DNA from: Arcobacter nitrofigilis DSM 7299
GTDB lineage: Bacteria > Campylobacterota > Campylobacteria > Campylobacterales > Arcobacteraceae
Length of the DNA: 64,000 bases
Direction: 5' to 3'
NCBI RefSeq assembly: GCF_000092245.1
Contig: NC_014166.1
Coordinates: forward strand, 744,001 to 808,000
Shown here: in pieces, positions 1-64,000 of the stretch
How positions within the stretch are numbered: the first letter of the stretch is position 1
How the letters are laid out: each line of letters begins with the position of its first letter
Notes under the pieces: generated by a model
What the model saw: the letters and a program-made list of their open reading frames with translations, nothing else
What the model was told of the DNA's origin: nothing
Databases searched by the model: none
Program-made: the position numbers and the translations under genes

Positions 1-653
1 ATGAAGAGTATTATAAAATGGCTATATACATAAATGAAAATCCAATGATTCCTGTACCTAAATATCATGCAGAAGTTCATTTAAGTGCAATTATGGCAAT
101 TTTAAATCAACTTATTGGATATAAAATTACTCCTGACTTAACATTCTTTTCAGCACATAGTTTAGATGATATTAAAAAATATAATGAAATATTTGGTAAA
201 AATATTCTTCTAAACAAAAATGAAAATGCGATTTTATTTAAAAAAAGTAATTTAAATATTGAAATAAATAATTCAAATCCTTTGATGTTAGAATATTTTG
301 AAACACAAGCAAATAGAATACTAGAAACTATGGCAGTAAGTACTTGGTACTCAAAAGTAAAAAGAGAGGTTCTAAAAAATATTGGAGAACATGATATAAG
401 TATTGAATTTATATCAAATAGATTAAATGTTAGTACTAGAACATTACAATATAACCTAAAAGCTGAAAATAAAAAGTTTAGAGATGCTTTATTAAGTGTT
501 AAAATGCAATTGGCAAATCATTATATAAAAAATACAAAAATGGATTTTGGAAGTATTGCCATTTTTTTGGGATATAAAGAGTCAAGCTCTTTTTTTAGGG
601 CTTATAAAAAGTATTATAAACAAACTCCTAGGAGCTTTGAAGTAAAGGGTTAA
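1..653 (+). CDS. AraC-family transcriptional regulator, 5' truncated by the window edge
   Basis: This is a DNA-binding regulator of the AraC type. The reading frame is open to base 3 without a stop, so the ATG at 18 is probably internal and the real start lies outside the window. The visible N-terminal part resembles the Arabinose_bd/OruR-type sensing domain of AraC regulators. The last 100 residues hold the two helix-turn-helix units: DISIEFISNRLNVSTRTLQ is the first, and GSIAIFLGYKESSSFFRAYK followed by YYKQTPRSF is the second, with the usual GY.e.SsF.RaFk..y..tP pattern. Its target is unknown. The stop codon directly abuts that of the convergent acetate kinase gene, and the two share a hairpin. 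Family assignment is firm; the ligand is not inferable. Confidence 0.85.
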   Translation, partial: EEYYKMAIYINENPMIPVPKYHAEVHLSAIMAILNQLIGYKITPDLTFFSAHSLDDIKKYNEIFGKNILLNKNENAILFKKSNLNIEINNSNPLMLEYFETQANRILETMAVSTWYSKVKREVLKNIGEHDISIEFISNRLNVSTRTLQYNLKAENKKFRDALLSVKMQLANHYIKNTKMDFGSIAIFLGYKESSSFFRAYKKYYKQTPRSFEVKG

Positions 654-664
654 TTACCCTTTAC
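642..664. terminator. Bidirectional hairpin spanning the convergent AraC and ackA stops
   Basis: GTAAAGGGT (642-650) and ACCCTTTAC (656-664) form a perfect 9-bp stem with a 5-nt loop. The loop and its edge contain both stop codons. No long T tract follows on either strand, so termination strength is uncertain. Confidence 0.45.
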
Positions 665-1850
665 CAATTAATTTATAAGTATCTTGTGCTATTACAAGTT
701 CTTCATTTGTAGGAATTACAAATATTTTTGTATTAGAATCTTCTGCACTTATTTCTCTATTTTCTTTTGATCTAATTTTATTCTTCTCTTTATCTAGAAC
801 TATACCCATAAAGTCCAAATCAGAACAGGCATTTTCTCTTATTAAATCTGAATTCTCACCAATCCCAGCTGTGAAACAAATAGCATCAACTCCACCCATT
901 AATCCTGCATATGAACAGATAAATCTTTTAATTTTGTTACATAACATTTTAATAGTAGTTTTTGCTCTTTTATCTCCATCATTAGCAGCTTTTATTACTT
1001 CTCTTAAATCAGAGCTAATACCAGATAATCCTAAAATACCAGATTTTTTATTTAGATAATCAATTATTTGATGGGGATCCATGTTTTTTTTGCCCATTAA
1101 ATATGGAATAACACCAGCGTCAATATCTCCACATCTAGTACCCATAATTAGCCCTTCCAATGGAGTTAATCCCATAGTTGTACATAGTGACTTCCCATCT
1201 CTAACTGCACAAAGCGAAGAACCATTTCCTAAATGACAAACAATAATTTTAGTATCTTTTTTATTTCCTAAAAGTTTTATTGCTTCTTTTGAAACATAAC
1301 TGTGACTTGTACCATGGAAACCATATTTTCTTAATTTGAATTTTGTATAATCTTCATGTGGAACAGCATATAAATAGTTTTCAGGTGGCATTGTTTGATG
1401 AAAAGCTGTATCAAATACTGCTACATTTGGCTTTCCAGGAATAAGTTCTTGACAAATTCTCATTCCCAAAATATTTGCGGAATTATGTAATGGTGCTAAA
1501 GGTATTAGCTCTTCAATTTGTTTTATTACTTTTTCTGTGATTATTACTGATGATTTAAAGTTTTCTCCACCATGAACAACTCTGTGACCAATAGCATCAA
1601 TTTCATCAATAGAATCAATAACTTTTGTTTCATAAATAGTTAATGTTTTTAAAACAAGTTCTATCGCTTCTTTATGTGTTGGCATCTCTATTTCAAAAGT
1701 TAATTTTTTATTTATACCAACTTCATGTTTAAGTATTCCATCAATCCCAATTCTTTCAACTAATCCACTAGCTATTGCTTCCCCTGTTTTAGTATCTACT
1801 AGTTGATATTTTAAAGAAGAACTCCCCGCATTTAATACAAGTACTAACAT
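654..1850 (-). CDS. ackA: Acetate kinase
   Basis: Cytosolic enzyme that interconverts acetate plus ATP and acetyl phosphate plus ADP. The 398-residue length is typical. Family motifs are in order: NAGSSSLKYQL near the N-terminus, GHRVVHGG (substrate Arg), FDTAFHQTMP (catalytic Asp), GFHGTSHSYV (His), HLGNGSS, LTPLEGLIMGTRCGDIDAG (transition-state Arg) and TNEEL near the C-terminus. The ATG is preceded by AAGGGA at suitable spacing. The usual partner phosphotransacetylase gene (pta) is not next to it in this window. The nearby ActP-type symporter and DUF294 genes make this an acetate-related neighbourhood. A 7-bp inverted repeat (1892-1910) lies between this start and the exonuclease gene and could be a weak terminator or an operator. 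Confidence 0.96.
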   Translation of the reverse strand: MLVLVLNAGSSSLKYQLVDTKTGEAIASGLVERIGIDGILKHEVGINKKLTFEIEMPTHKEAIELVLKTLTIYETKVIDSIDEIDAIGHRVVHGGENFKSSVIITEKVIKQIEELIPLAPLHNSANILGMRICQELIPGKPNVAVFDTAFHQTMPPENYLYAVPHEDYTKFKLRKYGFHGTSHSYVSKEAIKLLGNKKDTKIIVCHLGNGSSLCAVRDGKSLCTTMGLTPLEGLIMGTRCGDIDAGVIPYLMGKKNMDPHQIIDYLNKKSGILGLSGISSDLREVIKAANDGDKRAKTTIKMLCNKIKRFICSYAGLMGGVDAICFTAGIGENSDLIRENACSDLDFMGIVLDKEKNKIRSKENREISAEDSNTKIFVIPTNEELVIAQDTYKLIGKG

Positions 1851-1937
1851 ATATAAATCCCTTCATTATAATTTAAAGTAAAGATTATAGTAGTATTTTT
1901 TGGAAATACTTATTAAGTTATTATTTAAATTTGTTTG

Positions 1938-2568
1938 TTAAGTGTAAAATGTTGATTTGGCAGCAGGTAAGCCTTTTAGTTTTAGAAAAATCATTGAAGT
2001 CATTATTGCATCATTTAAAGCATCATGTTTACCCAATAGTGGTATATCTAATTCTTTCATTATTGTGTCAAATTTTAAATCTACAAACTCATAATCACTT
2101 CTTCTTTTTTTAGTTCTATAATACATTGATGAAACCTCAATTGAAGAGTTTGGGAGTTTTATTCCAATGTATTTTTTAGTATATCTTGAAATAATTGCTA
2201 TATCAAACTTAATATAATATCCCACAATAACCCTCGAACCTATAAATTTTAAAAGTTCATAAATAGCCTCTTCTGGGTCAATTGCATTTTCTAAATCTAT
2301 TGGTCTAATTCTATGAATAAGAATTGATTGTGTAGAAATATTATCAGATGGTTTGACATATATGTTAAATGTTTTACTCATTAGGACTTTATTTTCTTTA
2401 ATTATCACAGCCCCAATAGATAAAATTTCATCTTTTTTTGGGATTTAGACCTGTGGTTTCACAATCTAAGCAAACATATTCATTTTTTGGTTCTTCATCA
2501 AAAAGATATTCAAACTCTTTATTTAAGAGTTTTTTCTTTTGTAAGTTTCTAAAAAAATTTTTGAACAT
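1938..2568 (-). pseudogene. DnaQ-family 3'-5' exonuclease, split by a +1 A in an A7 tract
   Basis: Read on the minus strand, the gene opens with ATG at 2568, overlapping by one base (TAATG) the stop of the upstream DUF294 gene. It encodes about 46 residues that end in the ExoI motif DCETTG and NPKK, then meets a TGA. The remainder continues in another frame from the A7 tract at 2433-2439: with six A the protein reads NPKKDEILSIGAV and on through ExoII-like GYYIKFD and ExoIII HDALND to the stop at 1938, giving about 210 residues. A 156-residue distal reading from a GTG at 2408 would lack the catalytic Asp-Glu pair. So the sequence shows a broken or slippage-dependent exonuclease. DnaQ-like exonucleases often accompany DUF294 proteins. 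Alternatives are a sequencing error or phase variation. Confidence 0.8.
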
Positions 2569-4385
2569 TATGAAATCTTATCTATTCTAAATGTATATGT
2601 AATAAATTTCTTAAAATCAATTACAATTTTAAAACTATCTTTTAATAAATCCCTTTCAATTTTTCCCAATGAATGGGTATCTATTTCATTATTTATTTTT
2701 TTATTTTCTTGAAGTTTTAAAAGTTGTGATTTTAATCTCAATGTGCAAAGTATATCAAATGCTTCTAATAACTCATTTGCCATACTTGATTCTAGAACTT
2801 TTCTTCTCTCTAAAATTTTGATTCTTTTTACTGTTGTAGTTTCTCTAATTCTTTCTCTTAGTGCAAGACTTCTTATCCCTTGAACAATAGGGAAAATCCC
2901 AGTTTTCTTTATATCAATATAGTGGGTTTTTGTCATAAAATTTGCAATAATATTTGGTGTATCAAAGGCTAGGGTTGCTTTTGCAAAATATGCCATAAAA
3001 ACATCTTGGTCATGTAGTTTATTAAATAAATCATCTTTTAGTTTAATTAGTAACTCTTTATCCCCTGCAACTGCAAAAGAGTCAAAAAATATTGCCAAAT
3101 CCATATAATTTTGCATATCAGGGGCTTCAATCCATTTTTTTGTTTCATCTGTATATGCTTGAAAACTTTTACACCAAAAAGGATTTGAAACCATTATATT
3201 ACCTTCACAAGGTGGATAACCAAAATCTATTAGTGTTCTTGTTACCTCTTCCATATATGGTCTATACTGTTCAACATCAACTCCATCTTTTATAATCAAA
3301 GCATTATCTTGGTCAGTTTTTATGATTTGTTCATTTCTTCCTTCACTTCCCATAACAACTAGACAAGCATCATTTTGTAGCTCTTTTGGAATGATTAAAC
3401 CATATAATTTTTTATAAACTTTAGTATTTAATTGACCAATCAAATTTGATATATGATTTACTTTTACACCTTTGGCATTTAAAATTGTAATTGTATTGAT
3501 TAGCTCAATACTTGCTTGTTTTAAATCTTTTATATTTGAGGCTTTTTTTATTTTTGAATCTACTACATAAGTGTGGTTTGCAAAGTGTGATAAAACATCA
3601 ATTTGTTCTAAAATTCCTAGCATATTTCCACGATTATCTACAACACCAACTCTTTTTATATTTTTCTTTATTAGTATTGAAAAAGCATCAAATAAATAGT
3701 CATCTTTATTTACTGTTAAAAGTGGAAAAATCGCAATATCGTCTACTGGAATTGTTAATGTTCGTCCCTCTAATAGAACTTTCATTTTTAATAATGAATC
3801 CGTTATGATTCCATATTTTCCATCTTTTTCAACAATGATAGTTGAAGTATTAAATTTTATAGAGCTTTCAATGGCATCAATTAGTTTTGTTCCACTTTGT
3901 ACAATACAAGGTTCATGGGTGACTGTATCAGATACTTTTGCAATCATAAAAGATGATAGTTCTGAAGTATATTTTTTCTCTTTTAAGTTTTGTAATTTGC
4001 TTACTAAATTATTTAAAAAGAATTCTTTAAATTTTGTATTATTTTCAATTAGACTTAGAAAAGTCTTTTTTTCTAATTCATAACAAATTAAATCTTCTTT
4101 TACTATAAAGTTATTTTTACATTCACCATAAATTAAAGAATTTGCATCAAATGAATCTTCTTGATGAAAATCCATAACCATTTGATCTTCACTGGTAATC
4201 TCATGAACTGTACCTTTTATGATAATAAAAAAGTGAGTTGAGTTTTTTTCAGGACTTAATATAGTTGTATCTTTTGGATAATAAGCTATATCCATATTTC
4301 TAATGCAAAGATTCATTTCTTCTCCATTTAAAACTTCAAAGGGATGTATATTTGATAAGAAAGATTCTTGGTCTCTTAAACTCAT
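2568..4385 (-). CDS. CNBD-CBS-DUF294 putative nucleotidyltransferase
   Basis: A 605-residue cytosolic protein with three parts. An N-terminal cyclic-nucleotide-binding-like domain covers about residues 12-120, a pair of CBS domains about 150-270, and a DUF294/GlnD-like nucleotidyltransferase about 300-440 followed by a helical C-terminal domain. The nucleotidyltransferase signature is GSEGRNEQ..KTDQDNALI near residue 345, with the conserved Gly-Ser and the acidic DQD. Proteins of this architecture are commonly encoded beside ActP-type symporters and a DnaQ-like exonuclease, as here, and are thought to regulate uptake, but the modified target is not established. Translation is probably coupled to the downstream exonuclease through a TAATG overlap. 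The gene is about 120 bases downstream of the symporter and separated from it by a strong terminator. Confidence 0.88.
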   Translation of the reverse strand: MSLRDQESFLSNIHPFEVLNGEEMNLCIRNMDIAYYPKDTTILSPEKNSTHFFIIIKGTVHEITSEDQMVMDFHQEDSFDANSLIYGECKNNFIVKEDLICYELEKKTFLSLIENNTKFKEFFLNNLVSKLQNLKEKKYTSELSSFMIAKVSDTVTHEPCIVQSGTKLIDAIESSIKFNTSTIIVEKDGKYGIITDSLLKMKVLLEGRTLTIPVDDIAIFPLLTVNKDDYLFDAFSILIKKNIKRVGVVDNRGNMLGILEQIDVLSHFANHTYVVDSKIKKASNIKDLKQASIELINTITILNAKGVKVNHISNLIGQLNTKVYKKLYGLIIPKELQNDACLVVMGSEGRNEQIIKTDQDNALIIKDGVDVEQYRPYMEEVTRTLIDFGYPPCEGNIMVSNPFWCKSFQAYTDETKKWIEAPDMQNYMDLAIFFDSFAVAGDKELLIKLKDDLFNKLHDQDVFMAYFAKATLAFDTPNIIANFMTKTHYIDIKKTGIFPIVQGIRSLALRERIRETTTVKRIKILERRKVLESSMANELLEAFDILCTLRLKSQLLKLQENKKINNEIDTHSLGKIERDLLKDSFKIVIDFKKFITYTFRIDKIS

Positions 4386-4461
4386 TTAAAACCTTTTTTT
4401 AAGTATTGTACTCTCTTATTTATACTCTTTTAATAAATAAAGTAGAAATAAAAAAGTAAAA

Positions 4462-4489
4462 AAAAAGTATACCCGAAGGTATACTTTTT
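4462..4489 (-). terminator. Intrinsic terminator after the ActP-type symporter gene
   Basis: A perfect 12-bp stem AAAAAGTATACC/GGTATACTTTTT encloses the loop read as TTCG on the minus strand. C(UUCG)G is an exceptionally stable tetraloop. The minus strand continues with an uninterrupted T run, so this is a textbook rho-independent terminator for the gene ending at 4507. Confidence 0.9.
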
Positions 4490-4506
4490 AGTAACTAATT
4501 GTAAGA

Positions 4507-6360
4507 CTAGTGATCTACAGCATCACCTGCACCTGAAGGAATTCTAATTCTTTCAACAAGATCTTGAATATCTTGTGGTGGTGGAGGAGTCATTCTAGAT
4601 ACAACTAATGCAACGATTAGGTGTAAGATTGTTCCTATTGTTCCAATACCAGTTGGAGCAATTCCGAATAGATAATTAGCTTTGTCCCCGCCCATGAATA
4701 CAAAGTAAATAATATATCCGAATGTGAAAATTAAACCAGTTAAAATACCAGCAATAGCACCTTCTTTATTCATTCTCTTATCAAATACCCCAAGGATAAT
4801 TGTAGGGAAGAATGCAGCAGCAGCAAGTCCAAATGCAAATGCAACAACTTGTGCAACAAATCCTGGAGGGTGAATTCCTAAGTAACCAGCAATACAAATT
4901 GCAACTACTGCAGAGATTCTAGCCCACATTAATTCAGTTTTTTCGTTTAATGTTGATTTACCAGTTTCTGAATCTTTGAAAATAACTTGTCCCATTAAGT
5001 CATGAGAAATTGCAGAAGCAATTACAAGTAATAACCCAGCAGCAGTTGATAATGCAGCAGCAAGACCCCCAGCAGCGATGAATGCAATTACCCAATTAGG
5101 TAAGTTTGCAATTTCAGGATTCGCAAGAACCATGATATCTCTATCAACGTATAACTCATTTTCTATTTTCCCACTGTTTGTAGCAGGTACAGCATTTGTA
5201 GTTACTCTTTCCCCATATTCTCCAGTTTTAGTACCATCGAATTGTGGTTTACCTTTAAATGCAGCGTCAGGTCCATATTGAATTTTACCATCACCATTTC
5301 TATCAGTCCATGCTAACAATCCACCATGTTCCCAAGTTTTAAACCATTTACCATTGTTACCTTCAATTTCACCATTAACAAATGCTTTATATTCAACATT
5401 TTGAACATTTTTGATTAAGTTAACTCTTGAAAATGCAGCAACTGATGAAATAGTTGTATACATAATTGCAATAAATACTAATGCCCATCCAGCAGATACT
5501 CTAGCATCTTTAACAGTTGGAACTGTAAAGAATCTAACAATAACGTGTGGTAAACCAGCAGTACCAAGCATTAATGCAGTTGTTAACATAAATGTATTCC
5601 ATAAGTTACCTGGTTGAGTATAAGCTTTAAAGCCTAAATCAGTAACGGCAGTATCTAAGGCATGTAATAAATATGTACCTTCTGGAATAACTCTAACACC
5701 ATCATCAAATGCAAATGTAGTAGTATTAAAAATACCTAATTGTGGTAAAAATGTATCAGTAACTTGTAGTGATAAGAAAATTGCAGGAATCATATATGCA
5801 AAAATCATAACAACATATTGAGCAACTTGTGTATAAGTGATACCTTTCATACCCCCAAGAACAGAATAGAAGAATACAATACCCATACCAATAAGCACCC
5901 CAGTATTAACATCAACTTGTAAGAATCTTGAGAAAACGATACCAACCCCTCTCATTTGTCCAGCAACATATGTGAACGAAACGAAAATAACACCAATAAC
6001 AGCAACTAATCTTGCTGTGTCTGAATAATATCTGTCACCAACGAAGTCAGGAACAGTAAATTTACCAAATTTTCTTAAATATGGAGCAAGTAACATAGCA
6101 AGTAGAACATATCCCCCTGTCCAACCCATTAAGTAAGCACTTCCATCAGAACCTTTAAACGATATGATACCTGCAAGTGAGATAAAAGATGCCGCTGACA
6201 TCCAATCTGCTGCTGTTGCCATACCATTTGCAACTGGGTGAACCCCCCCACCAGCTACATAGAAATCCTTAGTAGAACCAGCTTTTGCCCAAAGAGCAAT
6301 ACCAATATAAATCGCGAATGAGATACCTACGAATAGATAAATTAATGATTGTAATTCCAT
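4507..6360 (-). CDS. actP: Sodium:solute symporter, ActP-type (acetate)
   Basis: Inner-membrane cation:solute symporter of the SSS family, VC_2705-like subfamily, which is annotated as the acetate permease partner of DUF4212 proteins. The 617-residue protein has about 13 hydrophobic segments. Conserved family stretches include GGGVHPVANGMATAADWMSA near residue 38, the GLPHVIVRFFTVP segment, and AALSTAAGLLLVIASAISHD. Between two membrane segments (about residues 315-420) there is a hydrophilic insert holding DRNGDGKIQY, which matches an EF-hand calcium loop. The ATG is preceded by TAGGAGAAA. It lies 12 bases after the DUF4212 gene, so the two are one operon. Acetate as substrate is inferred from the family and from ackA nearby; other short carboxylates are possible. 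Confidence 0.85.
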   Translation of the reverse strand: MELQSLIYLFVGISFAIYIGIALWAKAGSTKDFYVAGGGVHPVANGMATAADWMSAASFISLAGIISFKGSDGSAYLMGWTGGYVLLAMLLAPYLRKFGKFTVPDFVGDRYYSDTARLVAVIGVIFVSFTYVAGQMRGVGIVFSRFLQVDVNTGVLIGMGIVFFYSVLGGMKGITYTQVAQYVVMIFAYMIPAIFLSLQVTDTFLPQLGIFNTTTFAFDDGVRVIPEGTYLLHALDTAVTDLGFKAYTQPGNLWNTFMLTTALMLGTAGLPHVIVRFFTVPTVKDARVSAGWALVFIAIMYTTISSVAAFSRVNLIKNVQNVEYKAFVNGEIEGNNGKWFKTWEHGGLLAWTDRNGDGKIQYGPDAAFKGKPQFDGTKTGEYGERVTTNAVPATNSGKIENELYVDRDIMVLANPEIANLPNWVIAFIAAGGLAAALSTAAGLLLVIASAISHDLMGQVIFKDSETGKSTLNEKTELMWARISAVVAICIAGYLGIHPPGFVAQVVAFAFGLAAAAFFPTIILGVFDKRMNKEGAIAGILTGLIFTFGYIIYFVFMGGDKANYLFGIAPTGIGTIGTILHLIVALVVSRMTPPPPQDIQDLVERIRIPSGAGDAVDH

Positions 6361-6372
6361 ACTCTATTTCTC

Positions 6373-6627
6373 CTATTCGTGAACGCCATATTTTTCGTCA
6401 ATGCCACTCATTAATTTAACATAAACGAAAATAAGAACAACAAACACATATATTGCACCTTGTTGTGCAAACCAAAAACCAAGTTTAACACCACTGATTT
6501 CTATAGCATTTAATTCATTAATGAATATAATACCACATCCGTAAGAAACAACAAACCAAACTATAAGAAGTTTAAAGATTGTTGAAATATTCTCTTTCCA
6601 ATAAGCCTGAGCTTTTTCTGGACTCAT
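6373..6627 (-). CDS. DUF4212 small membrane subunit of the symporter
   Basis: An 84-residue protein with two membrane segments. I place the start at 6627 (MSPEKAQAYW) because AAGGAGAAC precedes that ATG; an in-frame ATG at 6711 would add 28 residues with no ribosome site. DUF4212 proteins (also called sodium/substrate symporter small subunit) are encoded immediately before VC_2705-type symporters and resemble small subunits of two-component carriers. Conserved features are the aromatic YW and K residues at the N-terminus, FVVSYGCGI in the first helix, GFWFAQQGAIYVFV in the second, and the short polar tail. It very likely acts with the protein encoded 12 bases downstream. Confidence 0.85.
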   Translation of the reverse strand: MSPEKAQAYWKENISTIFKLLIVWFVVSYGCGIIFINELNAIEISGVKLGFWFAQQGAIYVFVVLIFVYVKLMSGIDEKYGVHE

Positions 6628-6771
6628 AGGTTCTCCTTTTTTGAATTTATTAAAAGAAAAAGTTTCTCTTTTAATAATTAACAATGTAATTGTAATAAGG
6701 GTAAATAGCAAAAGGGTAGCAATTGAATAATTTTTTGAAGAAATTTTGAAATTTATGTAAACTTTATGTAA

Positions 6772-6806
6772 AAAAGATAATAAAGTACCATATTATCGTA
6801 CTTTAT
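6772..6806 (-). terminator. Terminator of the histidine kinase/response regulator operon
   Basis: ATAAAGTAC and GTACTTTAT (6780-6788 and 6798-6806) form a 9-bp stem around a 9-nt loop. On the minus strand the stem is followed by TATCTTTTTT. The stem includes the stop codon of the response regulator gene. Confidence 0.7.
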
Positions 6807-7465
6807 GAAGAGTAGTATCTTTCTACTTTATATCCAAGTCCTCTAATATTTTTAATAAAGTCCTCTTTTAGTGTTTTTTTTAGTCTAGAAATTTCTGCTC
6901 TAATAGTAGGGTTGTCAATGTCTTCTGCATCCCATACATCAACTCTAAATCTTTCAAAGTCAACAATCATATTTATATTAAGTGCAAGTATATGTATTAT
7001 CTCTAATTGTTTTTTAGTCAGATTTTGGGCTTCATTATTAAAATATAAAATTTTATCGGTTTTAGAATATGAATAATTTTCAGAAAGTTTCATATGAGAA
7101 GTAGTCTGTTTATCTTTTTTGAGTATTTGATTAATTTTAATACCAAGTTCTTCTAAATGAAAAGGTTTTTTTATATATTCTCTACAACCCAAATTATATG
7201 CCTTTGTAATATCTTCTATATCTATAAGAGCTGTAATAAATATAGTAGGTATAAAGGTGTTTTTTTTATTTAAAGTATCTAAAACATCAAAACCATTTAC
7301 TGAAGGAACATTTACGTCTAATATTAATAAATCATAAGAAGTATCGACCCTATCTAAAACATCTTGACCATCAGTAAAACTAGTTACCCTATGTCCAATA
7401 TTTGATAAGTATTCACTTATGGCATTATTTAACATCATTTCATCTTCAAGAAGTAATATTTTCAT
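6803..7465 (-). CDS. OmpR-family response regulator
   Basis: A 220-residue two-component response regulator. The receiver domain occupies residues 1-115, with acidic pocket residues EDE near position 8, the phosphoacceptor Asp in LLILDVNVP near 52, a Thr/Ala pair in FITALI, and the conserved Lys in IKKPF near 101. The C-terminal winged-helix domain (about 130-218) binds DNA and contains the typical ISRLKKTL and IRGLGYKVE segments. It overlaps the upstream histidine kinase gene by 20 bases, so the two form one operon and a cognate pair. The next operon on the same strand encodes the DUF4212/ActP carrier, so control of that carrier is a reasonable guess, but no binding site was identified. Confidence 0.93.
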   Translation of the reverse strand: MKILLLEDEMMLNNAISEYLSNIGHRVTSFTDGQDVLDRVDTSYDLLILDVNVPSVNGFDVLDTLNKKNTFIPTIFITALIDIEDITKAYNLGCREYIKKPFHLEELGIKINQILKKDKQTTSHMKLSENYSYSKTDKILYFNNEAQNLTKKQLEIIHILALNINMIVDFERFRVDVWDAEDIDNPTIRAEISRLKKTLKEDFIKNIRGLGYKVERYYSS

Positions 7466-8990
7466 TTGTTGAATCTAAGTTAATTATAACCTTATTCTTA
7501 TCACAAATTTCTTTTACGATTCTAAGACCCAATCCAAAGCCACCTCTAGCGTCATTTTCTCTATAAAAGTCATTAAATATTTTTTCAGTATTTTCTATTT
7601 TTTTAGAGATTGTTTTTACTTCAAAAGTTATTCCTAAGTCATCTTTTAATAATTTTATATAAATAGGTGAGTCTTTAAAAGAGTATTTTATTGCATTAGA
7701 AATATTATTATCTAAAATTCTTTGTAATAGAGTTTTATTAAAGTTTATAAAAATAGGGTCTTGAATATTGGTAACAAAAAATAGTGAGTTAGATGTACAA
7801 ATATCATCAAAAAAGTCCAATCTATCTTTTAAGTATTCAGAAAAATTTAAAATCTCTTTTTCATAATTTACTCTATCTTTTTTAATCATAAAAGATAAAT
7901 CATCAAAAATGTATTGAATAGTTTTTGCTCCACTTTCTATATTTCTTATATATTTATTAGTAGGGTTATTCATTTTATAAAGATCTAGGTTTGTTTGTAT
8001 AATAGACAAAGGAGTATTTATCTCATGTACAGAATTTTTTATGAATTTTTTTTGTTTTTCAACTAATTGAGTTAGCTGTTTTGTTTGTTTTGTTACGGTT
8101 GTTTCTAAATGAGTATTCAAATCGCTTAGCATATTATTTTTGCCCTTCATGCTATGCATTGCATCATATGCATAATTGGCAATAACTTTAAACTCACCGA
8201 AAATTATTTTATTTTGATTTATAGGATTGTCATTGTTTTGTGAGTCCTTAAAATACTTTCCTATAGCTTTTACATCATTGACAATAAGAATAGTTGCATT
8301 TTTGTATATAAAAATAGAATATAGAACTAACATAATAGTTAAAGATAAAATTTGAAGAGTATAATTTGAAATCTTTTCATCGTATTCTAATTGTTTTTGT
8401 TCAACAATTTTATCCAAATCAGATAAATATACACCGGTTCCTACAGTCCACTTCCAAGGTTCATAAGACAAGGCATACGAGATTTTTTTTACTTCTCTTT
8501 TTTCCTTGTGATTAATCCATAAGTATTCAACATATCCACCTGAATTATCTTTTGAGACATTGATTAATTCTTTAACAAGTTTTTTACCAGTTTTATCTGT
8601 ATAATTAAGAAGGTTCTTCCCAACTAACTCTTTTGATGCAGGGTTGTATATCGCCATTCCTGAATAATTATAAATAAATAAATAATTGTCTTTTTTATTT
8701 TTATCCCTCATATTTTCAATTGCTTCTAAAATATCTTTTTGAATCTCTTTTTGTGACTTTACATCTTTATATTTTTTGTCATAAAAATCTATAAAATTAA
8801 TTACATTTTCTATTTCATTTTTTATTTTATATTTTTGTTTGCTTGCATAGTCAGTTTTTATTATTTCTATCTTTTCTTGAAAGTCATCAAAAGCATTTTC
8901 AATTATTATAAAAGTAAAAAAAGATATAAGAATAACTATAAAAATAATACTGTAAAGAATTAAGTGATAAAGGGATTTTGCTTTAATCAT
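7446..8990 (-). CDS. Cache-domain sensor histidine kinase
   Basis: A 514-residue membrane sensor kinase. I choose the ATG at 8990 (MIKAKSLYHL), which has AGGACA before it. Longer in-frame starts run back into a tRNA gene and have no ribosome site. A first membrane helix (about residues 8-30) is followed by a periplasmic single Cache domain (about 45-215, with YLFIYNYSGMAIYNP and WKWTVGTGVY), a second helix near 220-240, then the HisKA domain with phospho-His in VHEINTPLSI near residue 321. The ATPase domain has the N box NNISNAIKYS near 433 and the G box GGFGLGLRIVKEI near 490. Cache domains usually bind small metabolites such as carboxylates. The kinase overlaps its response regulator. It starts only 74 bases after the tRNA cluster with no clear terminator between. 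Confidence 0.92.
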   Translation of the reverse strand: MIKAKSLYHLILYSIIFIVILISFFTFIIIENAFDDFQEKIEIIKTDYASKQKYKIKNEIENVINFIDFYDKKYKDVKSQKEIQKDILEAIENMRDKNKKDNYLFIYNYSGMAIYNPASKELVGKNLLNYTDKTGKKLVKELINVSKDNSGGYVEYLWINHKEKREVKKISYALSYEPWKWTVGTGVYLSDLDKIVEQKQLEYDEKISNYTLQILSLTIMLVLYSIFIYKNATILIVNDVKAIGKYFKDSQNNDNPINQNKIIFGEFKVIANYAYDAMHSMKGKNNMLSDLNTHLETTVTKQTKQLTQLVEKQKKFIKNSVHEINTPLSIIQTNLDLYKMNNPTNKYIRNIESGAKTIQYIFDDLSFMIKKDRVNYEKEILNFSEYLKDRLDFFDDICTSNSLFFVTNIQDPIFINFNKTLLQRILDNNISNAIKYSFKDSPIYIKLLKDDLGITFEVKTISKKIENTEKIFNDFYRENDARGGFGLGLRIVKEICDKNKVIINLDSTNENITS

Positions 8991-9063
8991 ATTTTGTCCT
9001 ATTTTAGATAAAAGAGAATAGCAAATTTTAGATGATAAAATCATTATGTAGAATTTTAAATAG

Positions 9064-9140
9064 TGGCGCGGCTGAAGGGACTCGAACCCTCGACCTCCTG
9101 CGTGACAGGCAGGCGTTCTAACCAACTAAACTACAGCCGC
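9064..9140 (-). tRNA. tRNA-Asp (GTC), distal copy
   Basis: A 77-nt cloverleaf on the minus strand. The 7-bp acceptor GCGGCTG/CAGCCGC, anticodon stem-loop CCTGCCTGTCACGCAGG with GTC, T loop TTCGAGT and an encoded CCA are all visible. It is the last gene of the second repeat of the Lys-Glu-Val-Asp block in transcription order. Confidence 0.97.
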
Positions 9141-9156
9141 ACTATTATTTTAAAAA

Positions 9157-9232
9157 TGGTGGTCGATATAAGACTCGAACTTATGACATCTACCTTGTAA
9201 GGGTAGCGCTCTACCAACTGAGCTAATCGACC
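9157..9232 (-). tRNA. tRNA-Val (TAC), distal copy
   Basis: A 76-nt cloverleaf with acceptor GGTCGAT/ATCGACC, anticodon loop CTTACAA (anticodon TAC), T loop TTCGAGT and encoded CCA. Identical in the cloverleaf to the copy at 9525-9600. Confidence 0.97.
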
Positions 9233-9235
9233 GAT

Positions 9236-9310
9236 TGGTGACCCCTAGGAGACTCGAACTCCTGTGATTGGAATGAAAATCCAAGATCCTAACCGCTAGA
9301 TGAAGGGGCC
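9236..9310 (-). tRNA. tRNA-Glu (TTC), distal copy
   Basis: A 75-nt cloverleaf with acceptor GGCCCCT/AGGGGTC (one G-T pair), anticodon loop TTTTCAT (anticodon TTC) and encoded CCA. It is separated from tRNA-Val by only three bases, in both copies. Confidence 0.97.
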
Positions 9311-9341
9311 AATCGAAATATGTGAAATTTTACTTTAAAAG

Positions 9342-9417
9342 TGGTGACCCGTAATGGATTCGAACCATTGGCCCCCTCATTAAAAGTGAGATGCTCTACC
9401 AACTGAGCTAACGGGTC
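9342..9417 (-). tRNA. tRNA-Lys (TTT), distal copy
   Basis: A 76-nt cloverleaf with acceptor GACCCGT/ACGGGTC, anticodon loop CTTTTAA (anticodon TTT), T loop TTCGAAT and encoded CCA. Confidence 0.97.
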
Positions 9418-9425
9418 ATAAATAG

Positions 9426-9502
9426 TGGCGCGGCTGAAGGGACTCGAACCCTCGACCTCCTGCGTGACAGGCAGGCGTTCTAACCAACTAAACTACAGCC
9501 GC
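9426..9502 (-). tRNA. tRNA-Asp (GTC), proximal copy
   Basis: Same 77-nt sequence as the tRNA-Asp at 9064-9140, including the encoded CCA. It closes the first repeat unit in transcription order and is followed 8 bases later by the tRNA-Lys of the second unit. Confidence 0.97.
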
Positions 9503-9524
9503 ACTAATTTATAACACTTAAAAA

Positions 9525-9600
9525 TGGTGGTCGATATAAGACTCGAACTTATGACATCTACCTTGTAAGGGTAGCGCTCTACCAACTGAGCTAATCGACC
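9525..9600 (-). tRNA. tRNA-Val (TAC), proximal copy
   Basis: Same 76-nt cloverleaf as at 9157-9232, anticodon TAC, encoded CCA. Confidence 0.97.
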
Positions 9601-9603
9601 GAT

Positions 9604-9678
9604 TGGTGACCCCTAGGAGACTCGAACTCCTGTGATTGGAATGAAAATCCAAGATCCTAACCGCTAGATGAAGGGGCC
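9604..9678 (-). tRNA. tRNA-Glu (TTC), proximal copy
   Basis: Same 75-nt cloverleaf as at 9236-9310, anticodon TTC, encoded CCA, three bases from tRNA-Val. Confidence 0.97.
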
Positions 9679-9720
9679 AATCGAAATAATGTATATTAAA
9701 AAAATAAACATTTTAATTAA

Positions 9721-9796
9721 TGGTGACCCGTAATGGATTCGAACCATTGGCCCCCTCATTAAAAGTGAGATGCTCTACCAACTGAGCTAACGGGTC
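9721..9796 (-). tRNA. tRNA-Lys (TTT), proximal copy, first of the operon
   Basis: Same 76-nt cloverleaf as at 9342-9417, anticodon TTT, encoded CCA. It is the first gene behind the consensus promoter at 9819-9847, with a predicted leader of about 15 bases. Confidence 0.97.
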
Positions 9797-9818
9797 GTCT
9801 TAATTAAAATGGAGTGGA

Positions 9819-9847
9819 ATTATAAGAAAAAATTTTTTATTTGTCAA
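9819..9847 (-). promoter_or_regulatory. Consensus sigma-70 promoter of the tRNA operon, inside the 3' end of the pncC-type gene
   Basis: On the minus strand TTGACA (9847-9842) and TATAAT (9824-9819) are both perfect consensus hexamers and are separated by exactly 17 bases. The stop codon of the upstream coding region (9839-9837) lies in the spacer. Transcription would begin near 9812, just before tRNA-Lys at 9796. Confidence 0.88.
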
Positions 9848-10343
9848 GGGTTTTTTGCAAAAGTTTTGAAATTTTAAATAATGAACTTTTTGCAGCTTGA
9901 ATTTGCACCTCTTCTCTATTACCAAAAAATTGAAATATATCTATTTCTTGATATCCGCTATCATCCATTATACCAATGATTACATGACCTACAGGTTTAG
10001 TTTTTGTGCCACCATTTGGTCCTGCAACTCCTGAAATTGCTATTGCATAATTTGCATCGAATTTTTTTATTACTCCACTTAGCATTTCCTTAACTGTTTC
10101 TTTAGATACTGCTCCAAATTTTTCTAAGGTTTCACTTGATACATTTAGCTCTTGATTTTTTATTTTATTTGAGTAAGAAACTATACTTCCATTAAAGATA
10201 TTTGAAGAGCCAGATATCTTTGTTATTAGTGAAGCAACTAAGCCTCCTGTACAAGATTCAGCACAAGTAATACTCTTACTATGTTTTAGCAATAAGTTTT
10301 GCATATCAATCATATCTTGCTTATTAAATATGTCATTAAACAT
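9837..10343 (-). CDS. pncC: CinA C-terminal-domain protein (nicotinamide-nucleotide amidase)
   Basis: A 168-residue stand-alone CinA_C domain. Members hydrolyse nicotinamide mononucleotide to nicotinic acid mononucleotide and ammonia, recycling the pyridine ring made by NAD-dependent DNA ligase. Family motifs are CAESCTGGLVASLIT near residue 27, SGSSNIFNGSIVSYSN near 45, FGAVSKETVKEM, and the strongly conserved AISGVAGPNGGTKTKPVGHV near 100. The length fits PncC rather than full CinA, as the N-terminal competence domain is absent. AAGGAA precedes the ATG. Its 3' end contains the promoter of the tRNA operon. It lies downstream of the Mqo gene on the same strand but after a terminator, so it is probably transcribed separately. 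Confidence 0.88.
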   Translation of the reverse strand: MFNDIFNKQDMIDMQNLLLKHSKSITCAESCTGGLVASLITKISGSSNIFNGSIVSYSNKIKNQELNVSSETLEKFGAVSKETVKEMLSGVIKKFDANYAIAISGVAGPNGGTKTKPVGHVIIGIMDDSGYQEIDIFQFFGNREEVQIQAAKSSLFKISKLLQKTLDK

Positions 10344-10362
10344 GTTATTCCTTTTTATATAT

Positions 10363-10395
10363 AAAAAAAGGGTATGAGAAAACCCATACCCTTTT
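10363..10395 (-). terminator. Intrinsic terminator of mqo
   Basis: AAAAGGGTATG (10366-10376) pairs with CATACCCTTTT (10385-10395) around an 8-nt loop. On the minus strand the stem runs into seven T residues. It sits 20 bases past the mqo stop. Confidence 0.88.
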
Positions 10396-10415
10396 AATTA
10401 ATTACATTAGTAATA

Positions 10416-11768
10416 TTATTCAGTCAAATCTGCTAAGAATTGTTTTTCGTCAAATTCTAGTCCTAAATAATCAACAATATATCTAATGTCTCTTTCTGCA
10501 TTTCCTAAACATGAAGTTGCACCTGGGCTTGGAGTCATGTTAAAAATAATTCCATTACCTGGATTTATTGATGCTTCACCTAACATAAGTTTTTTTTCTG
10601 TTTTATTTAAAACTTGAGGTCTAACTCCTCCAAATCCTTTTGCATACTCTAAATCATCTTTACTTAATGAAGGAACAATTTTTCTTGCATCTTTTACAAA
10701 AAGACCTTTATTGATTCCTGGTACTTCAAATAAGAAGTTTTTAAATACATAGTTTCTAATTTCACTATCTTTTACTAAATCCCACATAATTTTCATAATG
10801 TTGCCATCAAAATTCATAGTTTTTATACATTGGAAAAATGATTTTAAGCCTTTGTATCTCTCAAGTACTAATAGGGCAAGTGCAGTTGGTCCAAATCTAG
10901 TTTTCCCATCACATAAAATATCTGGGTCACCATGAAGTGCAGCAAATGGAAGTTTTGGGTTTTGTACCATATAAACTTTTCCATTTAAGAATTTATCATT
11001 TGTAAGGTAAAAGCTTCCTGCCATTGATAAAGAACCCATATCTTGTCCATATCCCATTTTGTGAGCTAAGAATAATGAATGTGCTCCTGCATTAACTACA
11101 ACAAAATCCGCTGTATAAACTGAGCCACCTATTGTACTAACTTTAAAATTATCACCAATTTTTTCAATAAACTCAACTTCAGAATTATAATAAATATCTG
11201 TGATTTTTTCTGGATCTGCTTTTTGTCCTGCTTTTGCTAATTCTTCAGTCATCAGACCATATTCAACTGTCGTATATTCGTTACTAGCACCCATTGCTAA
11301 AATTGGTTCTGGTCTTTCAACTTTTTTTTCTTTATCAGCATAAACTAGTAAAGGTTCTAATTCTTTTAATTTTTCTTTATCCCATAATTCTAAATAAGGG
11401 AAAACTTCTTTAAATTCGTTATATCTATTTCTAATAAATTCAACTTCTTTTTCTCCAACACCTAAAGCCATTTTTTGATGTTTAAACATAACTTTGTCTT
11501 GTAAGTTATATTGAAGACAGAACTTTTCAATCATCTTTGCAGTTCTTTTTGTGATTTTGGCTTTATCTAAAGTATAGTTTGTCTCTATATCACCAACATG
11601 GATTGTTTGTGAGTTACTTGTACCTTTTGAGTTTAAAGTTGCCAAACTTTCATATTTTTCAAGCATACATATGCTTTTAATATTTGTATATTTCGCAAAT
11701 TCATAGAATGTCGCAGCACCCGAAATTCCACCACCTACAACTAAAATGTCATAATGTTTATTACTCAT
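10416..11768 (-). CDS. mqo: Malate:quinone oxidoreductase
   Basis: A 450-residue FAD-dependent, membrane-associated enzyme that oxidises malate to oxaloacetate and passes electrons to the quinone pool, replacing NAD-linked malate dehydrogenase in many Campylobacterota. The N-terminal dinucleotide fold is DILVVGGGISGAATFYEFAK at about residues 6-25. Further family stretches are LNSKGTSNSQTIHVGDIETNY near 46, ANEYTTVEYGLM-like sequence near 165, FVVVNAGAHSLFLAHKMGYG near 225, and the C-terminal GGVRPQ and NMTPSPGATSCLGNAE. There is no membrane helix, as expected for a peripheral flavoprotein. AGGAA precedes the ATG. It is monocistronic, closed by a terminator. Similar FAD enzymes such as L-2-hydroxyglutarate oxidase are less likely given the overall match and length. 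Confidence 0.87.
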   Translation of the reverse strand: MSNKHYDILVVGGGISGAATFYEFAKYTNIKSICMLEKYESLATLNSKGTSNSQTIHVGDIETNYTLDKAKITKRTAKMIEKFCLQYNLQDKVMFKHQKMALGVGEKEVEFIRNRYNEFKEVFPYLELWDKEKLKELEPLLVYADKEKKVERPEPILAMGASNEYTTVEYGLMTEELAKAGQKADPEKITDIYYNSEVEFIEKIGDNFKVSTIGGSVYTADFVVVNAGAHSLFLAHKMGYGQDMGSLSMAGSFYLTNDKFLNGKVYMVQNPKLPFAALHGDPDILCDGKTRFGPTALALLVLERYKGLKSFFQCIKTMNFDGNIMKIMWDLVKDSEIRNYVFKNFLFEVPGINKGLFVKDARKIVPSLSKDDLEYAKGFGGVRPQVLNKTEKKLMLGEASINPGNGIIFNMTPSPGATSCLGNAERDIRYIVDYLGLEFDEKQFLADLTE

Positions 11769-11961
11769 TGTTCAAATTCCTAAAATAAAATATAGCAAAA
11801 TAATAGCATATATAATAAAAATTAATCTGAAATTTAATGTAAATTTATTATCAAGTACAAAAATATTCTATTTAGTAACATAATATAGATTATATTTATG
11901 TTGTAGTTGTGTACATTAGAAACACTATAAGTAGTATTTTGTATAAAATATGGACATTATC

Positions 11962-11976
11962 GTACAAAATTTGTAC
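11962..11976. promoter_or_regulatory. Palindromic candidate operator
   Basis: GTACAAA and TTTGTAC are exact reverse complements around a single central A. The unit TGTACATT recurs at about 11910. The site is between two divergent genes and is a plausible binding site for an unidentified dimeric regulator. Confidence 0.35.
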
Positions 11977-12059
11977 ATTCTACTTTACATCTAATAACTT
12001 TAGAAAAGATTATTTATTTAGTTTTTATCATGATAACTTTATATTAAATTATCTTTGGA

Positions 12060-12065
12060 TATAAT
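12060..12065 (+). promoter_or_regulatory. -10 element of ileS
   Basis: TATAAT at this position, preceded by GGA and an AT-rich upstream tract without a clear -35, fits the usual epsilon-type sigma-70 promoter. It is 33 bases before the start codon. Confidence 0.6.
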
Positions 12066-12097
12066 CACCCAATTTTAAGAATAAGGTAATTATAAAA

Positions 12098-14824
12098 ATG
12101 GATTACAAAGATAGTATATTACTTCCAAAAACAGATTTCCCAATGAGAGGGAATCTTCCCCAAAACGAACCATTAAGATATCAAAAATGGGACAGTCAAA
12201 AAGTTTATGACAGAATGAAAGAGAATAGAAAAGGTGCTCAATCTTTCACTTTACATGATGGACCTCCTTATGCAAATGGGCATATTCACATAGGTCACGC
12301 ACTAAATAAAATTTTAAAAGATATGATTAATAAATTTCATTATTTTGATGGAAAATCAATTCGGTATGTTCCAGGTTGGGATTGTCATGGTCTACCAATT
12401 GAGCAAAAAGTTGAAGAAAAAATAGGAAGTACTAAGAAAAAAGAGCTTCCAAAATCAAAATTAAGACAACTTTGTCGTGATCATGCAGCAAAATTTGTAG
12501 ATATTCAAAGGGATGAATTCAAACAATTAGGAGTTATTGCTGATTGGGATAAACCTTATTTGACTATGGATTTTAAATTTGAAGCAAATATTTATAGAGA
12601 GCTTTGTGCTATTGCAAAACAAGGTTTATTGGTACAAAGATCTAAACCTGTTTATTGGTCATGGGCTGCTCAAACAGCACTAGCTGAAGCTGAAGTTGAA
12701 TATGAAGATAAAACTTCACCTTCTATTTATGTTGCTTTTAAACATGAAACTATGGATGCTAGTGTAATTATTTGGACTACAACACCTTGGACGCTTCCTG
12801 CAAATACAGGTATTTCACTTAATGGTGAAGAAGAGTATGTACTTACAAGTGATAAATTTATAGTTGCTAAAAAACTATATAATTCACTTGTAGAAAATGA
12901 AGTGATTTCTGGAAAAGTTGTAGAAACAATTAATCCAAAAGATTTGGAAAATAGTTTTGCAATTAATCCATTAAATGATAGAAAATCTAAAATCATTTTA
13001 GGTGAACATGTAATGATGGATAGTGGTTCAGGAGCTGTTCATACTGCACCAGGACATGGTGAAGATGACTACAAAGTAGGACTTATCTATGACCTTGAAG
13101 TTATCATGCCTGTTGATGCATATGGAAAATATGATGAAACAATAATTAGAGAAAAACTATTTAGAGATACTGAAAAATATTTAGGATTAAATGTATTTAA
13201 AGCAAATGATTTAATTCTTGAAGAATTAGGTGATGCTTTATTAAAAAGAGTAGATATTAGACACTCTTATCCACACTGTTGGAGAACACATACACCAATT
13301 ATTTTTAGAGCAACTAAACAATGGTTTATATCAATAGATGATAAATATGGAAAAGAGAATAAAACTCTAAGAGAAAATGCTCTAAATGTAGTGGAAAATC
13401 TTAAATTTTATCCTGAGTGGGGAAGAAATAGATTAAAATCAATGCTTGATGGAAGACCTGATTGGTGTATTTCAAGACAAAGAGATTGGGGTGTTCCTAT
13501 TGCCTTTTTTAGAAATAAAAAAACAGATGAGATTGTTTTTGATGAAAAAGTAATGAATTACACTGCAATGATTTTTGAACAAAAAGGTTGTGATGCTTGG
13601 TATGATTTAGAAATCAGTGAATTATTATATCCAGGAAGTGGTTTAAATCCTGATGACTTAGAAAAAACAACTGATATTTTAGATGTATGGTTTGATTCTG
13701 GTTCTACTCAAAATGCAGTTTTAAGATCAAGAAATTATGATGCAGGAACATTTCCAGCTGATGTTTATTTAGAAGGAAGTGATCAACATAGAGGTTGGTT
13801 CCAATCTTCTTTACTTACTACTTTAGCATCTAGTGAAGTTTCTCCTTATAAAGCTTTAGTTACTCATGGGTTTACTATGGATGAAAAAGGCGAAAAAATG
13901 TCTAAGTCTAAGGGTAATGTAATTGATCCTGCAAAGATCATGAAACAGTATGGTTCTGAAATACTTAGATTATGGGTTGCAATGAGTGATTATCAAAATG
14001 ATCAAAAGATTTCTGATAATATTTTAAAACAAAATGCAGAACTTTATAGAAAAATAAGAAATACTGCAAGATTTTTATTAGCTAATATTAGTGATTTAGA
14101 AACAATTGTTGATATAAAAGATTTTGGTGTTTTAGATAAATGGATTATGAATAAATCAAAAAAAGTTTTTGATGAAATTGATGCTTCATTTAGTGTTTAT
14201 GAATTTTCAAAAGGACTAAATAAATTAAATAACTTTTTAGTTGTGGATTTATCTGGTATTTATTTAGATATTTGTAAAGATAGATTATATTGTGATGATA
14301 AAAATGATGTTCATAGAACAGCAGCTCAAAGTGCAATGGCACTAATTGCTAAAAAACTTTTATTAGTTTTATCACCAATTCTTACTTATACTGTTGATGA
14401 ATTATTAGAGTATGCACCAGCAATTTTAAAAAATGATATTAATGATGTATTTGATTTAAATAAATTTGACTTCCCTGAAGTTGAAAGTAAGCTTAATGAA
14501 GAATATTTAATAAAAGTTAAAGAGAAGTTTTCTGAATCAGTTGATAAACTAAAAAAAGATAAAATAATAAAATCTACATTAGAACTTGATATTTATACAA
14601 ATTCTGATGATGTTCTTTCTTTAGATGCTATTGAAGCTGAGGATTGGTTCTTAGTTAGTGATATTTTAACTACTAAACAAGAAGAAGCATTAATTAGTTT
14701 TGAAATAGATGGAAAACTTTTTGAAGCATATAAAGCAAAAAATGCAAAATGTCCTAGATGTTGGAAATTTAAATCACAAAGTGAAGATGAACTTTGTCCA
14801 AGATGTAACGAAGTTATAGGATAG
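12098..14824 (+). CDS. ileS: Isoleucyl-tRNA synthetase
   Basis: Class I aminoacyl-tRNA synthetase of 908 residues that charges tRNA-Ile and edits misactivated valine. The ATP-binding HIGH motif is in PPYANGHIHIGHAL near residue 55-68, and the second motif in GEKMSKSKGN near residue 600. The editing domain holds VIIWTTTPWTLPANTG near 225. WFDSGSTQNAV and YLEGSDQHRGWFQSSL precede the KMSKS loop as in the bacterial IleS family. The C-terminal zinc site CPRCW...CPRC is present near residue 885-902. The gene heads a cluster with a 36-residue membrane protein, an Nfu protein, a helical protein and murE in the same direction and with little spacing. Confidence 0.98.
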   Translation: MDYKDSILLPKTDFPMRGNLPQNEPLRYQKWDSQKVYDRMKENRKGAQSFTLHDGPPYANGHIHIGHALNKILKDMINKFHYFDGKSIRYVPGWDCHGLPIEQKVEEKIGSTKKKELPKSKLRQLCRDHAAKFVDIQRDEFKQLGVIADWDKPYLTMDFKFEANIYRELCAIAKQGLLVQRSKPVYWSWAAQTALAEAEVEYEDKTSPSIYVAFKHETMDASVIIWTTTPWTLPANTGISLNGEEEYVLTSDKFIVAKKLYNSLVENEVISGKVVETINPKDLENSFAINPLNDRKSKIILGEHVMMDSGSGAVHTAPGHGEDDYKVGLIYDLEVIMPVDAYGKYDETIIREKLFRDTEKYLGLNVFKANDLILEELGDALLKRVDIRHSYPHCWRTHTPIIFRATKQWFISIDDKYGKENKTLRENALNVVENLKFYPEWGRNRLKSMLDGRPDWCISRQRDWGVPIAFFRNKKTDEIVFDEKVMNYTAMIFEQKGCDAWYDLEISELLYPGSGLNPDDLEKTTDILDVWFDSGSTQNAVLRSRNYDAGTFPADVYLEGSDQHRGWFQSSLLTTLASSEVSPYKALVTHGFTMDEKGEKMSKSKGNVIDPAKIMKQYGSEILRLWVAMSDYQNDQKISDNILKQNAELYRKIRNTARFLLANISDLETIVDIKDFGVLDKWIMNKSKKVFDEIDASFSVYEFSKGLNKLNNFLVVDLSGIYLDICKDRLYCDDKNDVHRTAAQSAMALIAKKLLLVLSPILTYTVDELLEYAPAILKNDINDVFDLNKFDFPEVESKLNEEYLIKVKEKFSESVDKLKKDKIIKSTLELDIYTNSDDVLSLDAIEAEDWFLVSDILTTKQEEALISFEIDGKLFEAYKAKNAKCPRCWKFKSQSEDELCPRCNEVIG

Positions 14825-14829
14825 TTTTT

Positions 14830-14940
14830 ATGTTTACACAAGAAGTAACACTTTTTACAATTTTTACAACAATAGCTGTAATATTAGTTATTATGGCTAT
14901 TGGAATATTTCTTGTAAAGAATAAAAAGATAGAAGATTAA
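14830..14940 (+). CDS. 36-residue single-helix membrane protein
   Basis: ATG at 14830 opens a 36-codon frame ending at TAA 14940, five bases after the ileS stop and 11 bases before the next gene. The peptide starts MFTQEVTLFTIFTTIAVILV, giving one long hydrophobic helix (about residues 9-28), and ends in a short charged tail VKNKKIED. A weak GGAT-like ribosome site precedes it. I do not recognise the family. The tight packing inside the operon and the clean N-out/C-in charge pattern argue that it is a real gene. Function cannot be inferred. Confidence 0.6.
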   Translation: MFTQEVTLFTIFTTIAVILVIMAIGIFLVKNKKIED

Positions 14941-14951
14941 AGGTTTAAACG

Positions 14952-15230
14952 ATGATGCCATTTAGTGATGAGGATTTATTCCCTGTTGTAAAAAATATAA
15001 TTGATAATAAAATAGCACCTATGCTTGCACAAGATGGCGGTGCTATGACTTTATTAGATGTAAAAAATGGAAAGGTATTTGTACAGTTAAATGGTGCTTG
15101 TGTTGGCTGTAGTGCTAGTGGAAGTACATTAAAATATGTTGTTGAAAAAGAATTAAAAGCTGCAATTCATCCTGAATTGATTATAATTAATGTAGAAATA
15201 GGTATGGAAAATAGATTAGAGGAGTTGTAA
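14952..15230 (+). CDS. NifU C-terminal-domain (Nfu) Fe-S carrier
   Basis: A 92-residue stand-alone Nfu domain. Such proteins hold a labile iron-sulfur cluster between two subunits and hand it to target apoproteins in the cytosol. The two cluster ligands are visible in ACVGCSASGSTL as Cys50 and Cys53. The sequence MLAQDGGAMTLLDV before it is also typical. Its stop and the start of the next gene overlap (TAATG), which implies translational coupling. Full NifU proteins have an additional scaffold domain that is absent here. Confidence 0.9.
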   Translation: MMPFSDEDLFPVVKNIIDNKIAPMLAQDGGAMTLLDVKNGKVFVQLNGACVGCSASGSTLKYVVEKELKAAIHPELIIINVEIGMENRLEEL

Positions 15231-15823
15231 TGGTAAATGAAAAGAAATTATTAAATGATGCAAATAGCTATTTTTTAAATAAAGAATTTGACAAAGCAAT
15301 GTTTATTTACGCTCAATTATCATCGATTTTTAAATATAACAAAGAATACCCAATCTATGCACTATTTTGTGATATTGCAAATGATGATGAAAATAAAGCA
15401 TTATCGTTATTTGATTATTTTACAGTTGCAAAAGATAAAGATATAGATGAAGCCATCTCATATGTACATAAAGTAATTGATGCATATGATGGAGATATTG
15501 ACAAAATGATGGATATGTTAAAAGATTTGACTACTTCTACAGTTGATTCTTTAGATGCCATTAAATATGAAGATTTTAAAACTTTGATTGAATCAAGAGG
15601 TTCTTTTAGAGTTGCATTTGAAGATATAATGTTTTCTACTAAAGTTGCAATTGACTCAAAAGACGACTTTTTTGATTTTGTTACAAAATTAATAGAAAAT
15701 GACTTTAATACAACTGCATATTCATATCTTGAAGGCTTTAATGAATATTTTGCTTATGATTCAAAAATAGAAGAATTATATAGAATGTTAGAAGAAAAAA
15801 AACTTGCAACTTCACATAAATAA
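15230..15823 (+). CDS. Helical TPR-like protein of unknown function
   Basis: A 197-residue soluble, acidic and mainly helical protein without signal peptide. The first 70 residues look like tetratricopeptide repeats (LLNDANSYFLNKEFDKAMFI, then an alternating helix pattern). No catalytic motif is seen. Its ATG overlaps the stop of the Nfu gene by one base, and its 3' end overlaps the murE start by 20 bases, so it is held tightly between an Fe-S protein and a peptidoglycan enzyme. I cannot assign a function; a scaffold or binding role is only a guess. Confidence 0.75.
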   Translation: MVNEKKLLNDANSYFLNKEFDKAMFIYAQLSSIFKYNKEYPIYALFCDIANDDENKALSLFDYFTVAKDKDIDEAISYVHKVIDAYDGDIDKMMDMLKDLTTSTVDSLDAIKYEDFKTLIESRGSFRVAFEDIMFSTKVAIDSKDDFFDFVTKLIENDFNTTAYSYLEGFNEYFAYDSKIEELYRMLEEKKLATSHK

Positions 15824-17081
15824 TAAAATATACACAGATAATTCTAAAGAGGCAGATAAAAATTCTGCCTTTGTTTACTCAAAACAAAATGAAAAATTCA
15901 TAGAAGATGCTAAAAAAAATGGTTGTAAAGAGTTTATAAAATCAGAAGATTTAAAAAATCATTGTGATTTTACATCTATAAAAGTTATTGGAATAACTGG
16001 AACAAATGGAAAAACTACAACAGCAGCAGCTATTTATTCTCTTTTGTTAGATTTAGGATATAAAGTTGCACTTCAAGGTACAAGAGGATTTTTTATCAAT
16101 GAACAAAGAGTAGAAGAGTACTCTTTAACTACTCCTGTGCAACTTGGAAATTTTGCACATATACAAAAAGCTATAGAAAATTCTTGTGATTTTTTTGTGA
16201 TGGAAGTTAGTTCCCATGCAATTGAACAAAAAAGAATAGAGGGTTTAAACTTTGAACTTAAAATTCTTACAAATATTACAAGGGATCATCTTGATTATCA
16301 TAAAACTATTGAAGAGTATATAAATGTTAAGAACTCTTTTTTTAATGATGATAGTAAAAAACTTATAAATAAAGATGAAATAAAAGCAAAATTTAACCCT
16401 AAAAATTGTTTAACTTATGGTCTTGATTCTCCAAGTACTTATAAAGTTCAAGCATATTCATTTAAGGATGGGATGCATGTTGCTTTACAAAATTTTGAAA
16501 AAGTAGAGAGTTTTACTTCTATGATGATGGGACTGTTTAATGTATATAATTTAACAGCTGCAATAGCTGCTGTTCATATGACTACAAATAAGTCATTAAA
16601 TGAAATTTGTGAAGCTGTAGAAAATTTTGCTGGCGTTTCTGGAAGAATGGAAACCCTTAGTTTAAATCCATATATTATTGTTGATTTTGCCCACACTCCA
16701 GATGGTATGAAAGAGGTTTTACAAAGCTTTGGACATAAAGATATTATTGTTGTGTTTGGAGCAGGTGGAGATAGGGATAAGGCTAAACGGCCAATTATGG
16801 GAAAAGTAGCAGATACTTTTGCTAAACACATTATTGTAACAAGTGATAATCCAAGATTTGAAGATCCTGATTTGATTATAGAAGATATCTTAGAAGGTAT
16901 TAATGATAAATCAAAAGTAGAAGTGGAGATAAATAGAAAAATTGCAATAAAAAAAGCTATTGATTTGTATAGTGAAAATAGTGTGATTTTAGTTTTAGGA
17001 AAAGGTGATGAAGAGTATCAAACTATTTATGACCAAAAGCTTCCTTTCTCTGATAAAGAGGTTATAAACTCTTATCTATAA
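15804..17081 (+). CDS. murE: UDP-MurNAc-L-Ala-D-Glu:meso-diaminopimelate ligase
   Basis: Cytosolic Mur ligase of 425 residues that adds meso-diaminopimelate to the peptidoglycan precursor using ATP. The ATP loop is GITGTNGKTTTAAAI at about residues 62-76. The specificity motif DNPRFE near residue 346 is the DAP-type DNPR, not the lysine-type sequence. FAHTPDGM, GAGGDRDKAKRP and VLGKGDEEYQ complete the family pattern. The start codon is TTG at 15804: a stop at 15789 blocks any earlier start in this frame, and AGAAG lies upstream. The protein is shorter at the N-terminus than most MurE proteins (about 480-500 residues), a common trait in Campylobacterota. It overlaps the preceding gene by 20 bases and the convergent next gene by 10. 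Confidence 0.95.
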   Translation: MQLHINNKIYTDNSKEADKNSAFVYSKQNEKFIEDAKKNGCKEFIKSEDLKNHCDFTSIKVIGITGTNGKTTTAAAIYSLLLDLGYKVALQGTRGFFINEQRVEEYSLTTPVQLGNFAHIQKAIENSCDFFVMEVSSHAIEQKRIEGLNFELKILTNITRDHLDYHKTIEEYINVKNSFFNDDSKKLINKDEIKAKFNPKNCLTYGLDSPSTYKVQAYSFKDGMHVALQNFEKVESFTSMMMGLFNVYNLTAAIAAVHMTTNKSLNEICEAVENFAGVSGRMETLSLNPYIIVDFAHTPDGMKEVLQSFGHKDIIVVFGAGGDRDKAKRPIMGKVADTFAKHIIVTSDNPRFEDPDLIIEDILEGINDKSKVEVEINRKIAIKKAIDLYSENSVILVLGKGDEEYQTIYDQKLPFSDKEVINSYL

Positions 17082-17881
17082 GCTCTTATAGTAAAACCTC
17101 TTTTATCAGCAGTATCTGCTATATAATTTACATAAGTAATAATTGCATCTTTTCCCAATCTTTTTTTAACATGCCAAGATGCTTCTAATACTCGCTTTCT
17201 TGATAATCCTTCCATTAAATAGTCTTTTAAAGGTTTTTTATCAAGTTTTGTATCTTGTATATTTTCAATTATATTATTTATATAAAGTCTATCTTTTGCA
17301 TCAGTAACTGGAATTATTTGAAAAGAAGTTGCATCTTTATTTTCATCTAAAAATTTATTAATTCTCTCTAAACAAGAAGGATAAAAAACAAAAGTACCTT
17401 CTTCTTCATCATAACAACCTGTGGCATCATATTTTTTAGATCTATATTTTTGAGCATCAACTCTTATCTCATTTTTTTCAATATTTGCTAATTCAAATTT
17501 TTCATTTAGAATAGAAAGTTCTTCTTTTAAATGTTTGATTTTTATATTTAGTTCATCTTCTTTTGCTTTAAGACTATTTTCTAACTTATCTTTTGAGACA
17601 TAAATAGCTTGTACTTTTTCTGGTAGCTCTTCAAAAGTAACTGGATTAACTCCACTGTTTGTGTTCTTATTTTTATTAATGAATAAAAATGCTCCTATTA
17701 AAAATAAGGCAAGGATTAAATAAAAAAAACTAAAACTACTTTTTTTCTTTTCTTCTTTTTCAATTTTTATTTTTTTTGTAGTTGTTTTTTCTTTTGGAAT
17801 TTCTTCTTCAATTGTACTTGTTTCATTTAAACTCTCTTTTGAACTTTTCTCTAACAAGTCAATTAATTCTTTTTTATTCAT
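17072..17881 (-). CDS. Single-pass membrane protein with coiled coil and OmpA-like end
   Basis: A 269-residue protein. A charged cytosolic N-terminus (about 1-48, with long Lys/Glu runs) leads to one membrane helix (about 50-68). A coiled-coil segment follows (about 95-140), then a periplasmic C-terminal region. In the latter, SFQIIPVTDAKDR followed by GLSRKRVLEASWHVKKRLG resembles the OmpA-family peptidoglycan-binding layout, with the Arg-rich helix LSRKRVLEA, but the fit is divergent. The gene is 54 bases downstream of the von Willebrand A gene on the same strand and probably belongs to that operon. It overlaps the convergent murE end by 10 bases. The role is unknown; a cell-wall anchored partner of the MoxR/vWA system is an inference. 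Confidence 0.7.
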   Translation of the reverse strand: MNKKELIDLLEKSSKESLNETSTIEEEIPKEKTTTKKIKIEKEEKKKSSFSFFYLILALFLIGAFLFINKNKNTNSGVNPVTFEELPEKVQAIYVSKDKLENSLKAKEDELNIKIKHLKEELSILNEKFELANIEKNEIRVDAQKYRSKKYDATGCYDEEEGTFVFYPSCLERINKFLDENKDATSFQIIPVTDAKDRLYINNIIENIQDTKLDKKPLKDYLMEGLSRKRVLEASWHVKKRLGKDAIITYVNYIADTADKRGFTIRAYR

Positions 17882-17935
17882 TTATCTTCTTTAGTAATTT
17901 TTATTATTATAAGCAAAAATCATTTAAATATCAAG

Positions 17936-18841
17936 TCAATCTCTATTTTTTAGGTAAATATAAAAAATTAAAAAAATTATTCCTATAAAAAGAGGGTAAA
18001 AGAATAGGTAATCTTTTAAGATTAAAGTATTTTTATCAATATCTGATTTTTCTAATTTGTTTATTGTATTATAAACTTCTACTAAATCATCTTTAGAATT
18101 AGCAAGGAAAGATTTTGCCCCAGTTTCTTGAGAAATAGTACTCAACATTTGTCTATTTGATTCCCCAATACCAATTGTATATATTTTTATTTTATATTTT
18201 TTTGCAAGTTTTAGTATGATTTGAGGAGGGATTTTACTTGCGTTATCTTCTCCATCTGTTAATAATATAATAATATTTGATTTTGCTTTACTATTTTTTA
18301 ATATATTTATTGAAGTTGCAAGGGAATCAAACATCGCTGTTTGTTCACCAACAATTCCAATATCAATGTATTTTATAATCTCTTTTTGTGAATTCTTATC
18401 AAAACTTAAAGGCGAGGCTGTTAGTACTGAAGTTCCAAAAACCACTAATCCAATATTGTCATTTACTCTTTTTTCAATAAAATCTTGAACAACATTATTT
18501 ACAACATTCCATCTATTTTGTTGTAAATCATTTGGATTAAAACCACGTTCTCTCATAGAACCACTTGTGTCTAAATCCAAAATGATATTAATACCGTCTT
18601 TTTTTAAAAGTTGATTATTTAAGATTTTAACAGGTGAAGCGAGGGCAACTAAAGTCAAAATGATAGTTAAATATTTGCATATATAAACAATTATATTTGT
18701 ATTATAAGTTAATTGTTTAAATATTTTAAGGTGTACAAAATAATAAGATGAATTTTTTGCCTTACAATACATATCGCAAAAGATAAAAACAAATATAAGC
18801 GCTAAAACCCAAGGGTATTCAAAAGAAAAATTACTAAACAT
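17936..18841 (-). CDS. BatA-type von Willebrand factor A membrane protein
   Basis: A 301-residue protein with N-terminal hydrophobic segments (about 10-25 and 55-75), a vWA domain (about 85-265) and a C-terminal membrane helix (about 275-295). The metal-binding MIDAS site is intact: LDLDTSGSMRERG gives the D.S.S triad, TAMFDS supplies the Thr and LLTDGEDN the Asp. This is the architecture of Bat/BatA proteins encoded in MoxR operons, which are linked to envelope stress resistance and metal-centre or complex assembly. It overlaps the upstream DUF4381-like gene by 8 bases. In other bacteria a second vWA protein follows; here a membrane OmpA-like protein takes that place. Confidence 0.87.
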   Translation of the reverse strand: MFSNFSFEYPWVLALIFVFIFCDMYCKAKNSSYYFVHLKIFKQLTYNTNIIVYICKYLTIILTLVALASPVKILNNQLLKKDGINIILDLDTSGSMRERGFNPNDLQQNRWNVVNNVVQDFIEKRVNDNIGLVVFGTSVLTASPLSFDKNSQKEIIKYIDIGIVGEQTAMFDSLATSINILKNSKAKSNIIILLTDGEDNASKIPPQIILKLAKKYKIKIYTIGIGESNRQMLSTISQETGAKSFLANSKDDLVEVYNTINKLEKSDIDKNTLILKDYLFFYPLFIGIIFLIFYIYLKNRD

Positions 18842-19217
18842 CTATTGTTTCCATAAAAAGTTCATATTTTTGTAAAATATTATTTTCAAATTTTTTTACA
18901 TCTTTTTTATATTTATACTCTTCTAATAGAGTTATTAATTCTTCAGATATTTTTATTTCTCGTTCATTTTTTGCTAGTTTTCTTGCATAGAATGTTATTT
19001 GATATGCTGCATTTTTAGTATCACTTAAGTTTATATTTTTAATTGTTTCATAATATTTTTTTCTTGGATTTTTTTTGTTTTTAAAAAATCTATAAATTAA
19101 ATATCCAACAAAGCCAATAATAACTATGCCTAAAACAATAAGAAGTATTAAAATATAAAAAGAGATATCAGGAATACTTACTAAGTTTTTTATATCATTT
19201 ATTTTTAATTCATTCAT
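18834..19217 (-). CDS. DUF4381-like membrane protein of the MoxR operon
   Basis: A 127-residue protein. A short periplasmic N-terminus (LKINDIKNLVSIPDISF) precedes one membrane helix (about 21-44), then a basic linker and a helical cytosolic domain with AAYQITFYARKLA. This order and the position between DUF58 and vWA genes match DUF4381-type proteins. The start ATG at 19217 overlaps, as ATGA, the stop that the DUF58 gene would have if its A9 tract were one base shorter. That overlap supports both the start chosen here and the repaired reading of the neighbour. Molecular role is not known. Confidence 0.7.
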   Translation of the reverse strand: MNELKINDIKNLVSIPDISFYILILLIVLGIVIIGFVGYLIYRFFKNKKNPRKKYYETIKNINLSDTKNAAYQITFYARKLAKNEREIKISEELITLLEEYKYKKDVKKFENNILQKYELFMETIDV

Positions 19218-20051
19218 TTATTCACCAATGTAATTATTTTTGAAACTGGTTCTTCATGGGTATATATTTTTGTAAATCTTACATTGCACTTTTGTAAATG
19301 ATAAAATAAATCATGGTCATTTTTTTTTGATAAATGCTTTATAATCATTGATTGAGTATTTATCAATGACTCCTTCAAATTTTAATCCATTATTTGTATC
19401 AACTAAACTTGCATTTCCTAATTCTTGAGGGTTTTCTTCAAAAATATCTCTAACTATTATTACAAATATTTCATGCTTTTGTGATAACAGTTTTAAATCA
19501 AAACCTTCAATTTCAATAAAGTCCCCGATTAAGAATAAGATTGATTTCATTTTTATTAATTTAAAGGATTCATTACATAAAAGTTTATAATTAATCTCTT
19601 TTCCTATTGGATTATAGTTAAAAATGGTATCACTCATATTTGCTACACTTGCAAGTTTTTTACTTCTTTTTGTGATATTTTCAAATTTTTCATTTACTAT
19701 AAAAGAAGAGAAAGGATCCCCTTGTTTTATACTTGAATAAGCTAAAAGTGAACAAATTTCAGTTACTAAATCTTGTTTTATTTTTTTAGTCCCAAAAATC
19801 ATACTTCCACTTAATATTGGCAATATATTTATATTGAGCTCTTTTTGTGCATGAAAAACTTTCACATAAGGAGTATTCATTTTAGCACTTATAGTCCAGT
19901 CAATATTTTTAATATCTTCACCAGCTTCATATTCTCTTAATTCTAAGAAATCATAACCTTCACCTTTTAGATTAGAACTATTATTTCCAGAGATTTCTGT
20001 AAAGACTTGTTTTTTTGTTTTAATTAAAATTTTTTTTAAATTTTTATTCAT
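19214..20051 (-). pseudogene. DUF58 protein, C-terminus cut by a +1 A in an A9 tract
   Basis: A DUF58 family protein of the MoxR operon. It has the typical core LREYEAGEDIKNIDWTISAK near residue 35, which belongs to the conserved Y..GD..R.IDW.. pattern. As sequenced it stops at 19317 after 244 residues, directly behind an A9 tract (19320-19328). With eight A the frame continues as NDHDLFYHLQKCNVRF, then TKIYTHEEPVSKIITLVNK, and stops at TGA 19216-19214. This adds about 35 residues typical of the DUF58 C-terminus. The repaired stop overlaps the next ATG as ATGA, the normal coupling in such operons. So the gene is either slippage- or phase-controlled, recently mutated, or contains a sequencing error. 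Confidence 0.82.
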
Positions 20052-20054
20052 ATC

Positions 20055-21005
20055 TTATGGAATTTCAACTTTTTCAATTACTTTTTGTAAAATATAATCA
20101 CTAGTTATATCCATAGCTTGTGCTTCATAAGATAAAACAATTCTATGCCTTACTATATCTTTAAATATCAAAGCAATATCTATTGGAGTTACATGGTCAT
20201 TGCCTCTTATAAAGGCATTTGCTTTAGCAGCTTTAAACATATCTATTGTTGCTCTTGGACTTGCTCCAAATTGAATATAATCTTTAATCTCTTGTAATCC
20301 ATAATTTTCAGGTTCTCTTGTCGCAAAAATAAGATTTACAATATATTTTTCAACTTCTTCATCTATATGTACATTTACAACTGCTTTTTTTAACTCAATT
20401 AGATCTTCATGAGAAGCTACTTTATTTGGAGTTTCAAATGAGTTTAAAGTTACACTTTTAGCTATTTTAAATTCTTCTTCTTTTGAATTATAATCAATCA
20501 AAATCTTAAACATAAATCTATCAAGTTGAGCTTCAGGAAGTTCATAAGCTCCTTGTGATTCAATTGGATTTTGAGTAGCAAGAACTAAAAATGGAAGTTC
20601 CAAAGAGTATGTTTCATCTGCAATTGTCACTTGTTTTTCTTGCATAACTTCTAATAGGGCTGATTGAACTTTTGCTGGTGCTCTATTTATCTCATCTGCT
20701 AACAAAAGATTTGTAAAAATTGGACCTCTTTTTATTTTGAAATCACCACTTTTCATATCATAAATTTGTGCACCAATAATATCACTAGGAAGTAAATCGG
20801 GAGTAAATTGAACCCTTTTAAATCTTAAATCAATTACATCTGCAACAGCTTTTACTGTTGTTGTTTTTGCAAGTCCAGGTACCCCTTCTATAAGAATATG
20901 ACCATTTGTTAATAGTCCTATTAAGATAGAATTAACCATATCTTCTTGACCAATAACAACTTTAGATATTTCATTTTTAATTTCTGTGATTTTTGTGTAT
21001 AACAT
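20055..21005 (-). CDS. MoxR-family AAA+ ATPase
   Basis: A 316-residue AAA+ ATPase. The Walker A motif is GVPGLAKTTT near residue 40, Walker B is LLLADEINRAPAK near 107, and sensor 1 is ATQNPIESQG near 147, followed by the conserved ELPEAQLDRFMFK. A C-terminal lid domain (AAA_lid_2) follows. MoxR proteins act as chaperones for assembly or metal insertion together with vWA proteins. This gene begins the operon MoxR, DUF58, DUF4381-like, vWA and OmpA-like, with 3-base spacing to DUF58. Client proteins are not identifiable from the sequence. Confidence 0.95.
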   Translation of the reverse strand: MLYTKITEIKNEISKVVIGQEDMVNSILIGLLTNGHILIEGVPGLAKTTTVKAVADVIDLRFKRVQFTPDLLPSDIIGAQIYDMKSGDFKIKRGPIFTNLLLADEINRAPAKVQSALLEVMQEKQVTIADETYSLELPFLVLATQNPIESQGAYELPEAQLDRFMFKILIDYNSKEEEFKIAKSVTLNSFETPNKVASHEDLIELKKAVVNVHIDEEVEKYIVNLIFATREPENYGLQEIKDYIQFGASPRATIDMFKAAKANAFIRGNDHVTPIDIALIFKDIVRHRIVLSYEAQAMDITSDYILQKVIEKVEIP

Positions 21006-21315
21006 TTAGCTCTTCTTTAATATAAGTAAAATTTTGCGATATTTTATCAAAAGAAAGGTTTTAACAGCTTAAATTAAATTCTTAAAATAAACTTATTATA
21101 AAGTTTATATGTGGCTAGGAATTGAGTTCAAAATCAAATTTTATATTTGGTATTTACTATAATAAAAAGTATAAAAGAACTGGCACTTATAGCAAGTAAA
21201 ATTTAAGCCATGATATGTACTCAATGAATCATACCTAATATTACAATTTTATATTAATATTATTTTAAGAATTTAACTAATAAAGTATTGATAAGAAGTT
21301 TTAAGGAAATATATA
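21006..21315. other. 310-base intergenic region between the divergent MoxR and SCO operons
   Basis: No reading frame of note is present. It must hold both divergent promoters. A perfect 8-bp inverted repeat, ATAAACTT/AAGTTTAT (21087-21094 and 21101-21108), and an ATGAT/ATCAT pair near 21213-21232 are possible regulator sites. No convincing -35/-10 pair stands out in the AT-rich background. Confidence 0.5.
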
Positions 21316-21891
21316 ATGTCAAAGAAAAAGAAGTTTTTTGGTTTAATTATTATTATTATTCTTCTAGCAACTATTTTTTCAACAGCCTTACCAATACTTT
21401 ATTCTAATGATAAAGCAGGGAAGGTAAATAAAGAAATTCAAAATATACATTTTGATTTTTTAAAAAATGAAACTAAAGAGTATGTACTCCTATTCTTTGG
21501 TTATGCAGGTTGTGATAATATTTGTCCTCCAGCATTAAGTGCGATAAGTCAAATATATAATAAGTTAGATAAAAAACAATTCAGTTTTTATTTTATAAAT
21601 CTACAGCCCAATATATTTAAAGATGAGGTGGATCCTTTTGCTAAGGCTTTTAATAAAGACTTCAAAGGAATCTATTTAGACAATAAAAAACTAATTGACA
21701 TAACAACAAAACTTCAAGTAAAATATTCACCTATAAATAGTATTGATGTGGACCATACAGGTTTTTTATATCTATTAGAAAAAAGTGATAATGATATGTA
21801 TAAACAAAAATTTATCTATACTGCAAGACCATTTGATATTGAATATATATCAAATGATTTAAATACAATAAAAAGGGCTAACAATGATTAA
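21316..21891 (+). CDS. SCO1/SenC-like thioredoxin-fold protein
   Basis: A 191-residue membrane-anchored periplasmic protein. The N-terminus (SKKKKFFGLIIIIILLATIF) is an uncleaved or cleavable signal anchor. The SCO motif C-x3-C is present as Cys66 and Cys70 in GYAGCDNICPP, and the third copper ligand His lies in VDHTGFLYL near residue 147. SCO proteins bind copper and take part in CuA/cytochrome oxidase assembly or thiol redox control. Unusually it overlaps by 8 bases a chemoreceptor gene rather than an oxidase gene, which suggests a sensory or redox-signalling role here. That link is inference. Confidence 0.85.
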   Translation: MSKKKKFFGLIIIIILLATIFSTALPILYSNDKAGKVNKEIQNIHFDFLKNETKEYVLLFFGYAGCDNICPPALSAISQIYNKLDKKQFSFYFINLQPNIFKDEVDPFAKAFNKDFKGIYLDNKKLIDITTKLQVKYSPINSIDVDHTGFLYLLEKSDNDMYKQKFIYTARPFDIEYISNDLNTIKRANND

Positions 21892-23698
21892 AATACTTTT
21901 CCCATTTTTAGATAAAAGTTTATCTAAAGAGATTCAAGCAAGTTTAGTTAAAGAGTATGAAACTGCAGATAAAATGATGCTTATAGTCTCAGTAGTAAGT
22001 TTTTTAATTGTGTCACTAATAACTTCATATTCTAATGGAGCTTATAAAATTGGAATTATTGGTGGGGGGATAACTTTAGCCTCTACTATCATAGCCTACA
22101 CAATGTTTAAGGGAACTGTACTTTCACGTATTATTTTTGGTACAGCCTTTACTGTTTACCCAGCTATTATGGTCTCTCAACAGCTTGGTATGATAGAGAT
22201 GCACTTTTTCTTTTTTGTTTATGTTGCAGCTCTTGTAGTGTATAAAGACCTTACTGCAATTTTAGCAATGACTGTGGTAACAGGTATACACCACTTGGTA
22301 TTCACATATTTACAATTAAATGGTGTTAGTATTATGGGGAATGAAATTATATTGATGAGTACAAACTGTAGTTGGTTATTTACTTTTATTCATATTATTG
22401 TATTCGTTTTTGAAGAAATAGTTCTTATTTATATTGTTTATTCCGTAATAAAACAGTTTATTGAAGCTAAAAAACTTCAGCTAGAAGCAACAGCTTCATT
22501 TGAAAAGTTACAAAAAGAAACTTTACTAAATAAAAGTATTATAGATGAAACTATTGAAGTAGCAAATAGTGTTAATGAAGGGAAACTAACAAAAAGAGTT
22601 CACTCAGATACTACAGATGAGAATATTAAGTCACTAAAAGAGATTATAAATAATATGATGGATAATTTAGAAAATAAAATTGCAGATGATATTAACAAAA
22701 TCTCAAGTGTATTGGAAAACTTTACAAATTATAATTTTACTACAAAAGTTGATTCTAAAGGTGAAACTGCTGAGAATCTAAATAAATTAGCAGATGGCAT
22801 TACCAAAATTTTAATTGAAGATAAACAAAATGGGCTTATTATTCAAAATAGTGCTATGATATTATCTACAACTGTAAAAACACTAAATGACTCTTCAAAT
22901 CAAGCTGCAGCTTCACTTGAAGAAACAGCCGCAGCAGTGGAAGAGATAACATCTATTATCAAATCAAGTAATGCAAACATCAATAAAATGTTTACCCTTG
23001 CAAATAATTTAAATAGCTCTGCACAAGAGGGTGAGAATCTAGCAACAAAAACAAGTACCTCTATGGAAGATATAAATGCACAAGTCCAAGCTATCAATGA
23101 TTCTATCACAGTGATTGATCAAATAGCTTTCCAAACAAATATCCTTTCACTAAATGCTGCTGTTGAAGCTGCTACTGCGGGGGAAGCAGGAAAAGGGTTT
23201 GCAGTTGTTGCACAAGAGGTAAGAAACCTTGCATCACGTTCAGCTGAGGCAGCAAAAGAGATAAAAGATTTAGTAGAAAATGCTACAATAAAAGCAAATG
23301 AAGGTAAAACTATTGCATCTGAAATGATAGGTGGATATAGTGATTTAACTAGTAAAATTAGTGAAGCAATTGAATTAATCACAAGTGTTACAGATGCAAG
23401 TAAAGAACAAGAAGCAGGAATTGTGCAAATTAATGATGCAATCAACTCTTTAGATAAACAAACTCAACAAAATGCTTCAGTAGCAAATCAAACAAATGAA
23501 ATAGCAATTCAAACTCAACAAATTGCAGAGACAATTTTAAAAAGTGCTGATGAAAAAGAGTTTATTGGTAAAGATACAGTTCAAGCAACAAAACTTGAAA
23601 AAGTAAATAGTGTTAAACCTGAAAAGAAAAAAGAGCAAGTAGAAGTAAAGGCGAAAACTATAGTAGATTCAAATAATGATGAGTGGGAGAACTTTTAA
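21884..23698 (+). CDS. Methyl-accepting chemotaxis protein with His-rich membrane sensor
   Basis: A 604-residue chemoreceptor. The N-terminal 200 residues form about six membrane helices without a periplasmic ligand domain. Intramembrane histidines occur in MIEMHFFFFVYVAALVVYKD, in TGIHHLVFTY and in FIHIIVFVFEE. A linker (about 205-320) leads to the cytosolic signalling domain, with the hairpin tip QTNILSLNAAVEAATAGEAG near residues 415-435 for CheA/CheW contact. The protein ends in EWENF, which matches the xWxxF tether for CheR/CheB known from NWETF in enteric receptors. The gene overlaps the SCO-like gene by 8 bases, so both are made together. Sensing of redox state, copper or oxygen is inferred from this pairing. 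Confidence 0.9.
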   Translation: MIKILFPFLDKSLSKEIQASLVKEYETADKMMLIVSVVSFLIVSLITSYSNGAYKIGIIGGGITLASTIIAYTMFKGTVLSRIIFGTAFTVYPAIMVSQQLGMIEMHFFFFVYVAALVVYKDLTAILAMTVVTGIHHLVFTYLQLNGVSIMGNEIILMSTNCSWLFTFIHIIVFVFEEIVLIYIVYSVIKQFIEAKKLQLEATASFEKLQKETLLNKSIIDETIEVANSVNEGKLTKRVHSDTTDENIKSLKEIINNMMDNLENKIADDINKISSVLENFTNYNFTTKVDSKGETAENLNKLADGITKILIEDKQNGLIIQNSAMILSTTVKTLNDSSNQAAASLEETAAAVEEITSIIKSSNANINKMFTLANNLNSSAQEGENLATKTSTSMEDINAQVQAINDSITVIDQIAFQTNILSLNAAVEAATAGEAGKGFAVVAQEVRNLASRSAEAAKEIKDLVENATIKANEGKTIASEMIGGYSDLTSKISEAIELITSVTDASKEQEAGIVQINDAINSLDKQTQQNASVANQTNEIAIQTQQIAETILKSADEKEFIGKDTVQATKLEKVNSVKPEKKKEQVEVKAKTIVDSNNDEWENF

Positions 23699-23763
23699 AT
23701 ATAAAAATATAAATTTTTGTTAAAAAATATATACTTCAAGAAAGATTAAAGTTAACTTAGATA

Positions 23764-23893
23764 AAATCACGGTTCTATTTTATAGAAACCTCACATGTGT
23801 CAATCCTGGTCTGGGTTGTGACAAATTAATTTTAATTTGTCATTAAGGGGCACAGAGGCTAAACCCAAATAAAACATAAAACAAGGAAAAAAC
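23764..23893 (+). ncRNA. Structured 5' leader of rpsB, candidate S2 autoregulatory element
   Basis: The rpsB leader contains several nested helices. GGTTCTAT...ATAG.AACC near 23771-23790 forms a first hairpin. GGGTT (23813-23817) can pair with AACCC (23862-23866), enclosing GTG/CAC and a perfect 10-bp hairpin GACAAATTAA/TTAATTTGTC (23820-23841). GATAAAAT near 23760 may be the -10 element. In enterobacteria the rpsB-tsf mRNA is controlled by S2 through a leader structure; here that role is an analogy, not a sequence match I could test. Confidence 0.5.
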
Positions 23894-24694
23894 ATGGTTA
23901 CAATGAAAGACCTATTAGAATGTGGTGTACACTTCGGACACCAAACGAGAAGATGGAATCCAAAAATGAAAAAATATATTTTTGGTGTAAGAAAAAATAT
24001 CTATATTATAGATTTACAAAAAACTTTAAGATACTTCAGATATACATATACTCTTATTAGAGATGCTGCTGCTGAAGGTCAAACAATGATGTTTGTTGGT
24101 ACTAAAAAACAAGCTAGTCAAGCGGTTAAAGATGCTGCTATCTCTTGTGGTATGCCTTACGTTAACCATAGATGGTTAGGTGGGATGTTAACAAACTACG
24201 GAACAATTAAAAAATCAATTAGAAAATTAGAAATTATTAAAAAAATGAGAGAAGAAGGTCAACTAGATCTTTTAACTAAAAAAGAAGCTTTAATGCTTTC
24301 AAGAAAAGAAGAAAAATTAGAATTATATCTTGGTGGTATCAAAGATATGACTAAACTACCTGATATGATGTTTGTACTTGATGCAGTTAAAGAAAAAATT
24401 GCTATTGCAGAAGCTAGAAGATTAGGAATTACAGTAGTTGCTCCTTTAGATACAAACTGTGATCCAGACGTAGTTGATTGGCCAATTCCAGGAAATGATG
24501 ATGCGATTAGATCAATTCAATTATTTTGTACTGAAATGGCTGCTGCTATGAATGAAGGTAAAGCTGCATATGCTGAAGCTAATGGTGAAGTTGTTGAAGA
24601 AACTGAACCTGCATCAAGTGAAGAAGTTGCTGAAGTAGTTGCAGAAGCAGTTGCTGAAGGTGAATCAGAAGTAGTAGAAACAGAGGAAGTATAA
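23894..24694 (+). CDS. rpsB: 30S ribosomal protein S2
   Basis: Structural protein of the small ribosomal subunit, 266 residues. The N-terminal [20 protein letters not shown] and the segment [20 protein letters not shown] are hallmark S2 sequences. The last 40 residues are an Ala/Glu/Val-rich acidic tail that is longer than in enteric S2. AAGGA lies before the ATG. It is one base from tsf in the conserved rpsB-tsf order, and has a structured leader. Confidence 0.99.
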
Positions 24695-24695
24695 A

Positions 24696-25742
24696 ATGGC
24701 TGGCGCAACTCCTAAATTAATAAAAGAATTAAGAGAAAAATCTGGTGCAGGTATGCTTGATTGTAAAACTGCATTAAATGAGTGTGATGGTAACATTGAT
24801 GAAGCTATGAAATACTTAAGAGAATCTGGTTTAGCAAAAGCTGCTAAAAAAGCTGGAAATGTAGCTGCTGAAGGATTAATTACTATTTTAGTGAATGATG
24901 AAGCTACAAAAGCTACTATGGTAGAAATCAATTCTCAAACTGACTTCGTTGCTAAAAATGATCAATTCATTGCTTTAACAAACGAAGTTACTGCTCATGT
25001 ACAAGCTGAAGGTTGTTCTGAGAAAGAAGAACTATTAAAAACTACTATCAATGGTGTAAACTTTGAAGAGTATTTAAATAGTAAAATTGCAACAATTGGT
25101 GAAAATATCGTAACTAGAAAAATGACAACAATATCTTCTGATACTGGTGTTGTTAATGGTTATGTTCACTTAGGTAAAGTTGGAGTTATGTTAGCTGCTA
25201 CTTGTGCTGAAGGTGCAAAAGATAAAACTAAAGATTTATTAAAAAAAGTTGCTATGCATGCAGCTTCTATGAAACCAACAGTTATCTCTTATAAAGATTT
25301 AGATGCTGATTTTATCGAATCTGAAAACAAAGCAATTATTGCAGATATTGAAAAATTAAATGAAGAGTTAGTAAGACTTGGTAAACCTTTAAAAAATATT
25401 CCTGAATTTGTTTCTAAAACTCAATTAACTGATGAAGCTATTGCAACTGCTGAAGCTAAAATGAAAGAAGAATTAATTGCAGAGGGTAAACCTGAAAAAA
25501 TTATCGGAAACATCGTTAAAGGTAAAATTGCTAGATGGATTGAAGATAATACTCAATTAGATAAAACTTACGCTTTATTATCTCAAACTTATGTTATGGA
25601 TGATTCAATGACAGTTGAGCAAGCTATCAAAGCTTGTGATGAGTCAATCGAAATCGTTGAGTATGTAAGATTTGAACTTGGTGAAGGTATCGAGAAAAAA
25701 GAAGAAGATTTTGCAGCTGAAGTTGCTGCTCAAATGGCTTAA
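24696..25742 (+). CDS. tsf: Elongation factor Ts
   Basis: Guanine-nucleotide exchange factor for EF-Tu, 348 residues. The N-terminal UBA-like domain is KLIKELREKSGAGMLDCKTA, followed by the hallmark TDFVAKNDQF near residue 82 in the contact region for EF-Tu. The protein is longer than enteric EF-Ts (about 283) due to an expanded middle region (about residues 215-290), as in other Campylobacterota. It follows rpsB by one base and is closed by a terminator. Confidence 0.98.
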   Translation: MAGATPKLIKELREKSGAGMLDCKTALNECDGNIDEAMKYLRESGLAKAAKKAGNVAAEGLITILVNDEATKATMVEINSQTDFVAKNDQFIALTNEVTAHVQAEGCSEKEELLKTTINGVNFEEYLNSKIATIGENIVTRKMTTISSDTGVVNGYVHLGKVGVMLAATCAEGAKDKTKDLLKKVAMHAASMKPTVISYKDLDADFIESENKAIIADIEKLNEELVRLGKPLKNIPEFVSKTQLTDEAIATAEAKMKEELIAEGKPEKIIGNIVKGKIARWIEDNTQLDKTYALLSQTYVMDDSMTVEQAIKACDESIEIVEYVRFELGEGIEKKEEDFAAEVAAQMA

Positions 25743-25764
25743 TAAAAATTATTAAGAAATTACT

Positions 25765-25788
25765 AAAAAGAGGTTTCGACCTCTTTTT
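25765..25788 (+). terminator. Intrinsic terminator of rpsB-tsf
   Basis: AAAAAGAGGT and ACCTCTTTTT form a perfect 10-bp stem around a TTCG loop, 22 bases after the tsf stop, and the right arm supplies the T tract. Confidence 0.88.
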
Positions 25789-25806
25789 ATCTAAGACTGG
25801 AGAAAA

Positions 25807-26460
25807 ATGAACGACCAGCCTATACTACAAGCAAAAAATATCTCTCATAAATTTGATTATGAACTTTTTAATAATGTAAATCTTTCATTAAATGAAAAAG
25901 AATCAATAGCTATTATTGGAAAAAGTGGAAGTGGTAAATCAACTTTACTTAATATAATCTCATCTCTTTTAAAGCCAGACGATGGCGAAGTGATTTTTGA
26001 AAATCAAAATATTTATACTATAAAGAATAAAAAGCTTTTAAACATAAGAAGAGAAGATTTTGGTATAATATTTCAAGCACATTATCTTTTTAGAGGTTTT
26101 ACAGCAAATGAAAACTTACAAATTGCTCAATTCTTAAGTAATGAAAAAGTTGATGAAGAACTTTTAAAAAGTTTAGATATTAATCATGTCTTGCATCAAG
26201 GTATTGGTGAATTAAGTGGTGGTCAACAGCAAAGATTATCTATTGCTAGGGTTTTAACAAAAAAACCAAAAATAATTTTTGCTGATGAACCAACAGGAAA
26301 TTTAGATAAAGATACTGCACATGATGTAATGAATACTTTATTTGAATATATAAAGTCTAATAATGCTGGATTAGTTCTTGTAACACATGAAGAAGATATC
26401 GCTTTTAAATGTGACAAGGTTTATAAACTAGTTGATTTGGAACTACAGGAGATTAAGTGA
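25807..26460 (+). CDS. ABC transporter ATP-binding protein, LolD/MacB-type, without a permease gene
   Basis: A 217-residue cytosolic ATPase. Walker A is IIGKSGSGKST near residue 39, the signature is ELSGGQQQRLSIARVL near 137, and Walker B is IIFADEPTGNLDKD near 158, with the switch His in LVTHEED. The DEPTGNLD form places it in the LolD/FtsE/MacB group. No membrane permease gene is adjacent. The next gene overlaps it by four bases as GTGA, so translation is coupled to an acidic protein of unknown role. The transported substrate, perhaps lipoprotein, is not shown by the sequence. Confidence 0.88.
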   Translation: MNDQPILQAKNISHKFDYELFNNVNLSLNEKESIAIIGKSGSGKSTLLNIISSLLKPDDGEVIFENQNIYTIKNKKLLNIRREDFGIIFQAHYLFRGFTANENLQIAQFLSNEKVDEELLKSLDINHVLHQGIGELSGGQQQRLSIARVLTKKPKIIFADEPTGNLDKDTAHDVMNTLFEYIKSNNAGLVLVTHEEDIAFKCDKVYKLVDLELQEIK

Positions 26461-27245
26461 CTTTATTGTTGATTACAAAAACAAATATGATAATCAAAAT
26501 TTTTGATTTGATATGTACTAAACTTGATATTAGACTTTTTGTTCAAGAGAGTACAAATGTTAGCAAGAAGTATGATTTTGTAATTGTTGATCAAGATTTA
26601 ATAGATGATAAATTTAATATCATCAAACAATTTACTTCAAAAATTGGTGCAATTTCAAATGAAGAATTACCTTTTGATAAATCAAGGGATTTTTTAATTT
26701 CAAGACCATTTTTACCCCATGATTTATTTACTATACTAAGTGAACAAATTTCAATAATTAGTGAAGAAGCTAAAGAAGAAAGAGAAAGTAAAAATAAATA
26801 TTCTCATGATGAAGCAGATGATGTTTCTGACTACATAGAGACCTTAGCAGATGATATTGCCTATGATATTGAAGATGAAAGTGATGAGAGTATTATTTCA
26901 ATTGCAGCACTTAAATCAGGTGGAATTTTAGATGCTGGTGAACTTGGGAAAATTAATAGTATTTTAAATGACGATGATTTACAAAAAAGTTTTGAAAAAG
27001 AGTTTGCAGATGAGACACAAATGAGTGAAACAGACTGGAAAGACCTCTCTCAAATCATTGATGATGCCCTTGGCGAAGTAAAAGAGTATGAGTTCGATTT
27101 AGATCACAAAGAGCCATATGAATTGATTTTAAGTAAATATAATATAGATGAATTAAGACCACTATTGACTAAATGCAATCAATCAATAATAGATAGACTA
27201 TCTCAAGGTGAAATTGTAGATTTAAAATTATCAATAAGTAAATAA
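26457..27245 (+). CDS. Acidic protein with a degenerate receiver-like N-terminus
   Basis: A 262-residue soluble protein that starts with GTG in a GTGA overlap. The first 95 residues have the rhythm of a response-regulator receiver: FVIVDQDLID at 41-50 sits where the phosphoacceptor strand should be, and ISRPFLPHDLFTIL at 81-94 matches the KPF region with Arg in place of the conserved Lys. The rest (about 95-262) is strongly acidic, with runs such as DEADDVSDY and DDIAYDIEDESDES, and likely partly disordered. Phosphorylation looks unlikely. The placement between an ABC ATPase and gmk does not reveal a task. Receiver ancestry is my inference from pattern, not a search. Confidence 0.7.
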   Translation: MTLLLITKTNMIIKIFDLICTKLDIRLFVQESTNVSKKYDFVIVDQDLIDDKFNIIKQFTSKIGAISNEELPFDKSRDFLISRPFLPHDLFTILSEQISIISEEAKEERESKNKYSHDEADDVSDYIETLADDIAYDIEDESDESIISIAALKSGGILDAGELGKINSILNDDDLQKSFEKEFADETQMSETDWKDLSQIIDDALGEVKEYEFDLDHKEPYELILSKYNIDELRPLLTKCNQSIIDRLSQGEIVDLKLSISK

Positions 27246-27254
27246 GGGTAAAAA

Positions 27255-27872
27255 TTGGTAAATGATAAAAAAGGTGCGATATTAATTATATCAGGACCTA
27301 GCGGTTGTGGAAAATCAACTTTATTAAAAGAAGTATATAAAGATATTGATGATTATTATTTCTCTATTTCTTCAACTACAAGAGCTCCAAGAGTTGGAGA
27401 AAAAGATGGAGTTGATTACTTCTTTATTAGTAAAGAAGAGTTTTTAAAAGATATTGAAGCTGGTTATTTTTTAGAGTGGGCAGAAGTTCATGGAAACTAT
27501 TATGGAACATCTTTAAAGCCAATTGAAAAAGCTGTGAGTGAAGGTAAACTTGCTATTTTTGATATTGATGTACAAGGTCATGATATAGCTAGAGAAAAAT
27601 TAAATGATTTAATTACTTCTGTTTTTATTACAACACCAACTTTGAGTGAACTAGAAAATAGGTTGAATAAAAGAGCAACTGATAGTAAAGAGATTATTGA
27701 AAATAGAATAAAAAATGCAAAAGATGAGATAAAACATTTTCATAAGTATGATTATTTTATAGTAAATGATGATTTAGAAAAAGCTAGTAAGCAGTTAGTA
27801 AGTATTGCAAATATTACTAGAATCAAAAGTAAACTTTTTGATCCTAAATTACCTGAGAGTTGGTTAGACTAA
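27255..27872 (+). CDS. gmk: Guanylate kinase
   Basis: Cytosolic enzyme of 205 residues that phosphorylates GMP to GDP with ATP. The P-loop is ISGPSGCGKSTLL at about residues 9-21. The GMP-binding segment SISSTTRAPRVGEKDGVDYFF near 36 and the AEVHGNYYGTS stretch near 75 are characteristic. The start is TTG at 27255 with GGGTA upstream; no earlier in-frame ATG fits. It ends four bases into the convergent EAL gene. Confidence 0.97.
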   Translation: MVNDKKGAILIISGPSGCGKSTLLKEVYKDIDDYYFSISSTTRAPRVGEKDGVDYFFISKEEFLKDIEAGYFLEWAEVHGNYYGTSLKPIEKAVSEGKLAIFDIDVQGHDIAREKLNDLITSVFITTPTLSELENRLNKRATDSKEIIENRIKNAKDEIKHFHKYDYFIVNDDLEKASKQLVSIANITRIKSKLFDPKLPESWLD

Positions 27873-27892
27873 ATCTTATCTTTACTCTCAGG
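27852..27892. terminator. Hairpin across the convergent gmk and EAL-gene ends
   Basis: CCTGAGAGT (27852-27860) and ACTCTCAGG (27884-27892) are exact reverse complements and flank both stop codons. On the plus strand TTTT follows. The arms lie inside the 3' coding ends of the two genes. Confidence 0.5.
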
Positions 27893-29503
27893 TTTTCCAA
27901 AGTGATAACCTTGACAGTAATCAATATTTAACTCTTTGATTTTTTCATAAATTTCTTCTGATGATACAAATTCTGCAACAGTTTTAAATCCAAATTTCTT
28001 AGAGAAATCTGCAATTGTTTCAACAATAATTTGTTGGTTTTTAGAAGTATCAATATTTTTTATTAGAGAACCATCTATTTTTACAAAGTCAATATTTAAA
28101 TTTGTAAGCATGTTAAAGTTAGAGTATCCAGCACCAAAATCATCAACACCTACACTACAACCTAAAGATTTAACCTTATCAATAAATGTTGTAACTGTGG
28201 CAAAGTTATTTATCTCTTCTGATTCTAATATCTCAAACTCTAAAAGATGAACAAACTCTTTATTTTCTTCTAGGGTATCATATATTTTTTTAGTTGTTTT
28301 AGTATTTGTAATATCATCAAATGAGATATTAACCGCAACTCTTTTTTTCTGCTCTTTTATTAATCCAATAGCTTCTAATAACATTATTTCTATAATGTAA
28401 GAGTATAATTTTGCTTTTTTTGCTATATCTAAAAATTTAATAGGAGCAATTACTTCACCTTGTTCATTTATATATCTAATAAGTGCTTCATATTTATATA
28501 TTTCTTGGGTTTGTGTATTTACAATTGGTTGATAAAATGCTACAAATAAGCCTTCTTTCAAACCTTTTTTTACTTCTTTTACCCATTTTATATTATCTTC
28601 AAAAGATTCTTGAATATTAAAAGAGTTATCATAAACTAAGATTTGTTCAAATCTTTTTCTCGCATAATTAATAACTCTTTCAGTGTATTTGTAAGCTAAT
28701 TTATTGTCAGCACAAGCAATACCAATAGTAACATTTAAATCAATCTCATTTTCGTCAATAAAAATAGCATTTTCTTCAATATGATTTGCAAATTTTTCAC
28801 AAAGAATTTCAAACTCCTTGATATCCATTGCATAATCTTTTGCCACAACTGCAAACTTATCAGACTCTATTCTATAAACTCTGTAATCATCAGAAGAGAA
28901 GAACTGTTTTATTATCATAGAGAATTGAATTAATAGTTTATTACCGTTATCTTCCCCAAAAAGATCATTGATAGTTGAAAATTTATCGATATTAATAAGT
29001 GCCATTAAATCTTGAGCAGTTAAATCTAAATCTTTTTTTAGTTTATTTCTGTTTGGTAGTCTTGTAAGTTTATCAACATATAAATCTTTTAATTCATGGT
29101 AAAGTAATGATTGGCTCATCACTTGTAAAAGTTTTTTCATATCAATTGGTTTTAATATATATTTATCAACTCCAATATCAATGGCTTCTAATAAGTATTC
29201 TGTATTTGAAAAAGCAGTTGCTACAATAATAGGAATATTTGGATTTATTTTTTTTATCTCTTTAATCATATCTAAGCCATTCATTTGTGGCATATTTACA
29301 TCTGTGATGATTAAATCGATTTCTTCCTCATGTTTTTTAAAAAGCTCTAAGCCCTCAAGCCCATTTTCTGCTACAAATTGTTTGTTTGTAAAACCTTTTA
29401 GTATGTTTAGAGTTATGTCCCTTAAGGATTTTTCATCTTCCGCATATAAAATCGTAATATTTTTTAAAATTGAAATATTATTAATCATTAACCTAAACTC
29501 CAA
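27869..29503 (-). CDS. Response regulator with degenerate GGDEF and EAL output
   Basis: A 544-residue cytosolic signalling protein. A receiver domain (about 10-125) has EDE, the phosphoacceptor in LIITDVNMPQ and Lys in ILKPIDM. A GGDEF-type domain (about 145-290) has RIESDKF where RxGGDEF is expected, so it is unlikely to make c-di-GMP. The EAL domain (about 305-535) keeps EALIR, NISFDD, LEILESEE, DDFGAGYSN, KIDGSLI and GKPE, consistent with a c-di-GMP phosphodiesterase, although VAEFVS replaces the usual VAEGVE. No kinase gene is adjacent, so it is an orphan regulator. It is divergent from ccoI. Confidence 0.88.
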   Translation of the reverse strand: MEFRLMINNISILKNITILYAEDEKSLRDITLNILKGFTNKQFVAENGLEGLELFKKHEEEIDLIITDVNMPQMNGLDMIKEIKKINPNIPIIVATAFSNTEYLLEAIDIGVDKYILKPIDMKKLLQVMSQSLLYHELKDLYVDKLTRLPNRNKLKKDLDLTAQDLMALINIDKFSTINDLFGEDNGNKLLIQFSMIIKQFFSSDDYRVYRIESDKFAVVAKDYAMDIKEFEILCEKFANHIEENAIFIDENEIDLNVTIGIACADNKLAYKYTERVINYARKRFEQILVYDNSFNIQESFEDNIKWVKEVKKGLKEGLFVAFYQPIVNTQTQEIYKYEALIRYINEQGEVIAPIKFLDIAKKAKLYSYIIEIMLLEAIGLIKEQKKRVAVNISFDDITNTKTTKKIYDTLEENKEFVHLLEFEILESEEINNFATVTTFIDKVKSLGCSVGVDDFGAGYSNFNMLTNLNIDFVKIDGSLIKNIDTSKNQQIIVETIADFSKKFGFKTVAEFVSSEEIYEKIKELNIDYCQGYHFGKPESKDKI

Positions 29504-29585
29504 AACTAATAAGATATAATATAGATTGTATTATAACTAAATAGTAACATAAATAAATTAAATAAAAAGAACTTTAGGAATATTA

Positions 29586-32024
29586 GTGTCAAAAGTAAAG
29601 TGTAATCACTGTCATTTGGAATTCAGTGAAAGTATAATGATAAAAGAAGAAGAGTTGAATTTTTGTTGTAAAGGTTGTCAAGGAGTTTATCATCTCTTAC
29701 AAGATCAAAATCTTGATTCATTTTATGATAAATTAGGAAGTAAAACTATTCAACCTCCTTTAGAAGTGAGTAGTGATTTAAATAAATTTGATACACAAAG
29801 TTTTGAAAAAATCTATGTAACAGAAGATGAAAATGGCTATAAAAAAGTTGATTTGATTATTGAGGGAATCCATTGTGCTGCATGTATTTGGCTAAATGAA
29901 AAAGTTTTATATAACACAGATGGAATAATTGATGCAAATATTAATTTTACAAATAATAAAGCAAAAGTAGTTTGGAATAGTAAAAAAATAGCCCTATCAC
30001 AAATAATAGAAAAAATTAGAAGTATAGGTTATAACGCCTTTGCTTATAACTCTAAAATAGCTGACGAAAAGGCATCATTAGCAAAAAGAGATTATTTTAT
30101 AAGAATGATGGTGGCAGTTTTTGCAACAATGAATATTATGATGTTATCAGTTGGGAAATATACAGGTTTTTTTACTGGTATTACTCCTGAAGTTAAACAT
30201 TTGATGAATTTAGGTGAGTTTATATTAGCTACACCTGTTCTTTTTTATAGTGGATGGATTTTTTATAGGGGCGCTTATTATGGCTTAAAAAATCGTATTT
30301 TAAATATGGATTTTTTAGTAAGTGTTGGAGCAACTTTTACATATATTTATTCAGTATTTATACTTTTTGGGTTAAAGGGTGAGAGTTATTTTGACTCTGT
30401 TAGTATGATTATTACTTTTGTTTTAGTAGGGAAATATCTTGAAGTACTTGGTAAAAAATCTGCAGTTGATACTCTTGATACAATAAAAAGTCAAATACCT
30501 TTAGAAACTACACTTATAAAAGATGGAAATAAAATAGAAGTATCTGTAGAAGATATACAAATTGGTGATATAGTAGAATTAAAAACAGGTGATAAAGCAA
30601 GTGTTGATGGAATAATTATTAAAGGTGAGAGTTCATTTGATGAGTCATCGATTTCTGGTGAATCCTTGCCTATTTATAAAAAAGTTGATGATGTAATTTA
30701 TTCAGGAACATTAAATCAAGACTCACTTGTACAATATAGAGTTACAAAAACTTTTAAAGACTCGACTTTAAACTCTATTGTTACTTTATTAGAAGATTCA
30801 CTTGCCTCAAAACCAAAAATAGAGCACAAAGCAAATGAGATATCAAAAGGATTTTCTGTAATGATTTTGACTTTGTCAATTCTTACTTTTTTTGTTTGGT
30901 ATTATTTTGGTATTAATTTAGGTTTTGATTATGATGGAGTTAACCATTTTGAAAAATCATTTATCGTAGCAATTTCAGTTATTGTGATAGCTTGTCCTTG
31001 TGCTTTAGCCCTTGCTACTCCAATTGCAAGTTTAATTGGAATATCTGAGTTAGCAAAAAAAGGTTTACTTTTTAAAGAAGCAAAATTTATTGAAGAGTTA
31101 GCTCGAACTACTAAATTAGTGGTTGATAAAACAGGAACGATTACCAATGGAAAATTATCTATTGTAAAAGCACAAATTTTAGATGAAAATATTCATAAGT
31201 TAGATTTATTATACTCGTTATTAGATAGTTCTACTCATCCAATTAGTATCTCAATAAAAGAGTATTTGAAAAATCATTACAAAGACTTGAGTTTGAAGAA
31301 TTTAATAAATGTTAAAACATTACAAGCAAAAGGTATGTTTGCAAAATATAAAAACTTGGAAGATAAAGAGTTTGAAATTCTTGGTGGAAATCAAAAACTT
31401 ATTGAAGAGTTTGGTATAAAATATAAATTTGATTCTCAAAATTCTGTATATATTTTTGCTATAAATAAAAAAGTAATTGCAACATTTGAGTTAAAAGATG
31501 AAATAAAAGATTTTGCAAAAGAGTTTGTAAGTGATTCTTTAAAAAATAATATTGATGTTATAATGTTAACTGGTGATAATGAAAATGTAGCGAATTATAT
31601 TGCAAATGAAGTTGGAATCAAAACTGTTGTTGCAAATATAAATCCAATACAAAAAGCAAAATATATTAATAAGTTAAAAGAAGAAGGTCATACTGTTGTA
31701 ATGGCAGGAGATGGAGTTAATGATTCAGTAGCCCTAAGTAGTGCAAATGTTTCAATTGCTATGGGAAATGGTGCTGATATTTCTATTGCTGTATCGGATA
31801 TTGTTTTATTGAATAATTCATTGGAAAGTTTAAATCAAGCTTTTATTATCTCTAGAAAAACATATAAATTTATAAAACAAAATTTAACAATATCTTTGAT
31901 ATATAATTTAGTTACAATTCCCCTAGCAATGGCAGGATTTGTAATACCACTAGTTGCTGCATTATCGATGAGTTTAAGTTCATTAATAGTTGTTGCAAAC
32001 TCACTTAGAATAAAAGGAAAATAG
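29586..32024 (+). CDS. ccoI: Copper-type P1B ATPase for cbb3 oxidase assembly
   Basis: An 812-residue inner-membrane heavy-metal ATPase, most likely CcoI/FixI, which supplies copper for cbb3 cytochrome oxidase. The N-terminus has the extra Cys-rich domain of this subgroup (Cys6, Cys9, Cys27, Cys28, Cys31). A metal-binding HMA domain follows with CAAC at about 97-100. The transmembrane metal site is CPC at 470-472 (IACPCALALATP), the phosphorylated Asp is Asp514 in DKTGT, and MLTGDNE and AGDGVNDSVAL form the hinge. The start codon is GTG at 29586. The stop is followed directly by ccoS, which supports the CcoI assignment over a general CopA exporter. The structural ccoNOQP genes are not in this window. 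Confidence 0.92.
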   Translation: MSKVKCNHCHLEFSESIMIKEEELNFCCKGCQGVYHLLQDQNLDSFYDKLGSKTIQPPLEVSSDLNKFDTQSFEKIYVTEDENGYKKVDLIIEGIHCAACIWLNEKVLYNTDGIIDANINFTNNKAKVVWNSKKIALSQIIEKIRSIGYNAFAYNSKIADEKASLAKRDYFIRMMVAVFATMNIMMLSVGKYTGFFTGITPEVKHLMNLGEFILATPVLFYSGWIFYRGAYYGLKNRILNMDFLVSVGATFTYIYSVFILFGLKGESYFDSVSMIITFVLVGKYLEVLGKKSAVDTLDTIKSQIPLETTLIKDGNKIEVSVEDIQIGDIVELKTGDKASVDGIIIKGESSFDESSISGESLPIYKKVDDVIYSGTLNQDSLVQYRVTKTFKDSTLNSIVTLLEDSLASKPKIEHKANEISKGFSVMILTLSILTFFVWYYFGINLGFDYDGVNHFEKSFIVAISVIVIACPCALALATPIASLIGISELAKKGLLFKEAKFIEELARTTKLVVDKTGTITNGKLSIVKAQILDENIHKLDLLYSLLDSSTHPISISIKEYLKNHYKDLSLKNLINVKTLQAKGMFAKYKNLEDKEFEILGGNQKLIEEFGIKYKFDSQNSVYIFAINKKVIATFELKDEIKDFAKEFVSDSLKNNIDVIMLTGDNENVANYIANEVGIKTVVANINPIQKAKYINKLKEEGHTVVMAGDGVNDSVALSSANVSIAMGNGADISIAVSDIVLLNNSLESLNQAFIISRKTYKFIKQNLTISLIYNLVTIPLAMAGFVIPLVAALSMSLSSLIVVANSLRIKGK

Positions 32025-32252
32025 ATGATAGGAAGTACGCTTTTGATGATGTTAGTTGTTGGGTTAATTGTTTCATTTGCAATTTTAGGTATGTTTATTT
32101 GGGGTGCAAAAACTGGACAATTTGATGATACTAATAAAATGATGGATGGGTTACTTTTTGACTCACAAGAAGATTTAAATGATGCAATTAGCAGAGAGAA
32201 TAAAAAAGAACAAGAAAATGAAGAGCAAAAAAAAAGTAAGCCAAAAAATTGA
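32025..32252 (+). CDS. ccoS: cbb3-type cytochrome oxidase assembly protein CcoS
   Basis: A 75-residue membrane protein with one helix (about 5-25) then GAKTGQFDD, the CcoS hallmark, and a charged Glu/Lys tail. CcoS is required for cofactor insertion into cbb3 oxidase. It begins with ATG directly after the ccoI stop with no spacer. The charged tail is longer than in many CcoS proteins. Confidence 0.92.
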   Translation: MIGSTLLMMLVVGLIVSFAILGMFIWGAKTGQFDDTNKMMDGLLFDSQEDLNDAISRENKKEQENEEQKKSKPKN

Positions 32253-32260
32253 CTTACTTT
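32230..32260 (-). terminator. Terminator of the cytochrome c gene, overlapping the ccoS end
   Basis: AAAGTAAG (32233-32240) and CTTACTTT (32253-32260) form an 8-bp stem around a 12-nt loop. On the minus strand the stem is followed by a T run, so it fits the gene ending at 32280 best. It could also slow transcription after ccoS on the plus strand. Confidence 0.6.
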
Positions 32261-32279
32261 AAGAAGTTGTAAAAAATGA

Positions 32280-32561
32280 TTATAATTTAGAAATTTTTTC
32301 AGCGATTTCTTTAATATCAGCATCAGAAAGTCTAGCAACTTGACCTTTCATAACACCTTTCATAGCACCACCATAAGTTCCAGCTTTATAACCTTTAAGA
32401 GCTTTTTCAACTTTTGCCACTGACCAACCTTTAACAATTTGAGATTTTCCTAAAGCAGATTTCTCAAAGTTTGCACCATGGCATCCTGCACATGCAGTTG
32501 TATTTGCAGCTGCAAAAAGTGATGCTGCAGCAATCACTGTTCCTAAAACTATTTTTTTCAT
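32280..32561 (-). CDS. Periplasmic cytochrome c553
   Basis: A 93-residue small c-type cytochrome. A signal peptide (MKKIVLGTVIAAASLFAA) is followed by the haem site CAGCH at Cys24-Cys27-His28. A likely axial Met lies in the GAMKGVMKGQV segment, which matches class I c553 proteins. It would carry electrons in the periplasm, probably to cbb3 oxidase. AAGGAGAAC precedes the ATG. It is monocistronic, next to ccoIS on the other strand. Confidence 0.93.
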   Translation of the reverse strand: MKKIVLGTVIAAASLFAAANTTACAGCHGANFEKSALGKSQIVKGWSVAKVEKALKGYKAGTYGGAMKGVMKGQVARLSDADIKEIAEKISKL

Positions 32562-32691
32562 TTGTTCTCCTTGAAATTTGAAGCTTAATTTTACCTATAA
32601 TTTCTTTTTATTAGCTTAGATTTTTTTCTAAATAACTTTATATAAAGTCTATTTATAATATAGTTAATAAATTATTAATATTAGGTATAAA

Positions 32692-33291
32692 ATGGATACT
32701 AATGAGTTTGTTCTTCAAATAAAAGAGTTAAGTTTTGGATATAAAAAAAGCAAATTAATTTATAATAATTTTTCTTTAAATTTAAAAAAATCAGAAGTTA
32801 AATCAATTGTTGGAGCTAGTGGAAGTGGAAAAAGTACCCTTTTTGAATTAATTACAAAATCATTAAAGCCTTTAAAAGGGCAGATAACTTCATCTAAAAT
32901 AGCTTCAATTTATCAAGACCCTTATAGCTCCTTTCATCCTACATATTCAATACTTGAGCAAATAAATGACGTAGTATCTAATATAGATAAAGATGAATTA
33001 AATTCTTTACTGGAAGAATTAAGCTTAGATTATGACTTGATATTAAATAGACCACATAAATTAAGTGGTGGGCAACTTCAAAGATGTTCAATCCTTCGTG
33101 CACTTTTGATGAAGCCAGAACTTTTGTTAGTTGATGAAGCAACTTCTGCTTTAGATAACATAATCGCACTTGATGTTATGAAGTTGGTATTGAAATTTTT
33201 ACCTAATTATGGAATACTTCTAATAACTCATGATATGCATTTAGCATCTTGGTGTAGTGATGAAATAATAAAATTGGATACTTATGAATGA
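32692..33291 (+). CDS. ABC-type ATPase, oligopeptide/nickel type, without permease genes
   Basis: A 199-residue cytosolic ATPase. Walker A is VGASGSGKSTLF near residue 43, the Q loop is SIYQDPYSSFHP near 76, the signature KLSGGQLQRCSILRALLM near 125, Walker B LLLVDEATSALDNI near 147, and the switch His is in LITHDM. QDPYSSFHP is the style of DppF/NikE subunits. It is shorter than those (usually 250 or more residues) because the C-terminal oligopeptide extension is missing. Its 3' end overlaps hemH by 8 bases. The substrate is unknown and no permease is adjacent. Confidence 0.87.
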   Translation: MDTNEFVLQIKELSFGYKKSKLIYNNFSLNLKKSEVKSIVGASGSGKSTLFELITKSLKPLKGQITSSKIASIYQDPYSSFHPTYSILEQINDVVSNIDKDELNSLLEELSLDYDLILNRPHKLSGGQLQRCSILRALLMKPELLLVDEATSALDNIIALDVMKLVLKFLPNYGILLITHDMHLASWCSDEIIKLDTYE

Positions 33292-34213
33292 AAATAAAAA
33301 AGCCTTAATTCTTTTAAATATGGGTGGACCAAGGGATAAAGATGAATTGGAGATGTTTTTAAGAAATATGTTTAATGATAAAAATATCATTACTGTAAAA
33401 AGTGATATTTTAAGATCTTTTATAGCTTCAATGATTGTGTTAAGTAGAAAAAACTCTGCTTGGAAAAATTATGAAGCTATTGGTGGCTCTTCTCCTATTA
33501 ATAAACTAACTGAAGATTTAGTTGATAAATTAAATAAAACTTTTGAAGATTTTGAAGTATTTCAAGTGATGAGGTATACTCCACCTTTTGCTGCTAAATG
33601 TGTACAACAATTGAAACAAAAAGGTATAGAAGAAGTTATTCTTCTACCTTTATACCCCCAATACTCGACGACAACTACAAAATCTTCTGTGGAAGATTTT
33701 ATGTCAGTAGCAAAAAATGATTTTAAAGTAAGAGTAATAGAACCTTTTTATAAAAATGAAAAATTTAATGATAAAGTTACTAATGACATAATAAGTAGTG
33801 TTGAAGATACAAAGTTATACAATTTGATTTTTTCAGCACATGGCTTACCCCAAAAAATAGTAGATGCTGGGGATCCATATGAAAAACAAGTAAATGAACA
33901 TGTAAAAATTTTATCTGAAATATTTAAAAACAAAGAAATAGAATTTGAATCAATTTCTTTAGCATATCAATCTAAAGTTGGACCATTAAAATGGCTAACT
34001 CCATCTTTAGAAGATAGATTAAAAGAGTTAAAAGATAAAAATGTACTTATTTATCCAATTGCTTTTATAGTAGATAATTCTGAAACTATGTTTGAACTAC
34101 ATATTGAATATGAAGAAATAGCAAAAGAGTTAGGAATAAATGAGTATAAAGTAGTTAGTTGTGTAAATGATAGTGATGAATTTATAAATGTGATAGAAGA
34201 GTTGATACAATAA
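33284..34213 (+). CDS. hemH: Ferrochelatase
   Basis: Inserts Fe2+ into protoporphyrin IX to make protohaem, 309 residues. Family sequences are LLNMGGPRDKDELEMFLRNM near residue 11, LPLYPQYSTTTTKSS near 125, the metal-ligand region FSAHGLPQKIVDAGDPY near 183, YQSKVGPLKWLTP near 230 and a conserved Glu in DNSETMFELHIEY. It overlaps the ABC ATPase gene by 8 bases and has AMMECR1 and MEMO family genes after it. Confidence 0.97.
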   Translation: MNENKKALILLNMGGPRDKDELEMFLRNMFNDKNIITVKSDILRSFIASMIVLSRKNSAWKNYEAIGGSSPINKLTEDLVDKLNKTFEDFEVFQVMRYTPPFAAKCVQQLKQKGIEEVILLPLYPQYSTTTTKSSVEDFMSVAKNDFKVRVIEPFYKNEKFNDKVTNDIISSVEDTKLYNLIFSAHGLPQKIVDAGDPYEKQVNEHVKILSEIFKNKEIEFESISLAYQSKVGPLKWLTPSLEDRLKELKDKNVLIYPIAFIVDNSETMFELHIEYEEIAKELGINEYKVVSCVNDSDEFINVIEELIQ

Positions 34214-34222
34214 GGGGTAATA

Positions 34223-34768
34223 ATGTCTAATTCCATAATTTTAGAAATAGCAAGAGATGCGATAGAAGAAGAACTTTTTGATAAAGCAAAAATCGACAGA
34301 GTTGATTTAGAAGCAAGTTATGATTTACTAAATGAACAAAGAGCCTGTTTTGTGACCCTTTATTCTGATGGAAGATTAAGGGGATGTATTGGTTCTTTAT
34401 TTCCTACACGAAAACTAATAGATGATATTGTTGTAAATGCACAAAATGCAGCTTTTAGAGACTTTAGATTTCAACCTTTATCAAAAAAAGAGTTTGCTAA
34501 TGTAGAAATAGAAGTATCTCTTTTATCTATTCCTAAAATTGTAATTTATGATTCAATTGAAGAGTTAAGAGAAAAGATTAGACCAAATATTGATGGTGTT
34601 ATTTTAAAGCAAGAACAAAATCAAGCAACATTTTTACCCCAAGTTTGGGAAGATTTACCAACTTTTGATGAGTTTTTTGAACAGCTTAGTTTAAAAGCTG
34701 GATTAGATATTGATTCACTTACTCACTTCCCTGAAATTTTTACATATCAAGTAGAAAAGGTAAAATGA
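34223..34768 (+). CDS. AMMECR1-domain protein (AmmeMemoRadiSam system A)
   Basis: A 181-residue cytosolic protein. LRGCIGSLFPTR near residue 51 is the hallmark LRGCIG motif of AMMECR1 proteins, and the segment NAAFRDFRFQPLSKKE is typical too. In many genomes it belongs with a MEMO protein and a radical SAM enzyme. The MEMO gene follows with a 4-base overlap (ATGA); the radical SAM gene is not adjacent. The chemistry of the system is not established. Confidence 0.88.
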   Translation: MSNSIILEIARDAIEEELFDKAKIDRVDLEASYDLLNEQRACFVTLYSDGRLRGCIGSLFPTRKLIDDIVVNAQNAAFRDFRFQPLSKKEFANVEIEVSLLSIPKIVIYDSIEELREKIRPNIDGVILKQEQNQATFLPQVWEDLPTFDEFFEQLSLKAGLDIDSLTHFPEIFTYQVEKVK

Positions 34769-35562
34769 TAAAAAACAAAATGAATTTTTCTGGCACATTT
34801 TATCCTGATGATAAAAAGGAGCTTTTAAAATATTTTGAAGTTTTTACTGCAAATGAAGAAAAAATCAAATTAGATATCAATCCAAGAGCTATTATTGTAC
34901 CCCATGCAGGATATATTTATTCTGGAAGTGTTGCAAATGTGGCATATAATCTATCAAAAGATACAAAACCAAAAAGAGTAATAGTAATTGGTCCTTCTCA
35001 TAGGTATTTTTTGCAAGGTGCCTCTATCGCTCAGTTTGACTCCTATGAAACACCTTTAGGTGATTTGGTTATTGATAAAGAGTTTGGCTCAAAGTTAATT
35101 GAAAAATATGATTTTTTGCATTTTGTTGAAGATGCTCATATGGAGCACTCAACTGAGACTCAAATACCTTTTATAAAAAACTATTTTGATGTAAAAGTTT
35201 TAGAAATAGTATATGGCAAAATAGATGCTAAAGAGTTGTCTTTATTGGTATTAGAACTTTTAAAGGATAAAGATAACTTTTTAGTAATAAGTACGGATTT
35301 AAGTCATTTTTATACTTTAGATGAAGCAAATATTTTAGATGGAATTTGTATTGATGCCATAAAAAACCAAGATATAGAAAAATTGACTAAGGATTGTGAA
35401 GCTTGTGGAAAAGAGGGAGTTAAAGCACTTTTACAAACAGCTAAAGTATTTGATTATAAAGTGAAATTTTTAGATTATAAAACAAGTTATGAAATAACAA
35501 AGGACAAATCAAAAGTAGTAGGTTATGCTTCTTTTTTAGTAGGAGAGAGTATTGTTATTTAG
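34765..35562 (+). CDS. MEMO-family protein (AmmeMemoRadiSam system B)
   Basis: A 265-residue cytosolic protein of the MEMO1 class, related to non-haem iron dioxygenases of the LigB fold. Conserved metal-pocket residues are in VPHAGYIYSGSVA near residue 46, GPSHRYF near 75, EDAHMEHSTETQIPFI near 125 and STDLSHFY near 175, with His, His and Cys positions preserved (EACGKEG near 213). It overlaps the AMMECR1 gene by four bases and the DUF218 gene by 11. Its substrate is unknown. Confidence 0.88.
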   Translation: MIKNKMNFSGTFYPDDKKELLKYFEVFTANEEKIKLDINPRAIIVPHAGYIYSGSVANVAYNLSKDTKPKRVIVIGPSHRYFLQGASIAQFDSYETPLGDLVIDKEFGSKLIEKYDFLHFVEDAHMEHSTETQIPFIKNYFDVKVLEIVYGKIDAKELSLLVLELLKDKDNFLVISTDLSHFYTLDEANILDGICIDAIKNQDIEKLTKDCEACGKEGVKALLQTAKVFDYKVKFLDYKTSYEITKDKSKVVGYASFLVGESIVI

Positions 35563-36259
35563 TTTGAAAAAATTTGTTTCATTTTTTTTAGAGCCTTTTA
35601 CTTTTGGATTTTTAGTTTTATTATTAGCTTTTATATTTTTACTTTTTAATAGTTACAAAAAAGCAAAGGTGAGTCTATTTTTAGGTTTAGCTTTTATATT
35701 TTTGATTTCAAATTCGGTGTTTTCTAATTTTTTAATATCACCTTTAGAAAATCAATATAAAAATCAAAAAAATATTGATATTTCAAAAGTAGAATATATT
35801 TTATTATTAGGTGGAGATTTTGAATCAAGGGCTTATGAAGTGATAAAATTAAGTCTAAAATTAAAAGATACTAAAATAATAACATCTGGTTACGCTGGCA
35901 AAAAATTAATATCTGATGCTTTATATGCAAAAAATGAGTTAATAAGTTTAGGAATAAATGAAAATAGAATTATTATGCAAGATAAACCTAAAGATACTAT
36001 TGAAGAAGCTATTTCAATAAAAAAACTTATAAATAATAAACCTTTTATTTTAGTAACTAGTGCTTATCATATGCCAAGAGCAATGAAAATATTTAAAATG
36101 CAAGGTTTAAACCCAATAGCAATGCCTACTAATTTTATGGCAAAAAAGCAAAAATCTAATAGTTATTTGAGCATAAAGGATTTAAAAAAAGTTAGTATTG
36201 CTATTCATGAATACATAGGGCTTGCTTGGTTAAAGATAAAAGATATTTTAAGCAATTAA
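35552..36259 (+). CDS. DUF218 (ElyC/SanA/YdcF-like) membrane protein
   Basis: A 235-residue protein with two N-terminal membrane helices (about 12-30 and 37-57) and a DUF218 domain (about 80-220). The domain has YILLLGGD near residue 86, TSGYAG near 113, DKPKDTIEEA near 148 and TSAYHMPRA near 170, which is the usual ElyC/YdcF pattern. Family members act in envelope integrity or in handling lipid carriers. The start is TTG at 35552 with AGGAGAG seven bases upstream, inside the MEMO gene. No further prediction is safe. Confidence 0.85.
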   Translation: MLFSLKKFVSFFLEPFTFGFLVLLLAFIFLLFNSYKKAKVSLFLGLAFIFLISNSVFSNFLISPLENQYKNQKNIDISKVEYILLLGGDFESRAYEVIKLSLKLKDTKIITSGYAGKKLISDALYAKNELISLGINENRIIMQDKPKDTIEEAISIKKLINNKPFILVTSAYHMPRAMKIFKMQGLNPIAMPTNFMAKKQKSNSYLSIKDLKKVSIAIHEYIGLAWLKIKDILSN

Positions 36260-36265
36260 TTTTGG

Positions 36266-36271
36266 TATAAT
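36266..36271 (+). promoter_or_regulatory. -10 element of the CvfB-like gene
   Basis: TATAAT preceded by TTGG, 26 bases before the ATG at 36297. No clear -35. Confidence 0.5.
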
Positions 36272-36296
36272 AAATATAAATTAATAAAGAGACGGA

Positions 36297-37145
36297 ATGA
36301 CTAAATTAAATGAAAAAATAGAACTTGGAGTAATGAATACTCTAAGAGTAAACAGATTAACAGAACCTGGAATATATTTAGAAGCTTTAGATGAAGAAGT
36401 TGTATTATTGCCAAATGCATATATTAGAAGTGATATGGAAATAGGTTCATTAGTAGATGTTTTTATATATACAGATTCAGAAGATAGATTAGTAGCAACT
36501 ACTTTAAAACCATATGCAATGAAGAATGAATATGCTTGTTTAGAAGTTGTAGATACTACTAGATTTGGAGCTTTTGTTGACATTGGACTTCCAAAAGATT
36601 TACTTGTACCAATTAATAGACAAACTTCAACTTATAATGTTGGAGCTAGAAAAGTTTTAAGAGTAATTGAAGATGAAAAAACTCAAAGATTAATTGCAAC
36701 AGAAAAATTTACTCAGTTTTTATCAAAAGATATAGTTGGTTTAGAAAAAAACGATGAGGTAATGATCCTTTTATTTTCAAAAACACCATTAGGATATAAA
36801 GTAATAGTAAATAACTTATATGAAGGAATGATATTTCATACAGAAATATTTGAAAATGCTAATATTGGAGATTTAAAAAAAGCATATATAAAAAATATTA
36901 GAGATGATAGTAAACTAGATTTATCTTTACAAAAAATTGGACAAAAAAAATCTGGTGACAATTCAGAAAAAATTTTAGAAGTTTTGAATAAAAATAATGG
37001 GAAAATAAATTTTACATATAAAAGTGAAGCAGAAGATATAATGAAAGTATTTGCTATGAGCAAAAAAGCTTTTAAAGCGGCACTTACCCAATTGATTTCA
37101 AAAGAAAAAATTAAAATAGAAGATAATTATATTCAGGTAAAATAA
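36297..37145 (+). CDS. S1-domain RNA-binding protein, CvfB-like
   Basis: A 282-residue cytosolic protein. Its layout is that of the CvfB/YitL family: several S1-like OB folds (about 1-65, 70-140 and 145-215) with FGAFVDIGLPKDLLVPINRQ near residue 90 as a clear S1 stretch, and a C-terminal winged helix (about 225-280) ending in the SKKAFKAALTQLISKEKI pattern. Family members bind RNA and affect virulence-factor expression in Gram-positives. The role here is unknown. Confidence 0.82.
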   Translation: MTKLNEKIELGVMNTLRVNRLTEPGIYLEALDEEVVLLPNAYIRSDMEIGSLVDVFIYTDSEDRLVATTLKPYAMKNEYACLEVVDTTRFGAFVDIGLPKDLLVPINRQTSTYNVGARKVLRVIEDEKTQRLIATEKFTQFLSKDIVGLEKNDEVMILLFSKTPLGYKVIVNNLYEGMIFHTEIFENANIGDLKKAYIKNIRDDSKLDLSLQKIGQKKSGDNSEKILEVLNKNNGKINFTYKSEAEDIMKVFAMSKKAFKAALTQLISKEKIKIEDNYIQVK

Positions 37146-37199
37146 AAAATTAATTATGATTTCATATTTTTAATTAAGATAATTTTTATCCTATTTAAA

Positions 37200-37205
37200 T
37201 ATAAT
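37200..37205 (+). promoter_or_regulatory. -10 element of tpx
   Basis: TATAAT at 29 bases before the ATG, in an AT-rich tract without a clear -35. AAGAAGGA is the ribosome site. Confidence 0.5.
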
Positions 37206-37233
37206 TACATCAAAAATTTAAAGAAGGATTAAT

Positions 37234-37758
37234 ATGGCAACAACAAAATTACAAGGTAACATAATAAATTTATTAGGTAATGAAGTAAATGTTGGTGATA
37301 AAGCTCCAGTTGTTAATGTTGTTGGGCAAGATTTAAAAGATATTGAAGTTGGTAATAAGGCACAAATCATAATCATTGTTCCATCACTAGATACTCCTGT
37401 ATGTGCAGCAGAAACTAGAAAGTTTAATGAAGAAGCTGTAAAAACAGAAGTAGAAACAGTAGTTGTTTCTATGGATTTACCATTTGCAATGGGAAGATTT
37501 TGTACAACTGAAGGAATCGAAAACTTAAAAGTTGCATCTGATTTTAGAAACAAAGATTTGGCAAATGCTTATGGGGTATTAATAGGTGATGGTCCATTAA
37601 CTGGAATTACATGTAGAGCAGTCTTTGTTATTGATGCAAATGGAATTGTAAGATATAAAGAAATTTGTGAAGATATAAGTGATGAACCAAATTACGAAGC
37701 AGCACTTAATGCGGTAAAAGAAGTTACAGAAACTTCTTGTTGTGGAACTTGTCATTAA
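37234..37758 (+). CDS. tpx: Thiol peroxidase
   Basis: Atypical 2-Cys peroxiredoxin of 174 residues that reduces hydrogen peroxide and alkyl peroxides with thioredoxin. The peroxidatic residue is Cys57 in PSLDTPVCAAETR and the resolving one Cys90 in FAMGRFCTTEG. The protein ends in an extra Cys-rich tail (Cys169, Cys170, Cys173, His174: CCGTCH) that classic Tpx lacks. The tail could bind a metal or form further disulfides. It has its own promoter. The inverted repeat that follows may serve as its terminator or act on nnrS. Confidence 0.95.
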   Translation: MATTKLQGNIINLLGNEVNVGDKAPVVNVVGQDLKDIEVGNKAQIIIIVPSLDTPVCAAETRKFNEEAVKTEVETVVVSMDLPFAMGRFCTTEGIENLKVASDFRNKDLANAYGVLIGDGPLTGITCRAVFVIDANGIVRYKEICEDISDEPNYEAALNAVKEVTETSCCGTCH

Positions 37759-37784
37759 TCAATGAATTAAGTTAAAAAATCTCA

Positions 37785-37816
37785 TACAATCTCTTAATTA
37801 ATTTTAGGAGATTGTA
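37785..37816 (+). promoter_or_regulatory. Hairpin that buries the nnrS ribosome site
   Basis: TACAATCTC (37785-37793) and GAGATTGTA (37808-37816) are exact reverse complements with a 14-nt loop. The Shine-Dalgarno AGGAG (37806-37810) lies at the loop edge and three of its bases are in the stem. The ATG is at 37819. No T run follows, so a translation-control role is at least as likely as termination of tpx. Confidence 0.45.
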
Positions 37817-37818
37817 TT

Positions 37819-39009
37819 ATGAAAAACTGGTATAACAAATTTATATCTCAACCCCATCAACCATTTTTTACAAGTGGTATTATTTTTTTATTGCTTTTTA
37901 TCTTAACTGTTTTTTTAAACTATTCAAATCTTGTTACTATTAAAGTACCTCTATTGATATTTCATGCATATGCTTTACTTTTTGTAGTATTTATTCAACT
38001 TTTTTTAGGTTTTTTATTTGTGGTATTTCCAAAATTTTTAGTGCAAGCAGATATTAAAAAAGAAGTTTATTCAAAACAGGCAATTTTATATTTTATTGGT
38101 TCTTTGATATTTTTTATATCAATATTTACAAGTGAAATTTTAAATATATTTTCAATATTTTTTCTTTTTTGTGTTCAGTTGAGCAGTTTCAAGATTTTGT
38201 ACAATATTCACATAAAATCAACTGTAAAAATTAAAAAAGATACTTTATGGGTACTTATTTCATTTGCTTGTGGACTTTTTGCAAATTTATTATTTATTTT
38301 TTCTTTTATTTCTTCAGATTATTCAAGTACTCTACGACAGTTATCTATAAATAGTGGATTTTATCTTTTTATTTTTATGCTAATTTTTGCTATTGCACAG
38401 AGAATGGTACCATTCTTCTCTTCAGCTAAAATTCAAGGATATGTAATAAATAAATCAAAATATATTTTAGAAATAGTATTTATTTTTTTAGTTTTGAAAG
38501 TGCTTATTTTAACTTTTTTACCAAGTACATATAATTTGATTAGTGATATTCCACTTTTTATAATATTTACAAAAGAATTAATAAAATGGAAATTTTCATT
38601 CAAAAATGTAAGTGCTATTATCTGGATTTTGTATCTTTCATTATATTGGATTCCCATTGGATTTTTTCTTTCAATTGTACAATCAATAATACGTATCTTT
38701 GATGGTTCAATCGTTTTTGAACAAAGTATTATTCATATATTTGCTTTAGGATATTTTTGTACTATTTTATTAGGATTTGGAACAAGAGTTACTTTAGGAC
38801 ATTCTGGAGCCATTCCAACTGCCAATAGATTTACAGTTATTTTATATCTTATTTTTCAAGTAGTTGTATTATTAAGACTATTTACAGCATATAGTATAAA
38901 TTTTGGTTTTGATTATTTATTTTTTATAAACTTAAGTGCTTTATTATTTCTACTTGTCTTTATTTTATGGTCATCAAAATATATTGTAATACTTCTAAAA
39001 GGAAAATAG
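37819..39009 (+). CDS. nnrS: NnrS family membrane protein
   Basis: A 396-residue inner-membrane protein with about 12 helices. NnrS proteins bind haem and copper and are linked to nitric oxide metabolism and resistance. Conserved family features are LLIFHAYALLFVVFIQLFLG near residue 38, AQRMVPFFSSA near 195, and HIFALGYFCTILLGFGTRVT followed by LGHSG near 305, with the potential haem-ligand His residues. The predicted ribosome site is partly hidden in a hairpin. The next genes encode MsrPQ on the same strand. Confidence 0.9.
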   Translation: MKNWYNKFISQPHQPFFTSGIIFLLLFILTVFLNYSNLVTIKVPLLIFHAYALLFVVFIQLFLGFLFVVFPKFLVQADIKKEVYSKQAILYFIGSLIFFISIFTSEILNIFSIFFLFCVQLSSFKILYNIHIKSTVKIKKDTLWVLISFACGLFANLLFIFSFISSDYSSTLRQLSINSGFYLFIFMLIFAIAQRMVPFFSSAKIQGYVINKSKYILEIVFIFLVLKVLILTFLPSTYNLISDIPLFIIFTKELIKWKFSFKNVSAIIWILYLSLYWIPIGFFLSIVQSIIRIFDGSIVFEQSIIHIFALGYFCTILLGFGTRVTLGHSGAIPTANRFTVILYLIFQVVVLLRLFTAYSINFGFDYLFFINLSALLFLLVFILWSSKYIVILLKGK

Positions 39010-39077
39010 TAATTTTTTAAACTACACATTTTCTTAACATATTTAAAATAAAATAAAAATGAAATAAAGGATATGTT

Positions 39078-40016
39078 ATGAAAATAAATGAAAATGAAAT
39101 AACTCCAAAAGAACTCTTTGAAGATAGAAGAAAGTTTATAAAATTAGGTGCTGCTTCAGTAGTAGCAAGTTCTACTTTGATGGAACTTATGGCAAAAGAG
39201 AATTTGCCAACACCAAATTTAACATATAAAAAAGATATTAATAGTGAATATCTTAAGTTAAATAGTTTTGAACAAATCACTTCTTATAATAATTTTTATG
39301 AATTTACAACTTCAAAAAAAGATGTAAAATATATGGCTCATACATTGAAACCAAATCCATGGGCTATAGAGATTGATGGACTTGTTGAAAAGCCATTTAC
39401 AATTGATATAAAAGATTTGATTAGTTCAAATTCTTTAGAAGAGAGAATTTATAGATTTAGATGTGTTGAGGGTTGGTCGATGGTTGTTCCATGGGTTGGT
39501 TTTGAACTTGCTAAATTTATAAAAAAATGTAAACCTTTAAGTGATGCAAAATATGTAAAATTTGAGACAAAGTATGATGAAGAGATGTTCCCTGACCAAG
39601 AAAGGGGCGTTTTTGCAAATATCAAAAACTATCCTTATGTAGAAGGTCTTAGAATGGATGAAGCCATGAATCCTCTTACAATATTGGCAGTAGGTCTATA
39701 TGGAAAAACTTTAGAGAATCAAAATGGAGCACCTATTAGATTAGTTGTACCTTGGAAATATGGATTTAAATCAATAAAATCAATTGCAAAAATATCATTT
39801 GTAAAAGAGCAACCTTTAAATACTTGGCAAGATATAGCATCAAATGAGTATGGCTTTTATGCAAATGTTAACCCTAAAGTTGACCATCCAAGATGGAGTC
39901 AAGCAAGGGAAAGAGTTTTGGGTAAATTTCTAAAACAAGATACTTTGATGTTCAATGGTTATGAAAAGGAAGTTGCTTATATGTATAAAGGAATGGATTT
40001 AAGAAAGAACTTTTAA
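39078..40016 (+). CDS. msrP: Methionine-sulfoxide reductase, molybdopterin subunit
   Basis: A 312-residue periplasmic molybdenum enzyme that repairs oxidised methionine in envelope proteins. The N-terminus has a twin-arginine motif [16 protein letters not shown] near residue 17. The Mo-ligating residue is Cys129 in [10 protein letters not shown]. Further family sequences are [17 protein letters not shown] near 222 and the C-terminal PRWSQARER. Its partner msrQ starts on the base where it stops (TAATG). Confidence 0.95.
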
Positions 40017-40558
40017 TGAAAGTATTTATTTTTATACTATTAATTTTGCCCTCATTTATTTTGGGGTATCAGGTTTTTATAGCACAAGACCTTCTTGATC
40101 CAATAAAATATATCTATACTGTAACTGGTGCAATTGCAATGGTTTTACTCTTTTTTTCAATAACTATTTCACTTATACGAAAAAAAGTAAATCTAATCTC
40201 TTATAGGAAGATGATAGGACTCTTTGGATTTTATTATGTTTTTCTACATTTTTTAAATTTTGTAATCTTGGATATGGAAGTTGATTTTACAAAAGTGATA
40301 AAAGAGACTTTAGAAAAACCATTTATTTATCTAGGAATGATATCTTTTCTTCTTTTGTTATTTATGACAGTTACATCATTTGGAAAACTTTTTAAACTAT
40401 ATTTTAAATATCATAAAGTCATATATATAGTTTTAATACTCTCAACTATTCATTTTGTCATGGCTCAAAAAGTATTATCTATTTCTCAAATGGGATATTT
40501 ACTAATTATTATTATAATTGGACTTTTTAAATTTAAACAAAGAGTAAGACTAAATTAA
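40016..40558 (+). CDS. msrQ: Haem-binding membrane subunit of the methionine-sulfoxide reductase
   Basis: A 180-residue membrane protein with five to six helices of the ferric-reductase-like class. It passes electrons from the quinone pool to MsrP. His residues in FLHFLNFVI, KYHKVIYI and STIHFVMAQ are plausible haem ligands. The ATG overlaps the msrP stop by one base. Its 3' end overlaps the convergent GMC gene by 9 bases. Confidence 0.9.
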   Translation: MKVFIFILLILPSFILGYQVFIAQDLLDPIKYIYTVTGAIAMVLLFFSITISLIRKKVNLISYRKMIGLFGFYYVFLHFLNFVILDMEVDFTKVIKETLEKPFIYLGMISFLLLLFMTVTSFGKLFKLYFKYHKVIYIVLILSTIHFVMAQKVLSISQMGYLLIIIIIGLFKFKQRVRLN

Positions 40559-40571
40559 ATTACTCTTTTTT
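40541..40571 (+). terminator. Terminator of msrPQ across two convergent stops
   Basis: AGAGTAA (40541-40547) pairs with TTACTCT (40560-40566) around a 12-nt loop, followed by TTTTT on the plus strand. Both the msrQ stop and the GMC-gene stop lie inside. Confidence 0.65.
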
Positions 40572-42211
40572 ATATAATCAGCTACTCTAAATGAGTTTGC
40601 ATATATTGTCCAAGTATAAGGAACACTTCCTCCTGTGGGCATAAAGCTTCCATCTGTGACAAAAAGGTTTTCTATATCATGGCTTTGACAATATTTGTTT
40701 AAAACAGATTTTTTAGGGTCATTACCAAATCTACAACCACCAGCTTGTAAGTTTGCAGAAGGAAGTGGAGAGATATCACTTTTAATATCACGAGCTCCCA
40801 TTTGTTTTAGTACATCTATTGCTTTTTGGGCTAAGAAATTTCCAACTTTTACATCTTGGGGATGGGCACCAATTCTAATTGTTGCAACGGGAACTCCATA
40901 TTTATCTTTGTACTTTTCATCTATACTTACAAAACAATCATCATTTGGCATCCAGTCTGTAAAAATTTCAAAATTTAGAACCCTTGATTTTGTAAAATTT
41001 TTGTATATTTTATCTTGTAACTCTTCCCCAAACAAAAGATTACCATTGTCATCAGATTTTAATCTTAATGCTTTTCTTATTGGATTTGCATGGTCAAATA
41101 GAAAATCTATACTTCCACCTTTAAACTCTTTTGTAAAATACCAATCTTGCAAACCTCTATTTACGAAAAAGCCAGTTTCAAATAACTTGTCCCTGCTTAA
41201 TATTTTTGTATCAATAATAGCACTTCCTTGTCCACCACCTGTAAAAAGCATATTTTTACCAACTTGTCCAGATAAGTTTGCTAAACCATTTGGGAAATCA
41301 CTATTTTTAGAGTTTAAAAGAAGCCTTGAACTTTCTACTGCTTGAGTTGCTACAACAAAAAGTTTTGCTTCAACTGTTTTTTCTATTTTGTCCTTTGTAT
41401 AATATATAGCTTTTTTTATCTTTTTATTTTTATTTGTAAGAAGTTTAAATACAAAGGCGTTTTGTATTATTGTTATATTTGTACTATTTATTATAGGTTG
41501 TATTAAAGAAGCTCTTGAACTTCCTTTTGCACCACTTGAACAACAATAAGAACCACAATAGTTTGAATAATAACAGGTATTTCTATTTTCTTTATTTTTA
41601 GATAAAATTGCCCTTGGAACTTTATATGAAACATAATCTAATTTTTCACAGGCTTTATCTATTAAATCAACTATTGGGTGTTCTTTTAATCTTGGATAAG
41701 CATAGTTTTTGCTACTTCTTGGTTCTGCATGTTCGTATTTTGTATATTCTCCTGATACTCCAATGACTTTTTCAACCATATCATAATAGGGTTCCAAATC
41801 ATCATAAGAGATTGGCCAATCAACAACATTTGCACCTTCATATTTACCAAACGTTGATTTTAATTTAAAATCTTTTGGCTTAAGTCTATGAAAATATCCA
41901 CTCATAAAATTTGATGAACCACCTAATATATTCCCATTCCAAAAACTCCAGCCAGTTTCATATGTAGGAAATTTATACCACTTACCATCGATTTTTTCTT
42001 CTATTACATGGTATTCGTCTTTTAGGTTTGGAGTAAATATGTCCCTTCTTGAATAGGCTATCTCATCTTTTGAGAAATCTTTTTCTGTGTATATGTCACC
42101 TTTTTCTAAGATTAATACTTTTTTACCTTCTTTTGCAAGCGTATAGGCTATTGGTCCAGCTCCAGCTCCACTTCCTATAATACATACATCATATATCAAT
42201 TTTTGCTCCAT
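40550..42211 (-). CDS. GMC-family FAD oxidoreductase (sugar/alcohol dehydrogenase type)
   Basis: A 553-residue flavoenzyme. The FAD-binding start is CIIGSGAGAGPIAYTLAKEG near residue 10, followed by WNGNILGGSSNFMSGYFHR near 90, and the C-terminal GMC signature region DGSFMPTGGSVPYTWTIYAN near 520. It matches the large subunit of gluconate 2-dehydrogenase-like membrane enzymes. The upstream gene, which overlaps it by 23 bases, encodes the matching small subunit with an export signal. The cytochrome c subunit usual in such systems is not adjacent. The substrate is unknown. Confidence 0.88.
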   Translation of the reverse strand: MEQKLIYDVCIIGSGAGAGPIAYTLAKEGKKVLILEKGDIYTEKDFSKDEIAYSRRDIFTPNLKDEYHVIEEKIDGKWYKFPTYETGWSFWNGNILGGSSNFMSGYFHRLKPKDFKLKSTFGKYEGANVVDWPISYDDLEPYYDMVEKVIGVSGEYTKYEHAEPRSSKNYAYPRLKEHPIVDLIDKACEKLDYVSYKVPRAILSKNKENRNTCYYSNYCGSYCCSSGAKGSSRASLIQPIINSTNITIIQNAFVFKLLTNKNKKIKKAIYYTKDKIEKTVEAKLFVVATQAVESSRLLLNSKNSDFPNGLANLSGQVGKNMLFTGGGQGSAIIDTKILSRDKLFETGFFVNRGLQDWYFTKEFKGGSIDFLFDHANPIRKALRLKSDDNGNLLFGEELQDKIYKNFTKSRVLNFEIFTDWMPNDDCFVSIDEKYKDKYGVPVATIRIGAHPQDVKVGNFLAQKAIDVLKQMGARDIKSDISPLPSANLQAGGCRFGNDPKKSVLNKYCQSHDIENLFVTDGSFMPTGGSVPYTWTIYANSFRVADYIKKSNLI

Positions 42212-42683
42212 ATTTTCTTTTTGGTCTTGGAATTCCAGGTTTATGATTTAATGCCATCCATCCTGATTGGAATTTATTTCCACCATAAATTGGATCACTA
42301 AGCATGGCTTCAATTCCATAATAAACTAAAATATTAATCCATGAGTTTCCATATTCACTTGCATTTGCTTGTTTTATAATTTCTAGTTTTTCATCTTTTG
42401 TTGCTTTGAAAAATTCAGGAAAAGTCTCTTTAAAAACTTGAGCTGCATTTAAAATAAGTTCTAAATCATCTTTATCAAAACTATATTGGTCGATATTTTG
42501 TTTTAGATATGTAACACTGCCAAACTCTTTAGCACTTGGCATTTTGGAAGTTTTTGGCAGAAGTATATTTTGTACTTCTAAAATAGTTGTCCAAATTTTT
42601 TCATCAACATCTTTTGCCATCATGTAACTATTTACAATAATAGGTGTAAGTGAGCTTAGTTTTATAAATGTTCTTCTTTTCAT
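42189..42683 (-). CDS. Gluconate 2-dehydrogenase subunit 3-like protein
   Basis: A 164-residue exported small subunit. The N-terminus KRRTFIKLSSLTPIIVNSYM is a twin-arginine-like signal (RRTFIK). The body has LLPKTSKMPSAKEFGSVTYL and the C-terminal DPIYGGNKFQSGWMALNHKP, which is the hallmark of this family (DP.YGGN...GW..lg..G). It forms a periplasmic complex with the GMC protein, which can be co-exported since it lacks its own signal. The genes overlap by 23 bases. Confidence 0.87.
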   Translation of the reverse strand: MKRRTFIKLSSLTPIIVNSYMMAKDVDEKIWTTILEVQNILLPKTSKMPSAKEFGSVTYLKQNIDQYSFDKDDLELILNAAQVFKETFPEFFKATKDEKLEIIKQANASEYGNSWINILVYYGIEAMLSDPIYGGNKFQSGWMALNHKPGIPRPKRKYGAKIDI

Positions 42684-42814
42684 AGTTTTATCTTATATAA
42701 AATTTGTAAATTTTTTGTGTAGTAATTATTATATCATATGCTTAGATTTTTACTATTTAATAAAGCACTTTATGATACTATTCGCAAATGACAAATAAAA
42801 TGAATATACACTAA

Positions 42815-44857
42815 ATGCCCTTATCTAATCTAAACGAAGAACAATTAGCAGCTGCCACATGTAAACCAGGTTTTAACCTTATTATTGCAAGTGCAGGGAC
42901 TGGAAAAACATCCACTATAGTTGGAAGAATTGCTACATTAATCAATGGTGGAGTTAAACCTTCTGAAATAATACTTTTAACTTTTACAAATAAAGCTGCC
43001 CAAGAGATGGTACAAAGGGTTTCTAAATTTTTTGGAAAAGAGACAGCTGGCGCTATTATGGCTGGAACTTTTCATAGTGTTAGTTATAAATTAATAAAAC
43101 AATTACAAGTAAATATTACACTTAAACAACCAAATGAATTAAAAACACTTTTTAAATCTATTTATGAAAAAAGAGTCTTTTTTGAAAGGGATGATTCTAC
43201 AAGTCCTTATGATGGTGGTTATTTATATGATATTTATTCACTATATTTAAACTCTAAAAATAACGAAGAGTTTGGTGATTGGATAGTGGAAAAAAATGCT
43301 GGACATGAGATTTATACAGATATTTATGAAGATGTAATCAAAGAGTTTCATATATTAAAAAAAGAGTATGGTTATGCAAATTTTGATGATTTATTAACTA
43401 TTATGCTTGAATTACTTAAAACCAATGAGTTTGATTTTAAAGAGATACTTGTGGATGAATATCAAGATACTAACCCTTTACAAGGAAAATTACTAGAAGC
43501 TTTTAAGCCTAAGTCACTTTTTTGTGTGGGTGATTATGATCAAAGTATTTATGCTTTTAATGGTTCAGATATTGGGATTATTTCTACATTTGCAGATAGG
43601 TATGATGGGGCAAAAGTTTTTACTCTTAGAAAAAACTATCGTTCAACTAAACCTATTTTACAACTTGCAACAAAAGTAATTGAGCATAATGAAAGAATTT
43701 ATGATAAAAATCTTGAAGTGGTAAGACAAGATGCTGAATATTCACCTAGATTATTAACTTTTAGTGAGCTTTTTGATCAATATGAACATATCTCAAAACT
43801 TATAAGTCAAAGTACAACTCCACACAGTGATATAGCGATAATATTTAGAAATAATTCAAGTGCAGATGGTATAGAAGCAAACCTAAGAGAGTTTTCAATA
43901 CCTGCTAAAAGAAAAGGTGGAAAGAGTTTTTTTGAAGCTGCTGAGGTAAAATTTGTATTAGATATTATTACTTTAATGAAAAGTCACAATGACATGATGG
44001 CAGCCATCCATATTTTAGAGTATGGAAAAGGAATAGGGAAAGCCATTGCAAAAGATTTGTTTGATGCTTTGATGAAATTAGGTCATGGGGATTTATTTCA
44101 AGGTCTATTTAATCCAGACCCAAATATAAAAAATCCATATGAATCAACAAAAACTAAGAATATACAGCTAGGACTTTTTGATGATTTTGCAGAGTTAGGT
44201 TCTGTTTCTAAATTCAAAGATTGTGGTTTTGATGATAAGTTTTTAGGAAATCCAATTTTAAAACATCCAAAACTTAGTGTTGAAGGTGGAGAATTTTTAT
44301 TTGAATTTTATTTGATAGTAAAAGATTTAAAAAGAATAAAAAATCCAAGAAGTGCCATTGACCACATCTTCAAGTCAAATTTATATGACCACTTAATTGA
44401 AATGCTTTCTAACAAAAGAGCTACAAGAAAAGATGGACAAATCGACCCTGCTATGAAACAAACTTCAATTGTAAGAATAAATAGAAAAATAACTTTATTA
44501 AAATCTTTGTCTTATAATTATAGTGATATAGAAAAATTCATAAATGCCATGGTTTTAGGTGGTAGTGAAATGAGTGAAGGAGATGGCGTAAATTTACTTT
44601 CAGTTCATGCTTCTAAGGGCTTAGAATTTAAAGAAGTTTATGTAATAGATTTGATGAATGGAAGATTTCCAAATCAAAAATTAATAGCAAAAGGTGGAAG
44701 TATAGAAGAAGAGAGACGCCTATTTTATGTAGCTGTTACTAGGGCTAAAGATATTTTGTATCTATCTTATGCAAAGTATGATAAAGTAAAAAAATTAAGT
44801 TTTGTACATTCTCAATTTCTAAAAGAAGCAGGCTTAATAAAAGATGATACAGAATAA
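42815..44857 (+). CDS. UvrD/Rep-family ATP-dependent DNA helicase
   Basis: A 680-residue superfamily 1A helicase. Motifs are all visible: Q motif LNEEQLAAA, Walker A ASAGTGKTST at residues 25-34, LTFTNKAAQEM (Ia), ILVDEYQDTNPLQ (II), GDYDQSIYAFNG (III), LRKNYRST (IV), LSVHASKGLEFKEV (V) and AVTRAKDILYLSY (VI). Such enzymes unwind DNA in repair and at stalled forks. The ATG at 42815 directly follows an in-frame TAA and lacks a good Shine-Dalgarno, so translation may be weak. It stands alone. Confidence 0.95.
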   Translation: MPLSNLNEEQLAAATCKPGFNLIIASAGTGKTSTIVGRIATLINGGVKPSEIILLTFTNKAAQEMVQRVSKFFGKETAGAIMAGTFHSVSYKLIKQLQVNITLKQPNELKTLFKSIYEKRVFFERDDSTSPYDGGYLYDIYSLYLNSKNNEEFGDWIVEKNAGHEIYTDIYEDVIKEFHILKKEYGYANFDDLLTIMLELLKTNEFDFKEILVDEYQDTNPLQGKLLEAFKPKSLFCVGDYDQSIYAFNGSDIGIISTFADRYDGAKVFTLRKNYRSTKPILQLATKVIEHNERIYDKNLEVVRQDAEYSPRLLTFSELFDQYEHISKLISQSTTPHSDIAIIFRNNSSADGIEANLREFSIPAKRKGGKSFFEAAEVKFVLDIITLMKSHNDMMAAIHILEYGKGIGKAIAKDLFDALMKLGHGDLFQGLFNPDPNIKNPYESTKTKNIQLGLFDDFAELGSVSKFKDCGFDDKFLGNPILKHPKLSVEGGEFLFEFYLIVKDLKRIKNPRSAIDHIFKSNLYDHLIEMLSNKRATRKDGQIDPAMKQTSIVRINRKITLLKSLSYNYSDIEKFINAMVLGGSEMSEGDGVNLLSVHASKGLEFKEVYVIDLMNGRFPNQKLIAKGGSIEEERRLFYVAVTRAKDILYLSYAKYDKVKKLSFVHSQFLKEAGLIKDDTE

Positions 44858-44971
44858 TTATATCTTCAATAAATAAACTATTTTTAAGACTAAGTTAATA
44901 ATCAGTTAATTAGTAATAACATATTGTAAATTATAAATAAATTACTTTTAATTTTTTTAAGGTTATATAAT

Positions 44972-47689
44972 ATGAAACTTACTCTTTCAAAAATAAATTT
45001 TATAAATATTTTCTCTATAATAGTTGTATTTTCTATTATATTGGGTTTTTTTATTTATGAATTTAATCAAGAGTTATATGAAAAAAAAGTAGTTTCACTT
45101 GAAAAAAGTTATTTCAAAAAAAATAAAGCAATAATTAAAAATGAAATAGAAAGAGCTATAAAAAGAATAGAAGTAATAAATAACTTAATTTATGAAAAAA
45201 ATGAATCTATTTTAAAAGAAAAAGTAAGTTTTGTTAAGAATCTATTTGATTCAAATAAAGAAAAAAATTTTAATATTGTTTTATCTAAATATAAAAAGGA
45301 ATTAAATCTATTTAAATGGGATAATGGAACAGGTTATTTTTATATATTTGATAAAAATGGAAAAATCTTATACCATGGTGGCAATAAAAAATATGTAAAT
45401 ACTAATGTATTTGAATCATCTAAAACGAATAAAGAGTTATATGATTTTTTAAAAGAGACTTTGATTTTAGATGAGAATTATGGTTCTTATAAATGGTATA
45501 AACCAAATGAAAGTCCAAAGGAAATCTTTACAAAATATGTTTATATAAAAAAAGATGAAAAATATGATGTATATATAGCAGCAGGTGTTTATAAGAAAGA
45601 AATTGATAAAAAAGTTCAAAAATTAATTTTTGAGGAATTCAAAAAAGATAAATTTGGCGATAATAAATACGGCTATTTTTGGATATTGGGATTAGATAAA
45701 GTTATGAAAATGCATGCACTTAGTCCTGAACTTGAAGGTAAAATAAATAATCATGTTCTTTCTATAAAAGGAAAAGTTCTTAATGATATTGCTATTAAAA
45801 AAGCTTTAGATGGTGGAGGTTATATTAATTATAAATGGATAAGACCAGATACAAAAAAAGAGGATGAAAAGTTTTCTTATGTAAAATTAATACCAAAATG
45901 GAATTTGCTTATTGGGGCAGGATTTTATATCACAGAGCTACAAGATATATTAAAAGAAGAAAAAAAATCACTTAGAGAATTATCTAATGAATATTTATCA
46001 AAAGTTTTTGTTGTTCTTATTATTTTAATTACTATATCTTTATTTATTGCAAGGTATCTCTCTGTAAAAATTCATAATGTTGAAAATGAAAGAGAAGAAC
46101 ATATGAATATGCTAAAACAATATAAACTTTTATTAGATAGAAGTTCTGTTGTTTCTAAGACTGATAAAGATGGAATTATCACTTATGTAAATGATAGTTT
46201 TGAAAAAACAAGTGGATATAATAAAAATGAACTTATAGGCATAAGCCATAAAATAATTGCTCACCCAGATACTCCACGAAGTCAATCTAAAAAATTATGG
46301 GATACTATTTTAAAAGGTAAGATTTGGAAAGGTATTCTTAAAAATAAAAGAAAAGATGGTGTTAGTTACTATAATAGTATTACTATTATTCCAATAAAAG
46401 ATTCCCAAGGAAATATAAAAGAGTTTATATCAGCAGGTACAATAGTTACTGAACTAATTGAAAATCGATCAAAACTAAAAAATCTATTTAAAACTGATGC
46501 TTTAACAGGTTTAGGAAATAGAGTAAGCTTAATTGATCATATTTCTAAACAACAAAATGGAACTTTGGCACTAATAAATATTGATAGATTTAAAGAGATA
46601 AATGATAGTCATAGTCATGTTATTGGAGATAAAGTAATAACATCTTTATCTGATAGATTATTTAGGTATTTTAATGATAAGGGTTATGATTTATATAGAT
46701 TACAATCTGATATTTTTGCACTTTTTACAGTTAATAAAGATAGAAGAATAGATGATATAAATGAATTCATGAATACTCTAGGTAAAGAGCCATATATTAT
46801 TGGTAAAGAAACATTTATACTTACATATACTTGTGGTATTGCTTCTAATAGTGAAAATTTATTAACTTATGCAGATATTGCATTAACTGAAGCTAAGAAT
46901 AAAAAAGTAAAAATAAAAGAGTATAACAATTCAATGAAAAATATTGAAGAGTTTAAAAATAATTTATTGTGGGTTGAAAGATTACATCTTGCAATAAAAG
47001 AAAATAGAATTTTCCCACATTATCAGCCAATATATAATTATAAAACTGGAAAAATTGATAAATATGAAGCTTTGATGAGGTTATATCTTGATGGAAAAAT
47101 TATATATCCAAATGAATATTTAGATATTGCAAAAAAAACAAAGTTGTACCCAGAATTAACATATAAAATGGTGGAAGAAGTAATTAGTAAGTTTTCAACG
47201 AATAACTATGAATTCTCACTTAATTTATGTATAGAAGACTTGATGAATGAAGAATTGATGATATATGTATTTGATTATGCTGAACAAAAAGGCGTGTTTA
47301 AAAGAATGGTTTTAGAAATTGTTGAATCAGAAGAGATAGATGATAGTGATTATATAAATAAACTTCTTAGAAGATTTAAAGAGGAGGGTGTAAAAATTGC
47401 CATAGATGATTTTGGTAGCGGTTATTCAAATTATGATTATTTGATTAAGTTACAAGCAGATTATCTAAAAATCGATGGTTCAATTATAAAATTAATTGAA
47501 AATGATATTAGAACACAAAATGTTGTAAAATCAATTTTTGAGTTTGCACAAAAATCTAATATAAAAGTTATTGCAGAGTTTGTAAGTAATGAAAATATAG
47601 ATAAAATCCTAAGAGAGATAGGCATAGACTATGCTCAAGGTTTTTATTATGGAAAACCAGAAGCTAAACTAATAGATGAAATAAATTAA
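44972..47689 (+). CDS. Double-Cache, PAS, degenerate GGDEF and EAL membrane protein
   Basis: A 905-residue signalling protein. A membrane helix (about 10-30), two Cache subdomains in the periplasm (about 55-195 and 210-325), a second helix (about 345-365), a PAS domain (about 385-495) with ITYVNDSFEKTSGYNKNELI, a GGDEF-type domain (about 505-655) and an EAL domain (about 660-900). RLQSDIF takes the place of RxGGDEF, so cyclase activity is unlikely. The EAL domain has EALMR, EIVESEE, DDFGSGYSN, KIDGSIIK and GKPE, consistent with phosphodiesterase activity. The same deviations occur in the EAL response regulator at 27869-29503. It ends four bases into a convergent diguanylate cyclase gene. Confidence 0.9.
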   Translation: MKLTLSKINFINIFSIIVVFSIILGFFIYEFNQELYEKKVVSLEKSYFKKNKAIIKNEIERAIKRIEVINNLIYEKNESILKEKVSFVKNLFDSNKEKNFNIVLSKYKKELNLFKWDNGTGYFYIFDKNGKILYHGGNKKYVNTNVFESSKTNKELYDFLKETLILDENYGSYKWYKPNESPKEIFTKYVYIKKDEKYDVYIAAGVYKKEIDKKVQKLIFEEFKKDKFGDNKYGYFWILGLDKVMKMHALSPELEGKINNHVLSIKGKVLNDIAIKKALDGGGYINYKWIRPDTKKEDEKFSYVKLIPKWNLLIGAGFYITELQDILKEEKKSLRELSNEYLSKVFVVLIILITISLFIARYLSVKIHNVENEREEHMNMLKQYKLLLDRSSVVSKTDKDGIITYVNDSFEKTSGYNKNELIGISHKIIAHPDTPRSQSKKLWDTILKGKIWKGILKNKRKDGVSYYNSITIIPIKDSQGNIKEFISAGTIVTELIENRSKLKNLFKTDALTGLGNRVSLIDHISKQQNGTLALINIDRFKEINDSHSHVIGDKVITSLSDRLFRYFNDKGYDLYRLQSDIFALFTVNKDRRIDDINEFMNTLGKEPYIIGKETFILTYTCGIASNSENLLTYADIALTEAKNKKVKIKEYNNSMKNIEEFKNNLLWVERLHLAIKENRIFPHYQPIYNYKTGKIDKYEALMRLYLDGKIIYPNEYLDIAKKTKLYPELTYKMVEEVISKFSTNNYEFSLNLCIEDLMNEELMIYVFDYAEQKGVFKRMVLEIVESEEIDDSDYINKLLRRFKEEGVKIAIDDFGSGYSNYDYLIKLQADYLKIDGSIIKLIENDIRTQNVVKSIFEFAQKSNIKVIAEFVSNENIDKILREIGIDYAQGFYYGKPEAKLIDEIN

Positions 47690-48810
47690 GATATTCTACC
47701 TCTTACTCTATTTTTACCTTTACTTTTTGCATCATAAAGCATATCATCTGCACTTTTGATTATTTCATCGATTGTATATGCATTAGTCGAATCGCTAACT
47801 CCAAAACTAGCAGTAATAAATAGTTCTGAATAAGGTACTCTTATTACCAAGTTTTCAATTATTTTTCTTATATCTTCTGCAATAGGTATTGTTGAGTCTA
47901 TTTTTTTGTAAGGTAGGGCAATGATAAACTCTTCTCCTCCTAGTCTTCCAAATATAGCATCATCACTTAAATAATTACTTATAGTTTTTGCAAAAAGTTT
48001 TAAAACCTTATCTCCCATCTCATGTCCATAAGTATCATTAAAATTTTTAAAGTTATCAATATCAATCATTATTATGCTCATGGGTTTATGTGCTTTTTTT
48101 AGATTCTGGAATAGGGAATTCGCATGTAAAAAGAAACTTCTTCTATTTTTTATTTGAGTTAGATAATCTGTATGTGCTAAATCGAAAAGTCTAAGATTAA
48201 CTTTTTCTAACTCTTTTATAGTATGAGAAATTTGACTTGTTCTTTCCTTTACTTTTTCTTCTAATTTATCATTAATTACTAATATATGTCTTTGATATGA
48301 ATTAGTAATGATTATAGTTAGTATTAAAAAAACAATTGATAAAGATGAAAAAATTTGGATTGAATTTTTGCTTGTGATTATTATATTTTCTTTTGATTTT
48401 GTTTTGATGTGTAATATAATTTTGTTATTTATATCAAAAAAATGAAGGTCATTTATTAAATATAGATTCAAATAATAAGTAACTATTTTGATTCTTTCTT
48501 TATTTAGTTTTTTACTATTTACTGTAGTTTTTATCAGGCATTCATCAAAATGGTTTTCACACAATTTTTTAACTTCTTGATAGTAAGAATTTTCTTTTAT
48601 ATTAGTATTATGGGTAGAAATATTTAAGGCATAAATAAAGTTTTTTATATCTTTATTATTTTGTTTTTCTTCAATATCTTTATATATTCCCATAGAATAA
48701 TTGTAACAAATATATAGGAACAAAAAAGTAATAATTACTAGAGGTAATAAGAATACAATAGTTTTGTCTTTTAATAATTTTTTCATGCCAACCTTACAAT
48801 TTAAAAGCAA
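47686..48810 (-). CDS. Membrane diguanylate cyclase
   Basis: A 374-residue protein. Two membrane helices (about 14-36 and 150-172) flank a periplasmic region of about 110 residues with no recognised fold and several Cys residues. A short coiled coil leads to a GGDEF domain (about 205-372) with an intact active site GRLGGEEFIIALP near residue 290 and the metal Asp in MIIMDIDNFKNFND-type sequence near 247 (IMIDIDNFKNFNDTYGHE). It should make c-di-GMP. It is convergent with, and overlaps, the EAL protein gene that may remove the product. Confidence 0.93.
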   Translation of the reverse strand: MLLNCKVGMKKLLKDKTIVFLLPLVIITFLFLYICYNYSMGIYKDIEEKQNNKDIKNFIYALNISTHNTNIKENSYYQEVKKLCENHFDECLIKTTVNSKKLNKERIKIVTYYLNLYLINDLHFFDINNKIILHIKTKSKENIIITSKNSIQIFSSLSIVFLILTIIITNSYQRHILVINDKLEEKVKERTSQISHTIKELEKVNLRLFDLAHTDYLTQIKNRRSFFLHANSLFQNLKKAHKPMSIIMIDIDNFKNFNDTYGHEMGDKVLKLFAKTISNYLSDDAIFGRLGGEEFIIALPYKKIDSTIPIAEDIRKIIENLVIRVPYSELFITASFGVSDSTNAYTIDEIIKSADDMLYDAKSKGKNRVRGRIS

Positions 48811-48889
48811 TTATTATACTACTTTTATGTTTAAAAATACTTTTTACTTTTATTAATCTTTTCTATACACAAAAAAAGGTATAATCGCG

Positions 48890-48895
48890 TAATTT
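48890..48895 (+). promoter_or_regulatory. -10 element of valS
   Basis: TATAAT preceded by GG, 19 bases before the start at 48914. The short leader contains GATAGG as ribosome site. Confidence 0.55.
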
Positions 48896-48913
48896 TGATA
48901 AATAGGATAGTTT

Positions 48914-51562
48914 ATGAGTGAAAAGTATGAACCTTCAATTGTAGAAGATAAATTTTATAAAATATGGGAAGATAGAGGTTACTTTGAAATAGATGGTAAC
49001 AAAAACATACAAGAAGATGGGAAAAATTTCTCAATAATGATGCCACCTCCAAATGTAACAGGAAGCTTACATATTGGACATGCCTTGACATTTACATTAC
49101 AAGATATTATTACAAGATATAAAAGAATGGATGGCTTTAAAGCTTTATGGCAACCAGGAACTGATCATGCTGGAATTGCAACACAAAATGTTGTTGAAAA
49201 ACAATTATTAGCAGAAGGTACTACAAAAGAAGAAATTGGAAGAGAAAAGTTTTTACAAAGAGCTTGGAAACAAAAAGAGACTAGTGGTGGAAATATTGTT
49301 CACCAAATGAGAAAATTAGGAGTTACTCCTGCTTGGAAACGTGAACGATTTACTATGGATGAAGGTTTACAAGAAGCAGTAAAAGAGGCTTTTGTATCTT
49401 TATATAATGAAGGTCATATTACTCAAAATAATTATATGGTAAATTGGTGTACTCATGATGGTGCCCTATCAGATATTGAAGTTGAGCATGAAGAAGTTAA
49501 TGGTAAGTTTTATCATATGATTTATAAATTTGCAGATGGAAGTGGTGAACTTCAAGTTGCAACTACAAGACCTGAAACATATTTTGGAGATACTGCAATC
49601 ATGGTTCATCCTGATGATTCAAGATATACTGATATTGTAGGAAAAGAAGTACTTCTTCCTTTAACTAATAGAAAAATAAAAGTTATCACAGACTCTTATG
49701 TTGATATGGAATTTGGAACAGGTGTTGTAAAAGTTACTCCTGCCCATGATCAAAATGACTACGAAGTAGGTAAAAGACACGATTTAGAGTTTATTAAAGT
49801 ATTTGATGAAAAAGGTATTTTAAATGAATACTGTGGAGAGTTTGCTGGACTTGAAAGATTGGAAGCTAGAAAACCAATCGTAGAAAAACTACAGGCTGAA
49901 GGTTATATAGTAAAAATAGATGAGCATGTTCACCAAGTAGGGCATTGTTATAGATGTAAGAATATCGTTGAGCCATTTATCTCTCAACAATGGTTCTTAA
50001 GCTCAGATATGGCTCAAGAATCTATTAGAAAGACAAAAGAGACTACAAAAGAGCGAGCAGCTTCTGGAGAGCACAATGGGACATTATTTCATCCAGCACA
50101 TTGGATAAACTCATATACAGCTTGGATGGATGAGTTAAGACCTTGGTGTATTTCTAGACAGCTTTGGTGGGGACATAGAATTCCTGTGTTTACATGTGAT
50201 GATTGTGGTCATCAATGGGCAGATAAAGCTGATGAGCCAGAAGCTTGTCCAAAATGTAAAAGTAAAAAATATACTCAGGATCCAGATGTTCTTGATACTT
50301 GGTTCTCTTCTGCTTTATGGGCAATGTCACCTTTAGGTTGGGGGAATAATGGAAAACTAGAAGATTTATATAACTCTACTGATGAAGCTGATTTTTATCC
50401 AAATTCTTTATTAATCACTGGTTTTGATATTATGTTTTTCTGGGTAGCTAGAATGATGATGATGGGTGAACACTTTAAAAAAGAGTTACCATTTGAAGAT
50501 ATTTATATGCATGCTCTTGTAAGAGATGAACATGGTGCAAAAATGTCTAAAAGTAAAGGAAATGTAATCGACCCACTTGATATGGTTGAAGAACATTCTG
50601 CTGATATTATTAGATTTACACTTGCATACTTAGCAGTTCAAGGAAGAGATATAAAACTTGGAGCTAAAAATTTAGAGCAGTTTAGAAACTTCACAAATAA
50701 ACTTTACAATGCCTCAAACTTTTTACAACTAAATGTTGATACTTTCCCTGATTTAAAAGATATAGAAATCAAAACACCACTTGGTATTTATATGCAAAGT
50801 AGATTAAGTGATGCAGTTGATGAAGTAAGAGCAACCCTTGATACTTTCAAATTCAATGAAGCAGCTTCTATTCTTTATAAATTTGTATGGAATGAGTTTT
50901 GTGATTGGGGTATTGAGTATGCAAAAGCGAGTAAAGACTCAGTTGTAGAACTTGGAGCAATATTTAAAGAAACACTAAAAATGGTAAGTCCATTTATGCC
51001 ATTTATTTCTGACTTTTTATATCATAAGTTAAGTGGAACTTCTTTAGAAGAGGGTGAATCTTTGATGATAACAAACTTCCCTAAAGAAATAGCAAAAAAT
51101 CAAGAAATGGAAAATATGTTTGCCATCATTGAAGAAGCAATTGTAGCAATAAGAAGAGCAAAAGTTATCATAGATATGGGTAACAGTAAAATCGCAAAAG
51201 CTTATATCAAACTTGATAAAACTATTGATAAAGATGTAGCAAAACCATTTATAGAAAAACTTAGCAAGTGTGAAAATATAGAGTTCGTAGATGCAAAACA
51301 AGAAAACTCTATAACAGATGTATCTGATAACTTAGAAGTTTACTTACCAACTGGTGAGATTGATATGACTCCTATTATTAATAAACTAACTCGTCAAAAA
51401 GAGAAGTTAGAAAAAGAGATAGCAAAACTATCTGGAATGTTATCAAATGAAAGATTTGTAGCAAATGCTCCTGCTAATGTTATTGAAGAGAATAGGGCGG
51501 GGTTGTCTTCTGCTGGAGAGAAACTTGTGAAAGTAGAAGCTGAACTTAAGTCTTTGAGTTAG
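48914..51562 (+). CDS. valS: Valyl-tRNA synthetase
   Basis: Class I synthetase of 882 residues that charges tRNA-Val and edits threonine. HIGH is in PPPNVTGSLHIGHAL near residue 42-56, and KMSKS in GAKMSKSKGNVIDPLDMV near 540. RPETYFGDTAIMVHP near 218 marks the editing domain, and LDTWFSSALW and FDIMFFWVARMM the catalytic core. The C-terminal coiled-coil tRNA arm (about 815-880) is present. A hairpin 22 bases after the stop ends the unit. Confidence 0.98.
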   Translation: MSEKYEPSIVEDKFYKIWEDRGYFEIDGNKNIQEDGKNFSIMMPPPNVTGSLHIGHALTFTLQDIITRYKRMDGFKALWQPGTDHAGIATQNVVEKQLLAEGTTKEEIGREKFLQRAWKQKETSGGNIVHQMRKLGVTPAWKRERFTMDEGLQEAVKEAFVSLYNEGHITQNNYMVNWCTHDGALSDIEVEHEEVNGKFYHMIYKFADGSGELQVATTRPETYFGDTAIMVHPDDSRYTDIVGKEVLLPLTNRKIKVITDSYVDMEFGTGVVKVTPAHDQNDYEVGKRHDLEFIKVFDEKGILNEYCGEFAGLERLEARKPIVEKLQAEGYIVKIDEHVHQVGHCYRCKNIVEPFISQQWFLSSDMAQESIRKTKETTKERAASGEHNGTLFHPAHWINSYTAWMDELRPWCISRQLWWGHRIPVFTCDDCGHQWADKADEPEACPKCKSKKYTQDPDVLDTWFSSALWAMSPLGWGNNGKLEDLYNSTDEADFYPNSLLITGFDIMFFWVARMMMMGEHFKKELPFEDIYMHALVRDEHGAKMSKSKGNVIDPLDMVEEHSADIIRFTLAYLAVQGRDIKLGAKNLEQFRNFTNKLYNASNFLQLNVDTFPDLKDIEIKTPLGIYMQSRLSDAVDEVRATLDTFKFNEAASILYKFVWNEFCDWGIEYAKASKDSVVELGAIFKETLKMVSPFMPFISDFLYHKLSGTSLEEGESLMITNFPKEIAKNQEMENMFAIIEEAIVAIRRAKVIIDMGNSKIAKAYIKLDKTIDKDVAKPFIEKLSKCENIEFVDAKQENSITDVSDNLEVYLPTGEIDMTPIINKLTRQKEKLEKEIAKLSGMLSNERFVANAPANVIEENRAGLSSAGEKLVKVEAELKSLS

Positions 51563-51574
51563 GAAATAAAACTC

Positions 51575-52160
51575 TCCTCTCATGAAGACTTAGCAGTCTT
51601 CACTTTTCTTACTTTTTGATCTCGAAAAAGTAAGCAAAAAAGACTGCCGAATTGATGAAGGCAAAGCTACCTTCCAGTTATATATTTATTTTCTGCCCTG
51701 CAAAACTCACTAAAGAGTGCATTTAGCACTCTTCTTAACGTTCAAACAGTTTCGGGCTTTACCGAAAATAAATATTTACCTTCCAGCTTCATCAAAGGCA
51801 GAAAGAAATACCTATAGTTCAAATTTTTATTTATAAAGTAATATATAGACACCAAATAATATTGCTACATCTACAGAAGCCGAGCGTTTATTTTTCTTTT
51901 TTCTAAATAAGATTGGTAACTGTCTGAGTGTTTAAAAGTTGCTAAACGCAAGTTTTAATAAGCGAGTTTTACCAATCAGAAAAGATAAAAATAATAAGTG
52001 AGGGAACCCGAAGGGCTTCGCAGCCGTAGTTGTTTTTCTCAAAGAGAGTGCAAGCACAAGGCTTACTTTTCGTCAATACATGCGGGAACGAAGTGACTAA
52101 ATCCTGAAAGGTAAAAGTAAGAAAGCGAAGAGGTTTACCTCTTCAAGAGAGAATAAATAA
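51575..52160. repeat. Gene-free block dense in inverted repeats
   Basis: No plausible coding region was found here. The block appears richer in G+C than its surroundings and holds many perfect inverted repeats: CTTACTTTTT/AAAAAGTAAG (51608-51634), ATATTTATTTTC/GAAAATAAATAT (51682-51693 with 51764-51775), AAGAGTGC/GCACTCTT (about 51713-51733) inside the latter, GATTGGTAA/TTACCAATC (about 51911 and 51969), CTTACTTTT/AAAAGTAAG (about 52062 and 52112) and GAAGAGGT/ACCTCTTC (52127-52144). The octamer CCTTCCAG occurs twice. The pattern suggests one or two copies of a structured dispersed repeat, or a non-coding RNA. A shorter similar segment is at 59126-59176. Confidence 0.6.
51584..51606 (+). terminator. 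Hairpin after valS
   Basis: GAAGACT (51584-51590) pairs with AGTCTTC (51595-51601) around TAGC, followed by ACTTTT. It is also the left edge of the repeat-rich block that follows. Confidence 0.6.
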
Positions 52161-52164
52161 TAAT

Positions 52165-52184
52165 AAAGAAGATTTAACTTCTTT
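52165..52184 (-). terminator. Terminator of the SQR-like operon
   Basis: AAAGAAG and CTTCTTT form a 7-bp stem around ATTTAA seven bases after the stop of the 50-residue gene. The minus strand continues with TATTATTATT. Confidence 0.6.
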
Positions 52185-52190
52185 ATTAAC

Positions 52191-52343
52191 TTAGTGCGAT
52201 TTTCTTACAACCAATATCATCTTAATATTAATCACAATAAATCTAACGATTTGCCATAAGATACAAGTTCTCATAAATCTCACAAACCTACTTGGTTTTG
52301 GTGGATAGTATGCTTGTTCATAAGGTTTAGTATTTTTATTCAT
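52191..52343 (-). CDS. 50-residue basic amphipathic protein next to the SQR-like enzyme
   Basis: ATG at 52343 opens 50 codons and ends at TAA 52191. GGAGAAA precedes the start. The sequence begins MNKNTKPYEQAYYPPKPS, continues with Arg-rich RFVRFMRT, then a hydrophobic stretch (ILWQIVRFIVINIKMILVV) and ends RKSH. It looks like a small membrane-associated helix with basic flanks. The gene starts 16 bases after the flavoprotein stop, so the two are co-transcribed, and it is followed by a terminator. A membrane tether or quinone-site partner for the flavoprotein is an inference from context. Confidence 0.68.
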   Translation of the reverse strand: MNKNTKPYEQAYYPPKPSRFVRFMRTCILWQIVRFIVINIKMILVVRKSH

Positions 52344-52359
52344 AATAATATTTCTCCTT

Positions 52360-53823
52360 TTATTCTGGGATTAAAGTCCAGCCCGGTTTTAATTGAGCTT
52401 TATATATAAACATATAATGTAAAGTATGTTTGATCCAATGTCCTGCTGTTCCTACTTCTCCAAAAGTTGAGTCTTGGTCTCTTCCTGTTTCTGGATATTT
52501 TTCATAATCTGGAACCACTGGATAAACTGTCATTGCAGCAGCTGTTCCTGTAAATAACCCCTTACCCGTACTTGCAACACAAGCTGCACCCATACTACTC
52601 ATACTTGCTGTATGTGTAGGAGTAGTTGATTTTCCAGTAATCATATCGCAAATTGAGTGAGCAACTGCTTTTCCCATGATACCACTTGGCATACCAGTTC
52701 TTGGTGGTGTGGGCGTAATCATTGTACCATTTGATGATTTTTGTGGTTTAGAAATTGGATGTGGTGGTGCAAAAGCAATACCAACAGCAAATATATTTTT
52801 ATAAGTTGGGTTTTGTAATGTTTTTGGCCAATCACTAGCTTTCCAATCTTCATATGCTTTTGGAGTATAATCAGCATCAACTTTTAAAAATCCATTTGGT
52901 GCAAAAATTGTATCTGTAATATCACTTCCTTCTTTATCATATGCTTTTAAGCCAACTCCAGCAAATGGTGGAATTAACATAGCTAAATCAAACTCTTGAG
53001 AATGATACTCTCCGTTTAATAGTTCATAGTGAGCTAAGCCCTTTTCTATTTTATTTACATGAGCCCCTGTAATCCAAGTAAGTCCTCTTTCTGCATAAAT
53101 TGATTCTGTAAATACCCTTGAATGAGTCAAGTATCCACCTCTATTAATATGCATTCCTCCCATTCCAAAGTCACCCAATGTCTCTTCATTTGATATCCAA
53201 ACTAAATTGGCTTTTTCTCTAACACCTCTTTTTTTAAGAATATGTTCAATATTGAAAATATATTCAAAAGCAGCACCTTGACAAGTACATAAGCCATGTC
53301 CTGTTCCTACTAAGATAGTTTGATTTTCACCTTTTGACATTTTTTCAATACATTTTTCAAGTTCATGGTATGCATGAACAGCATGATCTGCAGTACAAAC
53401 TGAGACAGTATTTCCATCAACGTCTGGATCTAATCCCGGTGTTGCAGCAAAATTCAATTTTGGACCAGTTGCATTAATTAAATAATCATAAGTAAGTTCT
53501 TCAGTTTGTGAAGCTTTATCTTCACTAGTATATTCAATAGTTACATAGGGCTTAAAATTTTCAGTTTTTCCATCAGGATGAATAGATAAGGCTTTTGCTT
53601 GTTTATATGTAATACCTGCTTTTTTATATACAGGGGCTAAATCAAAAGTTACATCTTCTTTGCCCATTTCTCCTACCCCAACCCAAATATTTGAAGGTAT
53701 CCAATTCCATTTTGAATTTGGAGTAACAACTACAACTTCATGGGATTTACCAAGCCATTTTGCTGCAAATGTTGCAGCAGTGTGCCCAGATACTCCCCCT
53801 CCTAAAACGACAAGTCTTGCCAT
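52360..53823 (-). CDS. Sulfide:quinone-reductase-like FAD oxidoreductase
   Basis: A 487-residue flavoprotein of the disulfide-reductase class. The N-terminal FAD fold is RLVVLGGGVSGHTAATFAAK at residues 3-22. VVTPNSKWNWIPSNIWVGVG near 36 and a second fold follow. Candidate redox Cys residues are in LCTCQGAAFEY (about 174-177) and ACVAST (about 416), as in SQR-type enzymes that oxidise sulfide and reduce quinone at the membrane surface. The C-terminus LHYMFIYKAQLKPGW is hydrophobic and may meet the membrane. A related role in polysulfide or other thiol oxidation cannot be excluded. It is followed by a 50-residue basic protein. Confidence 0.8.
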   Translation of the reverse strand: MARLVVLGGGVSGHTAATFAAKWLGKSHEVVVVTPNSKWNWIPSNIWVGVGEMGKEDVTFDLAPVYKKAGITYKQAKALSIHPDGKTENFKPYVTIEYTSEDKASQTEELTYDYLINATGPKLNFAATPGLDPDVDGNTVSVCTADHAVHAYHELEKCIEKMSKGENQTILVGTGHGLCTCQGAAFEYIFNIEHILKKRGVREKANLVWISNEETLGDFGMGGMHINRGGYLTHSRVFTESIYAERGLTWITGAHVNKIEKGLAHYELLNGEYHSQEFDLAMLIPPFAGVGLKAYDKEGSDITDTIFAPNGFLKVDADYTPKAYEDWKASDWPKTLQNPTYKNIFAVGIAFAPPHPISKPQKSSNGTMITPTPPRTGMPSGIMGKAVAHSICDMITGKSTTPTHTASMSSMGAACVASTGKGLFTGTAAAMTVYPVVPDYEKYPETGRDQDSTFGEVGTAGHWIKHTLHYMFIYKAQLKPGWTLIPE

Positions 53824-53982
53824 AATCTTTCCTTATTATAGTATAATTACAAATTCTATATCTTTATAAATTATATAAAGCTTAAATTATAAGAATTTCT
53901 TATTTTAAATTATTTTAATATTTTTATAATTTATAAAAATGTATAATTATAAATACTTATAATTAATTGGAGTAAAGTATTA

Positions 53983-54795
53983 ATGAAAACATCTTATTTA
54001 AGTCATATATTGAAGGTATTTATACTTTTAATAATCTCTATGAATCTCTATGCTGAGCCATTAGAGTTATCTAGTTTTATTGTTAGTAATAACCAAAAGA
54101 CAATATCAAGTAAGTATAATGGATATATAGAAAAGTTCTATATAAATGAAGGCGATTATGTAAAAAAAGGCAAACTTCTTTTAAAAATAGATTCAAAAGA
54201 AATGTCAACATTAAAGTCTCAAACTATACTTAGTATTGAACAAGCTAAATTAAATTTTAATATTATAAAAAGTGATTTAGGAAAAGCTACAATTGATTTT
54301 GATAGATATAAAAGACTTTTCGAAAAACAATTGATTTCAAAAAGCGATTTTGAAAACTTTCAACTAAAAAAGAGCAATCTAGAGAAAAATCTACAAATAG
54401 CAAAAAAATCTATAAAACAAAGTGAAGATAAACTTCAAGAAATAAATAAAAATCTTAAATATTTAAATATAAGAGCTTCAAGTGATGGTTTAATAATCAA
54501 AAAAAATATCAATGAAGGTGAATTGGCAACTGCTGGAACTCCACTTTTAACAATAAGTGATGTGGATAATTTAAATCTTTATTTAGATGTAGCTGAAAGT
54601 GATTTATCAAAATTTAGAGAAAAAGAGAACTTAGATATCTATATTGAATCTCTTAATATAAATCAAAAAGCAAAAGTAGTAGCAATATTACCAAGTGTTG
54701 ATTCTGGAACTAATAGTTTTAGAGTAAAACTAAGTTTTAAAAGAACAGACAATCGAGTACTTCCAGGAATGTATGCAAAAGTGAGAGTTGAATAA
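53983..54795 (+). CDS. RND efflux periplasmic adaptor (HlyD/CusB type)
   Basis: A 270-residue periplasmic membrane-fusion protein. The signal peptide (about 1-25, ending LYAEP) lacks a lipobox. The biotinyl-lipoyl half is SSKYNGYIEKFYINEGDYVK near residue 42 and its partner LNIRASSDGLIIKKNINEGE near 160; between them is an alpha-hairpin coiled coil (about 75-150). A beta-barrel domain follows with VLPGMYAKVRVE at the end. It joins the inner-membrane permease to an outer channel. The permease gene overlaps it by 8 bases. No TolC-type gene is next to it. Confidence 0.9.
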   Translation: MKTSYLSHILKVFILLIISMNLYAEPLELSSFIVSNNQKTISSKYNGYIEKFYINEGDYVKKGKLLLKIDSKEMSTLKSQTILSIEQAKLNFNIIKSDLGKATIDFDRYKRLFEKQLISKSDFENFQLKKSNLEKNLQIAKKSIKQSEDKLQEINKNLKYLNIRASSDGLIIKKNINEGELATAGTPLLTISDVDNLNLYLDVAESDLSKFREKENLDIYIESLNINQKAKVVAILPSVDSGTNSFRVKLSFKRTDNRVLPGMYAKVRVE

Positions 54796-56344
54796 AATGG
54801 ATTACAAATCTATAAAAGTACACAATATTGGTGGACTACTTTCTAAGACTTTTCTTCATAACCCTTTAACTCCTGTAATTGCAGTTTTTATTTTGATTTT
54901 AGGATATATGGCACTTACTTTTATGCCAAGAGAAGAAAATCCACAAATGATTGTTTCTGGTGGAAATATTATAGTTTCTCTACCTGGTGCAACACCCCAA
55001 GAAGTTGAAAATGTTATTGTAAAACCAATTGAAAGAAAAATGAAAGAGGTTTTAGGAGTAGAGCATATTCAAGGAATAGCAAGAGCGGATGTGGGAATTG
55101 TAAATGTTATGTTCTATATTGGTGAAGATAAAGAACAATCAAATCTCAAAATGTATGATAAGATGATGCAAAACTTAGATATCTTGCCAAGGGGAGCTAG
55201 TCAACCTTTGATTAAACCACTTGATATTGATACTGATATTCCTATTTATTCTATTGCTTTTTATTCTAAGGATAATAAAATTAGTCAAGCTAATTTATAT
55301 GAAAAAGTAAAGCAGTTACAACAAAAATTTAACTCTATAGAAAACATAGCACAAGCTAATATTATTGGTGGACATAAAAAACAATTTAATATTATCCTTG
55401 ATACTAATAAACTTAATCGATACAACTTAACAATAAATGATGTAAAACAAGCACTTAATGCAGTTGTAATTAATGCTCCCCAGTTAAAAAAAGCAAGGGG
55501 AAATGAGATTAGAATTGGAAGTATAAAAAATGTACTTCAATCTATAAATGATGTTCAAAATATAATTATTCCTACAGGTAATAGAATTGTATATTTAAAA
55601 GATATTGCAACTATAAGTGATGGAGTTGATTTTCAAAATTATAAAAATGTAGAAATAAATCTAAAAGACAAAAATCTTTATCCACAAGTTACTTTGACTT
55701 TATCTAAATTGAAAGGTTCAAATGCAGTTGTTATTGCAGATGAAGTGACTAAAAGACTATCTCAAATGAGAAGTGAATTTGAAAAAGAAGGAATAAATTA
55801 TACTATTACTAGAAATGATGGTGAAAGAGCAAATGATGCAGTAAATGAACTTATGTTTCACCTTTTGATTTCAGTTGTTATCATTATTTTATTATTGATA
55901 TTTGTTCTTGGATGGAAAGAAGCGATGATTGTAACCTTTACAATTCCAGCGATTTTTGCAATAACACTTTTTGTAGCATATTTAGGTGATCAAACAATAA
56001 ATAGAATTACTCTATTTGCTTTTCTTTTATCTCTTGGACTTTTAGTTGATGATGCAATTGTTGTAGTAGAAAATATTCATAGACATTTTCATAAAGAAGA
56101 TAGTAAAAATAAAACAAATGAAGAGATTATGGTAGAAGCAACTGATGAGATAGGGGCTTCAACAAATATAGCAACGATAGCAATTATTCTTACAATGGTA
56201 CCTATGGCATTTGTAGGACAAATGATGGGACAATTTATGAGACCAATTCCTTTAAATGTACCAGTAGCAATGGCTGCTTCACTTATAATCGCATATATCT
56301 TTACCCCATATTTTGCAAATAAAATATTAAAAAGAGGAAAATAA
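54788..56344 (+). CDS. RND efflux permease, N-terminal half
   Basis: A 518-residue inner-membrane protein equivalent to the first half of an RND transporter. A first helix (about 25-45) is followed by the porter domain with VSLPGATPQEVENVIVKPIE, and helices 2-6 (about 345-510). Helix 4 has the proton-relay acids in LGLLVDDAIVVVENIHRH. The gene ends after FTPYFANKILKRGK. TAATG joins it to the next gene, which supplies helices 7-12. The frames differ, and the distal start has its own upstream AGAGGA, so this looks like a stable gene split rather than a fresh mutation. Confidence 0.9.
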   Translation: MNKMDYKSIKVHNIGGLLSKTFLHNPLTPVIAVFILILGYMALTFMPREENPQMIVSGGNIIVSLPGATPQEVENVIVKPIERKMKEVLGVEHIQGIARADVGIVNVMFYIGEDKEQSNLKMYDKMMQNLDILPRGASQPLIKPLDIDTDIPIYSIAFYSKDNKISQANLYEKVKQLQQKFNSIENIAQANIIGGHKKQFNIILDTNKLNRYNLTINDVKQALNAVVINAPQLKKARGNEIRIGSIKNVLQSINDVQNIIIPTGNRIVYLKDIATISDGVDFQNYKNVEINLKDKNLYPQVTLTLSKLKGSNAVVIADEVTKRLSQMRSEFEKEGINYTITRNDGERANDAVNELMFHLLISVVIIILLLIFVLGWKEAMIVTFTIPAIFAITLFVAYLGDQTINRITLFAFLLSLGLLVDDAIVVVENIHRHFHKEDSKNKTNEEIMVEATDEIGASTNIATIAIILTMVPMAFVGQMMGQFMRPIPLNVPVAMAASLIIAYIFTPYFANKILKRGK

Positions 56345-57987
56345 TGAATAGTATTAATAATCTGGTTCATTTATGTATAAAAAATAAGAAAAATAAGACA
56401 ATAGTACTTTTAGTAACTCTGTTTGCATTTTTATTTTCTGTATATTTACTTCCTTTAGAAATTGTAAAAGCAAAAATGCTTCCAGGAAAAGATTCAAATA
56501 CTTTTACAGTATATGTAGATTTACCAACAGGAAGTTCAATCTATCAGACAAAAAAAGTAACTGATGGAGTTGTGAGTGTACTACAAAAAGAAAAAGAAGT
56601 TTTAGACTCAGAAGTTTTTTTAGGAACTTCTTCTCCTCTTGATTTTGCAGGACTTGTTAAAATGAGTGGATTAAAAAGTGGAGAAAACTTTGCAGAAATA
56701 GTTGTAAATATATTAAAAAAACATGATAGAGAAGAACCCTCATTTCTTATGGCTCAAAGATTAAGAATAGAGATAAATAAAGTTGTTGAAAAAATAAATC
56801 CAAATGCTACTATTAAAATGGTAGAACCACCAGCTGGTCCTCCAGTATTAGCAGCAATTGTTGCAGAAATTTATGGAGACAATTATAACTCTATAGAAAA
56901 ACTTGCAAAAAGAGTAGAAAAGGTTTTTAAAAAAACTGATGGTTTAGTTGATATTGATATTATTGGGGATGATGATTATGAAAAGTATGAGTATATACTT
57001 GATTATGAAAAAATAAAAAGACTTGGAATAACAGTAAATAGTGTAACAGATTTGCTTGAAACAGCATTTAATGGTAAAGTTATCAATACTAAAAACTCAT
57101 CAAAATACTCTACTCAAATTGACTTGTTTGTTAGAACAAAACAAAGAGATTTTGATGTTGAAAATGCCTTATCATCTTTAAAAGTAAAAAGTTCAAATGG
57201 TAATTTAGTACCTTTAGTAAGTATTGTAAAAGTAAAAAAAGTAAAAAATGAAAAAACAATATATTCAAAAGATTTAAAACCTATGTTAAATGTAGTGGCA
57301 GAGACAGATATGGTATCTCAAATTTATCCACTACTTGATGCTAGAACTTTTATAAAAGAGAATTTTGGTGATGAATATGAAGTTACTAGTGCAAATATGC
57401 TAAATCTTTGGCTTACAGATAAAAAGACGGGTGAAAAATTAAAACTTGTTTGGGATGGAGAATTAAAAGTTACACTAGATACTTTTAGGGATTTAGGTGG
57501 GGCTTTTATAGCTGCACTTGTTCTTATATTTTTACTTATGGTTGTATATTATAGAAACTTTGCCTTAAGTGGAATTGTATTGTTATCAAGCTTTTTATCA
57601 ATCATTGGTGTGATTTTTGGGCATCTATTTGTAGATATAGTTACAACCCACACTTTCTTTTTAACAGCAACTTCTCTTATAGGTTTTATTGCTCTAATTG
57701 GTATTAGTTCAAGAAATGCACTTTTACTAATAGATTTTACAAAACATTTAGTTGCAACTGGGATAGAGAAAAAAGAAGCAATAGCTACATCTGCGTCAAT
57801 AAGAGCAAAACCAATTATTTTGACAGCTGCTTCAATTATCCTAGCTTCTATATTACTTGCAAATGATGCAGTTTTTGGAGGTCTTGGTGTATCTTTAATC
57901 TTTGGAACAGTAGCAGCTGTAATTGCATCAATTTTTGTTGTTCCTGTATTGATTGATAATATTGATGAGAGTGTTCTTCGGGATTAA
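56344..57987 (+). CDS. RND efflux permease, C-terminal half
   Basis: A 547-residue protein with the second half of an RND transporter. The first helix (about 18-36) corresponds to helix 7 and is followed by a porter domain (VYVDLPTGSSIYQTKKVTDG) and five further helices (about 375-540). The residue that is Lys in AcrB-type proteins is Arg here (GISSRNALLLIDF). The start overlaps the N-terminal gene by one base (TAATG). Together they add to 1065 residues, near the normal RND length. The pump's substrate is unknown. An intrinsic terminator follows. Confidence 0.9.
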   Translation: MNSINNLVHLCIKNKKNKTIVLLVTLFAFLFSVYLLPLEIVKAKMLPGKDSNTFTVYVDLPTGSSIYQTKKVTDGVVSVLQKEKEVLDSEVFLGTSSPLDFAGLVKMSGLKSGENFAEIVVNILKKHDREEPSFLMAQRLRIEINKVVEKINPNATIKMVEPPAGPPVLAAIVAEIYGDNYNSIEKLAKRVEKVFKKTDGLVDIDIIGDDDYEKYEYILDYEKIKRLGITVNSVTDLLETAFNGKVINTKNSSKYSTQIDLFVRTKQRDFDVENALSSLKVKSSNGNLVPLVSIVKVKKVKNEKTIYSKDLKPMLNVVAETDMVSQIYPLLDARTFIKENFGDEYEVTSANMLNLWLTDKKTGEKLKLVWDGELKVTLDTFRDLGGAFIAALVLIFLLMVVYYRNFALSGIVLLSSFLSIIGVIFGHLFVDIVTTHTFFLTATSLIGFIALIGISSRNALLLIDFTKHLVATGIEKKEAIATSASIRAKPIILTAASIILASILLANDAVFGGLGVSLIFGTVAAVIASIFVVPVLIDNIDESVLRD

Positions 57988-57998
57988 AAATAATAGGA

Positions 57999-58025
57999 AA
58001 AAAGGAAAATCATAATTTCCTTTTT
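57999..58025 (+). terminator. Terminator of the split RND operon
   Basis: AAAAAGGAAA (57999-58008) pairs with TTTCCTTTTT (58016-58025) around a 7-nt loop, 11 bases after the stop. Confidence 0.85.
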
Positions 58026-58228
58026 CTTTTATAATCACATAGCATAAATATTTCTATACTTCTTCTTATTATTATTTAATTTATATCTTTAAATTATGAA
58101 TTGTATTAATTTTATAATTAATAACTAATTTTAAGATAATTTTAAATAAAATACATCTGCAATAAATAGCTAATATATTAATCAAATACCTAACTATTTA
58201 TTTAATATAAAATAAAAATGGAGAAAGA

Positions 58229-58675
58229 ATGAGAAATAAAATAATTACATTAGCATTAAGTGGTGTAGCCTTATTTATTATGAGTGGATGTAGTGCAAAA
58301 GGACCTCAGTTTAATGGTTTCAATGAACCAACAAAAGGTAATTCAAATGTATATATTTATAGAACATCTTCGTTAGGTGCAGGGGTTACTCCAAATATAC
58401 ATGACACAAATTTAGAAGATAGTACTGATAAGATAGTAGGGAATGTAAAACCAAATGGATATATTATGACTACAATTACTCCAGGTATGCATAAATTCTG
58501 GGCAAAAACTGAAGTTACAAATGAAGTAAATTTAAATATCGATCCAAATAAAATATATTGTATTAAAAATTATATATCAATGGGATTTCTTGTAGGGCAT
58601 CCTCAATTTGAAATAGTTGACATGAATAAGTGTAAAGATGAAATAAAAGAAACAAAATTAAGTTTACAAAAATAA
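58229..58675 (+). CDS. DUF2846-like lipoprotein
   Basis: A 148-residue predicted lipoprotein. The signal is MRNKIITLALSGVALFIMSG with lipid attachment at Cys21. The mature part has NVYIYRTSSLGAGVTPNIHD near residue 40, GNVKPNGYIMTTITPGMHKFWA near 70 and a pair of Cys residues (YCIKNY and NKCKDE), in line with the DUF2846 layout. It stands alone with GGAGAAAGA before the ATG. Function unknown; an envelope role is likely from location only. Confidence 0.75.
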   Translation: MRNKIITLALSGVALFIMSGCSAKGPQFNGFNEPTKGNSNVYIYRTSSLGAGVTPNIHDTNLEDSTDKIVGNVKPNGYIMTTITPGMHKFWAKTEVTNEVNLNIDPNKIYCIKNYISMGFLVGHPQFEIVDMNKCKDEIKETKLSLQK

Positions 58676-58802
58676 TAAAGAAATGTGAGAAAAATCCAAC
58701 CTATTCAATAAAAATTTTATTTATATCTTTTCAAATAATTTATAAGGTTGAATTAAGAACAAGTAGTTAAGATTTTGGAAAATAAAATATTAGGGAAAAA
58801 AC

Positions 58803-59108
58803 ATGGTAACATGCTATTTAAATTATATAATTGATGCAAATAAAATAAAAGAATTTGAACATTATGCAAAATTATGGATTCCTTTAGTGAATAAGTTTGG
58901 AGGAACACATCATGGATATTTTCTTCCATCAGAAGGAAAAAACAATGTTGCTTTAGCTTTATTTACATTTCCAAGTCTTGCTACTTATGAAAAATATAGA
59001 AATGAATCTTTTGAAGATAAAGAGTGTATAGATGCCTTTAAATATGCAGAAGATACAAATTGCATTATTAGTTATGAAAGAAGCTTTTTTAGACCAGTTT
59101 TTAGTTAA
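58803..59108 (+). CDS. NIPSNAP-family protein
   Basis: A 101-residue soluble protein of the ferredoxin-like dimeric alpha/beta barrel fold. It begins MVTCYLNYIIDANKIKEFEH, has VNKFGGTHHGYFLPSEGKN near residue 32 and FTFPSLATYEKYRN near 59, all typical of NIPSNAP proteins. These are small proteins of unclear function, some linked to monooxygenase-like chemistry. It stands alone and ends in a hairpin terminator. Confidence 0.82.
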   Translation: MVTCYLNYIIDANKIKEFEHYAKLWIPLVNKFGGTHHGYFLPSEGKNNVALALFTFPSLATYEKYRNESFEDKECIDAFKYAEDTNCIISYERSFFRPVFS

Positions 59109-59125
59109 TAGTATTCTATTTATTT

Positions 59126-59176
59126 TCATGAAGACCTTGGGAAGTCTTCGTTTTTGCTTACTTTGTAAGCTTTGTG
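59126..59176 (+). terminator. Terminator after the NIPSNAP gene, similar to the repeat block at 51.6 kb
   Basis: GAAGAC (59130-59135) pairs with GTCTTC (59144-59149), followed by GTTTTT, then a second hairpin GCTTAC-TTT-GTAAGC. The order TCATGAAGAC, GTCTTC, TTTT, CTTACTTT, GTAAGC is the same as at 51580-51636. Confidence 0.65.
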
Positions 59177-59239
59177 TTTGCAATTGCTAGAAATACTTTT
59201 TGAATTATAAATATAATGAAAAATAAAACTAAATCATTT

Positions 59240-59779
59240 TTATAATAGAAAAGTTTTTAAGTCCTCAAAAATTTCATTTTGTTCTTTCTTTGATAGATTG
59301 ATGTATTTTAAAGTCATAGAAGTAAACATTGCTTCTGAAAATAAGAAAGCTAATCTTAACTTTTTACCTTCATCTGTATTTGTATCAATTGATCCTAAGG
59401 CACTACTATGCCAATCTTGTAATCCTTCGAAAACAGATTTATCTTGCAAAAGTACAGTAATAACTTTAGATATTTTATCCAATTCTTCATTGCTATTGTA
59501 TTTTGAAATATATTCAATATGTGCTTTTAATTCAGAATATTTTGAATTCGTATCTTTTGACAAATTTTTTATTTGATGGTTATAATCATCATCATTCTTT
59601 TCAAAAACTGCTTTTATCATGGCCTCTTTATTTCCAAAAATATATTGAACACCACCTATTGAAATATTTGCTTTTTTAGCTACCTTTCTAATACTTAAAC
59701 CAGAAATACCTTCATTCAAAATAATATCTTCAATAATACTTATTAAATAGTTTTTATCTATTTTATTTTTTGTACCCAA
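59240..59779 (-). CDS. TetR-family repressor
   Basis: A 179-residue repressor. The N-terminal helix-turn-helix is GISGLSIRKVAKKANISIGG followed by VQYIFGNKEAMIKAVF at about residues 20-55. The C-terminal ligand domain is helical and variable. It is divergent from the MexAB-type pump genes across 103 bases that contain a perfect 18-base palindrome, so it is very likely their local repressor, as in AcrR, CmeR and similar systems. Confidence 0.92.
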   Translation of the reverse strand: MGTKNKIDKNYLISIIEDIILNEGISGLSIRKVAKKANISIGGVQYIFGNKEAMIKAVFEKNDDDYNHQIKNLSKDTNSKYSELKAHIEYISKYNSNEELDKISKVITVLLQDKSVFEGLQDWHSSALGSIDTNTDEGKKLRLAFLFSEAMFTSMTLKYINLSKKEQNEIFEDLKTFLL

Positions 59780-59851
59780 ACGCTTCCTTTTTTCATTTCA
59801 TATTATTTAATAAAAAATTAAGACTACTTTAAATAGTATTCATGCCATTAA

Positions 59852-59869
59852 ATACATACGTATGTATTG
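59852..59869. promoter_or_regulatory. Palindromic TetR-type operator of the pump operon
   Basis: AATACATACGTATGTATT is a perfect 18-base palindrome, 14 bases before the adaptor start and between the repressor and the pump genes. Its ACATAC/GTATGT arms resemble known AcrR-class operators. Binding is inferred from position and symmetry. Confidence 0.78.
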
Positions 59870-59882
59870 TAAAGGTTAATTA

Positions 59883-61037
59883 ATGAAATTTTGCTTAAAA
59901 GGTTTATTTTTATTACTACTTACGATTCTTTTATTAGGATGTGGTAATCAAAAAAAGAATGACTTTTCGGAAGAAAAACAAAAAATTGAAGTTGGATATA
60001 TAACACTAAATAAACAAGAAGTACCTTTTCAACAAGAGTTGTCAGGAAGAATCAAAGCTATTTACAAATCTGAAGTTAGACCACAAATTGATGGTATTAT
60101 AAAAAAACGACTTTTTAAAGAAGGAAGTTATGTAAAAAAAGGTGATATTTTATATGTAATCGATCCAGATTCATATCAAGCTACTTATGAAGAAGCATTA
60201 GCAACATTAAAAAGTTCAGAAGCAAATTTAATTACACTAAAATTAAAGAATGAGAGATATAAAGAATCTGTAAAGTTTAATGTTATATCTAAACAAGAAG
60301 CAGATGATGCCAAAGCTGCTTATTTACAAGCAATTGCTTTGGTTGAACAAAATAAAGCTTTGGTAAAAAGTGCTAAAATTAATTTAGATAGAACAAAAAT
60401 AAAAGCTCAAATTTCAGGCTTTATTGGAATATCTAATTACACTGTTGGTGCCTTAGTTTCGCAAAATCAAACAAATGCATTAACTACAATACGAGATACA
60501 AATAAAGTATATGTAGATTTAAGTCAATCTAACAATCAACTATTTAAATTAAAAAAATTAAATAAAGATAGAATAAAAGAAGATAAAATAAATGTAAATA
60601 TCATTTTGCCAGATGACACCGTGTATAAACATACTGGAAAACTCAAACTTCAAGAAATATCAGTTGATGAAGATACTGGATATGTAACTTTAAGAGCAGA
60701 ATTCCCAAATCCAGATGGAGAATTATTAGATAATATGTTCGTAAATACGGTAATTGAGAGTGGTAGTTCTAGTGCTTTTTTAGTTCCCCAACAAGCTGTT
60801 ACTTTAGATGCGAAATCTAATTATATTGTTACTACCATTCAAAAAAATAATACTACTCAAACAAAAATAATAACCGTAATAAGAGCAATAGGCAATAAAT
60901 GGCTTGTAACAGATGGTATTTCACAAACAGATAAAATTATAATTGAGGGTCTAAATAGAATCAATGAGAAAAGTATTGTTATTCCAAAAGATCTTAACAA
61001 TTTATATGTAGATAACTCAAAAGCAGAAGTAAAATGA
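59883..61037 (+). CDS. MexA/CmeA-type RND adaptor lipoprotein
   Basis: A 384-residue periplasmic membrane-fusion lipoprotein. The signal MKFCLKGLFLLLLTILLLG ends at the lipid Cys20. Features are LSGRIKAIYKSEVRPQIDGI and KKRLFKEGSYVKKGDILYVI near 50-90 (lipoyl half), an alpha hairpin (about 100-165) and RTKIKAQISGFIGISNYTVG near 175 for the second half, then the beta-barrel domain with VTLRAEFPNPDGELLDNMFV near 270. It links the permease to an outer-membrane channel. ATGA couples it to the permease gene. Expression is likely under the divergent TetR repressor. Confidence 0.93.
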   Translation: MKFCLKGLFLLLLTILLLGCGNQKKNDFSEEKQKIEVGYITLNKQEVPFQQELSGRIKAIYKSEVRPQIDGIIKKRLFKEGSYVKKGDILYVIDPDSYQATYEEALATLKSSEANLITLKLKNERYKESVKFNVISKQEADDAKAAYLQAIALVEQNKALVKSAKINLDRTKIKAQISGFIGISNYTVGALVSQNQTNALTTIRDTNKVYVDLSQSNNQLFKLKKLNKDRIKEDKINVNIILPDDTVYKHTGKLKLQEISVDEDTGYVTLRAEFPNPDGELLDNMFVNTVIESGSSSAFLVPQQAVTLDAKSNYIVTTIQKNNTTQTKIITVIRAIGNKWLVTDGISQTDKIIIEGLNRINEKSIVIPKDLNNLYVDNSKAEVK

Positions 61038-64000
61038 TAGCTCGTTTTTTTATTAATCATCCTATTTTTGCATGGGTAATATCTTTACTTATAATGTTAT
61101 TAGGACTACTTTCTATAAAAAATTTACCAGTAGAACAGTATCCAGATATTGCTCCTCCAACAATTAATATTCAAGCAACATACGCTGGAGCAACAGCTAA
61201 AACTATTGAAAATAGTATCACTCAACTTATAGAAGAAGAATTAACTGGATTAGATGGATTGTTGTATTTTTCTTCAACTAGTCAAACAGGAAGTTCAAGT
61301 ATAAATGTTGTATTTGAAAAGGGTGTAGATCCAGATATTGCCCAAGTTAAAGTAAATAATAAGATTCAACAAGTACTACCAAGACTTCCAGAAGATGTTA
61401 GAAAAGAAGGGGTTAGTGTTGTAAAATCACAAGATGATTTTCTTATGATACTTAGTATCCATGATGAATCAGGAAAATCAAGTGAAAATGATATTTCAGA
61501 TTATTTAATCACCAATATAAAAGATGGACTTTCTAGAATAAATGGTGTTGGTGGAGTTGAACTTTTTGGTTCAGAATATGCAATGAGAGTTTGGATAGAT
61601 CCCAAAAAACTTAAATCTTATAATCTAATGCCTTCTGATATTAATAATGCAATTTTAAAACAAAATGCACAAGTATCTGCAGGAAGTATTGGAGCAAGAC
61701 CACAGGTAAAAGGTCAAGAGTTAAATGCAGATGTTGTATCAAGAAGTAAATTAGAAAATGCAAAAGAGTTTGAAAATATTGTAATAAAAAGTAATAAAAA
61801 TGGTGCAGATGTTCTTTTAAAAGATGTTGCAAAAGTTGTATTAGGTAGTAATGATTACTCTTTTATATCAAAAAATAATGGATATCAAGCAAGTGGTATA
61901 GGTGTAAAATTATCTTCTGGTGCAAATGCTGTTGATGTAGCAAAAAGAGTTAGAGAATATTTATCATCATTTGAAAACTCTTTACCAAGTGGATACATAA
62001 TTTCATATCCATATGATACAACTATTTTTATTGAAGAATCTATAAAAGAAGTTGTAAAAACACTATTTGAAGCTGTGTTTTTGGTAGTTGTTGTAATGTT
62101 TGTTTTTCTTAATAGTTGGCGAGCAACTATAATCCCTGCTATTGCAGTACCTGTGGTACTGCTTGGTACCTTTGCTATTTTGAATTTTTTAGGATTTACA
62201 ATAAACTCTTTAACTATGTTTGCAATGGTATTATCCATAGGTTTATTAGTTGATGATGCTATTGTTGTTGTTGAAAATGTAGAAAGGAATATGAGAGAAA
62301 AAAAGCTTTGTGCAAAAGAAGCAACTATTATAGCAATGGATGAAATCACGAGTGCTTTAATTGGAGTTGCAACTGTACTTTCTGTAGTATTTTTACCAAT
62401 GATATTTTTTACAGGTTCTACTGGAATTATATATAAACAATTTGCAGTTACAATTATATCTTCAATGGTTTTATCAGTTGTTGTAGCATTGACACTATCT
62501 CCTGCCATTTGTGCTACCTTTTTAAAACCTCATAATCCAAATAAAAAGAGTAATGATGTACTTGATTGGTTTAATAGAAAATTCACTAATTTAACAAAAA
62601 AATATAAATCAGGAATTTTTAAATTTATTAATGCTCCTATGAGATCACTTGTTGCTTATATTGCAATAATAGCTGTAAGTATTTTATTTTTTATAAAATT
62701 GCCTACGGGATTTATATCACCTGAAGATCAAGGTGATTTGATGATTCAATTTACCCTTCCAGCTGGTGCAAGTACAACACGTTCTGAAAATACTGAAAAA
62801 ATAATAAGAGATTATTTTTTAACAGAAGAAAAAAGTAATATAAATTCTATTTTTTCAATTGTTGGTTTTACCTTTTCAGGAAATGGACAAAATGGGGGAT
62901 TAGGATTTGTTGAGTTAAAAAATTGGGATCAAAGAGCTGGTATAGAAAATAGTGCAGATTCCATTGCTAATAGAGCAATGATGAAGTTTACAGATAATAA
63001 GTCAAAATATTTTATAAGAGATGCACAAGTATTTGTAATGAATCCATCTTCTGTTCCTGGTTTAGGTAATACAGATGGCTTTGAATTTCAATTGCAAGCT
63101 GGTGCTAAAATGACAAGAGATGATTTATCAGTAGCAAAAGATTCTTTATTAAAAAAAATAAATTCAAATAAATTGATAGTAAATGCAAGAGTTGAAGGAA
63201 CTGAAGAGACACCAAAATTAAAACTTGATTATGATAAGAAAAAAATCTTTTCATTGGGATTATCTTATGATGATATTGATAATACCCTAAATACAGCTTG
63301 GGCAGGTTCTTATGTTAATGATTTTATTGATAAATCAAGAATAAAAAGAGTCTATGTACAAGCTGATGCAAAATATCGATCTAAACCTGAAGATTTATAT
63401 CAATGGAATGTTAGAAATAATGAAAATAAAATGGTCTCTTTTGAAGAGTTTACTAATATCTCTTGGAAAAAATCTGAGAAATCATTGACAAGATATAATG
63501 GCTTAGCTTCTTATTTAATTCAAGGTGAAGCTGCTTCTGGCATAAGTTCTGGAGTTGCAATGGATGAGATGGAAAGATTAGTAAAACTTAATAATAAAGA
63601 TACTAAATATGCATGGAGTGGCTTATCTTATCAAGAAAGATTGTCAAGCGGTCAAGCTATATATTTATACGCATTATCTTTAGTTGTTATATTTTTATGT
63701 TTAGCTGCTTTATATGAGAGTTGGAGTATTCCTTTTTCTGTTTTATTAGCTGTACCCTTAGGAGTTGTTGGAGCCGTTATTGCAGTATATTTTAGAGGAT
63801 TAAACAATGATATATATTTTCAAGTGGCACTTTTAACAACAATTGGATTGGTCTCTAAAAATGCAATATTGATAGTTGAGTTTGTTGAAAATGCTTATAA
63901 AAAAGGTGAATCATTAACAGTTGCAGCAGTTGAAGGAGCAACTTTGAGATTTAGACCAATAATTATGACTTCATTAGCTTTTATTGCTGGTATTATTCCT
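61034..64000 (+). CDS. AcrB/MexB/CmeB-type RND multidrug permease, 3' end outside the window
   Basis: The ATG at 61034 overlaps the adaptor stop (ATGA). The frame stays open for 989 codons to the last base, so perhaps 40-60 residues are missing. It starts MIARFFINHPIFAWVISLLI, the usual HAE1-type N-terminus. Helix 4 has the proton-relay Asp pair in SIGLLVDDAIVVVENVERNM near residue 400, and helices 10-11 have the Lys in GLVSKNAILIVEF and the Thr in IIMTSLAFIAG. FVMNPSSVPGLGNTDGFEFQ belongs to the C-terminal porter domain. It is an inner-membrane proton/drug antiporter of the MexAB type. The outer channel gene is likely just beyond the window. Confidence 0.95.
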   Translation, partial: MIARFFINHPIFAWVISLLIMLLGLLSIKNLPVEQYPDIAPPTINIQATYAGATAKTIENSITQLIEEELTGLDGLLYFSSTSQTGSSSINVVFEKGVDPDIAQVKVNNKIQQVLPRLPEDVRKEGVSVVKSQDDFLMILSIHDESGKSSENDISDYLITNIKDGLSRINGVGGVELFGSEYAMRVWIDPKKLKSYNLMPSDINNAILKQNAQVSAGSIGARPQVKGQELNADVVSRSKLENAKEFENIVIKSNKNGADVLLKDVAKVVLGSNDYSFISKNNGYQASGIGVKLSSGANAVDVAKRVREYLSSFENSLPSGYIISYPYDTTIFIEESIKEVVKTLFEAVFLVVVVMFVFLNSWRATIIPAIAVPVVLLGTFAILNFLGFTINSLTMFAMVLSIGLLVDDAIVVVENVERNMREKKLCAKEATIIAMDEITSALIGVATVLSVVFLPMIFFTGSTGIIYKQFAVTIISSMVLSVVVALTLSPAICATFLKPHNPNKKSNDVLDWFNRKFTNLTKKYKSGIFKFINAPMRSLVAYIAIIAVSILFFIKLPTGFISPEDQGDLMIQFTLPAGASTTRSENTEKIIRDYFLTEEKSNINSIFSIVGFTFSGNGQNGGLGFVELKNWDQRAGIENSADSIANRAMMKFTDNKSKYFIRDAQVFVMNPSSVPGLGNTDGFEFQLQAGAKMTRDDLSVAKDSLLKKINSNKLIVNARVEGTEETPKLKLDYDKKKIFSLGLSYDDIDNTLNTAWAGSYVNDFIDKSRIKRVYVQADAKYRSKPEDLYQWNVRNNENKMVSFEEFTNISWKKSEKSLTRYNGLASYLIQGEAASGISSGVAMDEMERLVKLNNKDTKYAWSGLSYQERLSSGQAIYLYALSLVVIFLCLAALYESWSIPFSVLLAVPLGVVGAVIAVYFRGLNNDIYFQVALLTTIGLVSKNAILIVEFVENAYKKGESLTVAAVEGATLRFRPIIMTSLAFIAGIIP

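Follow-up and report, generated by a model that had tools for sequence, protein, structure and literature searches.

Precedents

In Rhodobacter, the SCO proteins SenC and PrrC are co-transcribed with the membrane redox sensors RegB and PrrB, and a copper or thiol link between the partners has been proposed (PMC9147068). With its conserved SCO ligands, this is the best precedent for the placement of an SCO protein beside a membrane redox sensor. A second relevant system is HtrVIII (Htr8) of Halobacterium salinarum, described as an aerotaxis transducer with six membrane segments and proposed to bind haem (review PMC13401364). Conventional SCO1 copper chaperones provide the reference for the SCO fold and its C-x3-C...H site. 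Integral membrane sensor domains combining with several outputs are exemplified by MHYT, which has been proposed to bind copper, and by the MASE domains. No description of an SCO-receptor pair or of the six-helix membrane domain analysed here was found in the literature searched; the preliminary description of the locus, which knew of no such system, agrees with this for the pair itself and has to be qualified by SenC/PrrC-RegB/PrrB and HtrVIII as precedents.

The SCO-chemoreceptor gene pair

The locus lies in a 64,000-nucleotide stretch of the genome of an Arcobacter-group member of the Campylobacterota (the window), where an SCO gene and a chemoreceptor gene reside on the same strand. An SCO protein with a C-x3-C...H site whose gene overlaps that of a chemoreceptor by 8 bases had been noted before, and the open reading frames at 21316-21891 and 21884-23698, together with C66, C70 and H147, agree with this; the earlier wording "fused in operon" is apt for two overlapping genes and not for a fused protein. 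The features of the pair are as follows:

21316..21891, + strand: SCO/SenC-type protein, 191 aa (open reading frame, PF02630, solved structures)
21337..21399, + strand: N-terminal membrane anchor of the SCO, approximately residues 8-28 (sequence; anchor conserved in the SCO alignment)
21511..21525, + strand: CxxxC motif of the SCO, C66 and C70 (invariant in 32 sensor-linked SCOs)
21754..21756, + strand: H147, predicted third metal ligand of the SCO (invariant, 32/32)
21884..21891, + strand: 8-bp overlap between SCO stop and receptor start (open reading frame coordinates)
21884..23698, + strand: chemoreceptor, 604 aa (open reading frame, domain search)
21884..22474, + strand: six-helix membrane sensor domain, residues 1-197 (no Pfam family; hydrophobic segments)
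22196..22204, + strand: E105 and H107, periplasmic end of helix 4 (H107 in 54/54)
22292..22294, + strand: H137, helix 5, periplasmic half (53/54)
22367..22369, + strand: C162, periplasmic start of helix 6 (34/34 SCO-linked Campylobacterota genes)
22391..22393, + strand: H170, helix 6, periplasmic half (53/54)
22997..23458, + strand: MCP signalling domain, residues 372-525 (MCPsignal match)
23681..23695, + strand: C-terminal EWENF (sequence)

The SCO protein

The window SCO scores 45.4 bits against PF02630 (E 9.9e-12; curated cut-off 22.8), matches solved SCO structures (2k6v at E 4.8e-8) and consists of an N-terminal membrane anchor followed by a periplasmic thioredoxin-fold domain; judged by its sequence, it is a true family member. 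An alignment of the sensor-linked SCOs showed C66, C70 and H147 to be invariant. Although fold and C-x3-C...H site are shared with conventional SCO1, the sensor-linked proteins form a subclass of their own: in a PF02630 search of 104 genomes of the window's taxonomic family, conventional SCOs scored 118-140 bits, whereas members of the divergent class reached 44-54 bits and are encoded by frames of 183-198 aa. Other low-scoring matches, which have longer frames (e.g., 259-281 aa) or cover only part of the profile, represent further classes and lie outside the divergent-class count. The divergent class occurs in nine of the 104 genomes and adjoins a six-helix gene in every one of them (in G012 by sharing its operon; hypergeometric P 3.6e-12), and the same search found no member of it away from a sensor gene. 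A second SCO of the window genome, with 29% identity to the window SCO over 115 residues, is located with a PCuAC-like gene. As this is the usual setting of a copper chaperone, the role in oxidase assembly is probably served by this separate protein rather than by the sensor-linked SCO, in contrast to SenC, which also serves the assembly of cbb3 oxidase.

The six-helix membrane domain

Residues 1-200 of the receptor matched no Pfam or NCBIfam domain. They contain six hydrophobic segments, with K/R in loops 1-30, 76-82, 120-125 and after residue 190, and almost no K/R in the periplasmic loops 50-55, 98-106 and 144-163. This charge distribution points to six membrane helices with both ends in the cytoplasm, and a largest periplasmic loop of about 20 residues leaves no periplasmic ligand domain, in agreement with the preliminary description. 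From its MCP domain and its membrane helices lacking a periplasmic domain, the receptor is assigned to the class III chemoreceptors; its C-terminal EWENF resembles the pentapeptide that tethers CheR and CheB. An AlphaFold model of residues 1-200 reached a pLDDT of 47, which makes it usable for the helix count only and not for whether the His residues meet. A search of the PDB with the domain profile returned EmrE alone at E 0.3, which is not meaningful.

His residues in three helices had been singled out as a plausible haem or copper site, and the motifs MHFFFF (H107), IHHLVF (H136/H137) and IHIIVF (H170) are present in the receptor. Residues were counted in 54 domains, of which 41 are from Campylobacterota and 13 are plasmid-borne (Gamma- and Alphaproteobacteria, Acidobacteriota, haloarchaea). 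H107 is conserved in all 54, and H137 and H170 are each conserved in 53, the sole exception being L038, a sequence without an SCO in which both are missing; nearly all sequences also keep E/D105 and D122. The conservation in homologues, on which the preliminary description had made its reading depend, thus holds for a core of H107, H137 and H170 with E/D105. It does not extend to H136, which only 41 of 49 sequences keep and which was rejected as a site residue. Estimated from the centres of the hydrophobic segments, H107 lies ~10 Å, H137 ~7 Å and H170 ~8 Å above the membrane mid-plane on the periplasmic side, and this arrangement in one layer is consistent with a single site. The metal/thiol site of the SCO and the three receptor His are under near-absolute constraint.

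The cysteine C162 is present in all 34 SCO-linked Campylobacterota genes, lost in two of the seven unlinked ones (P 0.026), of which five retain it with all three His, and absent where the partner is not an SCO; it is also found in the SCO-receptor pair of a Marinobacter plasmid, but the Marinobacter domain groups with those of Campylobacterota and is therefore not independent, so that the correlation between C162 and SCO is confounded by descent.

The domain differs from RegB and from the MHYT and MASE domains. RegB is a histidine kinase, whereas the window receptor has an MCP output. The quinone-binding heptapeptide of RegB, GGxxNPF, is absent from all 49 six-helix domains searched, and the family is defined by its His triad instead; as far as these motifs tell, the six-helix domain is not RegB. 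A Pfam match to MHYT or MASE was found in none of 49 members at E values up to 1.

Linkage and co-evolution in Campylobacterota

The domain is rare but scattered: within the family it was found in 10 of 104 genomes, within the phylum in 26 of 397. Gene neighbourhoods were surveyed for 41 distinct evaluable genes from 31 Campylobacterota genomes, with the exclusion of a broken copy at the edge of a contig in G081. Of the 41, 31 have an SCO gene immediately upstream and two have one immediately downstream, mostly with overlaps of 1-17 bp between the SCO and sensor genes. In G012 the SCO gene is two genes downstream and co-directional, which brings the genes with an SCO in the same operon to 34; seven have no SCO nearby. 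The recurrence of the pair in other genomes had been set as a test of the preliminary description, and adjacency is found in 33/41 genes, compared with a chance expectation of ~0.3% under a generous background. Two minor observations were made at these loci. In an Arcobacter sp. CECT 8985-like genome (L012, and the start of L003), a broken copy of a six-helix receptor with in-frame stops lies at a contig edge. In one genus of the Arcobacter group, the SCO gene is preceded by an extra open reading frame of ~192 aa, membrane-anchored and without a Pfam match (L008 212-790, L010 2778-3359).

The trees of SCOs and membrane domains, compared over 34 pairs, gave a Mantel r of 0.79, which was reached in 0 of 5000 permutations. 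Three genomes contain two or three pairs each; of the 72 possible ways of matching SCOs to receptors within these genomes, the true one gave the best correlation. SCOs and membrane sensors are thus co-encoded and co-evolving, which establishes a functional linkage and not its chemistry. An accidental placement or hitch-hiking of an oxidase-assembly SCO beside a receptor gene, to which the seven unlinked genes and otherwise only the usual role of SCO proteins could be credited, is contradicted by adjacency, co-occurrence, co-evolution and the separate conventional SCO, and is highly improbable.

The outputs attached to the 41 domains, assigned by Pfam for representatives and by motifs for the rest, comprise 13 MCPs, 12 hybrid histidine kinases, two PAS kinases, 13 GGDEF-EAL types and one PAS-SpoIIE phosphatase. 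At least six output changes are needed on the domain tree, a count that leaves out L007, a PAS kinase nested among the MCPs. Since SCO and membrane domain stay constant while the output changes, the membrane domain is the most likely target of the SCO and probably its partner. The earlier idea of a chemotaxis sensor with an SCO partner is therefore borne out by co-occurrence, adjacency, co-evolution and conserved residues. It was too narrow in two respects: the pair is also coupled to hybrid kinase, PAS kinase and GGDEF-EAL outputs, and the SCO is one of several partners.

Other lineages and alternative partners

All evidence from outside Campylobacterota comes from plasmid records. On the Marinobacter plasmid the SCO-receptor pair recurs, its genes overlapping by 4 bp after correction of the receptor start. 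In Pseudoalteromonas, Alteromonas and a conjugative Pseudomonas aeruginosa plasmid, the adjacent gene encodes instead of an SCO a DUF6436 protein, which is membrane-anchored and has invariant cysteines; the P. aeruginosa plasmid (L044 4267-5966) combines DUF6436 with a shortened receptor of 331 aa. A kinship of DUF6436 with SCO as a thioredoxin-fold relative was not established, profile comparison giving a probability of 3.8%. In Rhizobiaceae, Sphingomonadaceae, Acetobacteraceae and Rhodobacter, a short membrane-anchored protein is encoded directly upstream, usually in an overlapping frame, and no homology of this protein to SCO or DUF6436 was seen. The receptor of a Vibrio megaplasmid overlaps a downstream membrane-anchored open reading frame of 139 aa without a Pfam match (L047 4365-4784), perhaps yet another type of partner. 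Among viral contigs, no relatives of the six-helix domain were found.

This exchange of partners around a constant membrane domain would be expected if the partners carried the specificity. On such a reading, sensing would reside in the SCO itself, which would bind copper in the periplasm or change its thiol state and dock on the membrane domain, the latter only transducing the event, as in other receptors with periplasmic partners. The invariance of the SCO site fits as well. However, the three membrane His, the most conserved residues, which persist even where no partner is found (haloarchaea), are left unexplained, and we consider this reading rather unlikely.

The haloarchaeal relatives are six-helix MCPs of 617-655 aa in which all three His are aligned, and at the four loci examined neither an SCO nor another evident partner was found, indicating that an SCO is not universally needed. 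A relationship of the six-helix domain with HtrVIII, compared by its description, is likely: in HtrVIII, as in the window receptor, six membrane segments are joined directly to an MCP domain, and the haloarchaeal MCPs of this build belong to the six-helix family, from whose SCO-linked members they differ by the missing partner. One relative, from Halobaculum (L045 412-5982), has a cbb3-type oxidase gene on one side and nirK on the other, a setting pointing to respiration or to NO or oxygen.

These relatives bring in a further alternative, namely that the six-helix domain is an HtrVIII-type oxygen sensor in which haem b is held by two of the three His, and that the SCO is accessory or keeps a periplasmic cysteine reduced. 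The shared His triad, the haem binding proposed for the six-segment transducer HtrVIII (PMC13401364) and the Halobaculum locus all speak for haem b. The invariant His, however, number three and not two and are accompanied by E/D105, and the strict retention of the copper ligands of the SCO argues for copper or thiol chemistry. A haem-b sensor is therefore unlikely, if a serious competitor.

A candidate mechanism

The reading that we prefer is that SCO and six-helix domain form one sensory unit in which the SCO loads or reads a three-His metal or redox site facing the periplasm and thereby controls the output; we give it a probability of roughly 0.5. In this mechanism, H107, H137 and H170 would form one metal site, most likely of copper (CuB-like) or haem-linked. 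Held by its membrane anchor, the SCO would dock on the periplasmic face of the receptor, possibly with C162 at the entrance of the site as its contact, and would either load copper into the His site or exchange thiols or electrons with it. Metal occupancy or oxidation state, set by copper supply, O2 or redox conditions, might then alter the packing of the helices, and the altered packing would drive the attached output, which in the window receptor is the MCP domain and then CheA. The SCO and the sensor family together suggest a form of copper, oxygen or redox sensing at the periplasmic surface of the inner membrane that has so far not been described.

A broader proposal is put forward more tentatively, at somewhat less than even odds: a widespread membrane metallo-sensor domain, so far undescribed, may have taken on the SCO as a signalling subunit dedicated to it. 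This domain, which carries the His triad in bacteria and haloarchaea, would connect to chemotaxis, kinase and c-di-GMP outputs, and its metal site would be loaded or read by periplasmic partners that can replace one another (SCO, DUF6436, short anchored proteins). In either form, a sensor domain without a database name, extending from Campylobacterota to haloarchaea, is defined together with a genetically linked partner. The signalling role of SCO proteins, long debated between copper chaperone and redox sensor, becomes concretely testable because chemotaxis, kinase activity or c-di-GMP can serve as the readout. A common frame may also emerge here for HtrVIII aerotaxis and for many orphan chemoreceptors that lack ligand domains.

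Surroundings of the pair

A MoxR/VWA-type operon (window 17936-21005, - strand) lies divergently upstream of the SCO-receptor pair. It is found upstream of the pair in G063 (L005) too but not in G068 (L004), which indicates that the pair moves independently of the operon. Elsewhere in the window (9064-9796, - strand), two tandem copies of a unit of four tRNAs (Asp, Val, Glu, Lys) make up a set of eight tRNAs.
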